The notes under the pieces were generated by a model. It was not told the DNA's origin and ran no database searches. It saw nothing but the letters and a program-made list of their open reading frames with translations. A stretch of 64,000 bases of DNA. Source: Pseudoblastomonas marina. Its GTDB lineage: Bacteria; Pseudomonadota; Alphaproteobacteria; Sphingomonadales; Sphingomonadaceae. Of this stretch, positions 1-64,000 are shown piece after piece; the first letter of the stretch is position 1, and every line of letters begins with the position of its first letter. Location: the NCBI RefSeq assembly GCF_014641655.1, contig NZ_BMID01000001.1, positions 62,001-126,000 of the forward strand. The letters run 5' to 3'. A program made the translations under genes and the position numbers.

Positions 1-808
1 GGAGCCCGCGCTTCTCGGCTTCCTTGGCTTCCATCACGACCACCGCGGCCGAGCCGTCCGAGAGCTGGCTGGCATTGCCGGCGGTGATCGTGGTGTCGGG
101 GCCGAGCACCGGCTGGAGCGAGGCGAGGCCTTCGAGCGTGGTCGAGGGGCGGTTGCCCTCGTCCTTGGCGATGGTGACGTCCTGGTCCGAGACTTCGCCG
201 GTTTCCCTGTCCTTCACCTTGTGGGTGGTCGAGACCGGGACGATCTCGTCGTCGAAAATGCCGTTTTCCTGTGCCGCGGCGGTGCGCTGCTGCGATTGCA
301 GCGCGTATTCGTCCTGCGCCTCGCGGCTGATGCCGTAGCGTTTGGCGACCGTCTCGGCCGTCTGCAGCATCGGCATGTAGATCGCGCCGTGCATGCCCAT
401 CAGTTCGGGGTCGGGCATCACCCGCATCTCGGGGGTCTGGACGAGGCTGATCGATTCCTGCCCGCCGGCAGCCACGATGTTCATCCGGTCCATCACCACC
501 TGCTTGGCGGCGGTCGCGATGCTCATCAGGCCGCTCGAGCACTGGCGGTCGAGCGTCATGCCCGAAACACCGATCGGGCAGCCGGCGCGCAGCGCGACCT
601 GGCGACCCAGATTGCCGGCCTGCGCACCCTGCTGGAGCGCGGCACCCCACAGCACGTCGTCGACCTCGCCCGGATCGATCCCGGCGCGTTCGATCGCGGG
701 CTTGAGGGCATAGGCACCGAGGGTCGCGCCCGGGGTCGAATTGAAGGCACCCTTGTAGGCCTTGCCCATGCCGGTGCGGGCGGTGGAAACGATGACTGCG
801 TCGCGCAT
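1..808 (-). CDS. Acetyl-CoA acetyltransferase (thiolase family), 3' end outside window
   Basis: Thiolase that condenses or cleaves acyl-CoA/acetyl-CoA (beta-oxidation or acetoacetyl-CoA formation), cytosolic. The reading frame runs from an ATG at 808 off the left edge; 269 codons are visible of about 390-400 usual for the family. The start MRDAVIVSTART is typical, and the acyl-accepting cysteine lies in DRQCSSG (about residue 90). The purine-rich GAAGGAAG sits just upstream of the ATG. The C-terminal half with the HEAFA-type and CxG active-site motifs is outside the window, so thiolase I versus II subtype cannot be decided. The MaoC hydratase begins its own frame 70 bases upstream on the same strand, which fits a shared fatty-acid metabolism unit. 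Confidence 0.93.
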   Translation of the reverse strand, partial: MRDAVIVSTARTGMGKAYKGAFNSTPGATLGAYALKPAIERAGIDPGEVDDVLWGAALQQGAQAGNLGRQVALRAGCPIGVSGMTLDRQCSSGLMSIATAAKQVVMDRMNIVAAGGQESISLVQTPEMRVMPDPELMGMHGAIYMPMLQTAETVAKRYGISREAQDEYALQSQQRTAAAQENGIFDDEIVPVSTTHKVKDRETGEVSDQDVTIAKDEGNRPSTTLEGLASLQPVLGPDTTITAGNASQLSDGSAAVVVMEAKEAEKRGL

Positions 809-877
809 GATTTTCTTCCTTCGTCGCCCCGGCCAAGGCCAGGGTCCTTGTCAGCTTATGTCAGGCCTTGCGGCGGA

Positions 878-1327
878 TCAGACGAAATACATCGTCATCC
901 ATTCGCAGATCAAAGCCGGCTTGTCCTCGCCCTCGATCTCGATCGTGATCTCGTTGGTCTGCTGCCACTGGCCGGGGCGTTTCTCGATCATTTCCAGCTG
1001 CTTGTAATGGGCGCGGATGCGCTTGCCCGAACGGACCGGGTTGATGAAGCGCGTCTTGTTGCCCCCGTAATTGACCGCCATCTTGATCCCGTCGAGCCGC
1101 GGTACGTCGCTGTTGGCGGTGAGGTAGGGGATCATCGACAGCGTCAGGAAGCCGTGCGCAATGGTGCCGCCGAACGGCGTCATCTTGGCCGCTTCCTCAT
1201 TGACGTGGATGAACTGGTGGTCGCCCGTCGCTTCGGCGAACTGGTTGATCCGTTCCTGGCTCATCTCGACCCATTCGCTGGTGCCGAGCTGCTCGCCGGT
1301 CTTTGCCTGCAATTCTTCGGGGCCCAT
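878..1327 (-). CDS. MaoC-like (R)-specific enoyl-CoA hydratase
   Basis: Single hot-dog-fold hydratase of about 149 residues, expected to hydrate enoyl-CoA. The hydratase-2 motif is visible around residues 30-41 as FAEATGDHQFIH, giving the Asp36/His41 catalytic pair. The ATG at 1327 was chosen over an in-frame start 63 bases upstream because it follows a strong GAGGAG ribosome binding site and because the family starts here with a short helix. It lies directly upstream of the thiolase on the same strand, so a role in beta-oxidation or in feeding polyhydroxyalkanoate synthesis is plausible (phaB is 12 kb away). Closest family look is the NodN/MaoC dehydratase group. Confidence 0.9.
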   Translation of the reverse strand: MGPEELQAKTGEQLGTSEWVEMSQERINQFAEATGDHQFIHVNEEAAKMTPFGGTIAHGFLTLSMIPYLTANSDVPRLDGIKMAVNYGGNKTRFINPVRSGKRIRAHYKQLEMIEKRPGQWQQTNEITIEIEGEDKPALICEWMTMYFV

Positions 1328-1396
1328 CGGTTTCTCCTCGCAACTGGTTTTGTCGCAAGGGCCATAGGCGCGGCCGCGCGGGTTGTGCAATGCGAA

Positions 1397-2794
1397 TTAC
1401 GCGGAGGTGAAGGCTCCGGGCGCCGCGCCGAGCCCCTGCTGCTGGCTCGGACGCAGCGCGGTGCGGACCGGCACCGCTTCGCCACGGATCCGCTTGGCAT
1501 AGCTCCACAGCGCGCACTGGATCCCGATCACGATCAGGATGAAGGGCTGGTAGGCGATCCCGACGAAGGCCGCGCCGGCCAGGAACACGATCTGCGTCTG
1601 CTGCAGCGCGAAGGCGAGCGGAGAAATCCATCCATGGGGTGCCCCTTCCTCGTGCGCGCGGCGCCACTCGCGCCGGAGGCGCTGCATGTGGATGATGCCG
1701 AGCGCCTGCAGCAGCAGCCAGATGAACAGGCCGAACCAGCCCTGTTCGCCGAGCATCTCGAAATAGGAGGAATGATAAGCGCGCGATTCCTCGGTGATCT
1801 CGGTGGTGGTGACGACGGTGGACGGACCGCTCTGTTCGACCTCGCGCGTGTCGTAGGTGAAGCTGTTGCCGCGATAGGCGTCGAAGCCCCCGCCCATCGG
1901 ATTCTCGATCACGTAGTCGACCGTCCACTTCCACACCATTATCCTGGTCGAGGCGGATTGATCGGACTGGTAGTTCTGGATCGTGCCCATCCGGTCGGTG
2001 AAGCTCGACGGAAGGAACGGGAGTGCGATCAGCAGGCCCAGACCCATCATCGCGGCATAGAGCACGCGGCGCTGCATCTGGAGAAGGACGATCAGGCCGA
2101 GCACCGCCATGCAGACGAGGCCGGTCCGCGCCGAGGTCCCGATCGGGATCAGCAGGCAGGAAAACACCAGCCCGGCCGCGAACAGCTTCACTCGCCAGTC
2201 GCTGGGGAATATCGTGCCATGCTTGGCCAGCCAAAGCACCAGGGGGATCATCGACACCGCGACCGCCGAGATGATCGAGCCCTCGTAGAGCCCGGTATTG
2301 TCGTCGACGAGGAGGTGGAGCACACCGTAACCGCCGCCGCCGAGCACCGTTTTCACGCCGCCATTGATGACGATGACGGAGACCGAGAGGACGAGGAACA
2401 GCACCACCGCCTCGATCCGCAGTCGGGTGCGCATCGTCAGCGGCAGGAAGGTCGCGAACAGCAGGGCCTTCCACACCCACGCCCATTTGTCCCACGCCGA
2501 ATCGGGGAATTCGGCGAGGATCGTCGTCATCCCGCAATATCCGAGCAACACCACCATCAGGAACTGGCGCAGGCCGAAGCGCGAATCCCGCTTGTCGTCG
2601 AACGCCAACCAGCCGCCGAAGGCGAGCACGAATGCGATCAGCGACACCGGGATCGAGGGCAGGATCGACCAGGCGATCTTCTGCGGGGCGACGATATCGA
2701 TGTAAAGATAGACCAGCACCCACAGGAATGGCCGCCTCAGCCCCAGCGCGAAGACGATCAGCAGGAAGGCCGTGAGGAACAGGCTGCTAAGCAC
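1397..2794 (-). CDS. Probable O-glycosylation ligase, exosortase A-associated (O-antigen ligase fold)
   Basis: Polytopic inner-membrane protein of 465 residues with about ten hydrophobic segments and a large periplasmic loop in the second half, matching the O-antigen ligase/Wzy family and in particular the form that accompanies exosortase A (PEP-CTERM) systems. It is expected to transfer lipid-linked glycan to a protein or polysaccharide acceptor in the periplasm. The start is GTG at 2794, overlapping by 8 nt the end of a 43-residue ORF (2787-2918). The family assignment rests on the start (LFLTAFLLIVFALGLRRPF style) and on the divergent neighbour at 3019, another exosortase-associated gene. 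The exosortase itself is not in the window. Confidence 0.8.
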   Translation of the reverse strand: MLSSLFLTAFLLIVFALGLRRPFLWVLVYLYIDIVAPQKIAWSILPSIPVSLIAFVLAFGGWLAFDDKRDSRFGLRQFLMVVLLGYCGMTTILAEFPDSAWDKWAWVWKALLFATFLPLTMRTRLRIEAVVLFLVLSVSVIVINGGVKTVLGGGGYGVLHLLVDDNTGLYEGSIISAVAVSMIPLVLWLAKHGTIFPSDWRVKLFAAGLVFSCLLIPIGTSARTGLVCMAVLGLIVLLQMQRRVLYAAMMGLGLLIALPFLPSSFTDRMGTIQNYQSDQSASTRIMVWKWTVDYVIENPMGGGFDAYRGNSFTYDTREVEQSGPSTVVTTTEITEESRAYHSSYFEMLGEQGWFGLFIWLLLQALGIIHMQRLRREWRRAHEEGAPHGWISPLAFALQQTQIVFLAGAAFVGIAYQPFILIVIGIQCALWSYAKRIRGEAVPVRTALRPSQQQGLGAAPGAFTSA

Positions 2795-2918
2795 CGCCGG
2801 GTTCTCCGTCTTCGCCTCCGGTCGGCGGATCGGAATCGAGATCGTCGCGGAAGACCAGTCGCCAGACCATTACCACCATCAGCCCATGAGTGAGGATGAG
2901 GGTCGCGATGTTTACCAT
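2787..2918 (-). CDS. Small single-pass membrane protein (43 aa), unknown
   Basis: A 43-codon ORF begins at an ATG preceded by a strong GGAGG-type ribosome binding site eight to ten bases upstream and ends overlapping the GTG start of the O-glycosylation ligase by 8 nt, so the two are probably translationally coupled. The product has one hydrophobic segment (about residues 3-22) and an acidic, glycine/proline-rich tail (RDDLDSDPPTGGEDGE). I do not recognise a family. Strength of the start signal and the overlap are the reasons for calling it real; the short length is the reason for doubt. Confidence 0.6.
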   Translation of the reverse strand: MVNIATLILTHGLMVVMVWRLVFRDDLDSDPPTGGEDGEPGGA

Positions 2919-3018
2919 GGTTTCGTCCCTCCTCCGGCCTGTTCGGAGCCCAGCGCGAGATGTGCGATAACCGCTTTTGGTTGATGCGCCCTTAAGGTTT
3001 GGGCCCTAGCATAGTGCG

Positions 3019-4227
3019 ATGACCCGCGTGCTCCACATTCTGGATCATTCGCTGCCGCTGCACAGCGGGTATACGTTCCGCACGCGCGCGATACTGAAGG
3101 GCCAGCAGAATCTCGGGCTCGACGTGCGCGCAGTGACCGGGCGGCGCCATTCGCTCGAGGGACCTGCCGAGGAAGCGATCGAGGGTCTCTATTTCCATCG
3201 CACGCCGGGGACGTCGGCCGGACCGCCATTGTGGCGCGAATGGCGCGAGATCTCGGCCCTCGCGCGGGTGATTGGCGAGGTGTGCGACGAGTGGCGGCCC
3301 GATATCCTGCATGCGCATTCGCCGGCCCTGTGCGGCAGCGCGACCCAGCGCGTCGCGGCCGCGCGCGGCCTGCCCTTCGTCTACGAGATCCGCGCCTTCT
3401 GGGAGGATGCCTCGGTCGGGAACCTGACCGGGCGAGAGGGCAGCCCTAAATACTACCTCACCCGCGAGCTCGAGAACCGCGTGGTCGCCGCGGCCGACCG
3501 GGTGGTGACGATCTGCGAGGGGCTGCGCGGGGACTTGTCGAAGCGCGGCTATGACCGCGACAAGATCGACGTCGTGCCCAATGGGGTCGACCTGTCGCTG
3601 TTCGGAGAGGCGGCCGCGCCCGACCCGGGTTTGCGCGACAAGCTCGAACTGGGCGATGGGCCCGTGATCGCCTTCATAGGTAGCTTCTACGATTATGAAG
3701 GCCTCGATACGCTGATCGACGCGATGCGCTGGCTGCTGGCGAAGCATCCCGATGCGCGGCTGCTGCTGGTCGGTGGGGGCCCGCGCGCCGCCGCGCTCGA
3801 AGCGCAAGCGGCGGCCTCGCCCGCCGCCGAGGCGATCCGCTTCGTCGGGCGCGTGCCGCACGCAGAGGTGCCACGTTACTACGCGCTCGCCGATATCATG
3901 GCCTATCCGCGCAAGAGCAGCCGGCTGACCGACCTCGTCACCCCCCTGAAGCCCCTCGAGGCAATGGCGCAGGACAAGATCGTCGCCGCTTCATCGGTCG
4001 GCGGGCACCGCGAACTGGTGGAGGATGGTGTGACGGGCGCGCTGTTCGCGCCCGATTCGCCCGAGGCGTGCGCCGAAGCCCTCTCGGGACTGCTCGACCA
4101 CCGCGAGACCTGGCCCGCCCTGCGCGCGGCCGGCAAGGCTTATGTGCGTGCACACCACGACTGGGCGAAGAATGCCGCCCGTTACGAAAAAATTTACCAT
4201 AGTCTTTTAGCCAGTAAGGCAAGGTAA
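3019..4227 (+). CDS. Family-4 glycosyltransferase, PEP-CTERM/exosortase A-associated
   Basis: GT-B glycosyltransferase of 402 residues. The N-terminal half begins with HILDHSLPLHSGYTFRTRA, a hallmark of the exosortase A-associated glycosyltransferase family, and the C-terminal half carries the GT4 donor-site region (IAFIGSFYDYEGLDTLI, then KPLEAMA and VEDGVTGALF around residues 310-345). It should add a nucleotide-sugar-derived residue to a lipid-linked exopolysaccharide precursor at the cytoplasmic face. It is divergent from the O-glycosylation ligase across a 100-base promoter region. The sugar specificity cannot be read from sequence. Confidence 0.87.
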   Translation: MTRVLHILDHSLPLHSGYTFRTRAILKGQQNLGLDVRAVTGRRHSLEGPAEEAIEGLYFHRTPGTSAGPPLWREWREISALARVIGEVCDEWRPDILHAHSPALCGSATQRVAAARGLPFVYEIRAFWEDASVGNLTGREGSPKYYLTRELENRVVAAADRVVTICEGLRGDLSKRGYDRDKIDVVPNGVDLSLFGEAAAPDPGLRDKLELGDGPVIAFIGSFYDYEGLDTLIDAMRWLLAKHPDARLLLVGGGPRAAALEAQAAASPAAEAIRFVGRVPHAEVPRYYALADIMAYPRKSSRLTDLVTPLKPLEAMAQDKIVAASSVGGHRELVEDGVTGALFAPDSPEACAEALSGLLDHRETWPALRAAGKAYVRAHHDWAKNAARYEKIYHSLLASKAR

Positions 4228-4294
4228 GAGGATTCATCCGGTATTTCCGACTCGCGCAGGGGCGCGCCGGGAATGCGACAGGAAGGGGCAGGCA

Positions 4295-5419
4295 ATGGCA
4301 GGATCGACCAGGAGCATCACGCAACACCCGCTGTTTCCGGCGCTGGTGACGATGTGGTTCGGTGCCACCTTCGGGCTGTGCAGCCTCGTGATCGGCAAGC
4401 CGACGCTCGAATCCTGGGTGATCGCGACCGGACTGCCCGAATATCTCGCCGCCGCCCGTCCGCCGCTCGGTTCGACCGCGCGCGTCCTGCTGGCCCTCGC
4501 GGCCTGCGGCGTGGGATCGTTGCTCGGCCTCGCGCTCGCCGCGATGCTGGTGCGGGCCAAGTCGCCCGAACACGGCGCCGAAACGCCGATCGCGGAGGAG
4601 GCCGATAGCGAGGCAATCGTGACCGATGGCCATTGCGAAGCGTTCGCGACCGATTCGGAGCCGGAAGAGGAATCCAAACCCGAGATTGCGATCGTCGGGA
4701 CCGACCCCGAACCGATCGAGACACCCGATCCGGATGCACTCGCGCCGTTCTTGCGCAGTGAATCGCCCGACCGGCCCGTCGACAGCAATGCGCCGCGCGC
4801 ACCGTTCTCGGTGTTCGACGAACTCGGGCCCGATGCCGGGATCGCACCGGTCGAGGTCGGGGAGCCGGAACACGACGAAATCGAGCAAGCGGACGCGCCG
4901 ACGAGCGATCATCCGCTCGTCGACCTGCGCGCCACCGACGACCCGATCGAGGATCACCAGCGCGAAGAGGAAGAGGACGTAGCGCCCGATTTCGCAGGCT
5001 CGCCGCCGCTTCCGAGCAATGTCCATGCGATCGATGCCGCCCGCCTCGCGCAGCACGGCCTGCCAACCCGCTTCGCCAATGATTCCGAGCCCGAGCCCGA
5101 GCCCAAGCCCGAGCCCGTCGACCCTTCGACCGAGACCGCATCGGCGCCGACCGTCGAGGACGAAGACCTCGGCAAGCTCTCCTATCTGCAACTCACCGAA
5201 CGCCTTGCGAAGGCAATAGCGAAGAACCCGCACCCCCCTGCCAGCTTGCGGCCTCGCGGCGCGGTGGGCGGGGCCAGCACCGCCGTCAACAGCCCGGGTC
5301 TCGAGCGCCTGCGCCGGGTCCACGCCCGCACTGCGCCCGCCAATGAGAGTGCGACGCCCGATGCCGACCAGATTCGCGATGCGCTGTCGGACCTGCGCAA
5401 TATGGGCGGCGCGGCCTAG
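4295..5419 (+). CDS. Two-TM protein with long acidic proline/glutamate-rich domain, unknown
   Basis: A 374-residue protein with two hydrophobic helices near the N-terminus (about residues 16-34 and 62-84), then roughly 200 residues of low-complexity acidic sequence containing an alternating Glu-Pro stretch near residue 268-280, and a short basic C-terminal segment (about residues 330-365). The layout suggests an inner-membrane anchor with an extended, disordered cytoplasmic or periplasmic arm. The ATG follows GGAAGGGGCAG. It may be read with the upstream glycosyltransferase (67-base gap). I do not recognise a family and assign no function. Confidence 0.75.
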   Translation: MAGSTRSITQHPLFPALVTMWFGATFGLCSLVIGKPTLESWVIATGLPEYLAAARPPLGSTARVLLALAACGVGSLLGLALAAMLVRAKSPEHGAETPIAEEADSEAIVTDGHCEAFATDSEPEEESKPEIAIVGTDPEPIETPDPDALAPFLRSESPDRPVDSNAPRAPFSVFDELGPDAGIAPVEVGEPEHDEIEQADAPTSDHPLVDLRATDDPIEDHQREEEEDVAPDFAGSPPLPSNVHAIDAARLAQHGLPTRFANDSEPEPEPKPEPVDPSTETASAPTVEDEDLGKLSYLQLTERLAKAIAKNPHPPASLRPRGAVGGASTAVNSPGLERLRRVHARTAPANESATPDADQIRDALSDLRNMGGAA

Positions 5420-5484
5420 CCTCCTCCGCTATCGGCGCGCTTGACACAGCGCGCCACGCCGGGATCGTCCGCCAGCCGCTTCAG

Positions 5485-6174
5485 TCATGGCGCGCCCCAG
5501 TCGATCGTCCCGCGGCCGTGCGCTTCGAGAAAAGCATTGGTACGGCTGAAGGGTTTCGACCCGAAGAACCCGCGATGGGCCGACAGCGGGCTCGGGTGGG
5601 GAGACCTGAGCACGAGGTGCGGTCCGTCCTCGCGCAGCGCATCGATGCGCGCTGCCTTGCCCTGCGCATGGCCGCCCCAGAGGATGAACGCGGTCGGTCG
5701 GTCCGATCGGGCAACCGCAGCCACCACCGCATCGGTGATCGCGTCCCAGCCCTTGCCCGCATGGCTGCCCGCCTGAGCCTGTTCGACGGTGAGCGAATTG
5801 TTGAGCAGCAGCACTCCCTGTCGGGCCCAGTGCTCGAGCGATCCGGTGGCGGGCGGCGCGACGCCGAGATCGTCGGCGAGCTCCTTGTAGATGTTACGCA
5901 GGCTCGGCGGCAGCGCGACGCCTTCCGGCACCGAAAAGGCAAGTCCGTGTGCCTGGCCGGGGCCGTGATAGGGGTCCTGCCCGAGGATCACCACGCGCAC
6001 CTCGTCGTGAGGCGTGAAGTCGAGTGCGGCGAGGCGCTGTCCGCGCGGCGGATAAATGGTCTTGCCCGCCTGCTCTTCCGCTGCGAGCCATCCGCCAAGC
6101 CGTCGCGCTTGTGGGGTCGCGAGCACCGGTTCGAGGACCGGGGCCCAGCTGGCGGGGATCTGTTCCTGTCCCAT
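5485..6174 (-). CDS. ung: Uracil-DNA glycosylase (family 1)
   Basis: Removes uracil from DNA in base excision repair. All family-1 motifs are visible in the 229-residue product: the water-activating GQDPYHG (residues 65-71, catalytic Asp67), LLLNN (122-126) and the minor-groove loop HPSPLSAHRGF (193-203, His193). Length and motif order match the family. The gene is convergent with the membrane protein at 4295 (65-base gap) and divergent from the RNase D gene. Confidence 0.97.
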   Translation of the reverse strand: MGQEQIPASWAPVLEPVLATPQARRLGGWLAAEEQAGKTIYPPRGQRLAALDFTPHDEVRVVILGQDPYHGPGQAHGLAFSVPEGVALPPSLRNIYKELADDLGVAPPATGSLEHWARQGVLLLNNSLTVEQAQAGSHAGKGWDAITDAVVAAVARSDRPTAFILWGGHAQGKAARIDALREDGPHLVLRSPHPSPLSAHRGFFGSKPFSRTNAFLEAHGRGTIDWGAP

Positions 6175-6263
6175 GCTGTTGGGGACTACCCCTCGTTTCC
6201 GGCCATCGCCAGCGCGCGCTCGTGCTTGCCTGCGGAAAAGGCAGGGCGTAGGGCCACCCGCAT

Positions 6264-6884
6264 ATGGCTATTCACTTTCATGAAGAAGACCTCCCCGAAG
6301 GCGTCCTCGAAGGCACCGGCCCGCTCGCGGTCGATACCGAGACGATGGGCCTGATCACCCGCCGCGACCGGCTGTGTGTGGTCCAGATCAGCGACGGCAG
6401 CGGCGACGAGCATCTCGTCCGCTTCAAGCCGGGCAGTTCCTACGATGCGCCGAACCTCAAGAAGGTGCTCGGCGATACGAGCCGGGTGAAGCTCTATCAC
6501 TTCGCGCGCTTCGATCTCGCAGCGATCGAGTATTATCTCGGCGTCACCGCCGCGCCGGTGTTCTGCACCAAGATCGCGAGCAAGCTGACGCGGACCTACA
6601 CCGATCGCCACGGGCTCAAGATGCTGGTTAGCGATTTCACCGATCACGAGATCTCGAAGCAGCAGCAAAGCTCGGACTGGGGCGCGCCCGAGATCAACGA
6701 GGCGCAGCGCGAATACGCTGCCTCCGACGTGCGCTTCCTGCACGAACTCCACCGCGTGATGGTCGAACGGCTCGAACGCGAAGGTCGCACCGAGATCGCG
6801 CAGGCCTGTTTCGACTTCCTGCCCACCAGAGCGCGGCTCGATTACATGGGCTGGGACGATCACGATATCTTCAGCCATGCCTAG
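6264..6884 (+). CDS. rnd: RNase D-like DEDDy 3'-5' exonuclease, HRDC-less
   Basis: A 206-residue exonuclease with the DEDDy catalytic set: Asp24/Glu26 in VDTETMG, Asp84 in HFARFDL, and Tyr151/Asp155 in YAASDV. It should trim RNA 3' ends (tRNA maturation type). It is about half the length of classical RNase D because the two HRDC domains are absent, as is usual for the short alphaproteobacterial form. It is followed 15 bases later by lptC and lptA on the same strand, an arrangement I recognise from sphingomonads. Confidence 0.9.
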   Translation: MAIHFHEEDLPEGVLEGTGPLAVDTETMGLITRRDRLCVVQISDGSGDEHLVRFKPGSSYDAPNLKKVLGDTSRVKLYHFARFDLAAIEYYLGVTAAPVFCTKIASKLTRTYTDRHGLKMLVSDFTDHEISKQQQSSDWGAPEINEAQREYAASDVRFLHELHRVMVERLEREGRTEIAQACFDFLPTRARLDYMGWDDHDIFSHA

Positions 6885-6899
6885 GATCGACTGCGCCTG

Positions 6900-7565
6900 A
6901 TGCCACGCGCGGTCGCCAATTCCAGCCGGGCCGCCGATCGCGCCCGCGCCGCGCGCCAGGAATGGGCGCAGCCGGGCGGATTCCACGATCGGCTGGTCAA
7001 GCTGCTCGGCTGGGCATTGCCCGCCGCCGCCGGAGCGGTGGCCGCGGTGATGATCCTGTCGCCGATCGCGCCGCGCAACGAGATCAGCTTCCTGCTCGAT
7101 CGCAACAAGGTCGCGGTGACCGACCAGCGGCTGCGGGTCGAGGATGCAATCTATCGCGGGGCCGACGCGCAGAATCGGCCCTTCTCGCTGGTGGCTGAAA
7201 GTGCCTCTCAACGCAGCGCCACCGTGCCCGAGGTCGAGATGCGCGGGCTGGTCGCCAAGATCCTGCTCGATGACGGCCCGGCCGAGCTTTCCGCGCCCGA
7301 CGCGCTGTTCGATATCGAGGACAGCCGCGTCGACGTCGACGGCACGGTCCGCTTTACCGCGAGCGACGGCTACACGCTGTCGGCCACCGGGATTTCGATC
7401 GACCTGATCGACCAGATCGTGACCGGGACCGGTGGTGTCTCGGGCGTGATTCCCGCCGGTACGTTCAGCGCCGGCTCGATGCGGGTCGACCTGCAGGCCC
7501 GCACGCTCCGGCTTTCGGGCCGCGCGAAATTCCGAATGGTCCCCGGCCGATTGAGGACACCATGA
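6900..7565 (+). CDS. lptC: LPS export periplasmic bridge protein LptC
   Basis: Bitopic protein of 221 residues: a basic cytoplasmic N-terminus, one transmembrane helix at about residues 35-55, and a periplasmic beta-jellyroll domain. It should dock on the LptBFG exporter and hand lipopolysaccharide to LptA. Its stop overlaps the lptA start as ATGA at 7562-7565, so the two are coupled. The sequence is divergent from the enterobacterial protein, and the call leans on the fold pattern plus its fixed place before lptA. Confidence 0.88.
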   Translation: MPRAVANSSRAADRARAARQEWAQPGGFHDRLVKLLGWALPAAAGAVAAVMILSPIAPRNEISFLLDRNKVAVTDQRLRVEDAIYRGADAQNRPFSLVAESASQRSATVPEVEMRGLVAKILLDDGPAELSAPDALFDIEDSRVDVDGTVRFTASDGYTLSATGISIDLIDQIVTGTGGVSGVIPAGTFSAGSMRVDLQARTLRLSGRAKFRMVPGRLRTP

Positions 7566-8122
7566 CCAAACACCTTTATCTTCCCGCCCCGCTGCGTAAC
7601 GCGCTGCTAACATTCGCGGCCGTGGCACTTGCCATGTTCGCCGCGCCGCAACTCGTCGCGCAGGTTATCGCGGGGCACAATTCGAACGCCCCGGTCGAAT
7701 TCGACGCCGACAATTTCACGCTCGACGACCGCGCCAATCGCGCGGTGCTGTCGGGCAATGTCGTGATCACCCAAGCCGGGCTTACGATGCGCGCGCAGCG
7801 CACGATCATCGATTATTCCGACGCCGGATCGCTCCAGATCAACCGCATCACCGCGACCGGCGGGGTGACGGTGACGCGCGGCAACGAATCGGCACGTGGC
7901 GGGGTCGCAGTGTACGATTTCTCTCGCCGGATCATCACCATGGCGGGTGGAGTAGCGCTGCGCCGCGGCGGCGATACGCTGAATGGCGGGCGACTCACGA
8001 TCGACCTGCGCAGCGGTGTCTCGAGCATCGGTGGCGGCGCGAGCGGCTCTGCCGACGGTCCAGCGACCACCACCAGCAATGGACGGGTGAGTGGCAGCTT
8101 CACGGTTCCCGACGGGGATTGA
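7562..8122 (+). CDS. lptA: LPS transport periplasmic protein LptA (OstA-like)
   Basis: A 186-residue secreted protein with an N-terminal signal peptide (about residues 1-33) followed by an OstA/LptA jellyroll, visible as repeated alternating strands such as PVEFDADNFTLDDRANRAVL and GNVVITQAG. It forms the periplasmic bridge that carries lipopolysaccharide between the membranes. Coupled to lptC by a 4-nt overlap. The usual next genes in many alphaproteobacteria, lptB and rpoN, are not here; the next gene is holA on the opposite strand. Confidence 0.9.
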   Translation: MTKHLYLPAPLRNALLTFAAVALAMFAAPQLVAQVIAGHNSNAPVEFDADNFTLDDRANRAVLSGNVVITQAGLTMRAQRTIIDYSDAGSLQINRITATGGVTVTRGNESARGGVAVYDFSRRIITMAGGVALRRGGDTLNGGRLTIDLRSGVSSIGGGASGSADGPATTTSNGRVSGSFTVPDGD

Positions 8123-8138
8123 GCTTTTTATTGTGTGC

Positions 8139-8193
8139 GGAAAGCGCATCCGCGCTTTCCTTGCTGGCACCGAGGTCTGGCGGACGCCAGACC
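8139..8193. repeat. Two tandem perfect hairpins in a convergent gap (possible terminators)
   Basis: Between lptA and holA there are two inverted repeats in a row. The first is GGAAAGCGC-ATCC-GCGCTTTCC (8139-8160, 9-bp arms, 4-base loop). The second is GGTCTGGCG-GA-CGCCAGACC (8174-8193, 9-bp arms, effectively a 7-bp stem with a 6-base loop). Neither is followed by a clear T-run on either strand, so if they terminate transcription they do it without a standard tail. Being symmetric, they could serve both converging genes. Confidence 0.6.
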
Positions 8194-8221
8194 GCACCGG
8201 CGTCAGCCGGACGAAGAGCTC

Positions 8222-9253
8222 CTACCTCCCCCGCGCGGCGTGCCGGGCGATCTGGGTGAGCGCCTGTGCCAGCAGCACATCGCCATCCTGGCTGCGCGCG
8301 AGCAATTGCTGGTGTAGTTCCATCATCCGCCCCACCAGCCGGTCGAGCGCGGGGCCGCGCCAGCGTGATAGCTGGTCGGTCAGCTCGGCCTTGTCCTTCC
8401 AGAACACGCGCCGGGCCTGGCTTTCGGCCTCGATGAAGGCGGGGATCGACTGGCGCGGGCCAAGCCGCGAGGCCAGTTGTGCGAGCTGCGCCACGCGGCG
8501 CTCGAAGGCGAGCAGCACGCCGACCGCGTTCATGCCGGTCTGGCGATAGCGTTCGAGCTCGTGCGCGAGCCGGTCGGTCTTGCCCGAAAGCACCGCCGTG
8601 ACCAGTGGGTTGAATCCGTCATCCTCGCTCGCCGCACAGACCGCATCGTAATCGGCCTCATCGACGCTCTTTGGCGATTGCGGTGAAGCAACGAGATATA
8701 GCGCGAGCTTCTCGACCTCGCTGCGCGCAAGCCTTGCATCGAGCCGCACCGCCCCGGCGATCCGCTCGGCCAGCGCGGTGGGCAGGCGAAGGCCCGCGGC
8801 ATCGGCCATCTGGCGGACTTCGCCTGCGAGCGAGCGCAGGTCGGGAGGGTAGAACATCGTCACCACCCCGTCGGCCCGCTTCTCGATCAGTTTGGCGGTG
8901 CGGGACTTGTCGGTGGCCGAGCGCGCGACGATCACCACCGGCGCGGCGCCCTCCTCCTGGTCGAGCATCAGTTCGAGCGCGTCCTTCGCTTCGTCGCCGG
9001 TGACGCGAAGGTAGAGGTGGCGTGATCCGCCGAACAGCGAGCTCGAGACCGCCTCATCGGCGATCCGCACCGGATCCGATTTCACTTCGCTGCCCGAGAA
9101 CTCGATCCGCTCCCCGGCATCGGGCAGCGCGGCGATCAGCTTGTCGGCGGCGGCGCTGGCCCCGCCTTCGTCGGGACCGCAGAGGAAGAACAGGCGGCAA
9201 TCGCGCGCCAGTTGGGGAGCGCGGCGCGCGAATTCACCCGACTTTACCTTCAT
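8222..9253 (-). CDS. holA: DNA polymerase III delta subunit
   Basis: Clamp-loader delta subunit of 343 residues, the wrench that opens the beta clamp. The start LARDCRLFFLCGPDEGGA and the tail helix RMMELHQQLLARSQ fit the alphaproteobacterial HolA family, and the AAA+-like fold lacks a Walker A motif as expected for delta. Its ATG overlaps the lptE stop as ATGA (9250-9253), and lptE in turn abuts leuS, a conserved alphaproteobacterial order that supports the call. Confidence 0.92.
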   Translation of the reverse strand: MKVKSGEFARRAPQLARDCRLFFLCGPDEGGASAAADKLIAALPDAGERIEFSGSEVKSDPVRIADEAVSSSLFGGSRHLYLRVTGDEAKDALELMLDQEEGAAPVVIVARSATDKSRTAKLIEKRADGVVTMFYPPDLRSLAGEVRQMADAAGLRLPTALAERIAGAVRLDARLARSEVEKLALYLVASPQSPKSVDEADYDAVCAASEDDGFNPLVTAVLSGKTDRLAHELERYRQTGMNAVGVLLAFERRVAQLAQLASRLGPRQSIPAFIEAESQARRVFWKDKAELTDQLSRWRGPALDRLVGRMMELHQQLLARSQDGDVLLAQALTQIARHAARGR

Positions 9254-9735
9254 TCCTCGTTACGCAGCGCGAGCGCCACGCGGGTCACGATCCGGTCTGC
9301 TACCTCGACCGCGAGGTTTTCGAGCGCGGTCTCCTCGGCCGCGATGGTGGCGTAGTCGCTCGACACGACGTCGATCCCGGCGTCGTATTCGGCGCTCGCA
9401 TCGAGCACGATCTCGTCACTCGCGAGATCGACCAGCTGGTAGCGCGCACGCAGAGTGCGACGTTCGCGGCCGATCGATTCGTCGGACAGCAGGCCGAGCC
9501 CTTCGAGACGGTCGTCGAGGCGCACGTCGAGGCGATAACGCGGCGGTTCTCTGCCCGCCGCGCTCAACCGGTCGTTGAGGGCATTGCGGACGAGCCAGCC
9601 GGCGCGGCCCGGAATCTCGGCAACTTCGATCGTGGCCAGTCCCGCTTTCGTCGCCCCGCTATCGGTGCCGTAGAGCGGCTTCATCCCGCAGGAGGCGAGC
9701 GCGAAGGCGAGGAGCAGGGCGGCGACGAAACGCAT
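9250..9735 (-). CDS. lptE: LPS assembly lipoprotein LptE
   Basis: A 161-residue outer-membrane lipoprotein: signal peptide with lipobox LASC (Cys16), then the short GMKPLYG segment typical of LptE in this class. It should plug and stabilise the LptD translocon. Start overlaps or abuts the leuS stop at 9735, and its stop overlaps holA. Together with lptC and lptA 2 kb away this gives three LPS transport components in the window. Confidence 0.92.
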   Translation of the reverse strand: MRFVAALLLAFALASCGMKPLYGTDSGATKAGLATIEVAEIPGRAGWLVRNALNDRLSAAGREPPRYRLDVRLDDRLEGLGLLSDESIGRERRTLRARYQLVDLASDEIVLDASAEYDAGIDVVSSDYATIAAEETALENLAVEVADRIVTRVALALRNEE

Positions 9736-12263
9736 CAGACGACGATATTCACCAATCTGTCGGGCACGACAATCACCTTGCGCACTTCGGCCCCGTCGAT
9801 CGAGCGCTGCACCTTTTCGGATGCGAGCGCCATGGCTTCGAGCTCGGCCTTCGGCGCGCCCTTCGGCGCGGTCAGCGTGTCGCGCAATTTGCCCTTAACC
9901 TGAACCGCGATGGTGACCTCGTCGTCGACCAGCAGCGCTTCGTCCACTTCGGGCCATGCGGCATCGGCGATCAGTCCGCCTGGGTCTTTGGCAACGGCCA
10001 TCTGCGTCCAGGCCTGTTCGGCGAGGTGCGGCATCATCGGGCCGACCAGCAGCGCTAGATGGCGGATCGTCTCGCTGCGCGTGGCCGAGGGCTTGGCCTT
10101 CTCGACCGCGCCGGTCAGTTCGTAGATCCGCGCGACCGCCTTGTTGAAGGCGAGCGCCTCGATATCGTCGGCCACCGCGGCCACCGTCTGCGCGCCCTTG
10201 CGCGCGAGATCCTTGTCCTCGCCCTCAGCCGCGGCGTCATACTGCCCGAACAGCCGCCACAGCCGCTGGGTGAATCGACCGCAGCCCTCGATGCCCGCGG
10301 CCGACCACGGCAGGTCGCGTTCGGGCGGGCTGTCCGACAGCATGAACCAGCGCACCGCGTCCGCGCCGTACTGGTCGACGATCGCATCCGGATCGACCGT
10401 GTTCTTCTTCGATTTCGACATCTTGATGACGCGGCCGATATCTACCTCGCCGCCATCGTCGTTCAGCGTCGCGCGCTCTGCCTCGCGGCTCACTTCGGTG
10501 GGCGGATAATAGACGGTGCGACCGTCGACTTCGCGCGAATAGGTCTCGTGCGTCACCATGCCCTGCGTGAACAGGCTGGCGAACGGTTCCTTCACCTCGA
10601 TCTTGCCACAATGGGCGAGTGCGCGGGTCCAGAAGCGGGCGTAGAGCAGGTGCAGGATCGCGTGTTCGATCCCGCCGATATATTGTTCGACCGGAAGCCA
10701 CTTGGCGATTTCTTCGGGGTCGAAGGGGCGATCGTCGGGCTGGCTCGCGAAGCGCAGGAAATACCACGAGCTATCGACGAAGGTGTCGAGCGTGTCGGTC
10801 TCGCGCTGCGCCTTGCCGCCGCAACCGGGGCAGTCGACATGTTTCCAGGTGGCATGGCGCTCAAGCGGGTTGCCCGGGATCTCGAAGTCGACGTCCTCGG
10901 GCAGGGTGACCGGAAGCTGATCCTTGGGCACGGGCACGATGCCGCAGGCCTCGCAATGAATGAAGGGGATCGGCGTGCCCCAATAGCGCTGGCGGCTGAC
11001 GCCCCAGTCGCGCAGGCGCCACACGGTCTTGCCTTCGCCCCAGCCGCCATTCTCTGCGCGGGCGATGACCTCGGCCTTGGCCGCTTCGACCTCCATCCCG
11101 TCGAGGAAGGACGAATTGACGAGCACGCCTTCGCCGGCTTCGGCCTCGCCATCGAAGGGCTTGTCGGCCTCGTCGGCGCTCGCTGCGACGACGCGCGGGA
11201 TCGGCAGGCCGTACTTGGTCGCGAATTCGAAATCGCGCTGGTCGTGGCCCGGCACCGCCATGATCGCGCCGGTGCCGTAATCCATCAGCACGAAATTCGC
11301 GATGAACACCGGAAGGTCCGCCCCGGTGAAGGGGTGCTTCGCGGTGATCCCGGTGTCGTAACCGAGTTTCTCGGCCGTTTCGACCTCGGCCGCCGTGGTG
11401 CCGCCCTTCTTGCACTCGGCGACGAATTTCTCGACCTCGGGATTGCCGAGCATCACGCTCTGCGCGACCGGGTGATCGGGCGCGACGGCGACGAAGCTCG
11501 CGCCGAAGATCGTGTCTGGCCGCGTGGTATAGACCGGCAGCTTGGTCCCGTTCGACAGGTCGAAGCTGAACTCGAGGCCCTGCGACTTGCCGATCCAGTT
11601 CTCCTGCATCAGCCGGACCTTGTCGGGCCACTTGTCGAGGCGATCGAGTCCCTCGAGGAGTTCGTCGGCGAAATCGGTGATCTTGAGGAACCATTGCGAG
11701 AGCTTGCGCTTCTCGACTTCCGCACCCGAGCGCCAGCCTTTGCCGTCGATCACCTGCTCGTTGGCGAGCACGGTCATGTCGACCGGGTCCCAGTTGACCG
11801 CGCTTTCCTTGCGGTAGACGAGGCCCGCTTCGTAGAGGTCGAGGAACAGCGCCTGTTCGTGGCCGTAATATTCGGGGTCGCAGGTGGCGAATTCCCGGGT
11901 CCAGTCGAGCGCGAAGCCCAGGCGCTTCAGCTGCGCCTTCATGTTGGCGATGTTGTCGCGGGTCCAGCCGCCCGGATGGACGCCCTTTTCCATCGCGGCG
12001 TTCTCGGCCGGCATGCCGAACGCGTCCCACCCCATCGGGTGGAGCACTTCGTGGCCGCGCATCTTCTTGTACCGCGCCAGCACGTCGCCCATCGTGTAAT
12101 TGCGGACGTGCCCGATATGGATGCGTCCGCTGGGATAGGGGAACATCTCGAGGATGTAGCTCTTGGGCTTGTCGCTATCGCTGTCGGCGTGGAAGGTGCC
12201 GCGCTCTTCCCACACGGTTTGCCAATGTCCGTCGACGCTGGACGGATCGAATTGTTCGGTCAT
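9735..12263 (-). CDS. leuS: Leucyl-tRNA synthetase
   Basis: Class I aminoacyl-tRNA synthetase of 842 residues, normal for bacterial LeuRS. The HIGH signature is at residues 49-52 ([10 protein letters not shown]) and KMSKSKK is near residue 615. The CP1 editing domain lies between them. It is preceded by a DUF3576 lipoprotein gene 26 bases upstream and followed by lptE, so it sits in the middle of a four-gene unit. Confidence 0.98.
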
Positions 12264-12289
12264 TCAAAGCGCCCCCAAGACGCGGGAAG

Positions 12290-12739
12290 TCAGCCCCCGA
12301 CGGCGCTGCGGCGCAGGTCGCGGGCCTTGGTCAGGATGATGTCTTCGAGCTTCTGAATCGTCGCGGCCTGGACCGGGGCGTCGACCCACTGGCCACCGGC
12401 GGCGACCTGGCGGCTGGCGGCGACACGAATCGCGTCGGCGCGCAGGTCCTGGTCGAGGATCGAGACGGTGATCTTGACCCGCTCGGCCGAATTGTTCGGA
12501 TTGGCGTACCAATCGGTCACGATCACCCCGCCGGCGCTGTCCGCCTGGAGCAGCGGCGCGAACCCGACAGTGTCGAGCGCGGCACGCCAGAGATAGGCGT
12601 TGACGCCGATCGTGGTGACGTTCGACGCGGCGAGATCGGCCGCGGGGCGATCCTGTCCGCCGCCGCAGGCGACCAGCGCGAGCGAGGACATGCCGATTAG
12701 GGCGGATTTGGCGGTAAGGGTGATGGCCCGGTGGCTCAT
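12290..12739 (-). CDS. DUF3576 family lipoprotein
   Basis: A 149-residue predicted lipoprotein with signal peptide and lipobox ALVAC (Cys25), followed by the DUF3576 domain (TTIGVNAYLWRAALDT and VTDWY motifs). Function unknown; it is commonly found just before leuS in alphaproteobacteria, and the context suggests envelope biogenesis. The ATG at 12739 was preferred over a start 165 bases upstream because the signal peptide begins exactly there and GACAGGAT lies upstream. Confidence 0.88.
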   Translation of the reverse strand: MSHRAITLTAKSALIGMSSLALVACGGGQDRPAADLAASNVTTIGVNAYLWRAALDTVGFAPLLQADSAGGVIVTDWYANPNNSAERVKITVSILDQDLRADAIRVAASRQVAAGGQWVDAPVQAATIQKLEDIILTKARDLRRSAVGG

Positions 12740-12799
12740 GTATCGATCCTGTCTTGTCGTGGCGTCGATCCCGCACATCGTCGGGCAACGTTCCCTGCC

Positions 12800-12827
12800 T
12801 CTATAGTCCCGGGCGCGGTCGCGGCAA
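12800..12827 (-). promoter_or_regulatory. Candidate sigma-70 type promoter for DUF3576-leuS-lptE-holA
   Basis: On the minus strand TTGCCG (12822-12827) and TATAGA (12800-12805) are separated by 16 bases, each matching four of six consensus positions, with a predicted start about 55 bases before the DUF3576 ATG. Seen by eye only. Confidence 0.4.
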
Positions 12828-12895
12828 GGGTTGCGGCGCGCCGAATCGCTGCTGCGCCGTGCGCAGGGAAACTTTCCGCAGCGCCGCACGTCTGC

Positions 12896-12901
12896 TATAA
12901 G
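12896..12901 (+). promoter_or_regulatory. Candidate -10 element for the 12970 gene
   Basis: TATAAG matches five of six -10 positions and lies 69 bases before the chosen ATG. The -35 at 17 bases (TTTCCG) is weak. Confidence 0.3.
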
Positions 12902-12969
12902 CAAAGCGTTCCGCGCCTGACTGCGGCGTTAATGCGACGCTCAGCGGCATGGTTCGATGGAAGGATTCG

Positions 12970-13728
12970 ATGAACCAAGGCTCGATTCTCGGTGGTCCGA
13001 ACAGCATGCTCGTGCTTGGCGGCGCGGTCGCGCTGTTGTCGATTCCGAGCGCGATCCTCGGGTTCTCGGCCGGCTTCGATCCCGCGAGAGTCGCGGCCTC
13101 GGCCCAGAGCGGGCTCGATTCGCTGTCCGAGGACGTGCTCGATCCGGCCGATGCGCGGACCGTGATGCTGCGTTCGCTGACGCGCACTTCGCGCGGTTCG
13201 GATCTCTTCAACGTCACCCCCGGTCGCGGCGAGCCCGGTTCGCGTCGCGCAAATGCCGTGGCGGTGCGGCTCGATGCCGCGACGGCGCGCGCCTTGCAGG
13301 TCCGCTCGGCCGCCGATGCGGCGGGCACCGCCTCGCCGATGCGCATGTCGCAGACGGCTTACAATCTCACCCTGCCGCGCGGTACCAAGGGCCTGGCCGA
13401 CGGAGCTGTCGGCCTCGCGCGCCCGGCCGACCAGCCGCTCGCAGACCTGCAGGCGTTCAAGCTTTCGCCCGGCGCGAAGGAAGATTCCTCGCGTTTTTCG
13501 ACGCGTCTCCAGATCGACGAACAGCAATCGGCGGGCCGTGCGCCGAGGACCTTCACCGGCGATGGCGAGGCGATGGTCGATGTCGGCGGTTCCTATCGCC
13601 TGTCGAGCTCGGTCGCGGTGACCGCGGGCGTGCGCTATACGCAGGCCGATCGCGAACGGCTGGTGCCGATCACCGGCGGGCTCAAGGATGACCAGGCGGT
13701 CTATGTCGGGACCAGGCTGAAATTCTGA
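12970..13728 (+). CDS. Secreted or outer-membrane protein, unknown
   Basis: A 252-residue protein with a hydrophobic N-terminal segment (about residues 13-34), a middle region rich in Ala, Arg and Asp, and a C-terminal part that reads like beta strands (GSYRLSSSVAVTAGVRYTQ) ending in LKF. A terminal phenylalanine after alternating strands is a feature of outer-membrane beta-barrel proteins, but the strand-rich part is too short for a full barrel. The ATG at 12970 is chosen over one 21 bases earlier because GGAAGG precedes it. I do not recognise the family. Confidence 0.72.
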   Translation: MNQGSILGGPNSMLVLGGAVALLSIPSAILGFSAGFDPARVAASAQSGLDSLSEDVLDPADARTVMLRSLTRTSRGSDLFNVTPGRGEPGSRRANAVAVRLDAATARALQVRSAADAAGTASPMRMSQTAYNLTLPRGTKGLADGAVGLARPADQPLADLQAFKLSPGAKEDSSRFSTRLQIDEQQSAGRAPRTFTGDGEAMVDVGGSYRLSSSVAVTAGVRYTQADRERLVPITGGLKDDQAVYVGTRLKF

Positions 13729-13880
13729 CGCGCCTGTGTTCGGGCGCTTGCCGTCCGTGACCGCTTTCCTTCGGCAACCCCAGCCATCGCAACCGAAAGT
13801 CCCTTGCGTCGAACGCGCCGCAGCGTCACGACTGGTGCGACAAGCGGGAATACCCCGTCGCAAGCGGAGAGGACTGGATT

Positions 13881-14603
13881 ATGGCGCGCGTGGCTATCGT
13901 TACCGGCGGAACCCGAGGCATCGGCGAGGCGATCAGCCTCGCGCTCAAGGAGCAGGGGCGGACCGTCGTCGCGAACTATTGCGGTAACGACGAGCGCGCC
14001 AAGGCGTTTTCGGATCGCACCGGGATCGCGATCGCGAAATGGGATGTCGGCGATCACGAAGCCTGTCTCACCGGCTGCGTGAAGGCCGCGCAGGATCACG
14101 GCGAGATCGATATCGTGGTCAACAATGCCGGGATCACCCGTGACGGCACGCTCCACCGGATGAGCTGGGACGACTGGAACGAGGTCATGCGGGTCAATCT
14201 CGGGGGCTGCTTCAACATGGCCAAGGCCTGTTTCCCCGGCATGCGCGAGCGCAAATGGGGCCGCATCGTCAATATCGGCTCGATCAACGGGCAGGCGGGG
14301 CAATACGGCCAGGTGAACTACGCCGCGGCCAAGTCCGGCATCCACGGTTTCACCAAGGCGCTGGCGCAGGAAGGCGCGAAATACGGCGTCACGGTCAACG
14401 CGATCGCGCCCGGCTATATCGACACTGACATGGTCGCCGCGGTGCCCGAACCGGTGCTCGAAAAGATCGTCGCCAAGATTCCCGTCGGCCGGCTCGGTCA
14501 CGCCGAGGAGATCGCCCGCGGCGTAGCGTTCCTGACCAGCGACGACGCCGAATTCGTCACCGGCTCGACCATGAGCATCAATGGCGGCCAGCACATGTAT
14601 TGA
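13881..14603 (+). CDS. phaB: Acetoacetyl-CoA reductase (SDR)
   Basis: NADPH-dependent reductase that makes (R)-3-hydroxybutyryl-CoA for polyhydroxybutyrate. The 240-residue SDR has the nucleotide motif TGGTRGIG (8-15), NNAG (81-84), catalytic Ser134, Tyr147 and Lys151, and the PhaB-type region GQFGQVNY-like (here GQYGQVNYAAAKSG). Length and C-terminal SINGGQHMY are typical of PhaB. phaA/phaC are not adjacent; a thiolase is at the left edge. Confidence 0.95.
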   Translation: MARVAIVTGGTRGIGEAISLALKEQGRTVVANYCGNDERAKAFSDRTGIAIAKWDVGDHEACLTGCVKAAQDHGEIDIVVNNAGITRDGTLHRMSWDDWNEVMRVNLGGCFNMAKACFPGMRERKWGRIVNIGSINGQAGQYGQVNYAAAKSGIHGFTKALAQEGAKYGVTVNAIAPGYIDTDMVAAVPEPVLEKIVAKIPVGRLGHAEEIARGVAFLTSDDAEFVTGSTMSINGGQHMY

Positions 14604-14640
14604 GGTGCCGGGGGCGGACAGCCCGTAGCGATAGGTCAGG

Positions 14641-16029
14641 TCAGTTCGACGGGATCAGCGTGATCTCGGTCTGCCGTCCGTCGAGAAAACGGACGGTCTC
14701 GCCGTCGAACCAGGCGTCTTCCTCGGTGCGGAAATCGACCCGTTGGCCGTCCCATTCGGGCACTCGCGAATAGGAGGTCAGCTCGATCGACCAGGCGGTT
14801 TCGGCGCGCACCGGGCCCGCGCCGCGCGGATCGGCGGACTGGTTGTCCCAGAAGCCGATCGCACTGCCCGCGCCGTGGCCATGGAGGCCGATCGGATGCG
14901 AATAGATCGACGGGTCGAGCCCTTCGGCCAGCGCCTTGCGGCGGGCCTCTGCCAAGATCACATTGCCGCTCGCGCCGGGGGCGAAGGAATCGACCAGCAA
15001 TTCGCGCACCCGGTTGGTGCTCGCCATGCCGCGGCGCAGCCCTTCGGGCGCTTCGGATTCGCCCGGGCGGAGGACATAGGCGAGATGCTCCGTATCGGTG
15101 TTTAACCGCAGATAGGTCAGCCCGAAATCGGTCCATAGCAGATCGCCCGGCTGGATCACCGTATCGCCGCTCAGCATGCCTTCCTCGCCGCGACGCTGGA
15201 TCCCGACCGAGGGATGGAACCACGGCTCGAGGCCGTGCTGGGAGAGCCGCTCGCGCATCCACCAGCGCACGTCGTCGGCGGTGGTCTCGCCCGGGGTAAT
15301 CACCTGGCGCGAGAACGCCTCGCCGATGATCGCATGCGCGATCCGGACGATGCCCGGGTAGATCGCCAGCTCGGTAGGCGTGCGAGTCTCGAGCCAGCGG
15401 GTCGCCAGCTCCTCGCCCGATACGATCCGGCCTTGCAGGCGCTCTGGCAGCGCGGCGGTGAACAGCCGGTACTGGCTTAGCGTCATCCCGTCCCCGAAAG
15501 CGCGGAGGTCCGAAAAATTGATCGCGATCTTCTCCGGATCGCGCGCGGCGATGATCTCGGCCACCGCCTGCCACTGGTCGGGCTGCTCGGCAGGATCCCA
15601 GCTCGGCTCGAACAGGCCCGCTAGTCCGTAGCGGCTCACGGTCAGCCGTTCGATCGGCTGGCCGTCGCCGGGATCGTGGAAGATCAGGATCGTCCGCCGC
15701 CGCGCCGCCATGCTCTGCGCGTCGAGCATGCTCTCGACCACCGGCTCCTCGAAATATTCGCGTGCCATCAGCAGCCACAGATCGATGCCCTGTTCGCGCA
15801 TGATCACGGGCATGATCGTCTCGAGCCGCTCGGCGAGGATACGGTCGATTACCTCCGCCCGATCGCGCAGCGGCAGGATCTCGGGCATGTCGGGATGCGG
15901 CTCTTCGGTCTCGCTCATCGAAGGGATGGGGGGAGCGGGATCCTGCGGCGCCGTGTTGCCAGAGGCCGGGACCGAGGCCAGCAGCGCCAGTGCGAGGCCC
16001 GAACCTGCCAGCGTCGTCCAAGCGTGCAT
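14641..16029 (-). CDS. Secreted M24 family metallopeptidase (Xaa-Pro aminopeptidase-like)
   Basis: A 462-residue peptidase with a signal peptide ending near ASGNTA (about residue 26-30). The pita-bread domain in the C-terminal half shows metal-ligand motifs WTDFG, NTDTEH, HPIGLHGHGAG and a late Glu in SIELTSY. It probably acts on peptides in the periplasm. The start at 16029 was chosen over one 33 bases upstream because the signal peptide begins there and GAAGGGAA precedes it. Convergent with phaB across 37 bases. Confidence 0.88.
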   Translation of the reverse strand: MHAWTTLAGSGLALALLASVPASGNTAPQDPAPPIPSMSETEEPHPDMPEILPLRDRAEVIDRILAERLETIMPVIMREQGIDLWLLMAREYFEEPVVESMLDAQSMAARRRTILIFHDPGDGQPIERLTVSRYGLAGLFEPSWDPAEQPDQWQAVAEIIAARDPEKIAINFSDLRAFGDGMTLSQYRLFTAALPERLQGRIVSGEELATRWLETRTPTELAIYPGIVRIAHAIIGEAFSRQVITPGETTADDVRWWMRERLSQHGLEPWFHPSVGIQRRGEEGMLSGDTVIQPGDLLWTDFGLTYLRLNTDTEHLAYVLRPGESEAPEGLRRGMASTNRVRELLVDSFAPGASGNVILAEARRKALAEGLDPSIYSHPIGLHGHGAGSAIGFWDNQSADPRGAGPVRAETAWSIELTSYSRVPEWDGQRVDFRTEEDAWFDGETVRFLDGRQTEITLIPSN

Positions 16030-16101
16030 GATGCGTTTCCCTTCCCTCAAGCCGTCGCCCACTGCTTCATCACTCGCGCCGATCGCGTCAATGCATCCCG
16101 C

Positions 16102-17001
16102 TCAGCAATCGGCACGCGCCCCCTGCGCCGCACCCGAATGCATTTCGACGGTGGCGTGATCGACGTGGTATTCGTCGCGCAGGATGCCCTTCGCCTCGCG
16201 CTTGATCGCCTCGGGGTTGCGGTCCGCGGCGGTCGTGATTTCGAGCGTGATTACCGGCCGTTCCTGCGTGACCGACCAGGCGTGAATGTGGCCGACATGC
16301 TCGACCCCGTCGATCCGCATCAATCGTTCGGCGAGCTCGCGCCGGTCGAGATGGTCGGGCGCGCCTTCGAGGAGGATATGCCCGCTTTCCTTCACCACCG
16401 CCCAAGCCGAGCGGAGGATGATCAGCACCACCAGCATCGACAGCAGCGGGTCGATCGGGGTCCAGCCGGTGAAGATGATGACCAGCGAGGCGACGATTGC
16501 GGCAATCGAGCCGAGCAGGTCCCCCGCGACATGCAGCGCGGCGGCGCGAACGTTGAGGTTGTCGCTTTCGCCGCGGGTCAGGACGATGAAGGCGAGGACG
16601 TTGACCGCGAGCCCGCCTACCGCGACCCACAGCATCAGACTGCCGAGCACCTCGCCGGGCGCGCGCAGGCGCTCGATCGCCTCGTAGACGATCCACGCGG
16701 CGATCGCGAACAGCGAGAGCCCGTTGACGAAGGCGGCGAGCACCGAGAACCGGTCGAAACCGTAGGTCCGCTGCCAGTCCGCCGGGCGTCGCGCGAGGCG
16801 GAAGGCGAGCCAGGCGAGCACCAGCGACGCGAAATCGGTCAGCATGTGGCCGGCATCGGCGATCAGCGCGAGCGAGCCCGACACCACCCCGCCGACGACC
16901 TCGGCGATCATGAAAGCCCCGGTCAGCCCCGCGGCGATCGCGATCTTCTTCTCGTTCTTCGGTACGTGCGAGTGATCGTGACCTGCGTGATTGCCGCTCA
17001 A
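16102..17001 (-). CDS. Cation diffusion facilitator (Zn/Co/Cd efflux)
   Basis: Metal/proton antiporter of 299 residues with a short His-rich N-terminus (HAGHDHSH), six hydrophobic helices, and the CDF metal site: Asp49, His52/Asp56 region in ADAGHMLTD (TM2) and HxxxD at His157/Asp161 (TM5). A cytoplasmic C-terminal domain follows. The start is TTG at 17001, supported by GGAAGGA eight bases upstream. CzcD/ZitB-like; exact metal is not determinable. Confidence 0.92.
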   Translation of the reverse strand: MSGNHAGHDHSHVPKNEKKIAIAAGLTGAFMIAEVVGGVVSGSLALIADAGHMLTDFASLVLAWLAFRLARRPADWQRTYGFDRFSVLAAFVNGLSLFAIAAWIVYEAIERLRAPGEVLGSLMLWVAVGGLAVNVLAFIVLTRGESDNLNVRAAALHVAGDLLGSIAAIVASLVIIFTGWTPIDPLLSMLVVLIILRSAWAVVKESGHILLEGAPDHLDRRELAERLMRIDGVEHVGHIHAWSVTQERPVITLEITTAADRNPEAIKREAKGILRDEYHVDHATVEMHSGAAQGARADC

Positions 17002-17111
17002 TGCGCTGTCCTTCCGGTTCGAATTGCCCGTGTCATAACCGCGTATCTCCGGCTTGTCTGCGCAAGCGGCAGGGCTTTCGCACGGGCCCGGGCGGGTCTA
17101 GGCATCGGCGC

Positions 17112-17375
17112 ATGGCCGATCCGTCATCCTATCACCCGCCGCTCAAGCGCTCGGTCGAGATCGCCGGGCACAAGACTTCGATCAGCCTCGAGCCAATATT
17201 CTGGGACATGCTGCGAGACGCCGCCGCGCGCGCGGATGTGCCGATCAACGCGCTGGTCGCGCGGATAGACGAACAACGCATCGCCAGCGAGACGCCTCCC
17301 GGCCTCGCCAGCGCGATCCGGGTGTGGCTGGTGCTGGACATGAAAAAGGGCGACGCCGCAGCGCCGCCCTCCTGA
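17112..17375 (+). CDS. Ribbon-helix-helix domain protein
   Basis: An 87-residue protein matching the short RHH_4-type family common in alphaproteobacteria: the strand KRSVEIAGHKTSISLE, then helices with the conserved WDML and INALVARID segments. It is probably a small DNA-binding regulator, but no antitoxin-toxin partner lies next to it. The ATG at 17112 begins exactly where the domain starts; the longer upstream reading is discarded. Confidence 0.8.
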   Translation: MADPSSYHPPLKRSVEIAGHKTSISLEPIFWDMLRDAAARADVPINALVARIDEQRIASETPPGLASAIRVWLVLDMKKGDAAAPPS

Positions 17376-17392
17376 ATCTCGGTCCTGCCCGA

Positions 17393-17629
17393 TCAGTAAT
17401 TCGCGGGCGGATCGCTGGCGGGGAAGCTCTCGTCGCTTTCCTCGTCGGTCTTGTTCCAGGCGCGGCGGGGCTTGTCACCGACCGACTCGGGCCCGGCATT
17501 GCGGAACTGGCCTTCGGGTTCGCCGTCGGCGAATGCGACGCCGTTGCGATCGAGTTTCTGCTTCTCGTAGAATTTGTAGCCGACATAGCCCAGCGTCCCG
17601 AGCGCGGCGAGTTTCAAAAGTCCCATCAT
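17393..17629 (-). CDS. Small single-TM protein (78 aa), unknown
   Basis: N-terminal hydrophobic helix (about residues 4-20), then a charged soluble tail with the acidic serine-rich stretch ESDESFPASDPP at the end. Two ATGs start the frame (17629 and 17626); GGAGG upstream favours the second slightly. Conserved-looking composition and a good ribosome site argue for a real gene; no family recognised. It lies 58 bases downstream of murA and converges on the RHH gene. Confidence 0.72.
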   Translation of the reverse strand: MMGLLKLAALGTLGYVGYKFYEKQKLDRNGVAFADGEPEGQFRNAGPESVGDKPRRAWNKTDEESDESFPASDPPANY

Positions 17630-17687
17630 CTGCCTCCTTTTCCCTTCAACGCGCGAACCGCGTTCGGGGTCCGGCGACGACGCACGC

Positions 17688-18968
17688 TCAATCGCCCACG
17701 CGCTCGACCTGCGCGCCGACCAGCGCGAGCTTTTCCTCGAGCCGCTCGTAACCCCGATCGAGGTGATAAAGGCGGCGGACCTGCGTTTCGCCTTCGGCGG
17801 CGAGCCCGGCGATGACCAGGCTCATCGAAGCCCGAAGATCGGTCGCCATCACGTCGGCGCCCGACAGCCTGTCGACTCCGTGGACCACGGCGGTGCGGCC
17901 CGACACCTCGATATTGGCGCCCATCCGGGCCAACTCGGGCACGTGCATGTAGCGGTTCTCGAAGATCGTCTCGGTCAGCACGCTGGTGCCCTTGGCGAGA
18001 CACAGCATCGCCATCATCTGCGCCTGCATGTCTGTGGCGAGGCCGGGATAGGGCGCGGTGGTGAGGTTGACCGCATTGAGCGGCCTGTCGGCGCAGATGC
18101 GGATGCCCTTCTTTTCGTATTCGACCGTCACGCCGGCATTGCGCAGCGCGTGGCTCGTCGCGTTCATGTCGTCGGGACGGGCGTTCTGCAGGAACACCTC
18201 GCCGCCGGTGATCGCCGCGGCGCAGGCGTAGGACCCGGCTTCGATCCGGTCGGGCATGACCGAATAGGTGCAGCCATTCAGGGTCTTCTGCCCGTGGATC
18301 ACGAGGTCCGACGAGCCGATTCCCTCGATCTCGGCACCCATCGCGACGAGCATGTTGCACAGGTCGACGATCTCGGGTTCGCGCGCGACATTGCCGAGCT
18401 TGCTGGTGCCGTTGGCGAGCGCCGCGGCCATGATCACGTTCTCGGTCGCGCCGACCGACACGATCGGGAAATCGTAGTCCCCGCCGGGAAGCCCGCCATC
18501 GGGAGCGTGGGCCTTCACATAGCCCTGCGCGAGCTCGATCTCGGCCCCGATCGCCTTCAATGCCTCTAGGTGAAGGTCGATCGGGCGGTTGCCGATCGCG
18601 CAGCCGCCCGGAAGCGAGACGGTCGCTTCGCCCATCCGCGCAAGCATCGGGCCGAGCACCAGGATCGAGGCGCGCATCTTGCGCACGAGGTCGTATGGCG
18701 CGACGGTGTTGGTAATCCGCGTCGCCTCGAGCGTGACGACGCGGCCGAAATCTTCCGGTCGTCGCCCGGCGATCGAGTGCGCCACGCCGAATTGCGTCAT
18801 CAGGTGCTGGAACCCGTCGATATCGGCGAGCCGCGGCAGGTTGCGCAGGGTGACCGGTTCCTCGGTCAGCAGCGCACAGGGGATCAGGGTGAGCGCGGCG
18901 TTCTTCGCGCCCGAAATGGGAACGGTTCCTTCGAGGCGCTTGCCGCCGGTAACGATCAGTTTGTCCAT
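17688..18968 (-). CDS. murA: UDP-N-acetylglucosamine 1-carboxyvinyltransferase
   Basis: First committed enzyme of peptidoglycan synthesis, transferring enolpyruvate from PEP to UDP-GlcNAc. The 426-residue product has the substrate-binding start [19 protein letters not shown] and the PEP-reactive Cys123 in [12 protein letters not shown] (E. coli Cys115 equivalent), so the fosfomycin target residue is present. Length is normal. Divergent from galU. Confidence 0.97.
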
Positions 18969-19078
18969 GGCGACGAGGCTTTAGCGGGAATCGTGCGCGC
19001 GGCAAGTTGTGCGTCGGACCGCCGGCTTTGGCGCAGGTGTCGTTTGCGCGTCATATTCCCGGTGCTATCGAGGCTGGC

Positions 19079-19963
19079 ATGAGCAGTCTCAAGCCGATCA
19101 GGAAAGCCGTCTTCCCCGTCGCCGGGCTCGGCACCCGCTTCCTCCCTGCGACCAAGGCGATCCCGAAGGAATTGCTCCCGATCGTCGATCGACCGCTGAT
19201 CCAGTATGCGGTCGACGAGGCGCGCGAGGCGGGGATCGAGCAGATGATTTTCGTCACCGGGCGCGGCAAGACTGCGATCGTCGAGCATTTCGACGTTGCC
19301 TACGAGCTCGAATCGACGATGGCCGCGCGCGGGAAGGAAATGTCCGCGCTCGGCCCTACCCGCGCTACGCCGGGCGACATCATCACCGTACGCCAGCAAG
19401 TCCCGATGGGGCTGGGCCACGCGATCTGGTGCGCGCGCGCAATCGTCGGCGACGAGCCCTTCGCGATCTTCCTGCCCGACGAATTGCTGATCGCGCGAAA
19501 CGGCGGGGCCGGTTGCATGAAGCAGATGGTCGAGGCCTATGGCGAAGTCGGCGGCAACATCATCTCCGTGCTCGAGGTCCCTCGCGACGAGGTGTCCAAT
19601 TACGGCGTGATCGACCCGGGCGAACGGAACGGTGCACTGACCGAGGTCCGCGGACTGGTCGAGAAGCCGCCGGTCGAAAAGGCACCTTCGAACAGGATCC
19701 TGTCGGGCCGCTACATCCTCCAGCCCGAGGTCATGCGTACGCTCGAAAGGCAGGGAAAGGGCGCAGGCGGCGAGATCCAGCTGACCGACGCGATGGCGAC
19801 GATGATCGGCAACCAGCCCTTCCATGCGCTCGAATTCGACGGCCGCCGGTTCGATTGCGGCAGCAAGCTCGGCTTCGTCGAGGCGACGCTCACGCTCGCG
19901 CTCGAACGTGCGGATATGGGTGCCGATGTGCGCGCCATGGCAGAGCGATTGTTGAACGCCTGA
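19079..19963 (+). CDS. galU: UTP-glucose-1-phosphate uridylyltransferase
   Basis: Makes UDP-glucose for exopolysaccharide and LPS. The 294-residue protein has the nucleotidyltransferase signature AGLGTRFLPATKA near residue 15-27 and the family motifs IVEHFD, GLGHAIWCA and GGEIQLTDA. The ATG at 19079 is used because the family starts a few residues before KAVFPVAG; an in-frame start 72 bases earlier adds a non-homologous stretch. It probably feeds the exosortase-linked glycan pathway represented at 1397-4227. Confidence 0.97.
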   Translation: MSSLKPIRKAVFPVAGLGTRFLPATKAIPKELLPIVDRPLIQYAVDEAREAGIEQMIFVTGRGKTAIVEHFDVAYELESTMAARGKEMSALGPTRATPGDIITVRQQVPMGLGHAIWCARAIVGDEPFAIFLPDELLIARNGGAGCMKQMVEAYGEVGGNIISVLEVPRDEVSNYGVIDPGERNGALTEVRGLVEKPPVEKAPSNRILSGRYILQPEVMRTLERQGKGAGGEIQLTDAMATMIGNQPFHALEFDGRRFDCGSKLGFVEATLTLALERADMGADVRAMAERLLNA

Positions 19964-19990
19964 GCTCTCCGCGCCGGAGGGGACGGGACA

Positions 19991-20028
19991 AAGAGAAAGC
20001 CCGCCGCAACCTGCGTTGCGACGGGCTT
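19991..20028 (-). terminator. Rho-independent terminator of the flotillin gene
   Basis: A 14-bp stem (AAGCCCGCCGCAAC against GTTGCGACGGGCTT, one mismatch) sits just beyond the flotillin stop. On the minus strand it is followed by the T-rich CTTTCTCTTTG tail. It could also slow transcription leaving galU on the plus strand, where no T-run follows. Confidence 0.8.
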
Positions 20029-20050
20029 CCTGCACTCAGTGAAGCCGCGG

Positions 20051-21808
20051 TCAGGCGTCGGCCTTGTCCGCCTCGGGCTTGTCCGCCTTCGCGTCGTCCG
20101 GCTTGTCCGCGCTCTTGCGCTGGCTGGCGATCAGCTCGTCGGCGCTGGCGGGGGCGACGTCTTCCAGCTCGCGATCGTCGCTCGCAGCCTTGCTCGGTCC
20201 CTTAACGAGGTTGTCGAGCGAGCTGCCGTCGAGGCCGAGCTCCTTCATCAACCCATCGAGCACCGGCGCCTGAGCGCGATAGGACAGCGCCGCGCTGACC
20301 GCATCGGTCGCGAGGTTGCCACTCCCACCGCCGGCGACGGTGCCGCCCGAGCCGCCCCCCTTCTGGGTGAGCCCGTCGACCTGCACGATCTTGATCGATT
20401 CGATCGCCTCCATCGGCTTGGCGCTCTCGCGCACGAGGTCGGGCAGGACCTTGAGCAGCGCGAGCTTGGTCTGGAGTGAGATCTGGCCCGAGGACAGGAT
20501 GTTCGCCGCCTCGTTGATCGCCCGCTGGCCTGCGGCTTCCACTTCGAACCGGACCCGCGCGGCTTCGGCGCGCAGCTTCTCGGCCTCGGCCTCGCCCTGC
20601 GCTTCGAGCCTTGCGGCCTCGGCGCGGTTGGTCGCGGCATCCTTTTCGGCCTCGGCTTCGACCTTGACCCCGATCGCGTCACGCTCCGCCTGCTTGGCCG
20701 CCTCGATCAGCTCGATCTTCTTCTGGCGCTCGGCGATTTCGCTTTCGCGACTGGTGACGACCTGCTCTTCCGCAGCGACCGCCTTAGCACGGGCCTCGTC
20801 GGCTTCGGCCTTGGCCTGGCTTTCCTCGCGGCTCTTGTTCTGGACCGCAATCTGCTGTTCCTGGCGGGCGATTTCGAGCGCGCGGGTCTGGTCGATCCGC
20901 GCTTCCTCGACCAGCCGGTCGGCCTCGATCTGCTGGGCGTCTACCTGCTTCTTGGCCTCGATCCGCGCGGCATCGGCTTCGCGCGTGCGCTCGGCCTGCT
21001 CGCGGGCGATTTCGGACGCTTGCGCGGCGCGCCGGACCTCGACTTCGCGCTCCTGCTCGAGCCGCGCATATTCCTTATCGCGGCCGATTTCGAACGATCG
21101 CTGGTCGGCTTCGAGGTTCTTGGTCTCCATCTGGACGCGGGTGTCCTGCTCGATGTCGTTGCGCAATTTCTTGCGCGCCTCGATCTGCTCGGTCAGCTTG
21201 GTCAGGCCCTCGGCGTCGAAGGCGTTGTTGGCGTTGAAATGCTCGATGCTGGTCTGATCGAGCCCGGTCAGCGAGACCGATTCGAGCTCGAGACCGTTCA
21301 TCGACAGGTCGTTGGACGAGACCTGCTGAACCTTCTGAACGAAATCCGCGCGCTGTTCGTGCAGCTCGTTCATCGTCATGCCCGCAGCGACGGAGCGCAG
21401 CGCGTCGACGAACTTGCCCTCGACCAGGTCTTTCAGCATTTCGGGCTGCATCGTGCGCTGGCCGAGCGTCTGTGCCGCCATCGCGATCGCGCCGCTATCG
21501 GGCTTCACGCGAACGTAGAACTCCGCCTTCACGTCGATCCGCAGGCGGTCGAGCGTGATCAGCGCCTCGGTGTCGCGGCGTACCACCGACAGCACCAGCG
21601 TGTTCATGTTGACCGGCATGGTCTCGTGGAACACCGGCAGCACCAGCGCGCCCCCGTTCATCACGACGCGTTCGCCGCCCACACCGGTGCGGACGAAGGC
21701 GGTCTCTTTCGATGCCCGGCGGTAAAGCCGCGCGATCGTGAAGCCGATGATGAGGATGAGGAGAAAGCCTCCCCCGGCGAGAATGGCGATGTTGGACAGG
21801 TTTTCCAT
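20051..21808 (-). CDS. yqiK: Flotillin family protein (YqiK-like)
   Basis: Membrane-domain scaffold of 585 residues: an N-terminal transmembrane helix (about residues 7-26), an SPFH/band-7 domain, and a long Glu/Ala/Arg coiled coil (about residues 230-430), then a Gly-rich hinge and an acidic Lys/Asp tail. It should oligomerise into a flotillin cage at membrane microdomains. It follows yqiJ by 29 bases with a clear GGAG ribosome site, the standard pair. A terminator ends the unit. Confidence 0.92.
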   Translation of the reverse strand: MENLSNIAILAGGGFLLILIIGFTIARLYRRASKETAFVRTGVGGERVVMNGGALVLPVFHETMPVNMNTLVLSVVRRDTEALITLDRLRIDVKAEFYVRVKPDSGAIAMAAQTLGQRTMQPEMLKDLVEGKFVDALRSVAAGMTMNELHEQRADFVQKVQQVSSNDLSMNGLELESVSLTGLDQTSIEHFNANNAFDAEGLTKLTEQIEARKKLRNDIEQDTRVQMETKNLEADQRSFEIGRDKEYARLEQEREVEVRRAAQASEIAREQAERTREADAARIEAKKQVDAQQIEADRLVEEARIDQTRALEIARQEQQIAVQNKSREESQAKAEADEARAKAVAAEEQVVTSRESEIAERQKKIELIEAAKQAERDAIGVKVEAEAEKDAATNRAEAARLEAQGEAEAEKLRAEAARVRFEVEAAGQRAINEAANILSSGQISLQTKLALLKVLPDLVRESAKPMEAIESIKIVQVDGLTQKGGGSGGTVAGGGSGNLATDAVSAALSYRAQAPVLDGLMKELGLDGSSLDNLVKGPSKAASDDRELEDVAPASADELIASQRKSADKPDDAKADKPEADKADA

Positions 21809-21837
21809 GGCGTCTCCTTGGTCGTTGAAGGCGGGGA

Positions 21838-22482
21838 TCAGTCGGTCGGCGACAGGCGTCGCTCGGAAAGGGCGGTGGCGAAGAAGATATTGCCGTCGCA
21901 GCGGACGAGGAGGACCTCGTCGCCTGACAGGAATTCGCTCGAGGTCTCGTGCGGCTCGACCATCACGTGGTGCTGCTGGCCGTGGACGTCCTTCACCCGC
22001 GCGCGGGCGGGCGACGCGGCGCGCGCAGTGCCGTCGGTGATCGTGGCTCGGCGGCCGACCAGGCTTTGCGTGCTCACCGCGGTGCTTTCATCCTGCGGGA
22101 TGATCGCGCCCAGCGGACGCGCGACCACGCCGGTCACGGGCAGCGCTGCGCCGCCGGCGAACAGCGCCGCCAGCCAGCTGTAGAGCGGGGCCCCGGTCAG
22201 CCCCGCGGCGAGTTGCTGGATGCCCAGTCCGAGCGCGGCGAAAGCGAACAGGAACGTCGCGAGCCAGATCGTGAACGGCACGCGTCCGATCCCGAGCAGC
22301 GTGAACAGCCCGTCGAGCGGCCCGGCAGAGATCGCCGCGTCGCCGTCGAGATCGGCATCGAGGTCGATTTCCGCCTCGGCGCCCAAGGCATCGCCCAGTC
22401 CCACAGCCTGGGCAAGTGCCAGTGCGAGCATCAGGCCCAGCGCGGCGGCGAAGGGCAGGTTGTGCGGTTCGAACAGCGTCAT
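21838..22482 (-). CDS. yqiJ: YqiJ/NfeD-like OB-fold membrane protein
   Basis: A 214-residue inner-membrane protein with about three hydrophobic helices in the first 120 residues and a C-terminal OB-fold (GRRATITDGTA to FFATALSE). YqiJ-type proteins accompany flotillins and are thought to help organise them. It leads the two-gene unit with yqiK. GGAGG lies ten bases before the ATG. The upstream 536-base gap holds its promoter. Confidence 0.88.
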   Translation of the reverse strand: MTLFEPHNLPFAAALGLMLALALAQAVGLGDALGAEAEIDLDADLDGDAAISAGPLDGLFTLLGIGRVPFTIWLATFLFAFAALGLGIQQLAAGLTGAPLYSWLAALFAGGAALPVTGVVARPLGAIIPQDESTAVSTQSLVGRRATITDGTARAASPARARVKDVHGQQHHVMVEPHETSSEFLSGDEVLLVRCDGNIFFATALSERRLSPTD

Positions 22483-22581
22483 GGGCGCGTGCCTCCATTC
22501 CCGGCGGCCATGCTCCGGATTGTATTAATCCCTCCATATTTCATACTGTTCACGTAGCAGAAAGCTGCGCAAAAAGACAGG

Positions 22582-22624
22582 AAAATCGGAATTCGTGAAT
22601 CCGATTTTTCAGTTGTGCGCAACT
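22582..22624. repeat. Hairpin plus adjacent dyad upstream of yqiJ
   Basis: AAAATCGGA and TCCGATTTT (22582-22590 and 22600-22608) form a 9-bp arm pair around a 9-base loop, with one more T and then CAG on the plus strand. Directly beyond, AGTTG-TGCG-CAACT forms a second dyad. They lie 100-140 bases upstream of the yqiJ start, so they could be an operator or a leader terminator. Confidence 0.55.
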
Positions 22625-22965
22625 TTATTGTGCCCTTGCGCGGTTCCATTACCCATGATGGGCGCCATGCGAACGCGCTATTTTCCTACACCTGCCAATG
22701 AGAGTACCGTGGCGGCGTTTCTCGAGGCGGCGAGGCGATGGCTGTATCCAATTTCTCCCTGCGTTCTGCGGCGGAGCCCTCGCCAAGTAGCGAAATGTGC
22801 CACCCTGCAATCCGCAGGAATGCGGTAAGTCGTTCAGCAACAAATACTTGGTTCGATCACGGTGAGCGTGACACGGTGATGAGGCCCGTCGCTCCGTCTG
22901 GCAGGCGCCGTTTCCTTCGAGGACAGTGTAACACCCGGTCCATGCCGCCCCCGTCGCGCCGGAGT

Positions 22966-22991
22966 GTAACCGGGCGCAAGTGGCGTCCGAA
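22966..22991 (+). promoter_or_regulatory. SigF-type autoregulated promoter (GTAACC-N16-CGAA)
   Basis: GTAACC at 22966-22971 and CGAA at 22988-22991 are spaced by exactly 16 bases. As I recall, this is the consensus of Caulobacter SigF-dependent promoters. It ends 27 bases before the ATG chosen for the sigma factor, so the gene would be autoregulated and the upstream GTG at 22980 cannot be the start. Confidence 0.75.
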
Positions 22992-23018
22992 CCCGGCGGC
23001 GATGGTGGAGCGAAACGC

Positions 23019-23543
23019 ATGAAGGCCGACGACGGCACCCTGCGCAGGTTGATGGTGGCGGCCCAAGCGGGCGACAAACGCGCATATGCGGTTTTGCTCG
23101 AGGCATGCGGCGACTGGCTGCGGCGGTACTATGCGCAGAAGATCGCGGTCGAGGCGGTGGACGGGCTGGTGCAGGACGTGCTGCTGTCGATCCATCGCAA
23201 GCGGGCGAGCTACGATCCCACGCGCGCCTTCCTGCCGTGGCTCGCTGCGATCGCGCGTTATCGCTGGATCGACCGACTGCGCAAGGACTACCGCCACGCC
23301 GCCGACGAGCTGCACGACGACACCGCGAGCGTCGCGGCAGAGGACGAGGCGGTGGCCGCCGCAGTCAGCCTCGAGCGACTGATGGCGCATCTCAGCGACA
23401 AGCAGAACGACGCTATCCAGCTGGTCAAGATCGAGGGGCTCTCGATCCGCGAAGCGGCAAAGCGGACCGGCCAGAGCGAAAGCGCGGTCAAGGTAAACAT
23501 CCATCGCGGCGTGAAGAAAATGGCCGCCCTGATCGAAGAGTGA
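23019..23543 (+). CDS. sigF: ECF sigma factor, SigF-like (paired with NrsF)
   Basis: A 174-residue group-IV sigma factor: region 2 with FLPWLAAIARYRWIDRLRK (about residues 68-86) and region 4 with LSIREAAKRTGQSESAVKVN (about 138-157). The start at 23019 follows GGAG and lies downstream of a SigF-type promoter. It is followed after 6 bases by an NrsF-family membrane anti-sigma, so it probably stays bound at the membrane until a redox or metal signal frees it. In Caulobacter the SigF/NrsF pair answers to chromate and cadmium; the same signal is inferred here. Confidence 0.93.
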   Translation: MKADDGTLRRLMVAAQAGDKRAYAVLLEACGDWLRRYYAQKIAVEAVDGLVQDVLLSIHRKRASYDPTRAFLPWLAAIARYRWIDRLRKDYRHAADELHDDTASVAAEDEAVAAAVSLERLMAHLSDKQNDAIQLVKIEGLSIREAAKRTGQSESAVKVNIHRGVKKMAALIEE

Positions 23544-23549
23544 TTGAGC

Positions 23550-24182
23550 ATGCCTACCCTAATCGAAAGCCTCGTAGACGAACTCGAGCCCGTCGATCCG
23601 CTGCGCCCGACGCGGCCCGCCACCACCATGGCGGCGCTGACCGCGATTCTGGCGATCGGTACGGTGATGACGCTCGGTCTTCGCGACGACCTGGCGGCGG
23701 GAGAGCCGCAGGCGATCTTCCTGTTGCGATCGGGCGTCTTGGGGCTGATCGGGGCGGCGACCTTCGCCGCGGTGGTCTCGGCGGCGCGGCCCGGTGTCGG
23801 CAAGCACCACGACGGATGGAAATGGGCGCTGGGCTTCGGGGCGATCTTCCCGCTCTCGATGGGTGTACTCGCGATCGTCGACGGGGGCATCTCGCGCGCC
23901 ATCATCGAGGCACCGTCGGCGCGGATGTGCGTTGCCGTCGGCTTGCTGGGCGGCATGGTGCTCGGTGCGCCGCTCACCGCCTGGCTGCGCGGTGGAGCGG
24001 TGGTCGATGCCGAGCGTACCGGCTGGCTGGTGGGTTTTGCGAGCGGGGCCTTCGCGCTGCTGGCCTACAACATCCACTGCCCGAGCAGCACGATCACCTA
24101 TATCGGCCTGTGGTACAGTTCTGCGCTGGGCATGGCGGCGATCGCCGGGAGGCTCATCGTACCGCGATTCCTGCGCTGGTGA
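23550..24182 (+). CDS. nrsF: NrsF family (DUF1109) anti-sigma factor
   Basis: Six-helix inner-membrane protein of 210 residues with a short cytoplasmic start (MPTLIESLVDELEPV) that should hold the sigma factor. Two cysteines, Cys127 (ARMCVAV) and Cys177 (NIHCPSS), are 50 residues apart, the spacing of the sensing pair I recall from Caulobacter NrsF. Start ATG at 23550 is used; a TTG two codons earlier is possible. Its stop touches the acyl-CoA synthetase stop with no gap. Confidence 0.92.
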   Translation: MPTLIESLVDELEPVDPLRPTRPATTMAALTAILAIGTVMTLGLRDDLAAGEPQAIFLLRSGVLGLIGAATFAAVVSAARPGVGKHHDGWKWALGFGAIFPLSMGVLAIVDGGISRAIIEAPSARMCVAVGLLGGMVLGAPLTAWLRGGAVVDAERTGWLVGFASGAFALLAYNIHCPSSTITYIGLWYSSALGMAAIAGRLIVPRFLRW

Positions 24183-25715
24183 TCAGCCGGAGGCCTGCGC
24201 GGCCTCGCGATATTCGTCGCGCAACAAGCGCTTGTAGAGCTTGCCGGTCGGCTCGCGCGGCAATTCTTCGCGGAAATCGATCCTCCGTGGCATCTTCACC
24301 CGACTGAGCGCCTCGCCGAGGAAGTCGCAGAGCTCGTCGGCCAGTTCGTTGCCCGCGAGCGCCATGTCGACCGGCTGGACGACCGCGATCACCTGCTCGC
24401 CGAGATCGTCGTGCGGCTCTCCGATCACCGCGGCATCGGCGACCTTTTCATGGCTAACCAGCAGGTTTTCGACCTCCTGCGGGTAGATGTTCACCCCGCC
24501 CGAGATGATCATGAAACTCTTGCGATCGGTGAGGTAAAGGAAGCCGTCCTCGTCTTCCCATCCGACATCGCCGAGCGAAGTCCAGCCGTGCTTGTTGGCG
24601 GCCTCGGCAGTCTTGGCGGGGTCGTTGTGGTAGGAAAACGGCTTGCCGTCGGAAAAATAGACCTGTCCTTCGGTTCCGTGCGGCACCTCGTCGCCGTTCT
24701 CGTCGCAGATTCGGATCGTGCCGATCAGCGCCTTGCCGACCGAGCCCTTGCGCTCGAGCCAGTCGGCGGAATTGATGAAAGTGAACCCGTTGCCCTCGGT
24801 GCCTGCGTAATATTCGAACAGGACCGGCCCCCACCATTCGATCATCGCTTCCTTGACCGGGATCGGGCAGGGCGCGGCGGCATGGATCGCGCATTTGAGG
24901 CTCGAGACATCGTATTTCGCGCGGGTCTCGCTCGGCAGCTTGAGCATGCGGACGAAATGGGTCGGCACGAATTGCGCATCGGTGACCTTGTGTTCCTCGA
25001 TCAGGGCGAGCGCGCGCTCGGGGTCGAACTTCTCCATCACCACCACCGTGCCGCCGATCCGCTGCACGGTCATCGACCAGCGCAGCGGTGCCGCATGATA
25101 GAGCGGTGCGGGCGACAGGTAGACGCTGTCGGACTTGATCCCGAATGCCATGCTGGCAAGGCCGACCAGCGCATTGGGCGCGGTCAGTTCGGGCTCTTCG
25201 GGCAGCGGCAAGCGTACGCCCTTGGGCTGTCCTGTCGTTCCCGAGGAATAGAGCATGTCGGCCCCGGCGCGCTCGTCCGCGATCCGCTCTGGCGGCATTG
25301 CGGCCAGCGCAGCGGCAAGGTCACGCTCTCCCGTGCCGCGGACGCGCAATTGCGGCACCGCCTCGCATTCCTGCGCCACCGCATCGAAGAGCTCGGACTG
25401 GGCCTCGGTGCAGAACAGCAGCTTCGCGCCGCTATCCTTGAGGATGTAGCAGATCTCGGTCGCGGTCAGCCGGTTCGAAATCGCCACCATCAGCCCGCCA
25501 GCGCGATTGATGCCCCAGGCGAGCGGGAAATACAGCGCATCGTTGTCGAGGCAGACGGCGACCGGATCCTCGATCCCGATGTCGCGCGAGCGCAGCAATT
25601 GCGCGACGCGGTTCGATTGCGCCTCGAGCTCGGCATAGGTCGTGACCTCGCCGGTGGCGGCCATGACAATCGCAGGCTTGTCCGGCTGGCTTTCGGCGTG
25701 AACCGATGGATGCAT
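24183..25715 (-). CDS. Acyl-CoA synthetase (AMP-dependent)
   Basis: ANL-superfamily ligase of 510 residues that activates an acid through an acyl-AMP. Motifs seen in order: phosphate loop YSSGTTGQPKGV (about residue 170), YAGTEGNG, GDVGWEDEDGFLYLTDR, and the catalytic lysine in PTGKLYKR near the end. Start at 25715 follows an AAGAGGGAGAGAG stretch; the longer frame upstream is not family-like. Substrate not determinable; fatty acid or aromatic acid are equally open. Confidence 0.92.
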   Translation of the reverse strand: MHPSVHAESQPDKPAIVMAATGEVTTYAELEAQSNRVAQLLRSRDIGIEDPVAVCLDNDALYFPLAWGINRAGGLMVAISNRLTATEICYILKDSGAKLLFCTEAQSELFDAVAQECEAVPQLRVRGTGERDLAAALAAMPPERIADERAGADMLYSSGTTGQPKGVRLPLPEEPELTAPNALVGLASMAFGIKSDSVYLSPAPLYHAAPLRWSMTVQRIGGTVVVMEKFDPERALALIEEHKVTDAQFVPTHFVRMLKLPSETRAKYDVSSLKCAIHAAAPCPIPVKEAMIEWWGPVLFEYYAGTEGNGFTFINSADWLERKGSVGKALIGTIRICDENGDEVPHGTEGQVYFSDGKPFSYHNDPAKTAEAANKHGWTSLGDVGWEDEDGFLYLTDRKSFMIISGGVNIYPQEVENLLVSHEKVADAAVIGEPHDDLGEQVIAVVQPVDMALAGNELADELCDFLGEALSRVKMPRRIDFREELPREPTGKLYKRLLRDEYREAAQASG

Positions 25716-25782
25716 GTCTCTCTCCCTCTTGGGAGAGCTTAACCGCGCGATTAAACGGCGCAAGGAAAAGGAGGGGGGCAAC

Positions 25783-25808
25783 AAAAAGGCGACGGGGTTG
25801 CCGTCGCC
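25783..25808 (-). terminator. Rho-independent terminator of the M23 peptidase gene
   Basis: A perfect 8-bp stem GGCGACGG/CCGTCGCC with a 5-base loop (25788-25808) is followed on the minus strand by TTTTTG. It lies 43 bases after the M23 stop and before the acyl-CoA synthetase start region. Confidence 0.85.
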
Positions 25809-25850
25809 TCTTGTCGCTTCATCGAGGAAGCGGGTTTGTCGGGCCGAGCC

Positions 25851-26510
25851 TTACTCGGGGCCGCCCTGGCCGGTCAGATGACCGTAACGCGCGGCGAAGG
25901 TTTCCTCGTCCATCGCGCCGGTCATGTAGGGCGAGGGATCGACGGGCGCGCCTGCGATGCGCACTTCGTAGTGCAGGTGCGGGCCGGTCGAATTGCCGGT
26001 CGAGCCGACATATCCGATGATCTGGCCCTTGGTGACGCGTTCGCCGGCCGAAACCGCCATCCGCGACATGTGGGCGTAGCGCGTTTCGAGCTTTCCGCCG
26101 TGATCGAGCTGGACGTAGAGGCCATAGCCGCCCCAGCGCTGCGCCTTCTCGACGACACCGTCGCCGGTGGCGCGGATCGGCGTACCGGTCGGCGCGGCGA
26201 GATCGACGCCGTTATGATTGCGGCGGCGCTTGAAGATCGGGTGATCGCGCATGCCGTAGCTCGAGGTCATGCGCATGTTTTCGAGCGGCATGGTCGAGGG
26301 AACCGAGATTTCCGCGCCGAAATCGCCCGCTTCCGCGTTGCGACCGTCTTCTTCTGCCTGCCAGCGATCGAACAGTTCGGAGAATTTCTCCTCGTTCAGC
26401 TCGCTGTCGGTTTCGCTCGCTTCTTCGGCAGCTGCCGGCGTGGCACCTGCCAGCATGGCGCTTGCGAAGACGATGCCCATGAGGCGTTTGATCGCCGAGA
26501 CCCGTACCAT
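25851..26510 (-). CDS. Secreted M23 family metallopeptidase (peptidoglycan endopeptidase)
   Basis: A 219-residue exported LytM-type endopeptidase with a signal peptide ending near TPAAA (about residue 28). The zinc site is complete: His99 and Asp103 in HNGVDLAAP, and His180 in GPHLHYE, with His147 in YAHMS and His178 as the catalytic pair. It should cut peptide cross-links in the periplasm, or activate amidases. Its upstream region is a 375-base AT-richer gap with palindromes and GANTC sites. Confidence 0.93.
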   Translation of the reverse strand: MVRVSAIKRLMGIVFASAMLAGATPAAAEEASETDSELNEEKFSELFDRWQAEEDGRNAEAGDFGAEISVPSTMPLENMRMTSSYGMRDHPIFKRRRNHNGVDLAAPTGTPIRATGDGVVEKAQRWGGYGLYVQLDHGGKLETRYAHMSRMAVSAGERVTKGQIIGYVGSTGNSTGPHLHYEVRIAGAPVDPSPYMTGAMDEETFAARYGHLTGQGGPE

Positions 26511-26706
26511 AAAATTACCCGTCCATTACCGGCGCCGGAGCACCGCTTGATCCAAGAAGCCGCTTCGCATTGTCCCCCGCGAAGGGCCCGAAACTTTCGC
26601 GATCGCCGTGTGGGAACTTTTCCCTGCGTCGCTGTTTGTATGGGTAACCGGGATGTTGCGCATGGCAAGCGACAGTTCCCGTTTTTACGTCAGACCGGTG
26701 ATCTGT

Positions 26707-26728
26707 TGCGTTGAATCGTTTCAACGCA
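26707..26728. repeat. 9-bp perfect palindrome TGCGTTGAA-TCGT-TTCAACGCA
   Basis: Perfect arms around a 4-base spacer that contains the end of a GAATC site. No T-run follows on either strand. It is about 200 bases upstream of the M23 start, so an operator is possible, or a processed hairpin. Confidence 0.65.
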
Positions 26729-26824
26729 CGATTTACCTTGTTTTACGATGGAATCTTGCGCGGTTTTCAAAAAATAGCCTGGTGTTTCAATCACTTGGTT
26801 GCCTCAACTCGGCGCAAAACCCCG

Positions 26825-26851
26825 AAATTTTGTTACCAAAAGGTAAAATTT
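26825..26851. repeat. AT-rich hairpin AAATTTT...AAAATTT
   Basis: Seven-base arms AAATTTT and AAAATTT flank GTTACCAAAAGGT, whose ACC/GGT also pair, giving an interrupted stem. It lies 35-60 bases after the PrxQ stop. It is too AT-rich for a classical terminator stem. Confidence 0.5.
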
Positions 26852-26885
26852 GGCCGGTCTGCGAGGCCTGAATCGTGACTCGCCG

Positions 26886-27353
26886 CTACAGGTTTCGTAC
26901 CGCTTCGAGCACCTCTTCGGCGTGCCCCTTCACCTTTACCTTCGGCCAGACGCGGACGACCGTGCCGTCGGGAGCGAGCAGGATCGTGGTCCGCACCATT
27001 CCCATGAAGGTACGCCCGTACATCTTCTTCTCGGCCCACACGCCGAGCTTGTCGGAGAGGCCGCCTTCCTGCGCGTCGGTGGCGAGAGGAACGGTGAGGT
27101 CGTGTTTGGCGATGAAGTTGCGGTGCTTCTGCGGTGAATCCTTGCTGATCCCGAGCAGCGCACAGCCGGCCTGATCGAAGTCGGCCTTGAGTGCGGAGAA
27201 ATCCTTCGCCTCGGTGGTGCAGCCGGGGGTGTTGTCCTTGGGATAGAAGAACAACACGGCACTGCGCCCCTCGAAATCGGACGGGCGCACTTCGCCGCCT
27301 TCGGGGGTGGCCATGGCGATGTCGGGTAGCTTTTCGCCTTCGGTGATCGTCAT
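26886..27353 (-). CDS. bcp: Peroxiredoxin, PrxQ/Bcp family
   Basis: Thiol peroxidase of 155 residues. The peroxidatic cysteine is in NTPGCTTEA (about residue 45). The resolving cysteine usually found five residues later is a lysine here, and the other cysteine (about residue 64, QAGCALL) is outside the standard place, so it may use an outside thiol. Overlaps glnE by four bases (27350-27353) on the same strand, the usual glnE-bcp pair. Confidence 0.93.
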   Translation of the reverse strand: MTITEGEKLPDIAMATPEGGEVRPSDFEGRSAVLFFYPKDNTPGCTTEAKDFSALKADFDQAGCALLGISKDSPQKHRNFIAKHDLTVPLATDAQEGGLSDKLGVWAEKKMYGRTFMGMVRTTILLAPDGTVVRVWPKVKVKGHAEEVLEAVRNL

Positions 27354-30067
27354 AGGTCGAGCTCCAGATCCTGTTCGAAGGTGCGCGCCCAGGCCGCGGC
27401 GACGGTGCTGCGGGCATTACCCAGCGCGGTTTCGAGTGCCCCCCATGACCCGACCCCGGCCGCTTTGGCAAGCGCTGCCCGCGCCGCCGGCGAAGGCGGC
27501 GTGGCCTCTGGGGCGAGCATCCGCGCGGCGATCAGCGTGCGCGCCATCAGTGCGTGGGCTTCGGCGAAGTCCCGATCGAGCGCGTCGCTTTCGACCAGCA
27601 GAGATATCGCCTGCCCCAACTCCGGGTCGAGCGCCGTGCCATCGCGCAACTGCAGGAAATGGACGACGAATTCGACATCGACCAGGCCCCCACGCACGAG
27701 CTTGAGGTCGAGTGACCCGGCGGGCGGCTTGTGGCGGGCCATCTCGTCACGCATGTTGAGGACGTCGCGACGCAACGCTGCGGGCTCGCGTTCGGTGCAA
27801 AGGACATCGCGGATCATTGCGTCGAGTCTGGCTCGCGCTTCCTGCGACCCGTAGACAGTGCGCGCCCGCAGCAGCGCCATGTGTTCCCACGTCCACGCTT
27901 CGTCGCGCTGGTAACGATCGAAGCGATCGAGGCTGACCGCCAGCGGCCCCTGCGTGCCCGACGGGCGCAGCCGTGTATCGACCTCGTACAGAGCCCCCGC
28001 GGATGTCGGCACGCTCAACGCCCCGGTAAAGCGCTGCGCGAGCCGATTGAAATAGAGCGAGGCCGAGAGCGGTCGTTCGCCGTCGCTCTCCGCTGTGTCC
28101 GAGCTTTCGTAGAGATAGACGATATCGAGATCGGACAGGTGGGTGAGCTCGCCGCCGCCGAGCCGGCCTAGCCCGAGCACCAGCATCTCGCTGTCCGGAA
28201 AGCGACCATGCTTGTGCGCGAATTCGGCTTCGGCAGCCTTGCCGAGCACCGCGAGCGCGGCTTCGGCGACCCGGGCGAGGGCGCGCCCGATCTCGCGCGG
28301 GTCGCGCGCGCCTTCGATCAGTTGCACGCCGAGCACGAAGCGCCATTCGCCGACCCGCTGACGGACGCGGTCGAGCAGGGCTTCGTAATTGTCGCCGACA
28401 TCGATCCGGGCGAGATCGGCCACGATCTCCTGCACGCTGCCGGGTAGTTCACTCGCGCCGGTATCGATCAGTGGGTCGAACAGCTCCGGGCGCCGCGCCA
28501 GCCGGTCGGCCAGCGTGGGCGCGAGCGACAGGATCGCCGCCAGCCGTTCGAGCAGCGCCGGGCGCGCCTCGAGCAGGCGGAACAGGTTGATGCCGGTCGG
28601 GAGGTGCGCGAGTACGGCCTCCCACCGCGCGAGCGCGCGATCAGGCTCGGGCGCATCGGCCAGCGCCTCGAGCAGCCGACCGCGAATCGCGTCGAAGGCC
28701 TGGCGCGCCGCTTCGGACCTCAACGCGCGGAATTTCGCCCCGGTCCAGCTTTCTACCCGACGCGCCACATCCGCCGGATCGGAGAATGACAGGTCGGCGA
28801 CCTGCCGCGAAAGTGGCTTGGTCGCCGATCGATCGTCCGGTTCGCCCGAAAGCGTATCGAGCAATGAGTCGTAGCGCCGGGCGACATCGCCAGTCAGGTC
28901 GCTCAATTCGTCGAGCAGGGTTTCCGCGTCGTCCGATCCGTCGAGCGTGGCAATCCCGGCGATGGCCTCGGCGTCAGCGGGAATCGAGTGCGTCTGCTGG
29001 TCGCCCACCATCTGCAGGCGGTGTTCGATCACGCGCAGCCGGTCGTATGCCGCGCCTAGCCGGTCGGCGTCGTCGGCTTCGATCCGTCCGGCGCGGGCGA
29101 GTGAATCGAGCGCCTCGCGCGTGCCGCGGACGCGCAGCGCAGGCTCACGCCCGCCATGGATCAGCTGGTGGATCTGGACGAAAAACTCGATTTCGCGGAT
29201 TCCGCCGCGCCCTTTCTTGAGGTCGAAGCCGGGGCCGACCGCATCGGGTCCTTCATTGCTGTCGCGAATTTTTGCCGACAGCCGGCCCATCTCGATGATC
29301 GCGCCGAAGTCGAGGCTCGATCTCCAGACGAAGGGGCGGATCGCGCGGAGGAATTCCTCGCCGCCGCGAATATCGCCCGCAGCCGGTCGCGCGCGGATGA
29401 AAGCGGCGCGCTCCCATGCCAGCGCCGAACTTTCGTAATGCGTCAGGGCGGCGGGCAGCGAGACGGCGAGCGGGCTCACCTCGGAGGCCGGGCGAAGCCG
29501 GAGGTCGACGCGGAAGGCGAACCCCTCGGGCGTGCGTTCGGACAGGAGCGAAACGATTTCGCGCGCATAACGCTGCGCGGCCTCGCCCGGTTCGTCGCGG
29601 TCGCGGCGGGCGAGCCGCTCGGGATCGTAGAGCAGGATCGGGTCGATGTCCGAACTGTAGTTGAGCTCGCGCGCGCCGTGCTTGCCCAGTGCCAGCGCGA
29701 TGAAGCCATCGACCGCGGCCTCATCGCCCGCGCGCCGGCGGATCGCGTGGCCGATCGCGCGATCGAGGGTGCGGTCGGCACAGTCGGACAATTCGGTGAC
29801 CACGCGGTCGAGCGGGAAAGCGCCGGCGATGTCGCCGATCCCCAGTACCAGCGCCAGCGCATTGCGCTCGCGCCTGAGGGCCGTGCCGAGATCGGAAGCG
29901 CCCGCCCCGGCGGCGCGCGCCGCGAGCAGGGCCTCCTCGTACAGCCCGTCCTGCAACAGGCCGGCGAGCAGTTCGAATCGGTCGATCATCCGCGCGAGAT
30001 AGGGCGCGTGTCGCCGGGCGCGTTCCATCGCCTCACCGGGTTCGACAGGGCTCGGCGTAGTGGCCAT
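27350..30067 (-). CDS. glnE: Bifunctional glutamine-synthetase adenylyltransferase/deadenylylase
   Basis: Controls glutamine synthetase by AMP transfer in response to PII proteins. The 905-residue protein has two nucleotidyltransferase domains: the N-terminal deadenylylase motif GARELNYSSDID (about residue 145-160) and the C-terminal adenylylase motif GGGELTHLSDLDIVYLY (about residue 640-655), separated by a helical linker. The ATG at 30067 is the family start; the open frame continues further upstream through the M28 gene, which is an antisense artefact. Followed in overlap by bcp. Confidence 0.96.
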   Translation of the reverse strand: MATTPSPVEPGEAMERARRHAPYLARMIDRFELLAGLLQDGLYEEALLAARAAGAGASDLGTALRRERNALALVLGIGDIAGAFPLDRVVTELSDCADRTLDRAIGHAIRRRAGDEAAVDGFIALALGKHGARELNYSSDIDPILLYDPERLARRDRDEPGEAAQRYAREIVSLLSERTPEGFAFRVDLRLRPASEVSPLAVSLPAALTHYESSALAWERAAFIRARPAAGDIRGGEEFLRAIRPFVWRSSLDFGAIIEMGRLSAKIRDSNEGPDAVGPGFDLKKGRGGIREIEFFVQIHQLIHGGREPALRVRGTREALDSLARAGRIEADDADRLGAAYDRLRVIEHRLQMVGDQQTHSIPADAEAIAGIATLDGSDDAETLLDELSDLTGDVARRYDSLLDTLSGEPDDRSATKPLSRQVADLSFSDPADVARRVESWTGAKFRALRSEAARQAFDAIRGRLLEALADAPEPDRALARWEAVLAHLPTGINLFRLLEARPALLERLAAILSLAPTLADRLARRPELFDPLIDTGASELPGSVQEIVADLARIDVGDNYEALLDRVRQRVGEWRFVLGVQLIEGARDPREIGRALARVAEAALAVLGKAAEAEFAHKHGRFPDSEMLVLGLGRLGGGELTHLSDLDIVYLYESSDTAESDGERPLSASLYFNRLAQRFTGALSVPTSAGALYEVDTRLRPSGTQGPLAVSLDRFDRYQRDEAWTWEHMALLRARTVYGSQEARARLDAMIRDVLCTEREPAALRRDVLNMRDEMARHKPPAGSLDLKLVRGGLVDVEFVVHFLQLRDGTALDPELGQAISLLVESDALDRDFAEAHALMARTLIAARMLAPEATPPSPAARAALAKAAGVGSWGALETALGNARSTVAAAWARTFEQDLELDL

Positions 30068-30154
30068 GGCGCGCGTGTGTAACGCGCTGGCGCTTGCGAG
30101 CAAGCACGCGCTCTGGCAATCGGGGGGCGAAAACAAATTCGAGAGGAACCTGCC

Positions 30155-31873
<1,719 letters not shown>

Positions 31874-31883
31874 CGCCGCTTTC

Positions 31884-32879
31884 GTGACGCGTATCCTTCC
31901 GCCCGAATGGGCGCCGCAGGACTGGCTGTGGATCGGTTTCCCGCATGACGAGGCCGAATGGCCCGGCGTGCTGGCGCGCGCGCAGGACCAGATCGCTGCC
32001 TATGCCAACGCGGTCGCCGACAGCGGGCAGGAGGTCCGCCTGCTGGTCCGCGACGCCGCGAACGAGGCGCGGGCGAAGTCGCTGGTGTCGGCCTCGGTCA
32101 AGCTCGAACGGAGACGCTACGGTGATATCTGGCTGCGAGACACCGGCCCACTGACCGCGTTCGATGGCGCCGAGCGCATGGCGCTGCGCTTCGGCTTCAA
32201 CGGCTGGGGCGGAAAGTATCTGATGGACGGCGATGCCGAAATCGGCGCCGAAATCGCCCGCGATGCTGGGCTCCCGATCGAGATGCATGACTGGATCCTC
32301 GAAGGCGGCGCGATCGATGTCGACGGCGCGGGCCGGCTGGTCACCACCGCGCAATGCGTGCCCAACGACAACCGCAATGACGATCTGTCGCAGGACGAGG
32401 CAGCGACGCGGATGCGCGAGGCCTTCGGCGTCGACGAGGTGATCTGGCTCGGCGACGGGCTCGTCAACGACCACACCGACGGCCATGTCGACAATCTTGC
32501 GCGTTTCGTCGCGCCGAACGCGCTGGCCCTGCCCGTGCCGAGCGGCGCCGACGACCCGAATGCGAAGGTCTATGCCGATGCCCGCGCGCGGATCGGCGAC
32601 ACCACGTTGTCGCTGTTCGACGTGCCCTCGCCGGGCCGGGTGACGATGGGCGACGAGGTCGTGCCGGCGAGTTACATGAACTTCGCGATCGCCAATGCGC
32701 TGATCGTGGTGCCGACCTACGGCTCGGTGCACGACGAAGAGGCGGTCGCGGCCATCGGCGAGCTGTTCCCGACCCGCGAGGCGATCGGACTGCCGGCCGA
32801 CGCGGTGCTCGCGGGCGGCGGCTCGTTCCACTGCGCCTCGATGCAGATGCCACAAAAACCGGAGGGGGCGGCCGCTTAA
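31884..32879 (+). CDS. Agmatine deiminase family protein
   Basis: Guanidino-modifying enzyme of the PAD-type fold (331 residues) converting agmatine to N-carbamoylputrescine. Motifs: RRYGDIWLRDTGP (about residues 77-89), FNGWGGKY, HTDGHVD (His201 region), and the catalytic Cys317 in GGGSFHC. The start is GTG at 31884, ten bases after the M28 stop. The family also holds related arginine-using members, so agmatine is likely but not certain. Confidence 0.92.
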   Translation: MTRILPPEWAPQDWLWIGFPHDEAEWPGVLARAQDQIAAYANAVADSGQEVRLLVRDAANEARAKSLVSASVKLERRRYGDIWLRDTGPLTAFDGAERMALRFGFNGWGGKYLMDGDAEIGAEIARDAGLPIEMHDWILEGGAIDVDGAGRLVTTAQCVPNDNRNDDLSQDEAATRMREAFGVDEVIWLGDGLVNDHTDGHVDNLARFVAPNALALPVPSGADDPNAKVYADARARIGDTTLSLFDVPSPGRVTMGDEVVPASYMNFAIANALIVVPTYGSVHDEEAVAAIGELFPTREAIGLPADAVLAGGGSFHCASMQMPQKPEGAAA

Positions 32880-32914
32880 CCCATTCTTAGGGCCATGCTG
32901 CGACACTTCGCCGC

Positions 32915-33037
32915 ATGGCCAAGGCTTTCGCAGCAACGCGCATGATCGCGACCGATCGGGCGGATTTGTTCCGCAAGGCGCTCGTGCTCGGTTGCGCTGT
33001 CGCGCTGATCCTCGCGGGTCAGCCGCTGCCCTACTAG
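32915..33037 (+). CDS. Possible small membrane peptide (40 aa)
   Basis: A 40-codon ORF with one hydrophobic segment (KALVLGCAVALILAG, about residues 21-35), overlapping the stop of TauE by four bases on the opposite strand. There is no good ribosome site before the ATG, so this is a weak call. No family recognised. Confidence 0.35.
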   Translation: MAKAFAATRMIATDRADLFRKALVLGCAVALILAGQPLPY

Positions 33038-33780
33038 CCGACCAGCTTCACCAGCGCGGCAATCGCCGCCGCGGCGAGCACCAATCCCACGAAGATGCGC
33101 CACGCGCGGTCGGAGACGTGACCGTCCGCCTTGCGGCCGAGCCAGGTGCCGACGAGTACCACCGGCAGCAGCATCGCGCCCAAGAGCGCGAGCCGCCATT
33201 CCATCGCGCCGATCGCCACGCCCGAACCGATGCCGATCGCCGCCGCGCAGGTGAAGATCAGAATCATCGAGCTTTTCGCCACATGGCGCGGAATCGCGCG
33301 TCCGACATAGTACGGCACGACCGGTGGCCCGGGCATCCCTGCGAACCCGGTCAGGAGACCGGTCGCCACGCCGGTCAGCCCGGTGATCACGGGGCCGGGC
33401 TGTTCGGGCTCGCGCACCGGGAACAGGATCGCGAAGAACGCCGATAGCGCCACCAGCGCGATCAGCAGCCGGGCGAGGTCGGGCGGCGTCGCGGCGAGCA
33501 GCATCAGCCCCGGCAGCGTGGTGAGCAGCACGAGACCGATGATGGTCCAGACGCTCCTTTCCGCCTCGCGCAGCAGGCGCGGCAGCTCGATCCCGCCGAT
33601 CAGCATCGCGACGACGTTGGTGGTCAGCACCGCCTCGACCGGGGTCAGCGCAAGCGCCAGCACCGGCACCAGCAGGATCGCCAGCCCGAAGCCCGCCAGC
33701 CCGCGGATGAACGCCGCGGCGAGCCCGGTCCCGAGTGCGACCGCGAGCTGGAGCGCGGTAAAACCTGCGAGAAGTTCCAA
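33034..33780 (-). CDS. TauE/SafE family anion exporter
   Basis: Eight-helix integral membrane protein of 248 residues in the sulfite exporter TauE/SafE family, with the repeated pattern of two four-helix halves (GLAGFGLAIL and LTGFAGMPGPP). Substrate is a guess; sulfonate-related anions are typical. The frame begins with TTG at 33780, three bases after the thrS stop, which suggests translation coupled to thrS. Confidence 0.87.
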   Translation of the reverse strand: MELLAGFTALQLAVALGTGLAAAFIRGLAGFGLAILLVPVLALALTPVEAVLTTNVVAMLIGGIELPRLLREAERSVWTIIGLVLLTTLPGLMLLAATPPDLARLLIALVALSAFFAILFPVREPEQPGPVITGLTGVATGLLTGFAGMPGPPVVPYYVGRAIPRHVAKSSMILIFTCAAAIGIGSGVAIGAMEWRLALLGAMLLPVVLVGTWLGRKADGHVSDRAWRIFVGLVLAAAAIAALVKLVG

Positions 33781-33783
33781 GCC

Positions 33784-35787
33784 CTAGGCCTGCTTGAGGT
33801 CGGGCGGCGTGGCTGCGTCGGTCAGCATGGCGATCGCCTCTTCGAGGGTCATCACCTTCTGTTGCTGTTCGCCCAGCGTGCGGACCGCGACGGTGCCTTC
33901 CTCGGCCTCGCGCTTGCCGACCACCAGCAAATGCGGGACCTTCGCCAGCGAGTGCTCGCGTACCTTGTAGTTGATCTTCTCGTTGCGCAGGTCGCTGTCG
34001 ACGCGGATGCCGGCGGCTTCGAGCTTCGCCACCGCTTCCTTGGCGTAGTCGTCCGCGTCCGAGACGATCGTCGCGACAACCGCTTGGACCGGCGCGAGCC
34101 ACGACGGGAGGCGACCGGCAAAATGCTCGATCAGGATGCCGATGAACCGCTCGTAGGACCCGAAGATCGCGCGGTGGAGCATGACCGGGCGATGCTTATC
34201 GCCGTCCTCGCCGACATAGGTCGCATCAAGGCGCTCGGGCAGCACGCGGTCGCCCTGGATCGTGCCCACCTGCCAGGTGCGGCCGATCGCATCGGTGAGG
34301 TGCCATTCGAGCTTGGGAGCGTAGAACGCGCCTTCGCCCGGGAGTTCCTCCCAGCCATATTCCTCGTTCGCCATTCCGGCTTCCTCGACCGCGTCGCGCA
34401 GTTCCTGTTCCGCCTTGTCCCAGTCGGCATCGGAACCGAGCCGCTTTTCGGGGCGCAGCGCGAGCTTGATCGCGTATTTGAACCCGAAATCGCGATAGAC
34501 CGCGTCGGCGAGCTGGCAGAAGGCGCGCACTTCCTCGACCACCTGGTTCTCGGTGCAGAAGATATGCGCGTCGTCCTGCGTGAACTGGCGCACGCGCATC
34601 AGCCCGTGGAGCGCGCCGTGCGGCTCGTTGCGGTGGCAGCAGCCCATCTCGCCGAGCCGGATCGGCAGGTCGCGATAGGAGGTGATGCCCTGCTTGAAGA
34701 CGAGCACGTGCGCCGGGCAGTTCATCGGCTTCAAGGCCATCCAGTCGGCGTCCTTGGAAACGAGGTCGCCCTCGTCCTCGGTGTTGGGCACCTCGTCGGG
34801 GATGACGAACATGTTCTCGCGATACTTGCCCCAGTGGCCGGACTGCTCCCACTGGCGCGCGTCCATCACCTGCGGGGTCTTGATCTCGCGATAGCCCGCG
34901 CCGTCCATCCTGCGGCGCATATAGCTCTCGAGCGCGCGCCAGATGCGATAGCCCTTGGGATGCCAGAAAACCGAGCCGTGCGCCTCTTCCTGGAGGTGGA
35001 ACAGGTCCATCTCGCGGCCCAGCTTGCGGTGGTCGCGCTTGGCCGCTTCCTCCATCCGGGTGAGGTAGGCATTGAGCTGTTTCTTGTTGAGCCAGCCGGT
35101 GCCGTAGATGCGGGTGAGCTGCGGGTTGCTCTGGTCGCCGCGCCAGTAGGCACCCGCCACGCGGGTCAGCTTGAAGGCCTTGGGATCGAGCTTGCCGGTG
35201 CTGGCGAGGTGCGGTCCGCGGCACATGTCGAGCCAATCGTCGCCCGAATGGTAGACCGTCAATTCCTCGTCCTCGGGCAGTTCCCTGGCCCATTCGGCCT
35301 TGAAGACCTCGCCCTCGGCCTCCCACTTGTCGATCAGTTGCTGGCGGCTCCAGACCTCGCGCCGCAGCGGTTTGTCGGCGGCGATGATCTCGCGCATCTT
35401 CTCTTCGATCGCGGGCAGGTCGTCCATTCCGAACGGATCGCGGTTGTCCGGTGCCTTGACGTCGTAATAGAAGCCGTCGTCGGTCGCAGGACCGAAGGTG
35501 ATCTGCGTGCCCGGCCACAGCGCCTGCACCGCCTCGGCGAGGACGTGAGCGTAATCGTGGCGGACGAGCTCGAGCGCCTCTTCCTCGTCGCGCGCGGTGA
35601 TGAGCGCGAGCTCGGCATCGCCGTCGAACGGGCGGTTGAGATCGCGCACCTCTCCATCGACCCGGGCGGCGAGCGCGGCCTTGGCGAGCCCCGGCCCGAT
35701 CGCGGCGGCGACGTCGGCAGGGGTGGAGCCCTCCTCCATCTCGCGCACCGATCCATCGGGCAGGCTGATCTTGAGCAGTTCGGTCAT
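33784..35787 (-). CDS. thrS: Threonyl-tRNA synthetase
   Basis: Class II synthetase of 667 residues: N-terminal TGS and editing domains (the HxxxH zinc motif at HDYAHVLAE, about residue 80), the catalytic core with [18 protein letters not shown]-type motif 2 (here [10 protein letters not shown]), motif 3 in [13 protein letters not shown], and the anticodon-binding domain at the end. Length normal. Followed by TauE. Confidence 0.97.
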
Positions 35788-35842
35788 CTCTCTGGGCTTT
35801 CGTATCCGTATTCAGATGGGGCTATGCCTTGGGGCGAGACCC

Positions 35843-36349
35843 CTAGGCAAGTGGTGCGTCACCGCAAGCGTTTCTCACCAGCGCGAGGTCTTCGGCGATC
35901 ATGCCCTTGCGTGATCCGGCGAGATTGCCCTCGACGTAATCCGCCAGCGCGCGCGCATCTTCGAGCGCATTGTGCGGGATCTCGCTCGCCTCGGCGGTGT
36001 CGAAGCCGGGCAGGTGGAGGAGCAGGCAGGCATATTGGAACGGATCGTTTCGTCGGCCGTGATCGCGCAGCAGCATCATGTTGAAATGCGCTAGGTCCTC
36101 GGGCCAGTCGGCGATGAACACGTGCTGCCCGGGATCCTTGCGCAGGAATTTCTGCAGCTTCTTGACCACCTGCAGTCGCGCGACCGGCTCCTGCCCGAAA
36201 TGCGGGACGACATGTTCCTTCACCCACGGCACGACCAGTTCGTGCGCGTGCAGCACTTCGTAGAAATACGCGCCGTCCTCGCGCACCAGCGCGATGCTCA
36301 GCAGCTGACCGCCGGTGCCGTTGAATTCGGTATCGATGTAATAGCGCAT
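35843..36349 (-). CDS. 3'-5' exoribonuclease, RNase AS-like (DEDDh)
   Basis: A 168-residue DEDDh exonuclease: IDTEFN (Asp6, Glu8), ADWPEDLAHFN (Asp81/85), and HNALEDA (His126, Asp131). It belongs to the polyadenylate-specific exoribonuclease type and likely degrades RNA 3' ends. The ATG at 36349 is preceded by an 11-bp inverted repeat (36382-36420). Ends 55 bases before the thrS start. Confidence 0.88.
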   Translation of the reverse strand: MRYYIDTEFNGTGGQLLSIALVREDGAYFYEVLHAHELVVPWVKEHVVPHFGQEPVARLQVVKKLQKFLRKDPGQHVFIADWPEDLAHFNMMLLRDHGRRNDPFQYACLLLHLPGFDTAEASEIPHNALEDARALADYVEGNLAGSRKGMIAEDLALVRNACGDAPLA

Positions 36350-36381
36350 GATGCCTGTCCGCGCGCCGTACGGTGAAGTTA

Positions 36382-36420
36382 CCGGTTTCGGGAAGCTGGC
36401 GCGCTGCCACCCGAAACCGG
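36382..36420. repeat. 11-bp perfect inverted repeat upstream of the exonuclease
   Basis: CCGGTTTCGGG (36382-36392) and CCCGAAACCGG (36410-36420) with a 17-base spacer. It lies between the PhoD stop and the exonuclease start, both on the minus strand. No T-run follows, so an operator or a weak processing hairpin is as likely as a terminator. Confidence 0.6.
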
Positions 36421-36539
36421 GTGGCGGGACCGGGGCTTACGCCGCGACCGACCGCCCCCGGTTGCCCGAGGTCGTGTTAGTCGTGGTCGTGATGGTCGCT
36501 TTGGCCATGCCAGCGGGATAGCGTCGGGGCGGATCGCGA

Positions 36540-38198
36540 TCAACCGTCCAGCTTGCGCTGACCGATCGTGACCGATTCGCGATGCGTCCCCGAAAGCGTC
36601 GTCGAGCGGCTGCGAATGCCCGACAGGAAGCGATACTCCGAAACGGCCCGGTCGGGCGTGAGCTCGACCGCCATGTAACCGCGCCGCGAGGTGTCGGTCC
36701 AGCGCAACTGGTCGTTGCCCTCGATCAGCGAACGCGCGAGCCGCTGTGGGGCAACTTGCGAGAGATAGCCCTCGAAGCCGGGCGAGGTGACCGAGTGACC
36801 GGCGAATTCGACCCCCACGTTTTCGCTGTCGTGATCGAGGTCGAACGCCCAGGCATTGTGGCTGTCGCCCGCCAGCACCACGAGATCGGCCTCGGCGGCG
36901 AGCACGCTTTCGAACAGGCGCGCGCGGGCGGCGGGGTAGCCGTCCCACGCATCCATGTTGAGCGGGATCCCCGCGCGGCTTGCGAGTGCGCCTTCGCGCA
37001 CCCGGCGGCGGATATAGTCCGGCACCTCGTCGGTCAGCGCCTCGGCCAGCGCGACCGGGGTGGAAAGCGAACCCATCAGCACCTGCTGGACGAGCACCTG
37101 CCAGCGCGTCTTGCCCGCCTTTGAGGCGCGCAGCCCATCGGCCAGCCAGCGCTCCTGCCCGGTCCCGAGCATCTGCCGCGCGGGGTCGGCATAGTCGCCG
37201 TCGCGAAACCGTGCGAGGCTCGCCAGCGCCTCGTCGGGCGATTGCGATCCGGCCAGCACCGCGCGCAGGCTCGGGGCCTCGTCGCGACCGGTGAGCCGCG
37301 TCTCGAGCCGGAACAGCGTGGCGAGGTCGCCGACCTGGTAGGTCGCCCAGCGATCGTCCGATACCGGCATCCATTCGCGATAGGCGCGCATGGCCGCGCG
37401 CTTGCGCACCACCCACGCGCCCTCGGTGTCGGGCTGGTGGTTCTCCGCGCCGCCGCGCCAGGAATCGTTGGCGCTTTCGTGATCGTCCCAGCCCGCGATC
37501 ATCGGATAGAGCTGGTGCAGCCGCTGGAGGTCGGGGTCGCGGCGATAGGTCGCGTGGCGCAGCCGGTAGTCGGCGAGGGATATCGCCTCGTCGGCCGGGT
37601 CGAGGCCGCGTCCGGTGAGCGCCTGTTCGCGCGACGGATAGGTGCCCGCACCGTATTCGTAGAAATAGTCGCCGGTGTGAACGACGACGTCGAACTCGTC
37701 CGCCGCGGCGGCGTGGGCATAGGCGTTGAACCAGCCGAAGCCGATATTCGAGCAGGAAAACACCGCCATTCGCCAGCGCGTCGTCGGACCTTGCGGGAGG
37801 GTGCGCGTACGACCGATCGGCGAGGTCGCGCCGTCGGGGGCGACGAAGCGGTAATAATACCAGCGATCGGGCGCGAGACCGTCGACCACCACCTTGCAAC
37901 ACCAGTCGCGCGTGGAGGCTGCGGTGACGCTCGCGCCGGCGACCGGACGGGTAAAGTCGATAGTTCCACTCAGTTCGACGGTCAGTCGCGTGTCCTGGGC
38001 GCCGGCATATCGCGTCCATAAGAGAACGCGGTCGGGACCGGGCTCGCCGCTGGCGACGCCGTGGGTGAAGCCCTGGGCCGACTGGGCTGCGAGGGGGGCT
38101 GCCGACGCCAGTCCCGCGCCGAGCAGTCCGCCCTTGAGCAGGGTGCGCCGGTCGAGCGAGGCTAGCGGGGTGGCGGCGGGCGGTTCGGCGGCGATCAT
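36540..38198 (-). CDS. phoD: PhoD-type alkaline phosphatase, Tat-exported
   Basis: Calcium/iron-type phosphodiesterase-phosphatase of 552 residues. The Tat signal is DRRTLLKGGLLGAG (about residues 16-29). Family motifs: FSCSN, HTGDYFYEY, IAGWDDHESANDSW, and AGDSHNAWAF. It is released into the periplasm or outside and liberates phosphate from phosphate esters or teichoic-type polymers. The ATG at 38198 follows GAGGAGAG. Divergent from the 38361 operon. Confidence 0.9.
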   Translation of the reverse strand: MIAAEPPAATPLASLDRRTLLKGGLLGAGLASAAPLAAQSAQGFTHGVASGEPGPDRVLLWTRYAGAQDTRLTVELSGTIDFTRPVAGASVTAASTRDWCCKVVVDGLAPDRWYYYRFVAPDGATSPIGRTRTLPQGPTTRWRMAVFSCSNIGFGWFNAYAHAAAADEFDVVVHTGDYFYEYGAGTYPSREQALTGRGLDPADEAISLADYRLRHATYRRDPDLQRLHQLYPMIAGWDDHESANDSWRGGAENHQPDTEGAWVVRKRAAMRAYREWMPVSDDRWATYQVGDLATLFRLETRLTGRDEAPSLRAVLAGSQSPDEALASLARFRDGDYADPARQMLGTGQERWLADGLRASKAGKTRWQVLVQQVLMGSLSTPVALAEALTDEVPDYIRRRVREGALASRAGIPLNMDAWDGYPAARARLFESVLAAEADLVVLAGDSHNAWAFDLDHDSENVGVEFAGHSVTSPGFEGYLSQVAPQRLARSLIEGNDQLRWTDTSRRGYMAVELTPDRAVSEYRFLSGIRSRSTTLSGTHRESVTIGQRKLDG

Positions 38199-38302
38199 CG
38201 TGGCATCTCTCCTCGCGGTTCGCCTGCATCGCGCGAATGACGCCCCGATGACAAGGGTTCGTCGTGAGGGGACAAGCGTCCGCTCCAATTTGGAAAGGAC
38301 GG

Positions 38303-38328
38303 TTGACATTGAGCGCGAATCATGACAA
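38303..38328 (+). promoter_or_regulatory. Candidate promoter and XRE operator for the 38361 operon
   Basis: TTGACAT and ATGACAA form an imperfect inverted repeat (TTGwCAT arms, 12-base spacer), and TTGACA (38303-38308) is a perfect -35 hexamer. The -10 at 17 bases (CAAATA) is poor. The arms are what a small XRE dimer would bind, so autorepression by the operon's own regulator is inferred. Confidence 0.5.
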
Positions 38329-38360
38329 ATACGCTTTACATCAAGATAAGGACCCTTGCC

Positions 38361-38549
38361 ATGAAACAGATCCAACAAGCCCTCCTGCTCGCCGCGGCGA
38401 TGATCGGGATCGCGCTGCTTTCGGTGGTCGACATCGTACCCGAGGAAATTGCCCAGTTCGCGCCCTTCGCGCTGCTCGCCCTTTTCCCGGGAGCATGGCT
38501 CGTCGGCAATCGCCGGAACTGCAACCCCTTCAAGCGGAGCAAGGCATGA
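38361..38549 (+). CDS. Small two-TM protein (62 aa), first gene of a membrane/XRE operon
   Basis: Short protein with two hydrophobic segments (about residues 5-24 and 31-48) and a basic tail NRRNCNPFKRSKA. The ATG follows AAGGA. Its stop overlaps the start of the next gene (ATGA at 38546). No family recognised; position suggests it works with the larger membrane protein downstream. Confidence 0.75.
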   Translation: MKQIQQALLLAAAMIGIALLSVVDIVPEEIAQFAPFALLALFPGAWLVGNRRNCNPFKRSKA

Positions 38550-39166
38550 CCGCCGCCAACACCACATCCCGCCTGCGCCATTCGGTTCCGCTCTGGGCCG
38601 CGATGACCTTCGCCAGCTTCGGCGGCGTCGCCGGCCTGGCTATGACCGGAGCCATCAACACGGCGACGACCATGATCCTGATGATCATTCCAGCCGCGCT
38701 GTTCTTCCAGATGATCCGGGTTGCCAACAACGCCGCGGTCGCCAGCGCAAGCTGCGGTGGAAAGGGCGAGGCGCAGCGCGCATACATCAAGCGCGTGGCG
38801 ATCTTCAGTTCGCTCTACCTCGTGGTATTCGCGATCCAGATCGCGGTGCTCAAGGCCGGCGATCCGCCGATGGCGCTGCGGGCGGCATTGAGCGTCTTGC
38901 CTGGACTGGCCGTGGTCGGGATCTTCTGGGCGATCGGTCGCCTGATCGTGGAGGAGCAGGACGAATTCCTGCGCATGCTGATCGTGCGCCAGGCCTTGAT
39001 TGCGACCGGTTTCGCGCTGGGTGCGGCGACGATCTGGGGGTTTCTCGAAGTCGGTGGCGTGGTCCCGCATCTGGACGCCTATTGGGTCGCGGTCGTCTGG
39101 TTCTTCGGCCAGTTCATCGGTACGGCGTCCAATCGCATCACCTATGGCAGTTGGGGCGCGTTGTGA
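38546..39166 (+). CDS. Six-TM membrane protein of an XRE-linked module, unknown
   Basis: A 206-residue polytopic protein with about six hydrophobic helices and a charged loop containing EEQDEFLRMLIVRQAL (about residues 135-150). The pattern resembles membrane proteins that sit in front of short XRE regulators and are thought to sense an unknown signal. Coupled on both sides by 4-nt overlaps (38546-38549, 39163-39166). Confidence 0.8.
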   Translation: MTAANTTSRLRHSVPLWAAMTFASFGGVAGLAMTGAINTATTMILMIIPAALFFQMIRVANNAAVASASCGGKGEAQRAYIKRVAIFSSLYLVVFAIQIAVLKAGDPPMALRAALSVLPGLAVVGIFWAIGRLIVEEQDEFLRMLIVRQALIATGFALGAATIWGFLEVGGVVPHLDAYWVAVVWFFGQFIGTASNRITYGSWGAL

Positions 39167-39372
39167 AAAACCGGCTCAAGGTGCTGCGCGCCGAACGCGA
39201 CTGGTCGCAGCAGGAACTGGCCGAGCGGCTCGCCGTCTCGCGCCAGTCGGTCAACGCGATCGAAACCGGGCGCTACGACCCGTCGCTTCCGCTCGCATTC
39301 AGGATAGCGCAAGTCTTCGAGCTCCACATCGAGGATATCTTCGCGCCGGAAGAAGAGGGAGAAGGGCGATGA
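39163..39372 (+). CDS. Short XRE family transcriptional regulator (69 aa)
   Basis: Minimal HTH regulator: the helix-turn-helix lies in WSQQELAERLAVSRQSVNAIETG (about residues 15-37), followed by the IFAPEEE tail. It starts with GTG overlapping the previous stop. It is expected to repress this operon through the repeat at 38303-38328. No dimer or effector domain is present, so the membrane protein upstream would be the sensing partner. Confidence 0.87.
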   Translation: MKNRLKVLRAERDWSQQELAERLAVSRQSVNAIETGRYDPSLPLAFRIAQVFELHIEDIFAPEEEGEGR

Positions 39373-39488
39373 AGAAGATGACCAACGCCATCATGCTCGC
39401 GGCATCGCTGCTGCTGGTTGCTTCTTGCTCTGCGCCCGGCGTGTGCGACGATGCGCAGGATCGACTGACCCTGCCCGTCCTGATGTAG
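39369..39488 (+). CDS. Tiny lipoprotein (39 aa), last gene of the XRE module
   Basis: Starts as ATGA on the XRE stop. Signal peptide with lipobox LVASC (Cys20), leaving a mature lipopeptide of about 20 residues ending LTLPVLM. A second cysteine follows at GVCDD. Function unknown; the overlap makes it a fixed part of the operon. Confidence 0.65.
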   Translation: MKKMTNAIMLAASLLLVASCSAPGVCDDAQDRLTLPVLM

Positions 39489-39548
39489 GACTGTCCCCGC
39501 CCGGCCGGACAAGCCCGGTTGACCCGGATACGATTTTCGCGACAACTC

Positions 39549-39568
39549 ATTCCTCCTAAAGGGGGAAT
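39549..39568 (+). promoter_or_regulatory. Hairpin masking the ribosome binding site of the YjgN-like gene
   Basis: ATTCCTCC and GGGGGAAT pair as an 8-bp stem (one G-U) closed by a UAAA loop (39557-39560), ending two bases before the ATG at 39571. The GGGGGAA part is the ribosome binding site, so it would be hidden while the hairpin is formed. This could be a temperature- or ligand-responsive switch, or may only tune the rate. Confidence 0.55.
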
Positions 39569-39570
39569 CG

Positions 39571-40656
39571 ATGGACGAACAGGATGCGGGCGGGCACTCC
39601 GCTTTCCGCTTTCACGGCACTTGGCGCGAATTCGCCGCGATTGCCTTTCCGAACCTGCTGCTGACGATCGTGACGCTGGGAGTGTATCGCTTCTGGGCCA
39701 AGACGCGCGAGCGCAAATATCTCTGGGGTCGAACCCAGTTCATCGACGAGCGGCTCGAATGGACCGGCACGGGGCTTGAGCTGTTCTTCGGCTTCTTGCT
39801 GGTTTTGGTATTGTTCTTCGGCCCGTATTTCTTTGTCAGTCTGGTGCTCAACCGGCTGGTCTTCGACAATCAACCGGGGCTCGCCGGAGCGCTGCTGCTG
39901 GGCGTGTTCGTCCTGACCTTCTACCTCGGCGGCGTCGCGCTGTTCCGTGCCTTGCGCTATCGCATGGGGCGGACCTACTGGCACGGCATCCGTGGCGGCA
40001 GCGACGATCGCGGCTGGTCCTATGGCTGGTCCTATGTCTGGAAATGGGCGGTCGGGTACCTCGTTCTCGGACTGCTTGTGCCCTGGGCGATGATCCAGCT
40101 CTGGAACGAACGCTGGAACCAGATGAGCTTCGGTCCCTTTCGCTTTCGTGCCGAAGGCGATGCGGGCGATTTGATGAAGCGCTATTTGCTGTTCTACGCG
40201 GCGCCCTTCGTCTTCTTCGCCGCCGCGCTGGTGTTCGGCATCGTGATGGCGGCATCGGGCATCGCGGAGGGCGATTCGGATGTCGTGAATGCCGGCGCGG
40301 TGATCGGCTTCGTGCTGTTCTTCCTCGGCTTCTATGCGCTCATCGGATTCATCGCATTGTTCTATTACGCGAAATATTTCCGTGTCGCGATCTCCGGCCT
40401 GAGCCTCGAGAACCTCGATTTCCGCTTCGATGCGAGCACCCAGGACTGGTTCAAGCTGTTTCTGGTCGACATCCTGCTCGTCGTCGGCACGCTGGGGATA
40501 GGATGGATCTTCCTCTCCTACCGCCACTGGAAATTCTTCGTCACTCACATGGAAGCCTATGGCGAGATCGATCTCGACCGGCTGACCCAGTCGGACACGC
40601 AGCGTTCCAAGCATGGCGAAGGCCTGCTCGATGCGTTCGACATGGGAGCGTTCTAG
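39571..40656 (+). CDS. YjgN family (DUF898) inner-membrane protein
   Basis: A 361-residue integral membrane protein with about eight helices, matching the DUF898/YjgN family (start FRFHGTWREFAAIAFPNLLL, then LGVYRFWAKTRER and YWHGIRGG, repeated pattern in the two halves). Function unknown. The ribosome site is inside a hairpin. It is followed after three bases by a M48 peptidase, a common pairing. Confidence 0.87.
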   Translation: MDEQDAGGHSAFRFHGTWREFAAIAFPNLLLTIVTLGVYRFWAKTRERKYLWGRTQFIDERLEWTGTGLELFFGFLLVLVLFFGPYFFVSLVLNRLVFDNQPGLAGALLLGVFVLTFYLGGVALFRALRYRMGRTYWHGIRGGSDDRGWSYGWSYVWKWAVGYLVLGLLVPWAMIQLWNERWNQMSFGPFRFRAEGDAGDLMKRYLLFYAAPFVFFAAALVFGIVMAASGIAEGDSDVVNAGAVIGFVLFFLGFYALIGFIALFYYAKYFRVAISGLSLENLDFRFDASTQDWFKLFLVDILLVVGTLGIGWIFLSYRHWKFFVTHMEAYGEIDLDRLTQSDTQRSKHGEGLLDAFDMGAF

Positions 40657-40659
40657 GCC

Positions 40660-41820
40660 GTGTCGCGCTTCCCGGCCTGGCATTACGACGGCTCCAGCGC
40701 GGTCCGGCGCTACGTCCTGATCGAACCGTTCGGGCGCGAATTCCGCGTGATCGAGGACGAGGCGGTCATCGGCGAATACAAATTCGCCGATCTCACCTTC
40801 AATGACGACCAGGGCGAATACCTGACCTATCGCCATGCCGAGATCGACGGCTGGCGGCTGGGCGTGAGCAATCCGCTCGCGCCGGAACTCGAAGGGCGGC
40901 TGCCCGCGCAGGTCCGTTATGGCGGCTTCATCGACCGGATCGGGCTGGGCAGGGCGGCGGTGATCCTCGCAGGGATCAGCGCCATCGCGGGGACCATCTT
41001 CTTGACCGCACCGACCTGGATCGCCCCGCTCGTGCCGCAGAGCACCGAGGCGAGGATCGGCGAATTGCTGTTCGACGATTTCGGCGGGCGGGTGTGCTCG
41101 ACGGCGGATGGCGACGCGGCGCTGGCGAAGCTCGTCGAAAAGCTCGACGGCACGGACGAGAACCTGCGCGTCGAAGTGGTCAACATGAACATGGTCAACG
41201 CGGTGGCGCTGCCCGGCGGGCGCGTCCTGCTGTTCGACGGCCTGCTCGCCGAGGCGGAATCGCCCGAGGAAGCCGCCGCCGTGCTCGGCCACGAGATCGG
41301 CCATGTGCGCAAACGCCACGTGATGCAGTCGCTCCTGCGCCAGATGGGTCTTTCGGTGCTGCTCGGCGGAATGGACGGCGCTGGGGGATCGACCGTGTCA
41401 GGACTGCTCTCGCTCAGCTATTCGCGCGATGCCGAACGCGAGGCCGACACCTATAGCATCGCACGGATGCAGGGCGCACGTATCTCGCCCGAAGGTGGAG
41501 CGGCCCTGTTCGATCGACTCGCGGGCGAAGACGGTCCCGAAGGCTCGGCGCGGACGATGATCGGCTACATTTCGAGCCACCCGCATTCGGACGAGCGCGC
41601 CGATGCGTTTCGCGAGGCAGCCGAGGGTGGCGATTACGACCCGGCGCTCAGCGATACCGAGTGGCGCGCGCTGCAGGAAATGTGCGCGGAGGATCCCGAC
41701 GTCGCGGAAAGCGCGTCGATCATCACCCTTCCCGTCGACGAAGCCCGCAAAGGGCGCGACGACGAAGCGGAAGAATCGGTTGCTTCGCCCGTGCCGGTTC
41801 GCGACCAACGCGCGCGATGA
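40660..41820 (+). CDS. M48 family metallopeptidase
   Basis: Zinc endopeptidase of 386 residues with one N-terminal-half transmembrane helix (about residues 98-122) and HEIGH at 211-215 plus the third ligand Glu261 in EREAD. The first 90 residues form a soluble domain unique to the YjgN-linked subtype. It starts with GTG. Expected to cut membrane or periplasmic proteins for quality control. Overlaps the hydrolase by four bases. Confidence 0.9.
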   Translation: MSRFPAWHYDGSSAVRRYVLIEPFGREFRVIEDEAVIGEYKFADLTFNDDQGEYLTYRHAEIDGWRLGVSNPLAPELEGRLPAQVRYGGFIDRIGLGRAAVILAGISAIAGTIFLTAPTWIAPLVPQSTEARIGELLFDDFGGRVCSTADGDAALAKLVEKLDGTDENLRVEVVNMNMVNAVALPGGRVLLFDGLLAEAESPEEAAAVLGHEIGHVRKRHVMQSLLRQMGLSVLLGGMDGAGGSTVSGLLSLSYSRDAEREADTYSIARMQGARISPEGGAALFDRLAGEDGPEGSARTMIGYISSHPHSDERADAFREAAEGGDYDPALSDTEWRALQEMCAEDPDVAESASIITLPVDEARKGRDDEAEESVASPVPVRDQRAR

Positions 41821-42581
41821 CCGACCCGCTTTTCCTCGACCTGTGCGATGGCCGTCGGATCGCTTATCGGTTCGCTGACGGGCAGGGGCCGCTGCTGGTG
41901 TTCCTGCCGGGATACCTTTCGGACATGGAGGGCAGCAAGGCGACCGCACTCTTCGACTGGGCGTCGCGCAATGGCCGCGCCTGCCTCCTGCTCGATTATT
42001 CGGGCTGCGGTTCGAGCTCGGGCGAATTCGCGGACGGCACGTTGAGCCGCTGGCGCGACGAAGTGGTCGCACTGGTCGGGCATGTCGGCGGCAGCGAAGG
42101 CGATGACAGCGCAGTGCTCGTCGGCTCGTCGATGGGCGGCTGGCTGATGCTGCTCGCGGCACGCGCGCTGGGCGATCGTTGCGCCGGGCTGGTCGGGATC
42201 GCGGCAGCGCCAGACTTTACCGACTGGGGGTACGATGCGGACCAGAAGCGCAAGCTAGCCGACGGCGAAACGATCCACGAGGACAACGATTACGGCTACC
42301 CGCCCACGCCCACCCATCCCGGCTTCTGGGCCGACGGGCAGGCCAACCGCCAGCTCGAGGAGACCATCCCGCTGACCTGTCCGGTGGTGCTGCTGCACGG
42401 CCAGCGTGACAACGAGGTGCCGTGGGAGGTCTCGCTGCGACTGGCCGACAAGCTCGGTTCAGACGATGTGCAGGTCCTGCTGGTCAAGGATGCCGATCAC
42501 CGCATGTCGCGCGATATCGATGTCGCGCGGCTGCTCGATACGATCGCTTCCTTTCTCGACCGCCTGAAAGACCACGCGTGA
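41817..42581 (+). CDS. Alpha/beta hydrolase
   Basis: A 254-residue alpha/beta hydrolase with nucleophile Ser105 in GSSMGGW, an acid in HGQRDNEVPW and His in DADHRMS. The small cap and the start LDLCDGRRIAYRFADG suggest an ABHD10-like esterase or thioesterase. Coupled to M48 (41817-41820) and to the next gene (42578-42581). Substrate unknown. Confidence 0.87.
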   Translation: MTDPLFLDLCDGRRIAYRFADGQGPLLVFLPGYLSDMEGSKATALFDWASRNGRACLLLDYSGCGSSSGEFADGTLSRWRDEVVALVGHVGGSEGDDSAVLVGSSMGGWLMLLAARALGDRCAGLVGIAAAPDFTDWGYDADQKRKLADGETIHEDNDYGYPPTPTHPGFWADGQANRQLEETIPLTCPVVLLHGQRDNEVPWEVSLRLADKLGSDDVQVLLVKDADHRMSRDIDVARLLDTIASFLDRLKDHA

Positions 42582-43330
42582 TAGCCACCGCCTTCCTCGC
42601 CACCGCATTGCAATCGGCCAGCCTGCCGATCGCGCAGGACCCGCGCCTGGCAGAATGCCTCGCACAGGCGCGCCGCGATCCGACCACCGCGATCGCCAAT
42701 GGCGGTAGCTGGCTGGGCGAAACCTCGGGTTCGGGGAGCGCCGCGCCGCAGACCTGCCTCGGGATCGCCTATACCAGCCTGTTGCGCTGGCAGGCGGCGA
42801 GCGACGCGTTCCTTGCCGCGCGCGATGCGACGCCCGAAACCGACCGCGCCGGACGCGCGCGACTCGGGGCGATGGCAGGCAATGCGCTGCTCGCCGTGCC
42901 CGATCCGCTCGAAGCGTTGCCGACCCTGCGCATGGCACGGGACGACGCCCGCGCGGCCGGTGAAACCGAGCTCGCCGGCGAAACCGCGGTCGATCTCGCG
43001 CGTGCCTTCGTTGCGCTCGAGCAGGTCGAAGATGCCGAGGCGGCGCTCGCCGATGCGCGCGCGGATGCGCCGCAATTCGCGCTCGGCTGGCTGCTTTCGG
43101 CCACGCTCGCACGGCGGACCGGCGACCTCGCAAGCGCGCAGGGCTTCATCGAAACCGCCATCGGCCTCGCGCCCGAAGACCTTGAAGCGGGGCTCGAGGC
43201 AGGCGTTATCGCCGCGCTCGACGGCCGCGAGGATGCGGCGCGGGCTAGCTTCGAGTCGGTTGTCGCGCTGGCGCCCGATTCCAAACAGGCCGACCGCGCT
43301 CGCGCCTATCTCGCGCAGCTTGCCGAGTGA
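42578..43330 (+). CDS. Exported TPR-like repeat protein
   Basis: A 250-residue protein with a short hydrophobic start (GTG at 42578) ending near SLPIAQ and then Ala-rich helical repeats of tetratricopeptide type (LRWQAASDAFLAAR and QVEDAEAALADA). Likely periplasmic scaffold. Last of a four-gene coupled operon with YjgN, M48 and the hydrolase. Confidence 0.78.
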   Translation: MIATAFLATALQSASLPIAQDPRLAECLAQARRDPTTAIANGGSWLGETSGSGSAAPQTCLGIAYTSLLRWQAASDAFLAARDATPETDRAGRARLGAMAGNALLAVPDPLEALPTLRMARDDARAAGETELAGETAVDLARAFVALEQVEDAEAALADARADAPQFALGWLLSATLARRTGDLASAQGFIETAIGLAPEDLEAGLEAGVIAALDGREDAARASFESVVALAPDSKQADRARAYLAQLAE

Positions 43331-43482
43331 GCGCACATCGCGCTCCGTTCCGTAGCGGAAACCGCTTCGTCCCGGACGCCACTACAAGCCCTTGCGATAG
43401 TTCGGCGCGAAGCGCATAGGCCCGCCCGGAGACCCGCGCCGTCGCGCGTGGGAGAGGATTGGACAGCCGGCTGGAGCATTGC

Positions 43483-46400
43483 ATGGCGGCGAATAAGAAA
43501 GCGGCGGCAGCGTCCGGCGCGAAGGCGAATACCAAGCGCGTTCCGCGCAAACTGGCGGAGGAGATCGGCAGGCGCATCGCCGGTTCGCTATTGCCCGACG
43601 AGCCCGAACTCACCGGCAAGGCCTTGGACGAGGCGGCGAAATTCACCGCGCGCACCGCGATGCAGCGCGACGCGGACGAACCCACCTTCGCGATCGAGAC
43701 GATCAGCGGTTCGGCATCCGAACGCTTCATGCGGATCGCGATCGTCAACGACGACATGCCGTTCCTGGTCGATTCCATTGCGCTGACCCTCGCCAATGCA
43801 GGTGCCGCGATCCATCGCCTCGTTCACCCCGTATTGTGCGTGGAGCGCAACGCGAAGGGGCGTCTCGAGGACGTGCCGAAGAACCCCGCGAAAGACTGTC
43901 GGCGCGAGTCGATGATCTATATCGAGACCGACCGGATCGATGCGAAGCATCGCCACGAGCTCGAAAAGGCGATCGCCTCGACCCTGGCGGACACGCGCGC
44001 CGCGGTGACCGACTGGCCCAGGATGCAGGAACTGATGGCGGCCGATGCCGAACGGCTCGGCGATTCCGAAAGTGCTGCGCTGCTGCAGTGGCTCAACGCC
44101 GGCAACCTCACCCAGCTCGGGCACATTACCCGCTATCGCGACGGTTCGCACAGCGACGTCCTCGGCATCTGCCGCAAGAGCAGCAAGTCGGTGCTGTTCG
44201 ACCAGAGCTACGATCGCGCGTTCAAGTGGTTCGAGGATGCTGCCGACGGTTCGCGCTCGAAGGGCGCGCTGATCATCAAGTCGAACCGGCTGAGCAAAGT
44301 CCACCGCCAGGTCCCGCTCGACCTGTTCATCGTTCCCGTCCGAGAGCAGGGCAAGGTCACCGCGCTGTCGGTCCATGCCGGCGTCTGGACCAGCGCCGCG
44401 CTGGCGACCACGCCGACCGAGATTCCCGTCTTGCGTTCGCGGCTCGGCGAGCTGATCGCCAAGTTCGATTTCGATCCCGGCGGCCATGCCGGCAAGGCAC
44501 TGGTGCATGCGCTGCGCACCCTCCCGCACGATCTGGTGATCGGGTTCGAGGCCGACGACCTCGAACGCATCGTCACCGCGATGATGAGCCTGACCGATCG
44601 GCCGCGGCCCAAGCTGTCGATGGTGCAGGCCCCGCTTGCCCGGCACCTCTTCGCCTTCGTCTGGCTGCCGCGCGACACGATGTCGACCACGGTGCGCAAG
44701 CAGATCCAGGACATGCTCGGCGATGCCGCCGACGCCACGCTGCTCGACTGGAGCCTGACGATCGAGGGCGGCAATCTGGCCATGCTCCGCTTTGTCTACG
44801 ATATCCGCGACGGGCAGAAGACGCCCGAAGAAGCGCCGCTCGACGAACGGCTGCAGGCAATGGTCCGCGGCTGGAGCGAAGCAGTCGAAGGCGAGCTCGC
44901 CAACCATGAGGAATCAAGCCGCGCGGCGGCAATTGCAGCCCGCTACGCCCCTGCGTTCCCGCTTGGCTACCGGGCGAATTACGGCCCGCTCGAGGCGGCG
45001 ACCGATATCCGGCGGCTGCGCAACCTGTCCGACGAACAAGGTGCCGATGGCGCGCCCATGCGCGGCGCGCGGCTCCATCGCCTGCCAGACGACCAGGGCA
45101 ACCGGCTGCGGCTGAAAGTCTACCAGAAGAAGGGCGTGCTCGCGCTTTCGGACGCAGTGCCCGCGCTCGAGAATTTCGGGTTCCGCGTGCTCGGCGAGGT
45201 TCCGACCCGGCTCGAGGACGGCGAACTCGGCACGATCCACGATTTCGAGCTCGGCCTGCCGGTCGGGGTCACCGCCGAACGCCTGCTCGAGCGCGCCGAG
45301 CCGATCGAGGCGGCGATCGCCGAAGTGCTCAACGGCAATGACGAGAACGATTTCTTCAATTCGTTGATCGTCGCCACCGGCCTCGCCGCGCAGGAAGCCG
45401 AGTGGCTCCGGGCCTGGTTCCGCTACCTCCGCCAGACCGGGATGGGCTTCGGCCTGCCTACCGTCGTCGCGGCGCTCCAGCATGCGCCCGACGTCACGCG
45501 CTCGCTCATCGCCCTGTTCCGCGCGCAGCACGATCCCGACCATGGCAAGGATCGCGATGGCGCGGCGAAGAAGGCGCGCGATGCGGTCCGCCGTGGCCTG
45601 GTGAAGGTGAAGGCAATCAACGACGACCGCCTGCTTCGGCTCTATTCGAGCACGATCGACGCGATCCTGCGCACCAACGCATTCGCCCCGCTGGGCGAGG
45701 ACGCGCTGGCATTCAAGTTCGATTCCTCCAAGGTCCCGGGCTTGCCCAAGCCGCTGCCTTGGCGAGAGATCTTCGTCTATTCGCGCCGCGTCGAAGGCAT
45801 CCACCTGCGCGCCGGCCCGGTCGCGCGCGGGGGCCTGCGCTGGTCCGACCGGCGCGACGATTTCCGCACCGAGGTGCTCGGCCTGATGAAGGCTCAGCGC
45901 GTCAAGAACGCGGTCATCGTGCCGACCGGTGCCAAGGGCGGCTTTTATCCGAAGCAACTGCCCGATCCCTCGCAGGATCGCGATGCCTGGCTGGCCGAGG
46001 GGCAGGCAAGCTACGAAGTCTTCATCCGCGCATTGCTCTCGATCACCGACAACATCGTCGACGACAAGGTCGTGCATCCCGAACGCGTCGTCATCCACGA
46101 CGGCGAGGATCCCTATTTCGTCGTTGCCGCCGACAAGGGCACCGCGACCTATTCCGACGTCGCCAACGGGATCGCCGACGATTTCGGTTTCTGGCTCGAC
46201 GACGCCTTCGCCTCGGGAGGATCGAAGGGCTACGATCACAAGGCGATGGGGATCACCGCTCGCGGCGCGTGGGTTTCGGTCCAGCGTCATTTCCTCGAAA
46301 TGGGCGTCAATGTGCAGGAAGACCCCATTGAGGTCGTCGGCGTCGGCGACATGTCGGGCGACGTGTTCGGCAACGGCATGCTGCTGTCGAAAGCGATCAA

Positions 46401-48216
46401 GCTCGTCGCCGCGTTCGACCATCGCGACATCTTCATCGATCCCGATCCCGATCCGGCAGTCAGCTGGAAGGAGCGCTCGCGCCTGTTCAAGCTCGGCCGG
46501 TCGAGCTGGAAGGATTACGACACGGCGAAGATTTCGGCGGGCGGCGGGGTGTTCTCGCGCTCGGAGAAGTCGATCGCATTGAGCGAGCAGGCGCGCAAGG
46601 CGCTGGGAATCGAGGACAAGTCGGTCGATCCCGAAGCGCTGATGCAGGCGATCCTCAAGGCACCCGCCGACCTGCTATGGTTCGGCGGCATCGGAACCTA
46701 TGTGAAGGCCAGCAGCGAGGCCAACAGCCAGGTCGGCGACCCGGCCAACGACGCGATCAGGGTCGACGGTTCGGAGTTGCGGGTCAAGGCGATCGGTGAA
46801 GGCGCCAATCTCGGCATCACGCAGGCCGGGCGCATCCAGTTCGCGCTCGAAGGAGGCCGGATCAACGCCGACTTCATCGACAATTCCGCCGGGGTCGATT
46901 GCTCGGACAACGAGGTCAATATCAAGATCGCGCTCGCCGCGGCGAAGCGCAATGGCGACCTGACCGAACAGCGCCGCGTCAACCTGCTCGAGAAGATGAC
47001 CGACGAGGTCGCCGAGATCGTGCTCGACGACAACCGTCTCCAGGCGCTCGCGCTGTCGATCGCCGAACGCGGCGGGGCGCAGGCGACCGGCTCCTATGTC
47101 CGCCTGGTCGAGGCGCTCGAAGATCGCGGCTATCTCGATCGCCGGACCGAAGGGATCGCCGACGGTGCCTCGCTGGTTCGCCGCGCCAATGACGGCCAGG
47201 GCCTGATGCGACCCGAACTCGCGGTGCTGCTGTCCTCGTCGAAACTCGTGCTGCAGGACGCGATCGAAGGCAGTCCGCTGCCCGAGGACCCGGCGCTCGA
47301 ACGCGAGTTGTTCGCCGCCTTCCCCGAACCGATGCGCAAGAAGTTCAAGGCCGAGATCGAAGGTCATCGTCTGCGGCGCGAGCTGATCGCGACCAAGCTT
47401 TCGAACCTGATCATCAACCGGATGGGGGTCAGCCACCCGTTCGAACTGGTCGAGGAAGAAGGCGTGACGCTGGCGCAGGTCGCGTCGGCCTTCGTCGCGG
47501 CTGACCGGTTGTTCGACCTGCCTGCGTTGTTCGAGCGGATCGAAGAGACGCCGATGGACGAACAGGCCCGGCTCGAACTGTTCGACCGCGTCGCCTGGGC
47601 GATCCGCACCCATATCGCCGACCTGCTGCGCAGTGGCGGCGGCGATTGCCATCCAAGCGAATTGGTGAAGAAGCTCTCGCCCGGCATCACCAAGCTCGAC
47701 AAGGCCAAGCAGCGGCTTCTCGCCGAGGAAGGCAAGGCCTATTCGAACCGCATCCGCACCAAGCTGAGCGAAGCCGGTGCACCGAGCGAACTGGTGGAGG
47801 AAATCGCCGAACTGTTCGAACTCGACGGCGCTGTCGGCCTCGTCCAGCTGGCCTGCGACAGCGATGTCCAGCCGGTGCAGCTGACCAAGGCCTTCATCCA
47901 GCTTGGCCGCGAACTGGGTCTCGACTGGGCGCAGACCACGGCCTCGCAGATGAATCCGTCCGACCCGTGGGAGCGGCTGCTGGTCGCGGGACTGGCACAG
48001 GATTTCCAGCACATGCGGCTGGCGTTCCTGCGCCGCGTCGGGCGCGGCAAGTTGGCGAAGGACCCGGTCAAGGCGGTGGACAACTGGTCGGACAAGCACG
48101 CCCCGGCGATCGCACAGTTCCGAGCCATGGTCGGCCGGGCGCAGAACGCGGTGCCCGTAACCGCGCCGATGCTCGCCCAGATCGCCAGCCAGGCGCGCAA
48201 CTTGCTGCTGCGCTAA
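43483..48216 (+). CDS. NAD-specific glutamate dehydrogenase, large (GDH180 class)
   Basis: Converts L-glutamate to 2-oxoglutarate for use of amino acids as carbon. The 1577-residue size is typical of the large alphaproteobacterial class. N-terminal ACT-like domains precede a catalytic core with MKAQRVKNAVIVPTGAKGGF (about residue 800-825) and ERVVIHDGEDPYF, and a Rossmann region near residue 900. Start at 43483 follows GGAG; a TTG 24 bases earlier has no good site. Followed after three bases by the FAD reductase. Confidence 0.96.
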   Translation: MAANKKAAAASGAKANTKRVPRKLAEEIGRRIAGSLLPDEPELTGKALDEAAKFTARTAMQRDADEPTFAIETISGSASERFMRIAIVNDDMPFLVDSIALTLANAGAAIHRLVHPVLCVERNAKGRLEDVPKNPAKDCRRESMIYIETDRIDAKHRHELEKAIASTLADTRAAVTDWPRMQELMAADAERLGDSESAALLQWLNAGNLTQLGHITRYRDGSHSDVLGICRKSSKSVLFDQSYDRAFKWFEDAADGSRSKGALIIKSNRLSKVHRQVPLDLFIVPVREQGKVTALSVHAGVWTSAALATTPTEIPVLRSRLGELIAKFDFDPGGHAGKALVHALRTLPHDLVIGFEADDLERIVTAMMSLTDRPRPKLSMVQAPLARHLFAFVWLPRDTMSTTVRKQIQDMLGDAADATLLDWSLTIEGGNLAMLRFVYDIRDGQKTPEEAPLDERLQAMVRGWSEAVEGELANHEESSRAAAIAARYAPAFPLGYRANYGPLEAATDIRRLRNLSDEQGADGAPMRGARLHRLPDDQGNRLRLKVYQKKGVLALSDAVPALENFGFRVLGEVPTRLEDGELGTIHDFELGLPVGVTAERLLERAEPIEAAIAEVLNGNDENDFFNSLIVATGLAAQEAEWLRAWFRYLRQTGMGFGLPTVVAALQHAPDVTRSLIALFRAQHDPDHGKDRDGAAKKARDAVRRGLVKVKAINDDRLLRLYSSTIDAILRTNAFAPLGEDALAFKFDSSKVPGLPKPLPWREIFVYSRRVEGIHLRAGPVARGGLRWSDRRDDFRTEVLGLMKAQRVKNAVIVPTGAKGGFYPKQLPDPSQDRDAWLAEGQASYEVFIRALLSITDNIVDDKVVHPERVVIHDGEDPYFVVAADKGTATYSDVANGIADDFGFWLDDAFASGGSKGYDHKAMGITARGAWVSVQRHFLEMGVNVQEDPIEVVGVGDMSGDVFGNGMLLSKAIKLVAAFDHRDIFIDPDPDPAVSWKERSRLFKLGRSSWKDYDTAKISAGGGVFSRSEKSIALSEQARKALGIEDKSVDPEALMQAILKAPADLLWFGGIGTYVKASSEANSQVGDPANDAIRVDGSELRVKAIGEGANLGITQAGRIQFALEGGRINADFIDNSAGVDCSDNEVNIKIALAAAKRNGDLTEQRRVNLLEKMTDEVAEIVLDDNRLQALALSIAERGGAQATGSYVRLVEALEDRGYLDRRTEGIADGASLVRRANDGQGLMRPELAVLLSSSKLVLQDAIEGSPLPEDPALERELFAAFPEPMRKKFKAEIEGHRLRRELIATKLSNLIINRMGVSHPFELVEEEGVTLAQVASAFVAADRLFDLPALFERIEETPMDEQARLELFDRVAWAIRTHIADLLRSGGGDCHPSELVKKLSPGITKLDKAKQRLLAEEGKAYSNRIRTKLSEAGAPSELVEEIAELFELDGAVGLVQLACDSDVQPVQLTKAFIQLGRELGLDWAQTTASQMNPSDPWERLLVAGLAQDFQHMRLAFLRRVGRGKLAKDPVKAVDNWSDKHAPAIAQFRAMVGRAQNAVPVTAPMLAQIASQARNLLLR

Positions 48217-48219
48217 ACG

Positions 48220-49446
48220 ATGGCGGACGCTGCCGATGTCGTGATCGTCGGGACCGGCCATGCCGGGGCCCAATGCGCGATCGCGCTGCGGCAGCGCGGC
48301 TTCGAAGGAACGGTGCGCCTGCTGGGGCGCGAGCCGGACCCGCCCTATGAGCGCCCGCCGCTGAGCAAGGAATACCTCGCCGGTGCCAAGCCGTTCGAAC
48401 GAATCCTGCTGCGGCCCGAGAATTTCTGGGCCGCCAAGGGGATCGACTGGCAGGGCGGAGCCGAGGTCGTCGGGGTCGATCCGGACGCTCGGACAGTCGA
48501 GCTGGCGAGCGGCGAGGAGCTTTCCTATGGCACGCTGGTCTGGGCCGCTGGCGGCGAGGCGCGGCGGCTGTCATGCCCCGGTGCGGACCTCGCAGGCGTC
48601 CATGCGATCCGCCACCGCACCGATACCGATGCGCTGCGCACCGCGATCGAGGCGGGCGCGGGCCGCGTGGCGGTGATCGGCGGCGGCTATATCGGCCTCG
48701 AGGCGGCGGCAGTGCTGCGCGGGCTCGGGATCGGGGTCACGGTGTTCGAGCAGGAAGACCGCCTGCTCAAGCGCGTCGCCGGGCGCGAGATTTCCGATTT
48801 CTACGCCGCCGAGCACGGTGCGCAGGGGGTGGATATCCGGCTCGGTGCAGAAGTGGTCGCGCTCGAGGGTGAAGGCGCCGTCACCGGCGTCCGCCTGGCA
48901 AGCGGAGAAACCGTCCCGACCGACCTTGTGATCGCCGGCATCGGGCTGGTGCCCAATATTGCACCCTTGCTGAGCGCCGGCGCGGTCGGCAGTGGCGGGG
49001 TCGATGTCGACGAGAACTGCCATACCTCGCTCGACCACGTCTATGCGATCGGTGATTGCGCGCTGCACGCCAACCGCTTCGCCGGCGGCGAGGTGATCCG
49101 GCTCGAGTCGGTCCAGAACGCCAACGACATGGCCAATACCGCCGCGCGCGCGATCGTGGACGAGCCGGTGCCCTACGATGCGGTGCCGTGGTTCTGGTCG
49201 AACCAGTACGACCTCAGGCTGCAGACGGTGGGGCTGTCGAACACGCATGACGAGCGTGTGCTGCGCGGCGATTCGGCCAGCCGCAGTTTTTCGGTGGTCT
49301 ACCTGCGGAATGGCCGCGTGGTGGCGCTCGACTGCGTCAACGCGACCCGCGACTATGCCCAGGGACGACGGCTGGTCGAAGCCGGAACGCAGGCGCCGGT
49401 CGAGGCGCTGGCCGATCCCGAGATCCCGCTCAAGTCGTTGCTGTAA
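48220..49446 (+). CDS. FAD/NAD-binding oxidoreductase, ferredoxin reductase type
   Basis: A 408-residue flavoprotein of the putidaredoxin/rhodocoxin reductase type: FAD site [12 protein letters not shown] (8-19), NADH site [16 protein letters not shown] (about 148-163), and the FAD signature VYAIGDCA. It would pass electrons from NADH to a ferredoxin for a P450. The CYP153 gene is 3.4 kb away; the ferredoxin gene is not in the window. Its 3' end overlaps queG by 17 bases on the other strand. Confidence 0.9.
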
Positions 49447-50542
49447 GCCGCGCGGCGGCCCATTCGGCCGCCTCGGCGACCACCGGATCGGGGTCTTCGC
49501 GCAATACGCCGACCTGATCGAGCAATCCGTCTTCCCCGCTGTTCCCCGCCGCGATCAGGCAATTGCGCACGAAGCGATTGCGCCCGATCCGCTTGATCGG
49601 CGAGCCCGAAAACAGCGAACGGAAGCCTGCATCGTCGAGCGCGAGGAACTCGGCGAGGCGCGGCGCGACGAGTTCGGCCCGGGGGAGGAATTCCTTCCAC
49701 CGGTGCGCGGTGTCGGCAAACTTGTTCCACGGACACACGGCGAGGCAATCGTCGCAGCCATAGATGCGATTGCCCATCGCTACACGGAATTCCTCGGGAA
49801 TCGGCCCGGCATGTTCGATCGTGAGGTAGGAAATGCAGCGCCGCGCATCGAGCCTGTAAGGTGCGGGGAAGGCATCGGTCGGGCAGGCGCGCTGGCACTC
49901 GTCGCACGAGCCGCAGCGGTCGGTGTGCTCCGCGTCGGGCACGAAAGGCAGGTCCGAATAGACCGCGCCGAGGAAGAGCCAGCTGCCGTGCGCGCGGCTG
50001 ACGAGGTTGGTGTGTTTGCCCTGCCAGCCCAGCCCCGCCTTCTGGCCGAGCGGCTTTTCCATCACCGGCGCGGTGTCGACGAACACCTTGACCTGTCGCT
50101 CGCCAAGTTCCGCCTTCGCCGCTTCGGCGACCAGCCACCGCGCCAGTGCCTTCAGCTTCTTCTTCACCGCGTCGTGATAGTCGCGCCCCTGCGCGTACAC
50201 CGAGATCCGCGCGCGGTCGGGTTCGTCCTCCAGCGTGAGCGGATCGGTCGACGGCGCGTAGCTCGCTCCCAACGCGATCACGCTCTGCGCATCGGGCCAG
50301 AGCGATTGCGGGCCCTGTCGCTGGTGCGCGCGCGATTCCATCCACCCCATTTCGCCATGCATGCCTTCGCCGATCCATGCATGCAGCCGCGCGCCCGTCG
50401 CCGGATCGTCTTCCGCCGCAGCAAAGCCGACCGCATCGAAACCGAGCCGCAACGCCTCTTCGCGCAGGCGATCCTGTAGCGCCGCGAGGCTGTCGGGCGA
50501 TGGAGCTTTAACCTTTGGCGCGCTAGGAGCAGTCATAGGCAT
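49430..50542 (-). CDS. queG: Epoxyqueuosine reductase
   Basis: Last step of queuosine tRNA modification. The 370-residue protein carries two 4Fe-4S motifs [12 protein letters not shown] (about 205-216) and [11 protein letters not shown] (about 262-272), the cobalamin-binding start region, and the conserved GKHTNLVS and SWLFLGAV. Two in-frame ATGs at 50542 and 50536; the first is given. Convergent with the reductase and divergent from the ABC genes. Confidence 0.96.
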
Positions 50543-50563
50543 GATGGGCTAGACAGGACGGGC

Positions 50564-51517
50564 ATGGTGCACAAGCTGGCGATCGAGGCCGAGGGGCTGC
50601 TCAAGCGCTTCGAAGGGACCCTCGCGGTCTCGGGCGTCGATCTCGCCGTGCCCGAAGGCGCGATCTACGGCATCCTCGGCCCCAACGGTGCGGGCAAGAC
50701 CACCACGATCCGCATGCTCCTGGGGATTATCGACCCCGACGAAGGGTGGCGTACGCTGCTCGGTTCTGACGATCCGGTCTCCATGGCGCATGCGGTGGGC
50801 TACCTGCCCGAGGAACGCGGGCTCTATCCCGCCATGAAGGCATACGAGGCGATCGCTTTCATGGGCGCGCTGCGGGGTTTGTCGCTCGACGAGGGGCGGC
50901 GACGCGGACGCGAACTGCTCGAAGGGTATGGTCTCGGCTATGCGGCGGACCGACAGGTGCGGCAATTGTCGAAAGGCATGGCGCAGACCGTGCAATTGCT
51001 CGGCACGCTGGTGCACCGGCCACGCCTCGTCGTGTTCGACGAGCCGTTCTCGGGCCTCGACGCGATCAACCAGGGCAAGCTCGAACTGCTGATCCGCGAT
51101 CTCGCCAAGGAAGGCACCACCGTGATCTTCTCGACCCACGTCATCGCGCACGCAGAGCGGTTGTGCGACGAGGTGGCGATCATCGCGGGCGGCGAAGTGC
51201 CGTTCGCCGGGCCGGTCGACGAGGCGCGCGACCGCATCCGCCCCCGCGTGCGGCTTGAGACGGCGGCGCGCGACGGTCGCTGGCGCGATGCCCTGCCCGA
51301 AGGCACCCGGCCCGAAGGCGCATTCTGGAATTTCGAACTGCCCGAAACCGGGGTCGAGCCGTTGCTGCGCGCGCTGATCGAAGGCGAGGCGGGGATCCAG
51401 TCGCTGTCGATCGAGCGCGCCGGCCTGCACGACGCCTTCGTCGAGATAGCGGGCGAGGCGGCGGCGCGCCAACTCGAAGCGGATATGGCCCATGAAGTGG
51501 GGAGCGAAACCAGATGA
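50564..51517 (+). CDS. ABC transporter ATP-binding protein (NatA-like)
   Basis: A 317-residue ATPase: Walker A GPNGAGKTTT (about 39-48), a signature QLSKGMAQ in place of LSGGQ, Walker B RLVVFDEPFSGLD, and H-loop STHVIAHAE. The C-terminal extension after about residue 225 is characteristic of ABC-2 exporters. Coupled to the permease by ATGA. Substrate unknown; NatAB-type sodium efflux is the nearest family style. Confidence 0.92.
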   Translation: MVHKLAIEAEGLLKRFEGTLAVSGVDLAVPEGAIYGILGPNGAGKTTTIRMLLGIIDPDEGWRTLLGSDDPVSMAHAVGYLPEERGLYPAMKAYEAIAFMGALRGLSLDEGRRRGRELLEGYGLGYAADRQVRQLSKGMAQTVQLLGTLVHRPRLVVFDEPFSGLDAINQGKLELLIRDLAKEGTTVIFSTHVIAHAERLCDEVAIIAGGEVPFAGPVDEARDRIRPRVRLETAARDGRWRDALPEGTRPEGAFWNFELPETGVEPLLRALIEGEAGIQSLSIERAGLHDAFVEIAGEAAARQLEADMAHEVGSETR

Positions 51518-52758
51518 CCGACGGGCGCATCGAGGAGCACACCGGCCGCCTCACTCGCTGGCAGGCGGCGATGGTCATCGCGCGGCGCGATTTCTTCGCC
51601 ATCCTGTTCAGCAGGACCTTCATCTTCTTCCTGCTCGGTCCGCTCTTCCCCATCGTGGTCGGCGTGCTGGCGGGCGGGATCGGGTCGTCGGTACGCGATC
51701 AGGTCGACCAGCCCGAGCTCGGGGTGATGCTCGATGCCGGAGCGACGATCCGGCTCGGTGAGGCACATGCCCGGCTCTACCCGCAGATGGGCGGCGCCCT
51801 GCCCGCGATCCAGCGGGTCGAGCCGGCCGATCCGCGAACCGCCTTGCAGGACAATGCGCGCAATCTCGGCGCAATACTTTCGGGGTCGATCGAGCAGCCG
51901 GTGCTCGTGGGGACGCAGGACCAGATCGCGAGCTGGCACGGCCCGGTCGGCCTGCTGCTCGCCGAAGCCATACGCGAGGGCGCGCCGCCAGAGCGCCCCG
52001 CGATCGCACTCGTCCCGACCGCCACGAGCACCGCCGACGTCACCCGCTCGCGGCTCGTCACCGCGCAATCGGGACAGGTGCTGCTGTTCCTGCTGATCAT
52101 GTTGCTGGCGGGGATGGTCCTGTCCAACCTCGTCGAGGAAAAGGGCAACAAGGTGATCGAGATCCTCGCCGCGGCGATCCCGATGGAATCGGTGTTCCTC
52201 GGAAAGCTGTTCGCGATGCTCGCCGTCTCGATGGTCGGGATCGTGGTGTGGCTCGGCGTGGGGGGCGCGATCTATCTCGGCGCGGGCAACAGCATTCCGG
52301 TGCTGCCCGAACCGGCGGTCGGCTGGCCGCTCTTCATCGCCTTCGGGGTGGTCTATTTTTCGATGGGCTACCTCCTGCTCGGTTCGCTGTTTCTCGCGAT
52401 CGGGTCGCTCGCGACCACGGTGCGCGAGGTGCAGACGCTATCGATGCCGGTCACCATGCTCCAGCTCGTGGTTTTCTTCTTCGCCAGCTATGCGCTCGCA
52501 GCGACGGGCACTTGGGTCGAATGGTTCGCGATTCTCTTCCCCTTCAGCTCGCCCTTCGCGATGTTCGCGCGCGCGGCGATCGATCCGGTGCTGTGGCCGC
52601 ACCTGCTGGCGATCGGCTGGCAGGCGGCGAGCGTCGCACTGTTCGTGACCATCGGCGCGCGCCTGTTCCGCCGCTGGGTGATGAAGAGCGGCCCGCGCGG
52701 CGCGAAGAAGCGCAGCGCCTGGTCCCGGCTATTCGGTCGCAAAACGAAACTGACTTGA
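51514..52758 (+). CDS. ABC-2 family permease (NatB-like)
   Basis: A 414-residue permease with an N-terminal helix, a periplasmic domain (about residues 60-180), and six C-terminal helices (the segment LLFLLIMLLAGMVLSNLVEEKGNK is typical of ABC2_membrane_3). Partner of the ATPase at 50564, with which it overlaps. Followed 42 bases later by CYP153, but a common transcript is not certain. Confidence 0.9.
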   Translation: MTDGRIEEHTGRLTRWQAAMVIARRDFFAILFSRTFIFFLLGPLFPIVVGVLAGGIGSSVRDQVDQPELGVMLDAGATIRLGEAHARLYPQMGGALPAIQRVEPADPRTALQDNARNLGAILSGSIEQPVLVGTQDQIASWHGPVGLLLAEAIREGAPPERPAIALVPTATSTADVTRSRLVTAQSGQVLLFLLIMLLAGMVLSNLVEEKGNKVIEILAAAIPMESVFLGKLFAMLAVSMVGIVVWLGVGGAIYLGAGNSIPVLPEPAVGWPLFIAFGVVYFSMGYLLLGSLFLAIGSLATTVREVQTLSMPVTMLQLVVFFFASYALAATGTWVEWFAILFPFSSPFAMFARAAIDPVLWPHLLAIGWQAASVALFVTIGARLFRRWVMKSGPRGAKKRSAWSRLFGRKTKLT

Positions 52759-52800
52759 CTCGGGGGCCCGCCCGGCATCATTCCTGCAGGGGGAGAGACC

Positions 52801-54126
52801 ATGACCGATCAAGCGCACGCCTATCCGGGTGAGTACCGTTCCGCGCCGACCGCCTATGCGGCGCTGAGCGAGTATCTCGAGAACCATCCGGACCACCAGC
52901 TGCACCATCCGCACCCGTTCGATGTCAGCCGCTCGGACATCTATCTCGAGGATCGATGGCAGCCGATCTTTGCCGAGATGCGCGCCATGGGCCCGCTCCA
53001 CTATGTCGACGAAAGCCCGTTCCGGCCGCATTGGAACGTGGTCTCGCACAAGGCGATCGCGCATGTCGAAGCGCTGCCCGACCTGTTCTCCTCCTCGTGG
53101 GAATATGGCGGGATCACCATCCTCGACCGGGCCGAGGACGTCGCACCCGAAGAAGCTTTCGAACTGCCGATGTTCATCGCCATGGACCGGCCCGAACACA
53201 CCGCACAGCGCCGTACCGTCTCCCCCGCCTTCACCCCTACCGAGATGAAGCGGCTCGAGGAAAGCATCCGCCGCCGCACCGGAGCATTGCTCGACAGCCT
53301 GCCGATCAGCGAGCAGTTCGACTGGGTCGAGAAGGTCTCGATCGAGCTCACCACGCAGATGCTGGCGATCCTGTTCGGATTTCCATGGCAGGACCGCCAC
53401 CTGCTGACCTACTGGTCCGACTGGGCGGGCGACACCGAGCTAGCCACCGTGCGCGAACTCGACAAGCTGCGGCAGGACATCCTGCGCGAGATGGGCAGCT
53501 ATTTCGGGCAGCTCTGGTCCGATCGCGCCAAGGGCGAACAGGGCAAGGACCTGATCTCGATGATGATCCGCTCGGACAGCATGAACCACATGAGCCCGCA
53601 GGAGTTTATCGGCAATCTCGTGCTCCTGATCGTCGGCGGCAACGATACTACCCGCAACACGATGAGCGGCATCGTCCACGCGTTTCACGAATTTCCCGAA
53701 CAGCGCATCGCGTTCGAGAACGACAGCTCGCTGATCCCCAACGCGGTGCAGGAATGCATCCGCTACCAGACCCCGCTCGCGCATATGCGCCGGACCGCGA
53801 CCGAGGATACCGAACTGTTCGGCAAGAAGATCGCCAAGGGCGACAAGCTGGTGCTGTGGTATCTCTCCGCCAATCGCGACGAGGAGGTATTCGAGAATCC
53901 CGACCAGCTCGATATCCGGCGCGAAAATGCGCGACGCCATCTGGCCTTCGGATACGGCATCCACCGCTGCGTCGGCGCGCGGCTGGCCGAGCTCCAATTG
54001 CGGGTGCTGCTCGAAGAGATGCACAAGCGGCGGCTCCACGCCAACGTCACCGGCAAGGTCGAGCGCACGCGCGCCAATTTCGTCCACGGTTTCCGCAAGC
54101 TCGAGGTCGAACTCAAGCGCTTCTGA
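52801..54126 (+). CDS. Cytochrome P450 CYP153-type alkane/fatty-acid terminal hydroxylase
   Basis: Soluble heme monooxygenase of 441 residues. The I-helix motif VGGNDTTRNTMSG (278-290), ExxR Glu318/Arg321, heme ligand Cys390 in FGYGIHRC, and the end motif NFVHGFRKL are CYP153A features, a family that hydroxylates alkanes or fatty acids at the terminal carbon. It needs a ferredoxin and reductase; a suitable reductase is at 48220. RBS GGGGGAGAGA precedes the ATG. Confidence 0.93.
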   Translation: MTDQAHAYPGEYRSAPTAYAALSEYLENHPDHQLHHPHPFDVSRSDIYLEDRWQPIFAEMRAMGPLHYVDESPFRPHWNVVSHKAIAHVEALPDLFSSSWEYGGITILDRAEDVAPEEAFELPMFIAMDRPEHTAQRRTVSPAFTPTEMKRLEESIRRRTGALLDSLPISEQFDWVEKVSIELTTQMLAILFGFPWQDRHLLTYWSDWAGDTELATVRELDKLRQDILREMGSYFGQLWSDRAKGEQGKDLISMMIRSDSMNHMSPQEFIGNLVLLIVGGNDTTRNTMSGIVHAFHEFPEQRIAFENDSSLIPNAVQECIRYQTPLAHMRRTATEDTELFGKKIAKGDKLVLWYLSANRDEEVFENPDQLDIRRENARRHLAFGYGIHRCVGARLAELQLRVLLEEMHKRRLHANVTGKVERTRANFVHGFRKLEVELKRF

Positions 54127-54164
54127 ACTGAAACCAAACTGCGTCCCGTTCCGTATCTAGGAGT

Positions 54165-54665
54165 ATGACGACGCGAAAATTCCACTTCACCCGCCGCAAG
54201 GCGCTCGGGCTGGCGGGCACCGGTGCACTGCTCGGTTTCGTCGCCTTCTCGTCGGGAAGCCCGGTTTCTGCCAAGGGCTTCCCGGTCCGGCGGAGCGAGG
54301 CCGAATGGCGCCGGCGGCTCACGAGGCAGCAATTCTACATCCTGCGCGAAGCCGGCACCGAGCTGCCCCATTCGTCGCCGCTCAACGACGAGAAGCGCAA
54401 GGGAACCTATCACTGCCGGGGCTGCAACAATGCGGTGTTCTCGTCGACGGCCAAGTATGAAAGCGGGACCGGCTGGCCGAGCTTTTGGAAGCCGATCCGC
54501 GGCGCGGTCGGCACCGAAGCAGATTACCGGCTGGTGGTCCCGCGCACCGAGGTCCATTGCGCCGATTGCGGCGGGCATCTCGGACACGTCTTCGACGACG
54601 GGCCGAAGCCCACCGGCAAGCGCTGGTGCATGAACGGCGCGGCGATGAAGTTCAGGCCTGCATGA
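54165..54665 (+). CDS. msrB: Peptide-methionine (R)-S-oxide reductase, Tat-exported
   Basis: Repairs methionine-R-sulfoxide in exported proteins. The 166-residue protein has a twin-arginine signal (RRKALGLAG, Arg10/11), zinc cysteines Cys84/87 and Cys132/135, and the catalytic Cys155 in RWCMNGAA. The SxxS/Tat start marks it as a periplasmic form. Ends 16 bases before the PilZ gene on the other strand. Confidence 0.95.
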   Translation: MTTRKFHFTRRKALGLAGTGALLGFVAFSSGSPVSAKGFPVRRSEAEWRRRLTRQQFYILREAGTELPHSSPLNDEKRKGTYHCRGCNNAVFSSTAKYESGTGWPSFWKPIRGAVGTEADYRLVVPRTEVHCADCGGHLGHVFDDGPKPTGKRWCMNGAAMKFRPA

Positions 54666-54681
54666 CGGCGCAGGCGGTGAC

Positions 54682-55359
54682 CTAGCCGGTCGCCTCGATC
54701 TGCGTCGGGGTGATATCGGCCGACCCTTCTTCGTTCGAGCCCTTCCCGCGCTGGAGCTGGCTGGCGAGAAGTGCGAGTTCGTCGAAACGGAAGGTATCGT
54801 CGAATACGAGGCCGCAGGTATCGCCCTTGCGCCAGCGGACCTGCGCGGCGACGGTCCGAAGACCCTTGATCTCGAGCCGCAAGCGCTGGTCGCGGGCCAG
54901 GGGGTGCTGCGTCTCGATCCGCGCGCCCTGCTGCGAGAGGTTGAATACCTTCGCCGAAACCTTCTGGATCCCGACAAGGATATGCGTTTCGAGCGCAAGT
55001 TTGAGCCGAACGCCGCGCTTGGGATAGGGGGTCAGCTCGTTGATCAGTTCCTCGAGCTCGATTTCCCGGGCGAAGCGGAAGCCGGCTTCGCTCTCGTTCT
55101 CCCACATCTTCTCGACATCGTAGCAAAGCTCCGAGGCAAGCTCGAGCTGCATCTCCTTCGCGTCGGGGAGCTTGTGGTAGATCTTGGCGCGGAATCCGGT
55201 GGTCGAGGCATCGCGCAGGACGCACAGGAACTCACCCTTGGGAGTCACCAGCTTGCCGGTGCGCATCAGCAGGCGCAGGCGCTCTGCGCCACGCTGGTCC
55301 CGCGCGTCGGCCGGCACGTCCGAATCTTCTGAATTGTGATGAACCCCGGAGGTGTCCAC
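54682..55359 (-). CDS. Tandem PilZ domain protein (c-di-GMP receptor candidate)
   Basis: A 225-residue protein with two PilZ domains. The first (about residues 24-110) has RGAER followed by DASTTG, the two halves of the c-di-GMP site. The second (about residues 130-205) keeps NLSQQG but has a degraded arginine motif (KRGVR). The start is GTG at 55359, supported by AGGAG six bases upstream; a TTG at 55410 is not. Possibly a regulator of motility or exopolysaccharide. Confidence 0.87.
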   Translation of the reverse strand: MDTSGVHHNSEDSDVPADARDQRGAERLRLLMRTGKLVTPKGEFLCVLRDASTTGFRAKIYHKLPDAKEMQLELASELCYDVEKMWENESEAGFRFAREIELEELINELTPYPKRGVRLKLALETHILVGIQKVSAKVFNLSQQGARIETQHPLARDQRLRLEIKGLRTVAAQVRWRKGDTCGLVFDDTFRFDELALLASQLQRGKGSNEEGSADITPTQIEATG

Positions 55360-55486
55360 GCGGTGCTCCTGAACGTATCCCCTTGCGCGGAAATCGCCAC
55401 GCGGAAGCAAGGGTTACGTCTGACTGGTTAACACTCGGCAAACGCCGCGCTGACGCAGAACGCGTAACCCGATCGGCAGCCCGCTG

Positions 55487-55520
55487 AAAAACCGGCGAAC
55501 GCCCGTGCGACCGGGCCCGG
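55487..55520 (-). terminator. Candidate terminator after tRNA-Leu
   Basis: On the minus strand a GCCCG/CGGGC stem with an outer CCGG pair (with a 5-base bulge) is followed by GGTTTTTC. It lies just past the tRNA 3' end. The stem is interrupted, so this is a moderate call. Confidence 0.5.
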
Positions 55521-55535
55521 CGCCGCGATTTCCGG

Positions 55536-55620
55536 TGGTGCGGGTGGTGGGACTCGAACCCACACGATCAAGGATCAGGGGATTTTAAGTCCCCGGCGTC
55601 TACCATTCCGCCACACCCGC
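55536..55620 (-). tRNA. tRNA-Leu (anticodon UAA)
   Basis: Cloverleaf with acceptor GCGGGTG/CACCCGC, anticodon stem GGGGA-CTTAAAA-TCCCC giving anticodon TAA, a long variable arm as in class II tRNAs, TTCGAGTC in the T-loop, discriminator A and encoded CCA. Total 85 bases. It lies 58 bases after ihfB on the same strand. Confidence 0.97.
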
Positions 55621-55678
55621 ACACCGCGGCGGGCCTAGCGGGTGCGAACGCTATCTGTCTATCGGGGAAGCGAAAGCC

Positions 55679-55957
55679 TCAGTCGTTGAGCCGTTCGCGA
55701 ATCGCCTTGCCGGCCTTGAAAAAGGGGACTGACTTGGCCGGTACCTCGACCGCTTCGCCAGTGCGCGGGTTGCGTCCGGTGCGGGCTTCGCGCTGGCGCG
55801 TCGAAAAGGCCCCGAAACCGCGCAGCTCGACCCGCCCGCCATCGGCGAGCTGGTTGGAGATCTCATCGAAGAAAATGTCGACGACCTGTTCGACGTCTTC
55901 CTGACGCATGTCGGGATGCTTGCGTGATAGGGTGTGGACCAGTTCGGACCGGATCAT
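55679..55957 (-). CDS. ihfB: Integration host factor beta subunit (HU family)
   Basis: DNA-bending protein of 92 residues. Start [15 protein letters not shown] and the arm sequence [11 protein letters not shown] followed by [19 protein letters not shown] are IHF-beta features. The ATG at 55957 follows a very strong GGAGGG site; a longer in-frame reading upstream belongs to another frame of the GntR region. Nucleoid protein also helping many regulators. Confidence 0.95.
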
Positions 55958-56087
55958 AGTTTTCCCTCCAATCGCCAGCCGGTGCGACCCGTCTATCCGG
56001 TTGGAACTACGAAATGTTGTCCACTTCCGTGCCAGAGCGCGCGCGCCGGCGCAATGGGCTAGGGATTTTGCCGGAGGGGCGGAAAGG

Positions 56088-56432
56088 TCAGCTTGTCTCG
56101 AGCAGATCGTCCATCGCGATGCCGAGCCGGTCGATCCGTGCGCGGATCGCGGGCCACTCCTCGCCGATGAAGCGCTTGCGCTCCTGCCGCAGCAGGGCGG
56201 AACGCGCGCCGGTCGCAACGAACATGCCGATCCCGCGTCGGACCTCGACCTGGCCGTCCTGCTGGAACTGCTGGTAGGCCTTGGCGACGGTGAGCGGGTT
56301 GGCGCCTTCCTGCGCCGCGAACGCGCGTACCGAAGGGAGCATCTCGCCTTCCCCATAGCGCCCGTCGATGATCGCGGCGGCGATCTTGTCGCGCAGTTGC
56401 AGGTAGATCGGGCGGGTGTCGGAATCGCTCAT
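56088..56432 (-). CDS. GntR family regulator, YtrA subfamily
   Basis: A 114-residue short GntR repressor: winged helix in the first 70 residues ([41 protein letters not shown]), and a short helical tail without ligand-binding domain, as in YtrA. Such regulators usually control an adjacent ABC transporter; here the next genes are the POT transporter (divergent) and ihfB, so the target is unclear. Confidence 0.9.
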
Positions 56433-56598
56433 GGGTGAAGCAGTGCCATAATACAGCGTGGCGCGTCAAGGAGCGAATCCCTGCAAAATCGGCGCGTGAC
56501 CGCCGATTAACCGCTTCACACGCGCGATTCATCCGCTAGGGTGCCCGCTTTCCGCCCCGGGGAGGGCGATCAAGACAATAAATGGGGAAGGTTCCTTA

Positions 56599-58245
56599 AT
56601 GAAAGACATCGGACTTTGGCAGGAGGCGGACTGGATCGCGGCGATCGCCGCGGTGGTTCTCTCGCTGTTTCTTATCGCGGGCGCGTTTGCCGTCACGCGC
56701 AAGCAGCCGGAAGTGGGGGGGCATCCGAAAGGCCTCTACATCCTGTTCTTCGCCGAAATGTGGGAGCGTTTTTCCTATTACGGGATGCGCGCCCTCCTGA
56801 TTTTCTACCTGACCCAGCATTGGCTCTACAACGATAGCCGTTCGAACATCATCTACGGCGCCTATGTCAGCCTGGTGTACATCACGCCGGTGCTCGGCGG
56901 CTGGATCGCCGACCGCTATCTCGGTCAGCGCAAGGCTGTCCTGTTTGGCGCGGTCCTCCTTACGCTCGGCCATTTCTTCATGGCGTTCGAGGGTGACGGT
57001 GCGCTTGGCCAGGACAACCCGATGATCAGTGTTTTCTGGCTCGCCCTGTCGCTGATCATCGTCGGCTCGGGCTTCCTCAAGGCCAATATCTCGGTGATCG
57101 TGGGCCAACTCTATCCGCGCACCGACGTGCGTCGCGACGGCGCCTACACGATCTTCTACATGGGGATTAACGTTGGCGCGGCGATCGGTACGATCCTCGC
57201 CGGTTACCTTGGTGTGACGCTCGGCTGGGCCTATGGCTTCGGTGCCGCCGGCCTCGGCATGTTGCTCGGCCTCGTTGTGTTCGTGCTTGGCAAGCCGCTG
57301 CTGCTTGGTCAGGGCGAACCGCCCAAGCCGCTCTCCAAGAACACCGAGTACACCATGTACGGCATCGGCCTGGTCGGCGTCGTGATCATGTGGTTCCTGA
57401 TCCAGTACCAGTCGGTCGTGGGTGGCCTCATGCTGGTTTCGGGCATCGCGTTGCTCGGATACGTGCTGGTTGAGGCGTTCCGACTTGAGAAGGAGCCGCG
57501 CGAACGGATGTTCGCGATCCTGTTCCTGATCGCGTTGCAGCCGCTGTTCTGGGGACTGTTCGAACAGGCCGGCGGTTCGCTGAACCTGTTCACCGATCGC
57601 TATATCGACCTGGGTGGCGTGCCTGCCCCGATCTTCCAGTCGATCAATCCGATCTACATCATCCTGCTGGCCCCGGTATTCGCCGGGCTTTGGACCTTCC
57701 TCGGCAAGCGCGGGCTCGAGCCCTCGACGCCGGCCAAGTTCGGGCTCGGTCTCGTCCAGCTCGGCTTCGGCTTCCTGGTCCTGGTGTGGGGTGCGGCCAC
57801 GGTCGGCGTCGATGCCAAGATCCCGGTGCTGTTCCTGTTCGGGATATACCTGTTCCACACGACCGGCGAACTGTGCCTCTCGCCAGTGGGCCTCTCGGCG
57901 ATGAACCGCCTGGCTCCGCGGCACCTGGCCAGCCTGATCATGGGCGCCTGGTTCTTTGCCACGGCGGGCGGCAACTATGTCGCCGGCATGATCGGCGCCG
58001 CCACCGGTGGTGAGGACGGCGAGATGACGCGCGAAGCAACGCTCTCGATCTACCAGCAGATCGGCTGGGTCGCGATCGGCGTCGGTGTGTTCGTCATCCT
58101 GATCGCGCGTTTCGTGAAGAAGCTGATGCATCTCGAGACGCTGGCGGACGACGAAGTCGGCGACGATCTTCTGGGTCAGTCCGAAGGGCCGGGAGAAGCC
58201 CAGGGCGCGGGCATCCACCCGGCGGTCGATCCGAACCGCAGCTAA
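56599..58245 (+). CDS. Proton-dependent oligopeptide transporter (POT/PTR2)
   Basis: Major facilitator peptide:H+ symporter of 548 residues and about 14 helices. The ExxER proton motif is in EMWERFSYYGMRALL (about residue 53-58), and the PTR2 signature region is LGGWIADRYLGQRKAVLFGA. Imports di- and tripeptides. It ends at a strong terminator; two amidohydrolases follow. Confidence 0.95.
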   Translation: MKDIGLWQEADWIAAIAAVVLSLFLIAGAFAVTRKQPEVGGHPKGLYILFFAEMWERFSYYGMRALLIFYLTQHWLYNDSRSNIIYGAYVSLVYITPVLGGWIADRYLGQRKAVLFGAVLLTLGHFFMAFEGDGALGQDNPMISVFWLALSLIIVGSGFLKANISVIVGQLYPRTDVRRDGAYTIFYMGINVGAAIGTILAGYLGVTLGWAYGFGAAGLGMLLGLVVFVLGKPLLLGQGEPPKPLSKNTEYTMYGIGLVGVVIMWFLIQYQSVVGGLMLVSGIALLGYVLVEAFRLEKEPRERMFAILFLIALQPLFWGLFEQAGGSLNLFTDRYIDLGGVPAPIFQSINPIYIILLAPVFAGLWTFLGKRGLEPSTPAKFGLGLVQLGFGFLVLVWGAATVGVDAKIPVLFLFGIYLFHTTGELCLSPVGLSAMNRLAPRHLASLIMGAWFFATAGGNYVAGMIGAATGGEDGEMTREATLSIYQQIGWVAIGVGVFVILIARFVKKLMHLETLADDEVGDDLLGQSEGPGEAQGAGIHPAVDPNRS

Positions 58246-58257
58246 AGGCAAACGGCA

Positions 58258-58296
58258 AGGGCGCGGAGACTTCGGTCCCCGCGCCCTTTCTTTTTT
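58258..58296 (+). terminator. Rho-independent terminator of the POT transporter
   Basis: AGGGCGCGG pairs with CCGCGCCCT, with an inner GAC-TTCG-GTC stem closed by a UUCG loop, followed by TTCTTTTTT. Near-ideal intrinsic terminator. Confidence 0.93.
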
Positions 58297-58327
58297 CAAT
58301 TTCCGAATTTTCCGACTGGGGGCTTCC

Positions 58328-59718
<1,391 letters not shown>

Positions 59719-59722
<4 letters not shown>

Positions 59723-61092
59723 TCCGCAACACGCTGATGGCCGCTGCGGCCGCGATCGCCTTCGCTGCTCCTGCTGCGGCGCAGGATTTCGCGATCACCA
59801 ATGCCACGCTCGCCACCGGCGACGGCTCGGACCCGATCGAGGGCGCGACGATCGTCGTACGCAATGGCCGCGTCGACGCCGCGGGCGCAGGGGTGACCGT
59901 TCCCGCCGGAGTTCCGACGCTCGATGGAACCGGATCCTGGGTCACCCCCGGCCTGTTCGCCACCGTCACCGATCTCGGCCTGTGGGATGTCGGGGCGGTG
60001 AGCGAAAGCAACGACACGCGGGCGGGCGATTCGCCGTTCAGCGCGGCGCTCGACGTCGCGCCCGCGATCAACCCGCAGTCTCAACACGTGAAGGTCAGCC
60101 GCGCCGGAGGCATCACGCGCGCCGCGGTCGCAACCATGCCATCGAGTTCGATCTTCGGTGGTCAGGGCGCGATCATCGATACCGGCGACGATCCCGATCC
60201 GATCGTCCGCGCGCGCGCCTTCCAAGTCGTCGCGCTGGGCGAAGGCGGCGCGCGCCGCGCGGGCGGCAGCCGCGTTTCCGCCCACGCGCTGTTCCGCAAC
60301 GCGCTGCGTGAAGCCCGCCAATACGGTGCGGATTCGCGCATTTCGGGCACCGCCTCGCGCCCGCCCGAACAGCGTACCGGCGACGACATGCCGCTCGATC
60401 CGCGACTGGTCGACAACCGTACCGAGCGCGGCGACGACGTGTTGCTGTCGCGCTTCGATGCGGCGGCGCTGGTCCCGGTCGTAACCGGGGCGCAGAAGCT
60501 CTACGTCATGGTCGAACGCGCCGCCGATATCCGCGCCGTGCTCGCGCTGCGCGACGAATTCCCGAACCTCGACCTCGTGCTGGTCGGGGCGAGCGAAGGC
60601 TGGCTGGTGGCCCACGCGATCGCCGCCGCGAACGTGCCGGTGATCGCCGACGCGCTCGACGACCTGCCCGAATCTTTCGAGCAGCTTGGTGCCACGCAGA
60701 GCAATATCGGGCGGATGGTGCGCGCCGGGGTCAAGGTCGCGCTCAATGCCAGCGCGATGGAACAGCCGCGCTACCTGCCGCAATTCGCCGGCAACCTCGT
60801 CGCCCTGACCGAGCTACCCGGTGCCGACGGGTTGAGCTGGGGGCAGGCTTTCGCCGCGATCAGCTCGGTCCCCGCGCAGATCAGCGGGATGGGAACGGGT
60901 GCAGGCACGCTCTCCCCGGGCGCGATGGGCGATATCGTGGTGTGGGACGGCGATCCGCTCGAGGTGTCGAGCACGCCGGTGAAGGTCTATATCGACGGCA
61001 TCGAACAGCCGCTCGAGAACCACCAGACCCGCCTCGCCGAGCGCTATCGCGATCTCGACGAGAGCGACCTGCCGAAGGCCTACGACTGGTGA
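59719..61092 (+). CDS. Amidohydrolase-like protein, metal ligands lost
   Basis: A 457-residue exported paralog of the amidohydrolase before it (signal peptide ending APAAAQ). It keeps the beta-sandwich edges (NATLATGDGSDPIEGATIVV, PGAMGDIVVWDGDP) but where active members have PGxIDxHxH it reads PGLFATVTDLG, and later metal histidines are also absent. It probably supports or pairs with the active subunit rather than catalysing. Overlaps the FKBP gene by four bases. Confidence 0.88.
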
Positions 61093-61571
61093 GGGCGGTC
61101 GTATGCCTCGCGGCGCTGGTCGCTCCGGTCGCGCTCGCCGCACAGGATGCGCAAGGCGAGGACGCTCCGGTCTACGATCTCGCCTGGCATAACGCCCAGC
61201 AACTGGCGGTGGCCAAGCTCCGGCAGGAAGACGGCTGGCGCGTGCTCGAGGGCGGGCTGCGCTATCGCTTCATCGAAGGCGACGGCAGCGGCGAGAGCCC
61301 GACCGTCGCGGACACGGTCACCGTGCATTATGCCGGACGCCTGATCGACGGGACCGGGTTCGACAGCTCCTATGAGCGCGGCGAACCGGCGACCTTCCCG
61401 CTCGGGCGGCTGATCAAGGCATGGCAGCTTGCGATTCCCGAAATGGGCGTCGGCGACACGATCGAGCTCTACGCCCCCGCCGACCTCGCCTATGGTCCGG
61501 TTGGCAAGGGGCCGATCCCGGGCAATGCGACGCTGATCTTCAAGGTGGAGCTGATCGCAATCGAGGAGTGA
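61089..61571 (+). CDS. FKBP-type peptidyl-prolyl isomerase, exported
   Basis: A 160-residue prolyl isomerase: GTG start overlapping the previous stop, signal peptide ending near VALAAQ, and a single FKBP domain with VHYAGRLIDGTGFDSSYERG and the FPLGRLIKAWQ segment, then YGPVGKGPIPGNATLIFKVEL. It should fold periplasmic proteins, perhaps those encoded by its operon. Confidence 0.92.
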   Translation: MRAVVCLAALVAPVALAAQDAQGEDAPVYDLAWHNAQQLAVAKLRQEDGWRVLEGGLRYRFIEGDGSGESPTVADTVTVHYAGRLIDGTGFDSSYERGEPATFPLGRLIKAWQLAIPEMGVGDTIELYAPADLAYGPVGKGPIPGNATLIFKVELIAIEE

Positions 61572-61583
61572 GGGAGATGCTGC

Positions 61584-62267
61584 ATGGTTGATCCGCTGGC
61601 CGAACTGGTTGCCGCGAGCGTGGCGTTCGTGGGCTCACATTTCGCCATGTCGCACCCGTTGCGCAGCGCCATGGTGCGGTTGTTCAAACCGCTCGGTTTC
61701 ACTCTCGTATACGCCGTAATCAGCTTCGCGACGCTGTTCTGGATGGTGCAGGCCTTCGGCAATGCGCCCACGGGCACACCGCTATGGCCGGGCTTCGACG
61801 ATCTCAGCTGGATTGTGGCGAGCGTCCTGACGCTGGTCGCGATGGTGCTGCTGGCGGGCAGCTTCGCCGGCAATCCGGCCTTTCCTCAGCCCGGCGCGGA
61901 GAAGCTCGCGGCGAGCAAGGAGCCGACGGGTGTTTTCGCCGTCACCCGCCATCCGATGATGTGGGGCTTCGGACTATGGGCGATCGCGCACATCCTCGCC
62001 GCTCCCACTGCGCGCACGCTGGTGGTCGCGACCGCGATCGGGTTCCTGGCACTCGTCGGCGCGCATCTGCAGGACCGCAAGAAGGAAGCAGCGTTGGGCG
62101 AGGCGTGGACCGCGTGGGAAGCGAAAACCAGCTACTGGCCGCGCTGGAGCAAATTGCTGTCGGCCGGCTGGCTGTGGTGGGCGATCGGGCTGGTGCTGTG
62201 GCTCGGCCTCACCCACGCGCATCAGGCGATGGGCGGCTGGGAAGCGGGCGTGTGGCGATGGGTTTAG
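61584..62267 (+). CDS. NnrU family membrane protein
   Basis: A 227-residue protein with about five helices matching NnrU, a family found near nitrite/nitric oxide genes; no such genes are near here. Start follows GGGAGA. It ends one base before the dxs stop on the other strand. Confidence 0.85.
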   Translation: MVDPLAELVAASVAFVGSHFAMSHPLRSAMVRLFKPLGFTLVYAVISFATLFWMVQAFGNAPTGTPLWPGFDDLSWIVASVLTLVAMVLLAGSFAGNPAFPQPGAEKLAASKEPTGVFAVTRHPMMWGFGLWAIAHILAAPTARTLVVATAIGFLALVGAHLQDRKKEAALGEAWTAWEAKTSYWPRWSKLLSAGWLWWAIGLVLWLGLTHAHQAMGGWEAGVWRWV

Positions 62268-62268
62268 T

Positions 62269-64000
62269 CTAAGCCCGCGCTTCCTCTACTCCCGCGCTGT
62301 TGTGGCGCAGAGCCTTCAGCACCGTATCGACGATCTGCGGCGCGTTGAGACCGGCCTCGTCATACTGCTTTTCCGGCGAATCCTGGTCCTGGAACACGTC
62401 GGGCAGGCGCATGGTGCGGATCTTGAGCCCGCCATCGGTGAGGCCGGTGTCGCTGGCGTGGGTCAGGACGTGCGCGCCGAGGCCGCCGATGCTGCCTTCC
62501 TCGACCGTGACGACGACTTCGTGGGTCTTCATCAACCGGTCGATCAGTTCGGTGTCGAGCGGCTTGGCGAAGCGCAAGTCGGCGACGGTGGTCGATAGCC
62601 CCTTGGCCTCGAGCAGGTCGGCGGCCTTGCGTGCCTCGGCGAGGCGTCCGCCGAGCGACAGGATCGCGACCTTGCTACCTTCCTTGACCACGCGGCCCTT
62701 GCCGATTTCGAGCTTCTGCGGGGTCTCGGGCAATTCGACGCCCACGCCGCCGCCGCGCGGATAGCGCAGCGCGATCGGGCCGTCGTCGTACTCGGCGGCG
62801 GTGTAGGTCATGTGGACCAGCTCTGCCTCGTCGCCTGCCGCCATCACCACGAAATTGGGGAGCGTGGCGAGATAGGTGATGTCGAAGCTGCCCGCATGGG
62901 TCGCGCCATCGGCGCCGACCAGCCCCGCGCGGTCGATCGCGAAGCGGACCGGCAGGTTCTGGATCGCGACGTCGTGTACCACCTGGTCGTAGGCGCGCTG
63001 GAGGAAGGTCGAATAGATCGCCGCGAACGGTCGCATGCCCTGGGCCGCAAGCCCGGCGGCGAAGGTCACGCCGTGCTGTTCGGCGATGCCGACGTCGAAA
63101 GCCCGCTCGGGATGCGCCTTGGCGAAGCGATCGACGCCGGTGCCGCTCGGCATCGCGGCGGTGATCGCACAGATCCGCTTGTCGGTTTCGGCCAGCTTGG
63201 CGAGCGTATCGCCGAACACGTTCTGGTAGGCCGGTGGCCCGCCCGCGCTCTTCGCCTTCTCTCCGGTCACGACGTTGAACTTGGGCACGCCGTGATATTT
63301 GTCGTCGCTGCTTTCGGCGGGTTCGTAGCCCTTGCCCTTCTGGGTCACGACATGGACCAGGATCGGGCCCTTCTCGCTGTCGCGCACGTTCTCGAGCACC
63401 GGGATCAGGTGGTCGAGATTGTGACCGTCGATCGGGCCGACGTAGTAGAAGCCGAGTTCCTCGAACAGCGTGCCGCCGGTGACCATGCCGCGGGTGTATT
63501 CCTCGGCCTTTTCGAGGCCCGACCAGACCCGGCGCGAGAGCTTCTTGGCCGCCTTCGAGGCGAGCTGGCGCAGACCGAGATATTCGCTGCTCGAAACCAT
63601 CCGCGCGAGATAGGCCGACAGGCCGCCGACCGGCGGGGCGATCGACATGTCGTTGTCGTTGAGGATCACGATCAGGCGATTGCCCGCTTGTTCGGCATTG
63701 TTCATCGCCTCGTAGGCCATACCTGCGCTCATCGCACCGTCGCCGATCACCGCGATCGCCTTGCCCGGCTGGTCGTTTAGCTTGTTCGCGATCGCGAAGC
63801 CGAGGCCGGCGCTGATCGAGGTCGAGGAATGCGCCGCGCCGAACGGGTCGTATTCGCTTTCCGAACGCTTGGTGAAGCCCGACAAGCCGCCGCCCTGCCG
63901 CAACGTGCGGATACGATCGCGCCGACCGGTGATGATCTTGTGCGGATAGCACTGGTGGCCGACGTCCCAGATCAGTTTGTCGTCGGGCGTGTTGAAGATG
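62269..64000 (-). CDS. dxs: 1-deoxy-D-xylulose-5-phosphate synthase, 5' end outside window
   Basis: Thiamine-dependent first enzyme of the MEP isoprenoid pathway. About 577 residues of the C-terminal part are visible (of about 640). The TPP motif [25 protein letters not shown], the central FVDRF-type [21 protein letters not shown] and the transketolase C-terminal domain are seen. The true start lies past 64000; frame continues to the edge with [17 protein letters not shown]. Confidence 0.97.

Follow-up and report, generated by a model that had tools for sequence, protein, structure and literature searches.

The 64,000-nucleotide stretch analysed here (the window) carries, directly upstream of a sigF-like gene, an exact match to the promoter form of ECF group 16 sigma factors. 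Taken as a whole, the locus is very probably best explained by an ECF16-type promoter that would be read by its own sigma factor, by a bufferin operon that would have been shortened, and by a gene for a 111-residue membrane protein as a second target. The promoter alone is a textbook ECF16 case, and what merits following up is the apparent shortening of the operon and the small membrane protein, which is conserved.

The initial annotation had described GTAACC, 16 bases and CGAA on the plus strand at 22966-22991, 27 bases before the sigma factor start, and had compared them with the promoter consensus of Caulobacter SigF. All of this was borne out: the -35 element GTAACC lies at 22966-22971 and the -10 element CGAA at 22988-22991, bases 22992-23018 separate the latter from the ATG at 23019, and the C. 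crescentus SigF consensus is printed as GTAACC-N16-CGAA (PMC3511200). A T precedes GTAACC at 22966, so that the 11-position ECF16 form TGTAACC-N16-CGAA is matched at 11 of 11 positions (22965..22991, plus strand), in agreement with the printed group 16 consensus tGTAACc-N16-CGAA (PMC3420878); the runners-up in the window, at eight places, score 9/11. On both strands of the 64 kb, GTAACC-N15..17-CGAA matched at this site only, and dinucleotide-preserving shuffles of the window gave a mean of 0.13 matches, with at least one match in 13 of 100 shuffles. The pattern is also printed as (T/C)GTAAC-N17-CGAA (PMC8315932), and the S. meliloti RpoE7 promoters contain TGTAAC and CGAA (PMC6180224). The motif of B. 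japonicum EcfF, GTAAC(g,a)-N14-15-(c,t)CG(t,a), differs from the form in the window (PMC3420878). GTGTAAC is present twice upstream of sigF, at 22926-22932 and 22964-22970, 38 bases apart, and the second copy alone has CGAA at the proper distance. The other copy could be a relic or a different operator.

A longer reading frame with a GTG start at 22980 would open within the promoter, which makes the ATG at 23019 the better start. The earlier argument that the promoter fixes the start codon is thus sound, and it has a precedent in B. japonicum EcfF-OsrA, where ecfF likewise has its own promoter of ECF16 form and its start codon was corrected by means of this promoter (PMC3420878). By analogy with ecfF, whose transcript starts 6 bp past the -10 box, transcription is predicted to start at 22997..22998 (plus strand), and GGAG at 23007..23010 (plus strand), 8 bases before the ATG, is likely the ribosome binding site.

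The sigma factor gene (23019..23543, plus strand) encodes 174 residues, close to the ~175 residues expected of ECF16, with Sigma70_r2 and Sigma70_r4_2 as the only domain types detected by Pfam. Among the 25 NCBIfam matches listed, the protein exceeded only the general sigma70-ECF cut-off, and it reached 159.1 bits for subfamily PRK12539 (cut-off 171). As expected for an ECF16 neighbour, the next gene (23550..24182, plus strand) codes for a 210-residue membrane anti-sigma factor of the NrsF family (PF06532, formerly DUF1109), which was matched with 124.3 bits (cut-off 26.8) over positions 1-204 of 204. Both reading frames are intact. The anti-sigma factor carries C127, kept in 52 of 53 aligned sequences, and C177, kept in all 53; the two are 50 residues apart, and the published cysteine pairs of ECF16 anti-sigma factors are C131/C181 or C129/C179 (PMC3511200, PMC3420878). 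Six membrane segments are expected of an ECF16 anti-sigma factor; hydropathy alone yielded five stretches after merging, of which two overlap. Because the protein scored 57.6 bits for the NrsF equivalog NF042994 and missed the curated cut-off of 300, it is labelled here as NrsF-family and not as an NrsF orthologue. What the locus shares with SigF-NrsF of C. crescentus, the ECF16 prototype (PMC3511200, PMC8224329), is the sigma/anti-sigma pair, the promoter before sigF and the cysteine spacing. An ECF16-type promoter that is probably self-activated is well supported, if ordinary.

The window and one relative (G131) have both flanks of the locus in common, with murA-, galU-, flotillin- and yqiJ-like genes on the left and fadD-, M23 peptidase-, peroxiredoxin- and glnE-like genes on the right. 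In the window the corresponding Pfam types are EPSP-synthase/MurA, nucleotidyl transferase/GalU, flotillin and YqiJ, followed on the other side by AMP-binding enzyme, M23 peptidase, AhpC-TSA and GlnE; the genes next to the locus are flotillin and yqiJ (20051..22482, minus strand) and a fadD-like acyl-CoA synthetase gene (24183..25718, minus strand). The order in G131 is TGTAACC-N16-CGAA, two DUF2282 genes, an MNIO gene, a DUF2063 gene, doxX, sigF and nrsF, and its sigma factor is 68% identical to that of the window. This makes G131 one of the Buf1 bufferin clusters with sigma factor and NrsF genes (PMC12452194), whereas the window has only the promoter and the sigma and anti-sigma factor genes. 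The two adjoining DUF2282 genes of G131 (L124 13154-13510 and 12719-13009) encode bufferin precursors, one of them with a lipoprotein-like signal as judged by eye. The names bufA, bufB, bufC and MsrP are used here in what we take to be the sense of the papers.

When the five G131 proteins were compared with the whole window by tblastn, the best E value was 0.23 and nothing was hit in the intergenic bases that separate yqiJ from the promoter (22483..22964), in which no remnant of bufA, bufB, bufC or doxX was detected. MNIO (PF05114) gave zero matches in the whole genome, so that the combination of bufA and MNIO that marks a Buf1 cluster is absent, and Oxidored_molyb/MsrP gave zero matches as well. 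MNIO and MsrP genes represent two known kinds of targets of C. crescentus SigF, the former within a DUF692/DUF2282/DUF2063/DoxX set and the latter as YedY/MsrP (PMC3511200). The single DoxX gene of the genome (L120) is located elsewhere, and by eye no site was seen before it.

From this comparison we infer that the present operon arose by shortening from an ancestral bufferin operon with the order bufA-bufB-bufC-doxX-sigF-nrsF; with its upstream genes lost, the promoter at its head would now stand directly before sigF. It would also be conceivable, if rather unlikely, that sigF-nrsF on its own is the older state and that G131 gained its bufferin genes by insertion, with no loss here. The missing remnants of the five proteins would suit an insertion, as would the absence of MNIO from 29 of the 74 NrsF-positive family genomes. 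Against this, NrsF was found in 45 of the 48 MNIO-positive family genomes, and bufferin genes, doxX and sigF-nrsF stand together in 20 fetched loci, and partly so in Caulobacter (PMC3511200), which favours loss. A congener (G059) had no NrsF match, and a flotillin probe for the syntenic place in its genome found nothing and was uninformative.

Conservation of the promoter was analyzed before the sigma factor homologues. NrsF-family matches were present in 74 of 149 family genomes (73 above the family cut-off) and gave 84 loci, six of which (L025, L026, L094, L095, L097 and L098) had no usable sigma alignment and were left out. Together with the window, the other 78 loci supplied 79 upstream regions of 300 bases each. 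Their scan, with spacers of 15-17, detected GTAACC/CGAA at 10 of 10 positions in 23 regions, the window included, and at 9 of 10 in a further 15, where single-base shuffles predict 0.06 and 1.43, respectively. Scores in the other 41 were just 6 to 8 of 10, equal to those of shuffles. Operon structure partly accounts for the regions that have no motif: doxX stands directly before the sigma factor gene in 32 of 78 loci, and 30 of these had no motif within 140 bases even when small variants were allowed. Among the 46 loci with no upstream doxX the motif was found in 31 and absent from 15 within the same distance, and in two of the latter (G141 and G074) an exact 11-position site lies ~280-285 bases upstream of the sigma factor gene. 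The looser form GTAACN-N16-CG(A/T)A, counted with no chance control, was present in 20 of 20 bufferin-type loci of our own choice, where it preceded bufA or, in G073, in which bufA went unrecognised, MNIO. All 11 bufferin loci that lie on the same strand (L330-L340) have a second GTAAC(C/T)-N16-CGAA within bufC or at its end, ~80-200 bases upstream of doxX; it may act as an internal promoter or be a coincidence of the coding sequence.

Autoregulation had been called very likely at the outset. The recurrence of the motif before sigma factor homologues speaks for this claim, and the C. crescentus data temper it, as the sigF promoter there is partially SigF-dependent, shows no strong autoregulation under metals and is only slightly less active in a sigF mutant, i.e. 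it persists without SigF (PMC3511200). Since that promoter is active without SigF, another sigma factor may read the sigF site here too. PbcrS of B. melitensis also remained active without bcrS (PMC8315932). That the site is a genuine promoter used chiefly by another ECF or by the housekeeping sigma factor, with little self-activation, nevertheless appears distinctly unlikely, given that sigF overexpression increased sigF promoter activity in C. crescentus (PMC3511200) and that B. japonicum ecfF went up 18.8-fold in the absence of its anti-sigma factor (PMC3420878). BcrS-AbcS of B. melitensis, an ECF16 pair like the one in the window, has TGTAAC and GCGAAT as -35 and -10 elements and is described as autoregulated (PMC8315932).

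The preferred reading, in which the sigma factor serves its own promoter, is modelled on C. crescentus, B. japonicum and others: the membrane anti-sigma factor would retain the sigma factor as long as the cell is not stressed. Envelope stress of an oxidative or thiol-reactive kind would act on the conserved cysteines and release it, and the free sigma factor together with RNA polymerase would then read TGTAACC-N16-CGAA. Transcription of the own operon would yield more sigma factor and more inhibitor, and the targets would be turned on. Copper is an additional candidate signal by analogy with C. crescentus, where copper induces the SigF regulon and a sigF mutant is sensitive to copper (PMC8224329). 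Fusions of S. meliloti rpoE7 gave no response to H2O2, Cd or chromate (PMC6180224). BcrS-AbcS controls bcrXQP under HOCl (PMC8315932); an Oxidored_molyb gene was not found in the present genome.

The consensus had also been proposed as a means to find the rest of the regulon. In the short form given then, and in looser variants, it did not clearly exceed the control: GTAACC-N15..17-CGAA had 14 matches in the genome against 9 for the reversed pattern, GTAACC-N16-CGWA had 5 against 5, and YGTAAC-N16..18-CGWA had 21 against 41. Ten of the 14 and two of the 5 matches were inside or against long reading frames or had no convincing start, as judged by a heuristic scan, and the four left of the 14 precede sigF, the 111-residue protein gene, trxA and an aquaporin gene. 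With control counts so close for the first two patterns, the full sets of matches were rejected as a regulon. The idea did work once the extra T was added and genomes were compared with each other. TGTAACC-N16-CGAA has only two sites in the genome, before sigF and the 111-residue protein gene, and none in the congener; 18 genomes of our choice had 83 sites against 14 for the single reversed pattern used as control.

BLAST clustering of the genes downstream of these sites recovered sigma factor genes (12), small membrane proteins (8 genomes), another membrane protein, mostly of 194-213 residues (6), MsrA-type (5) and thioredoxin/DsbD-type (5) proteins, and a PHO4-type transporter, a pyridine nucleotide-disulphide oxidoreductase and a methyltransferase (3 each), identified by Pfam searches of one or two members per cluster. 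They resemble the B. japonicum EcfF regulon with its methionine sulfoxide reductases, thioredoxin and DsbD-like protein (PMC3420878). The 194-213-residue family was seen at L140, L150, L157, L202, L135 and L155 (read as 114 residues at L155), and the single member searched had no Pfam match. An SDR-like set (G048, G103 and G131) was left out of the targets: the site in G048 lies within a longer frame, and the set was dropped by inference from this.

In the present genome the best-supported remaining target, as judged by sequence, would be the 111-residue protein gene. Its TGTAACC-N16-CGAA lies at C1:1023033-1023059, with 9 bases between its end and the ATG (C1:1023069), and the -35 element overlaps the stop codon of an upstream glutathione peroxidase gene (PF00255). 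In 6 of 8 examined cases the small gene follows a glutathione-peroxidase-like gene; the upstream reading frame ends alike in these 6 of 8 genomes, and the site is clear of its stop in two of the six. The 111-residue protein had no accepted Pfam or NCBIfam family. In Pfam, member 1 of the small-protein family had nothing below E 0.1 and the others had weak matches, the best being YwiC (2.6e-05, in 2 of 8); NCBIfam matches were weak as well (member 1: PspM, 19 bits, cut-off 80). A structure model built from one member (L253) has four helices (pLDDT 79.3, pTM 0.52) and no match in the PDB at E <= 0.001.

The small gene is present in 37 of the 149 family genomes, and its site follows the presence of NrsF. 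Where NrsF is present, a site with 10 or 11 of 11 positions preceded the small gene in 19 of 28 genomes; where NrsF is absent, in 0 of 9 (Fisher p 0.0004). Removal of the eight genomes whose motif-found genes had defined the family left 11 of 20 and 0 of 9, respectively (p 0.005). Both p values are optimistic because the genomes are related. One NrsF match was below the cut-off (G051) and one NrsF-negative genome had only a fragment of the small gene (G026); with these two removed as well, the counts were 11 of 19 against 0 of 8. Contrasts within genera were as expected for G000 and G059 and for G073 and G140 (the G073 site has a spacer of 15 and is outside the 19), and uninformative or mildly contrary for the genera of G100 (NrsF, no site) with G006 and of G051 (weak NrsF, no site) with G128. 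In the best 80 of 172 small-gene loci, a sample that partly overlaps the first, 37 scored at least 10/11 with spacers of 15-17 (0.24 expected from single-base shuffles) and 43 scored below 10/11; in four of these 43 (L279, L309, L315 and L326) the start as placed does not fall on a start codon. Of the 37, 18 have exactly 9 bases between the -10 element and the start. With the promoter 9 bases from the ATG, the mRNA of the small protein is predicted to be often nearly leaderless. The balance of these data tips slightly towards a membrane protein of ~106-121 residues, often with a near-leaderless mRNA, as the conserved output of ECF16 in Erythrobacteraceae; it may be the main effector here, in which case a metal or oxidant sensor would have been re-tasked. 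In the published accounts of ECF16 regulons, as far as consulted, this protein is not named as a target. A search of open-access titles, listed in part, found none on an ECF16/NrsF regulon for Sphingomonas, Novosphingobium, Erythrobacter, Sphingomonadales or Erythrobacteraceae.

The absence of MNIO and Oxidored_molyb/MsrP matches, the congener with no NrsF and the reduction to two 11-position sites could also suggest that the sigma/anti-sigma pair is a decaying relict that controls nothing useful after its effector genes have gone. This is very doubtful, as both reading frames, both cysteines and the exact promoter are preserved and the second site is retained before a conserved gene. A mere coincidence of the ten-position pattern, with sigF transcribed from another start, can practically be dismissed, for although such matches do arise by chance, as the own-genome and reversed-pattern counts illustrate, the position, strand, exact spacing, extra T and recurrence before homologues make chance very unlikely at this site.

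The locus appears to be one where a promoter and a sensor/sigma pair outlive the genes they formerly served, and it offers a direct test of the role of ECF16 where bufferins and MsrP are absent. Tightening the motif by one base and comparing genomes led to a conserved gene of unknown function that would be under a stress sigma factor. Two further matches to the short form were seen in the present genome. GTAACC-N16-CGAA at C1:1298301-1298326 (minus strand; L122) lies 46 bases before trxA, overlaps the end of an upstream UvrD-type helicase gene and is preceded by G, not T; trxA is a possible further target. GTAACC-N15-CGAA at C1:2292824-2292848 (minus strand; L123) is followed after 9 bases by an aquaporin-like (MIP) gene, which comes after a helix-turn-helix (HTH_20) gene; this match is probably due to chance.
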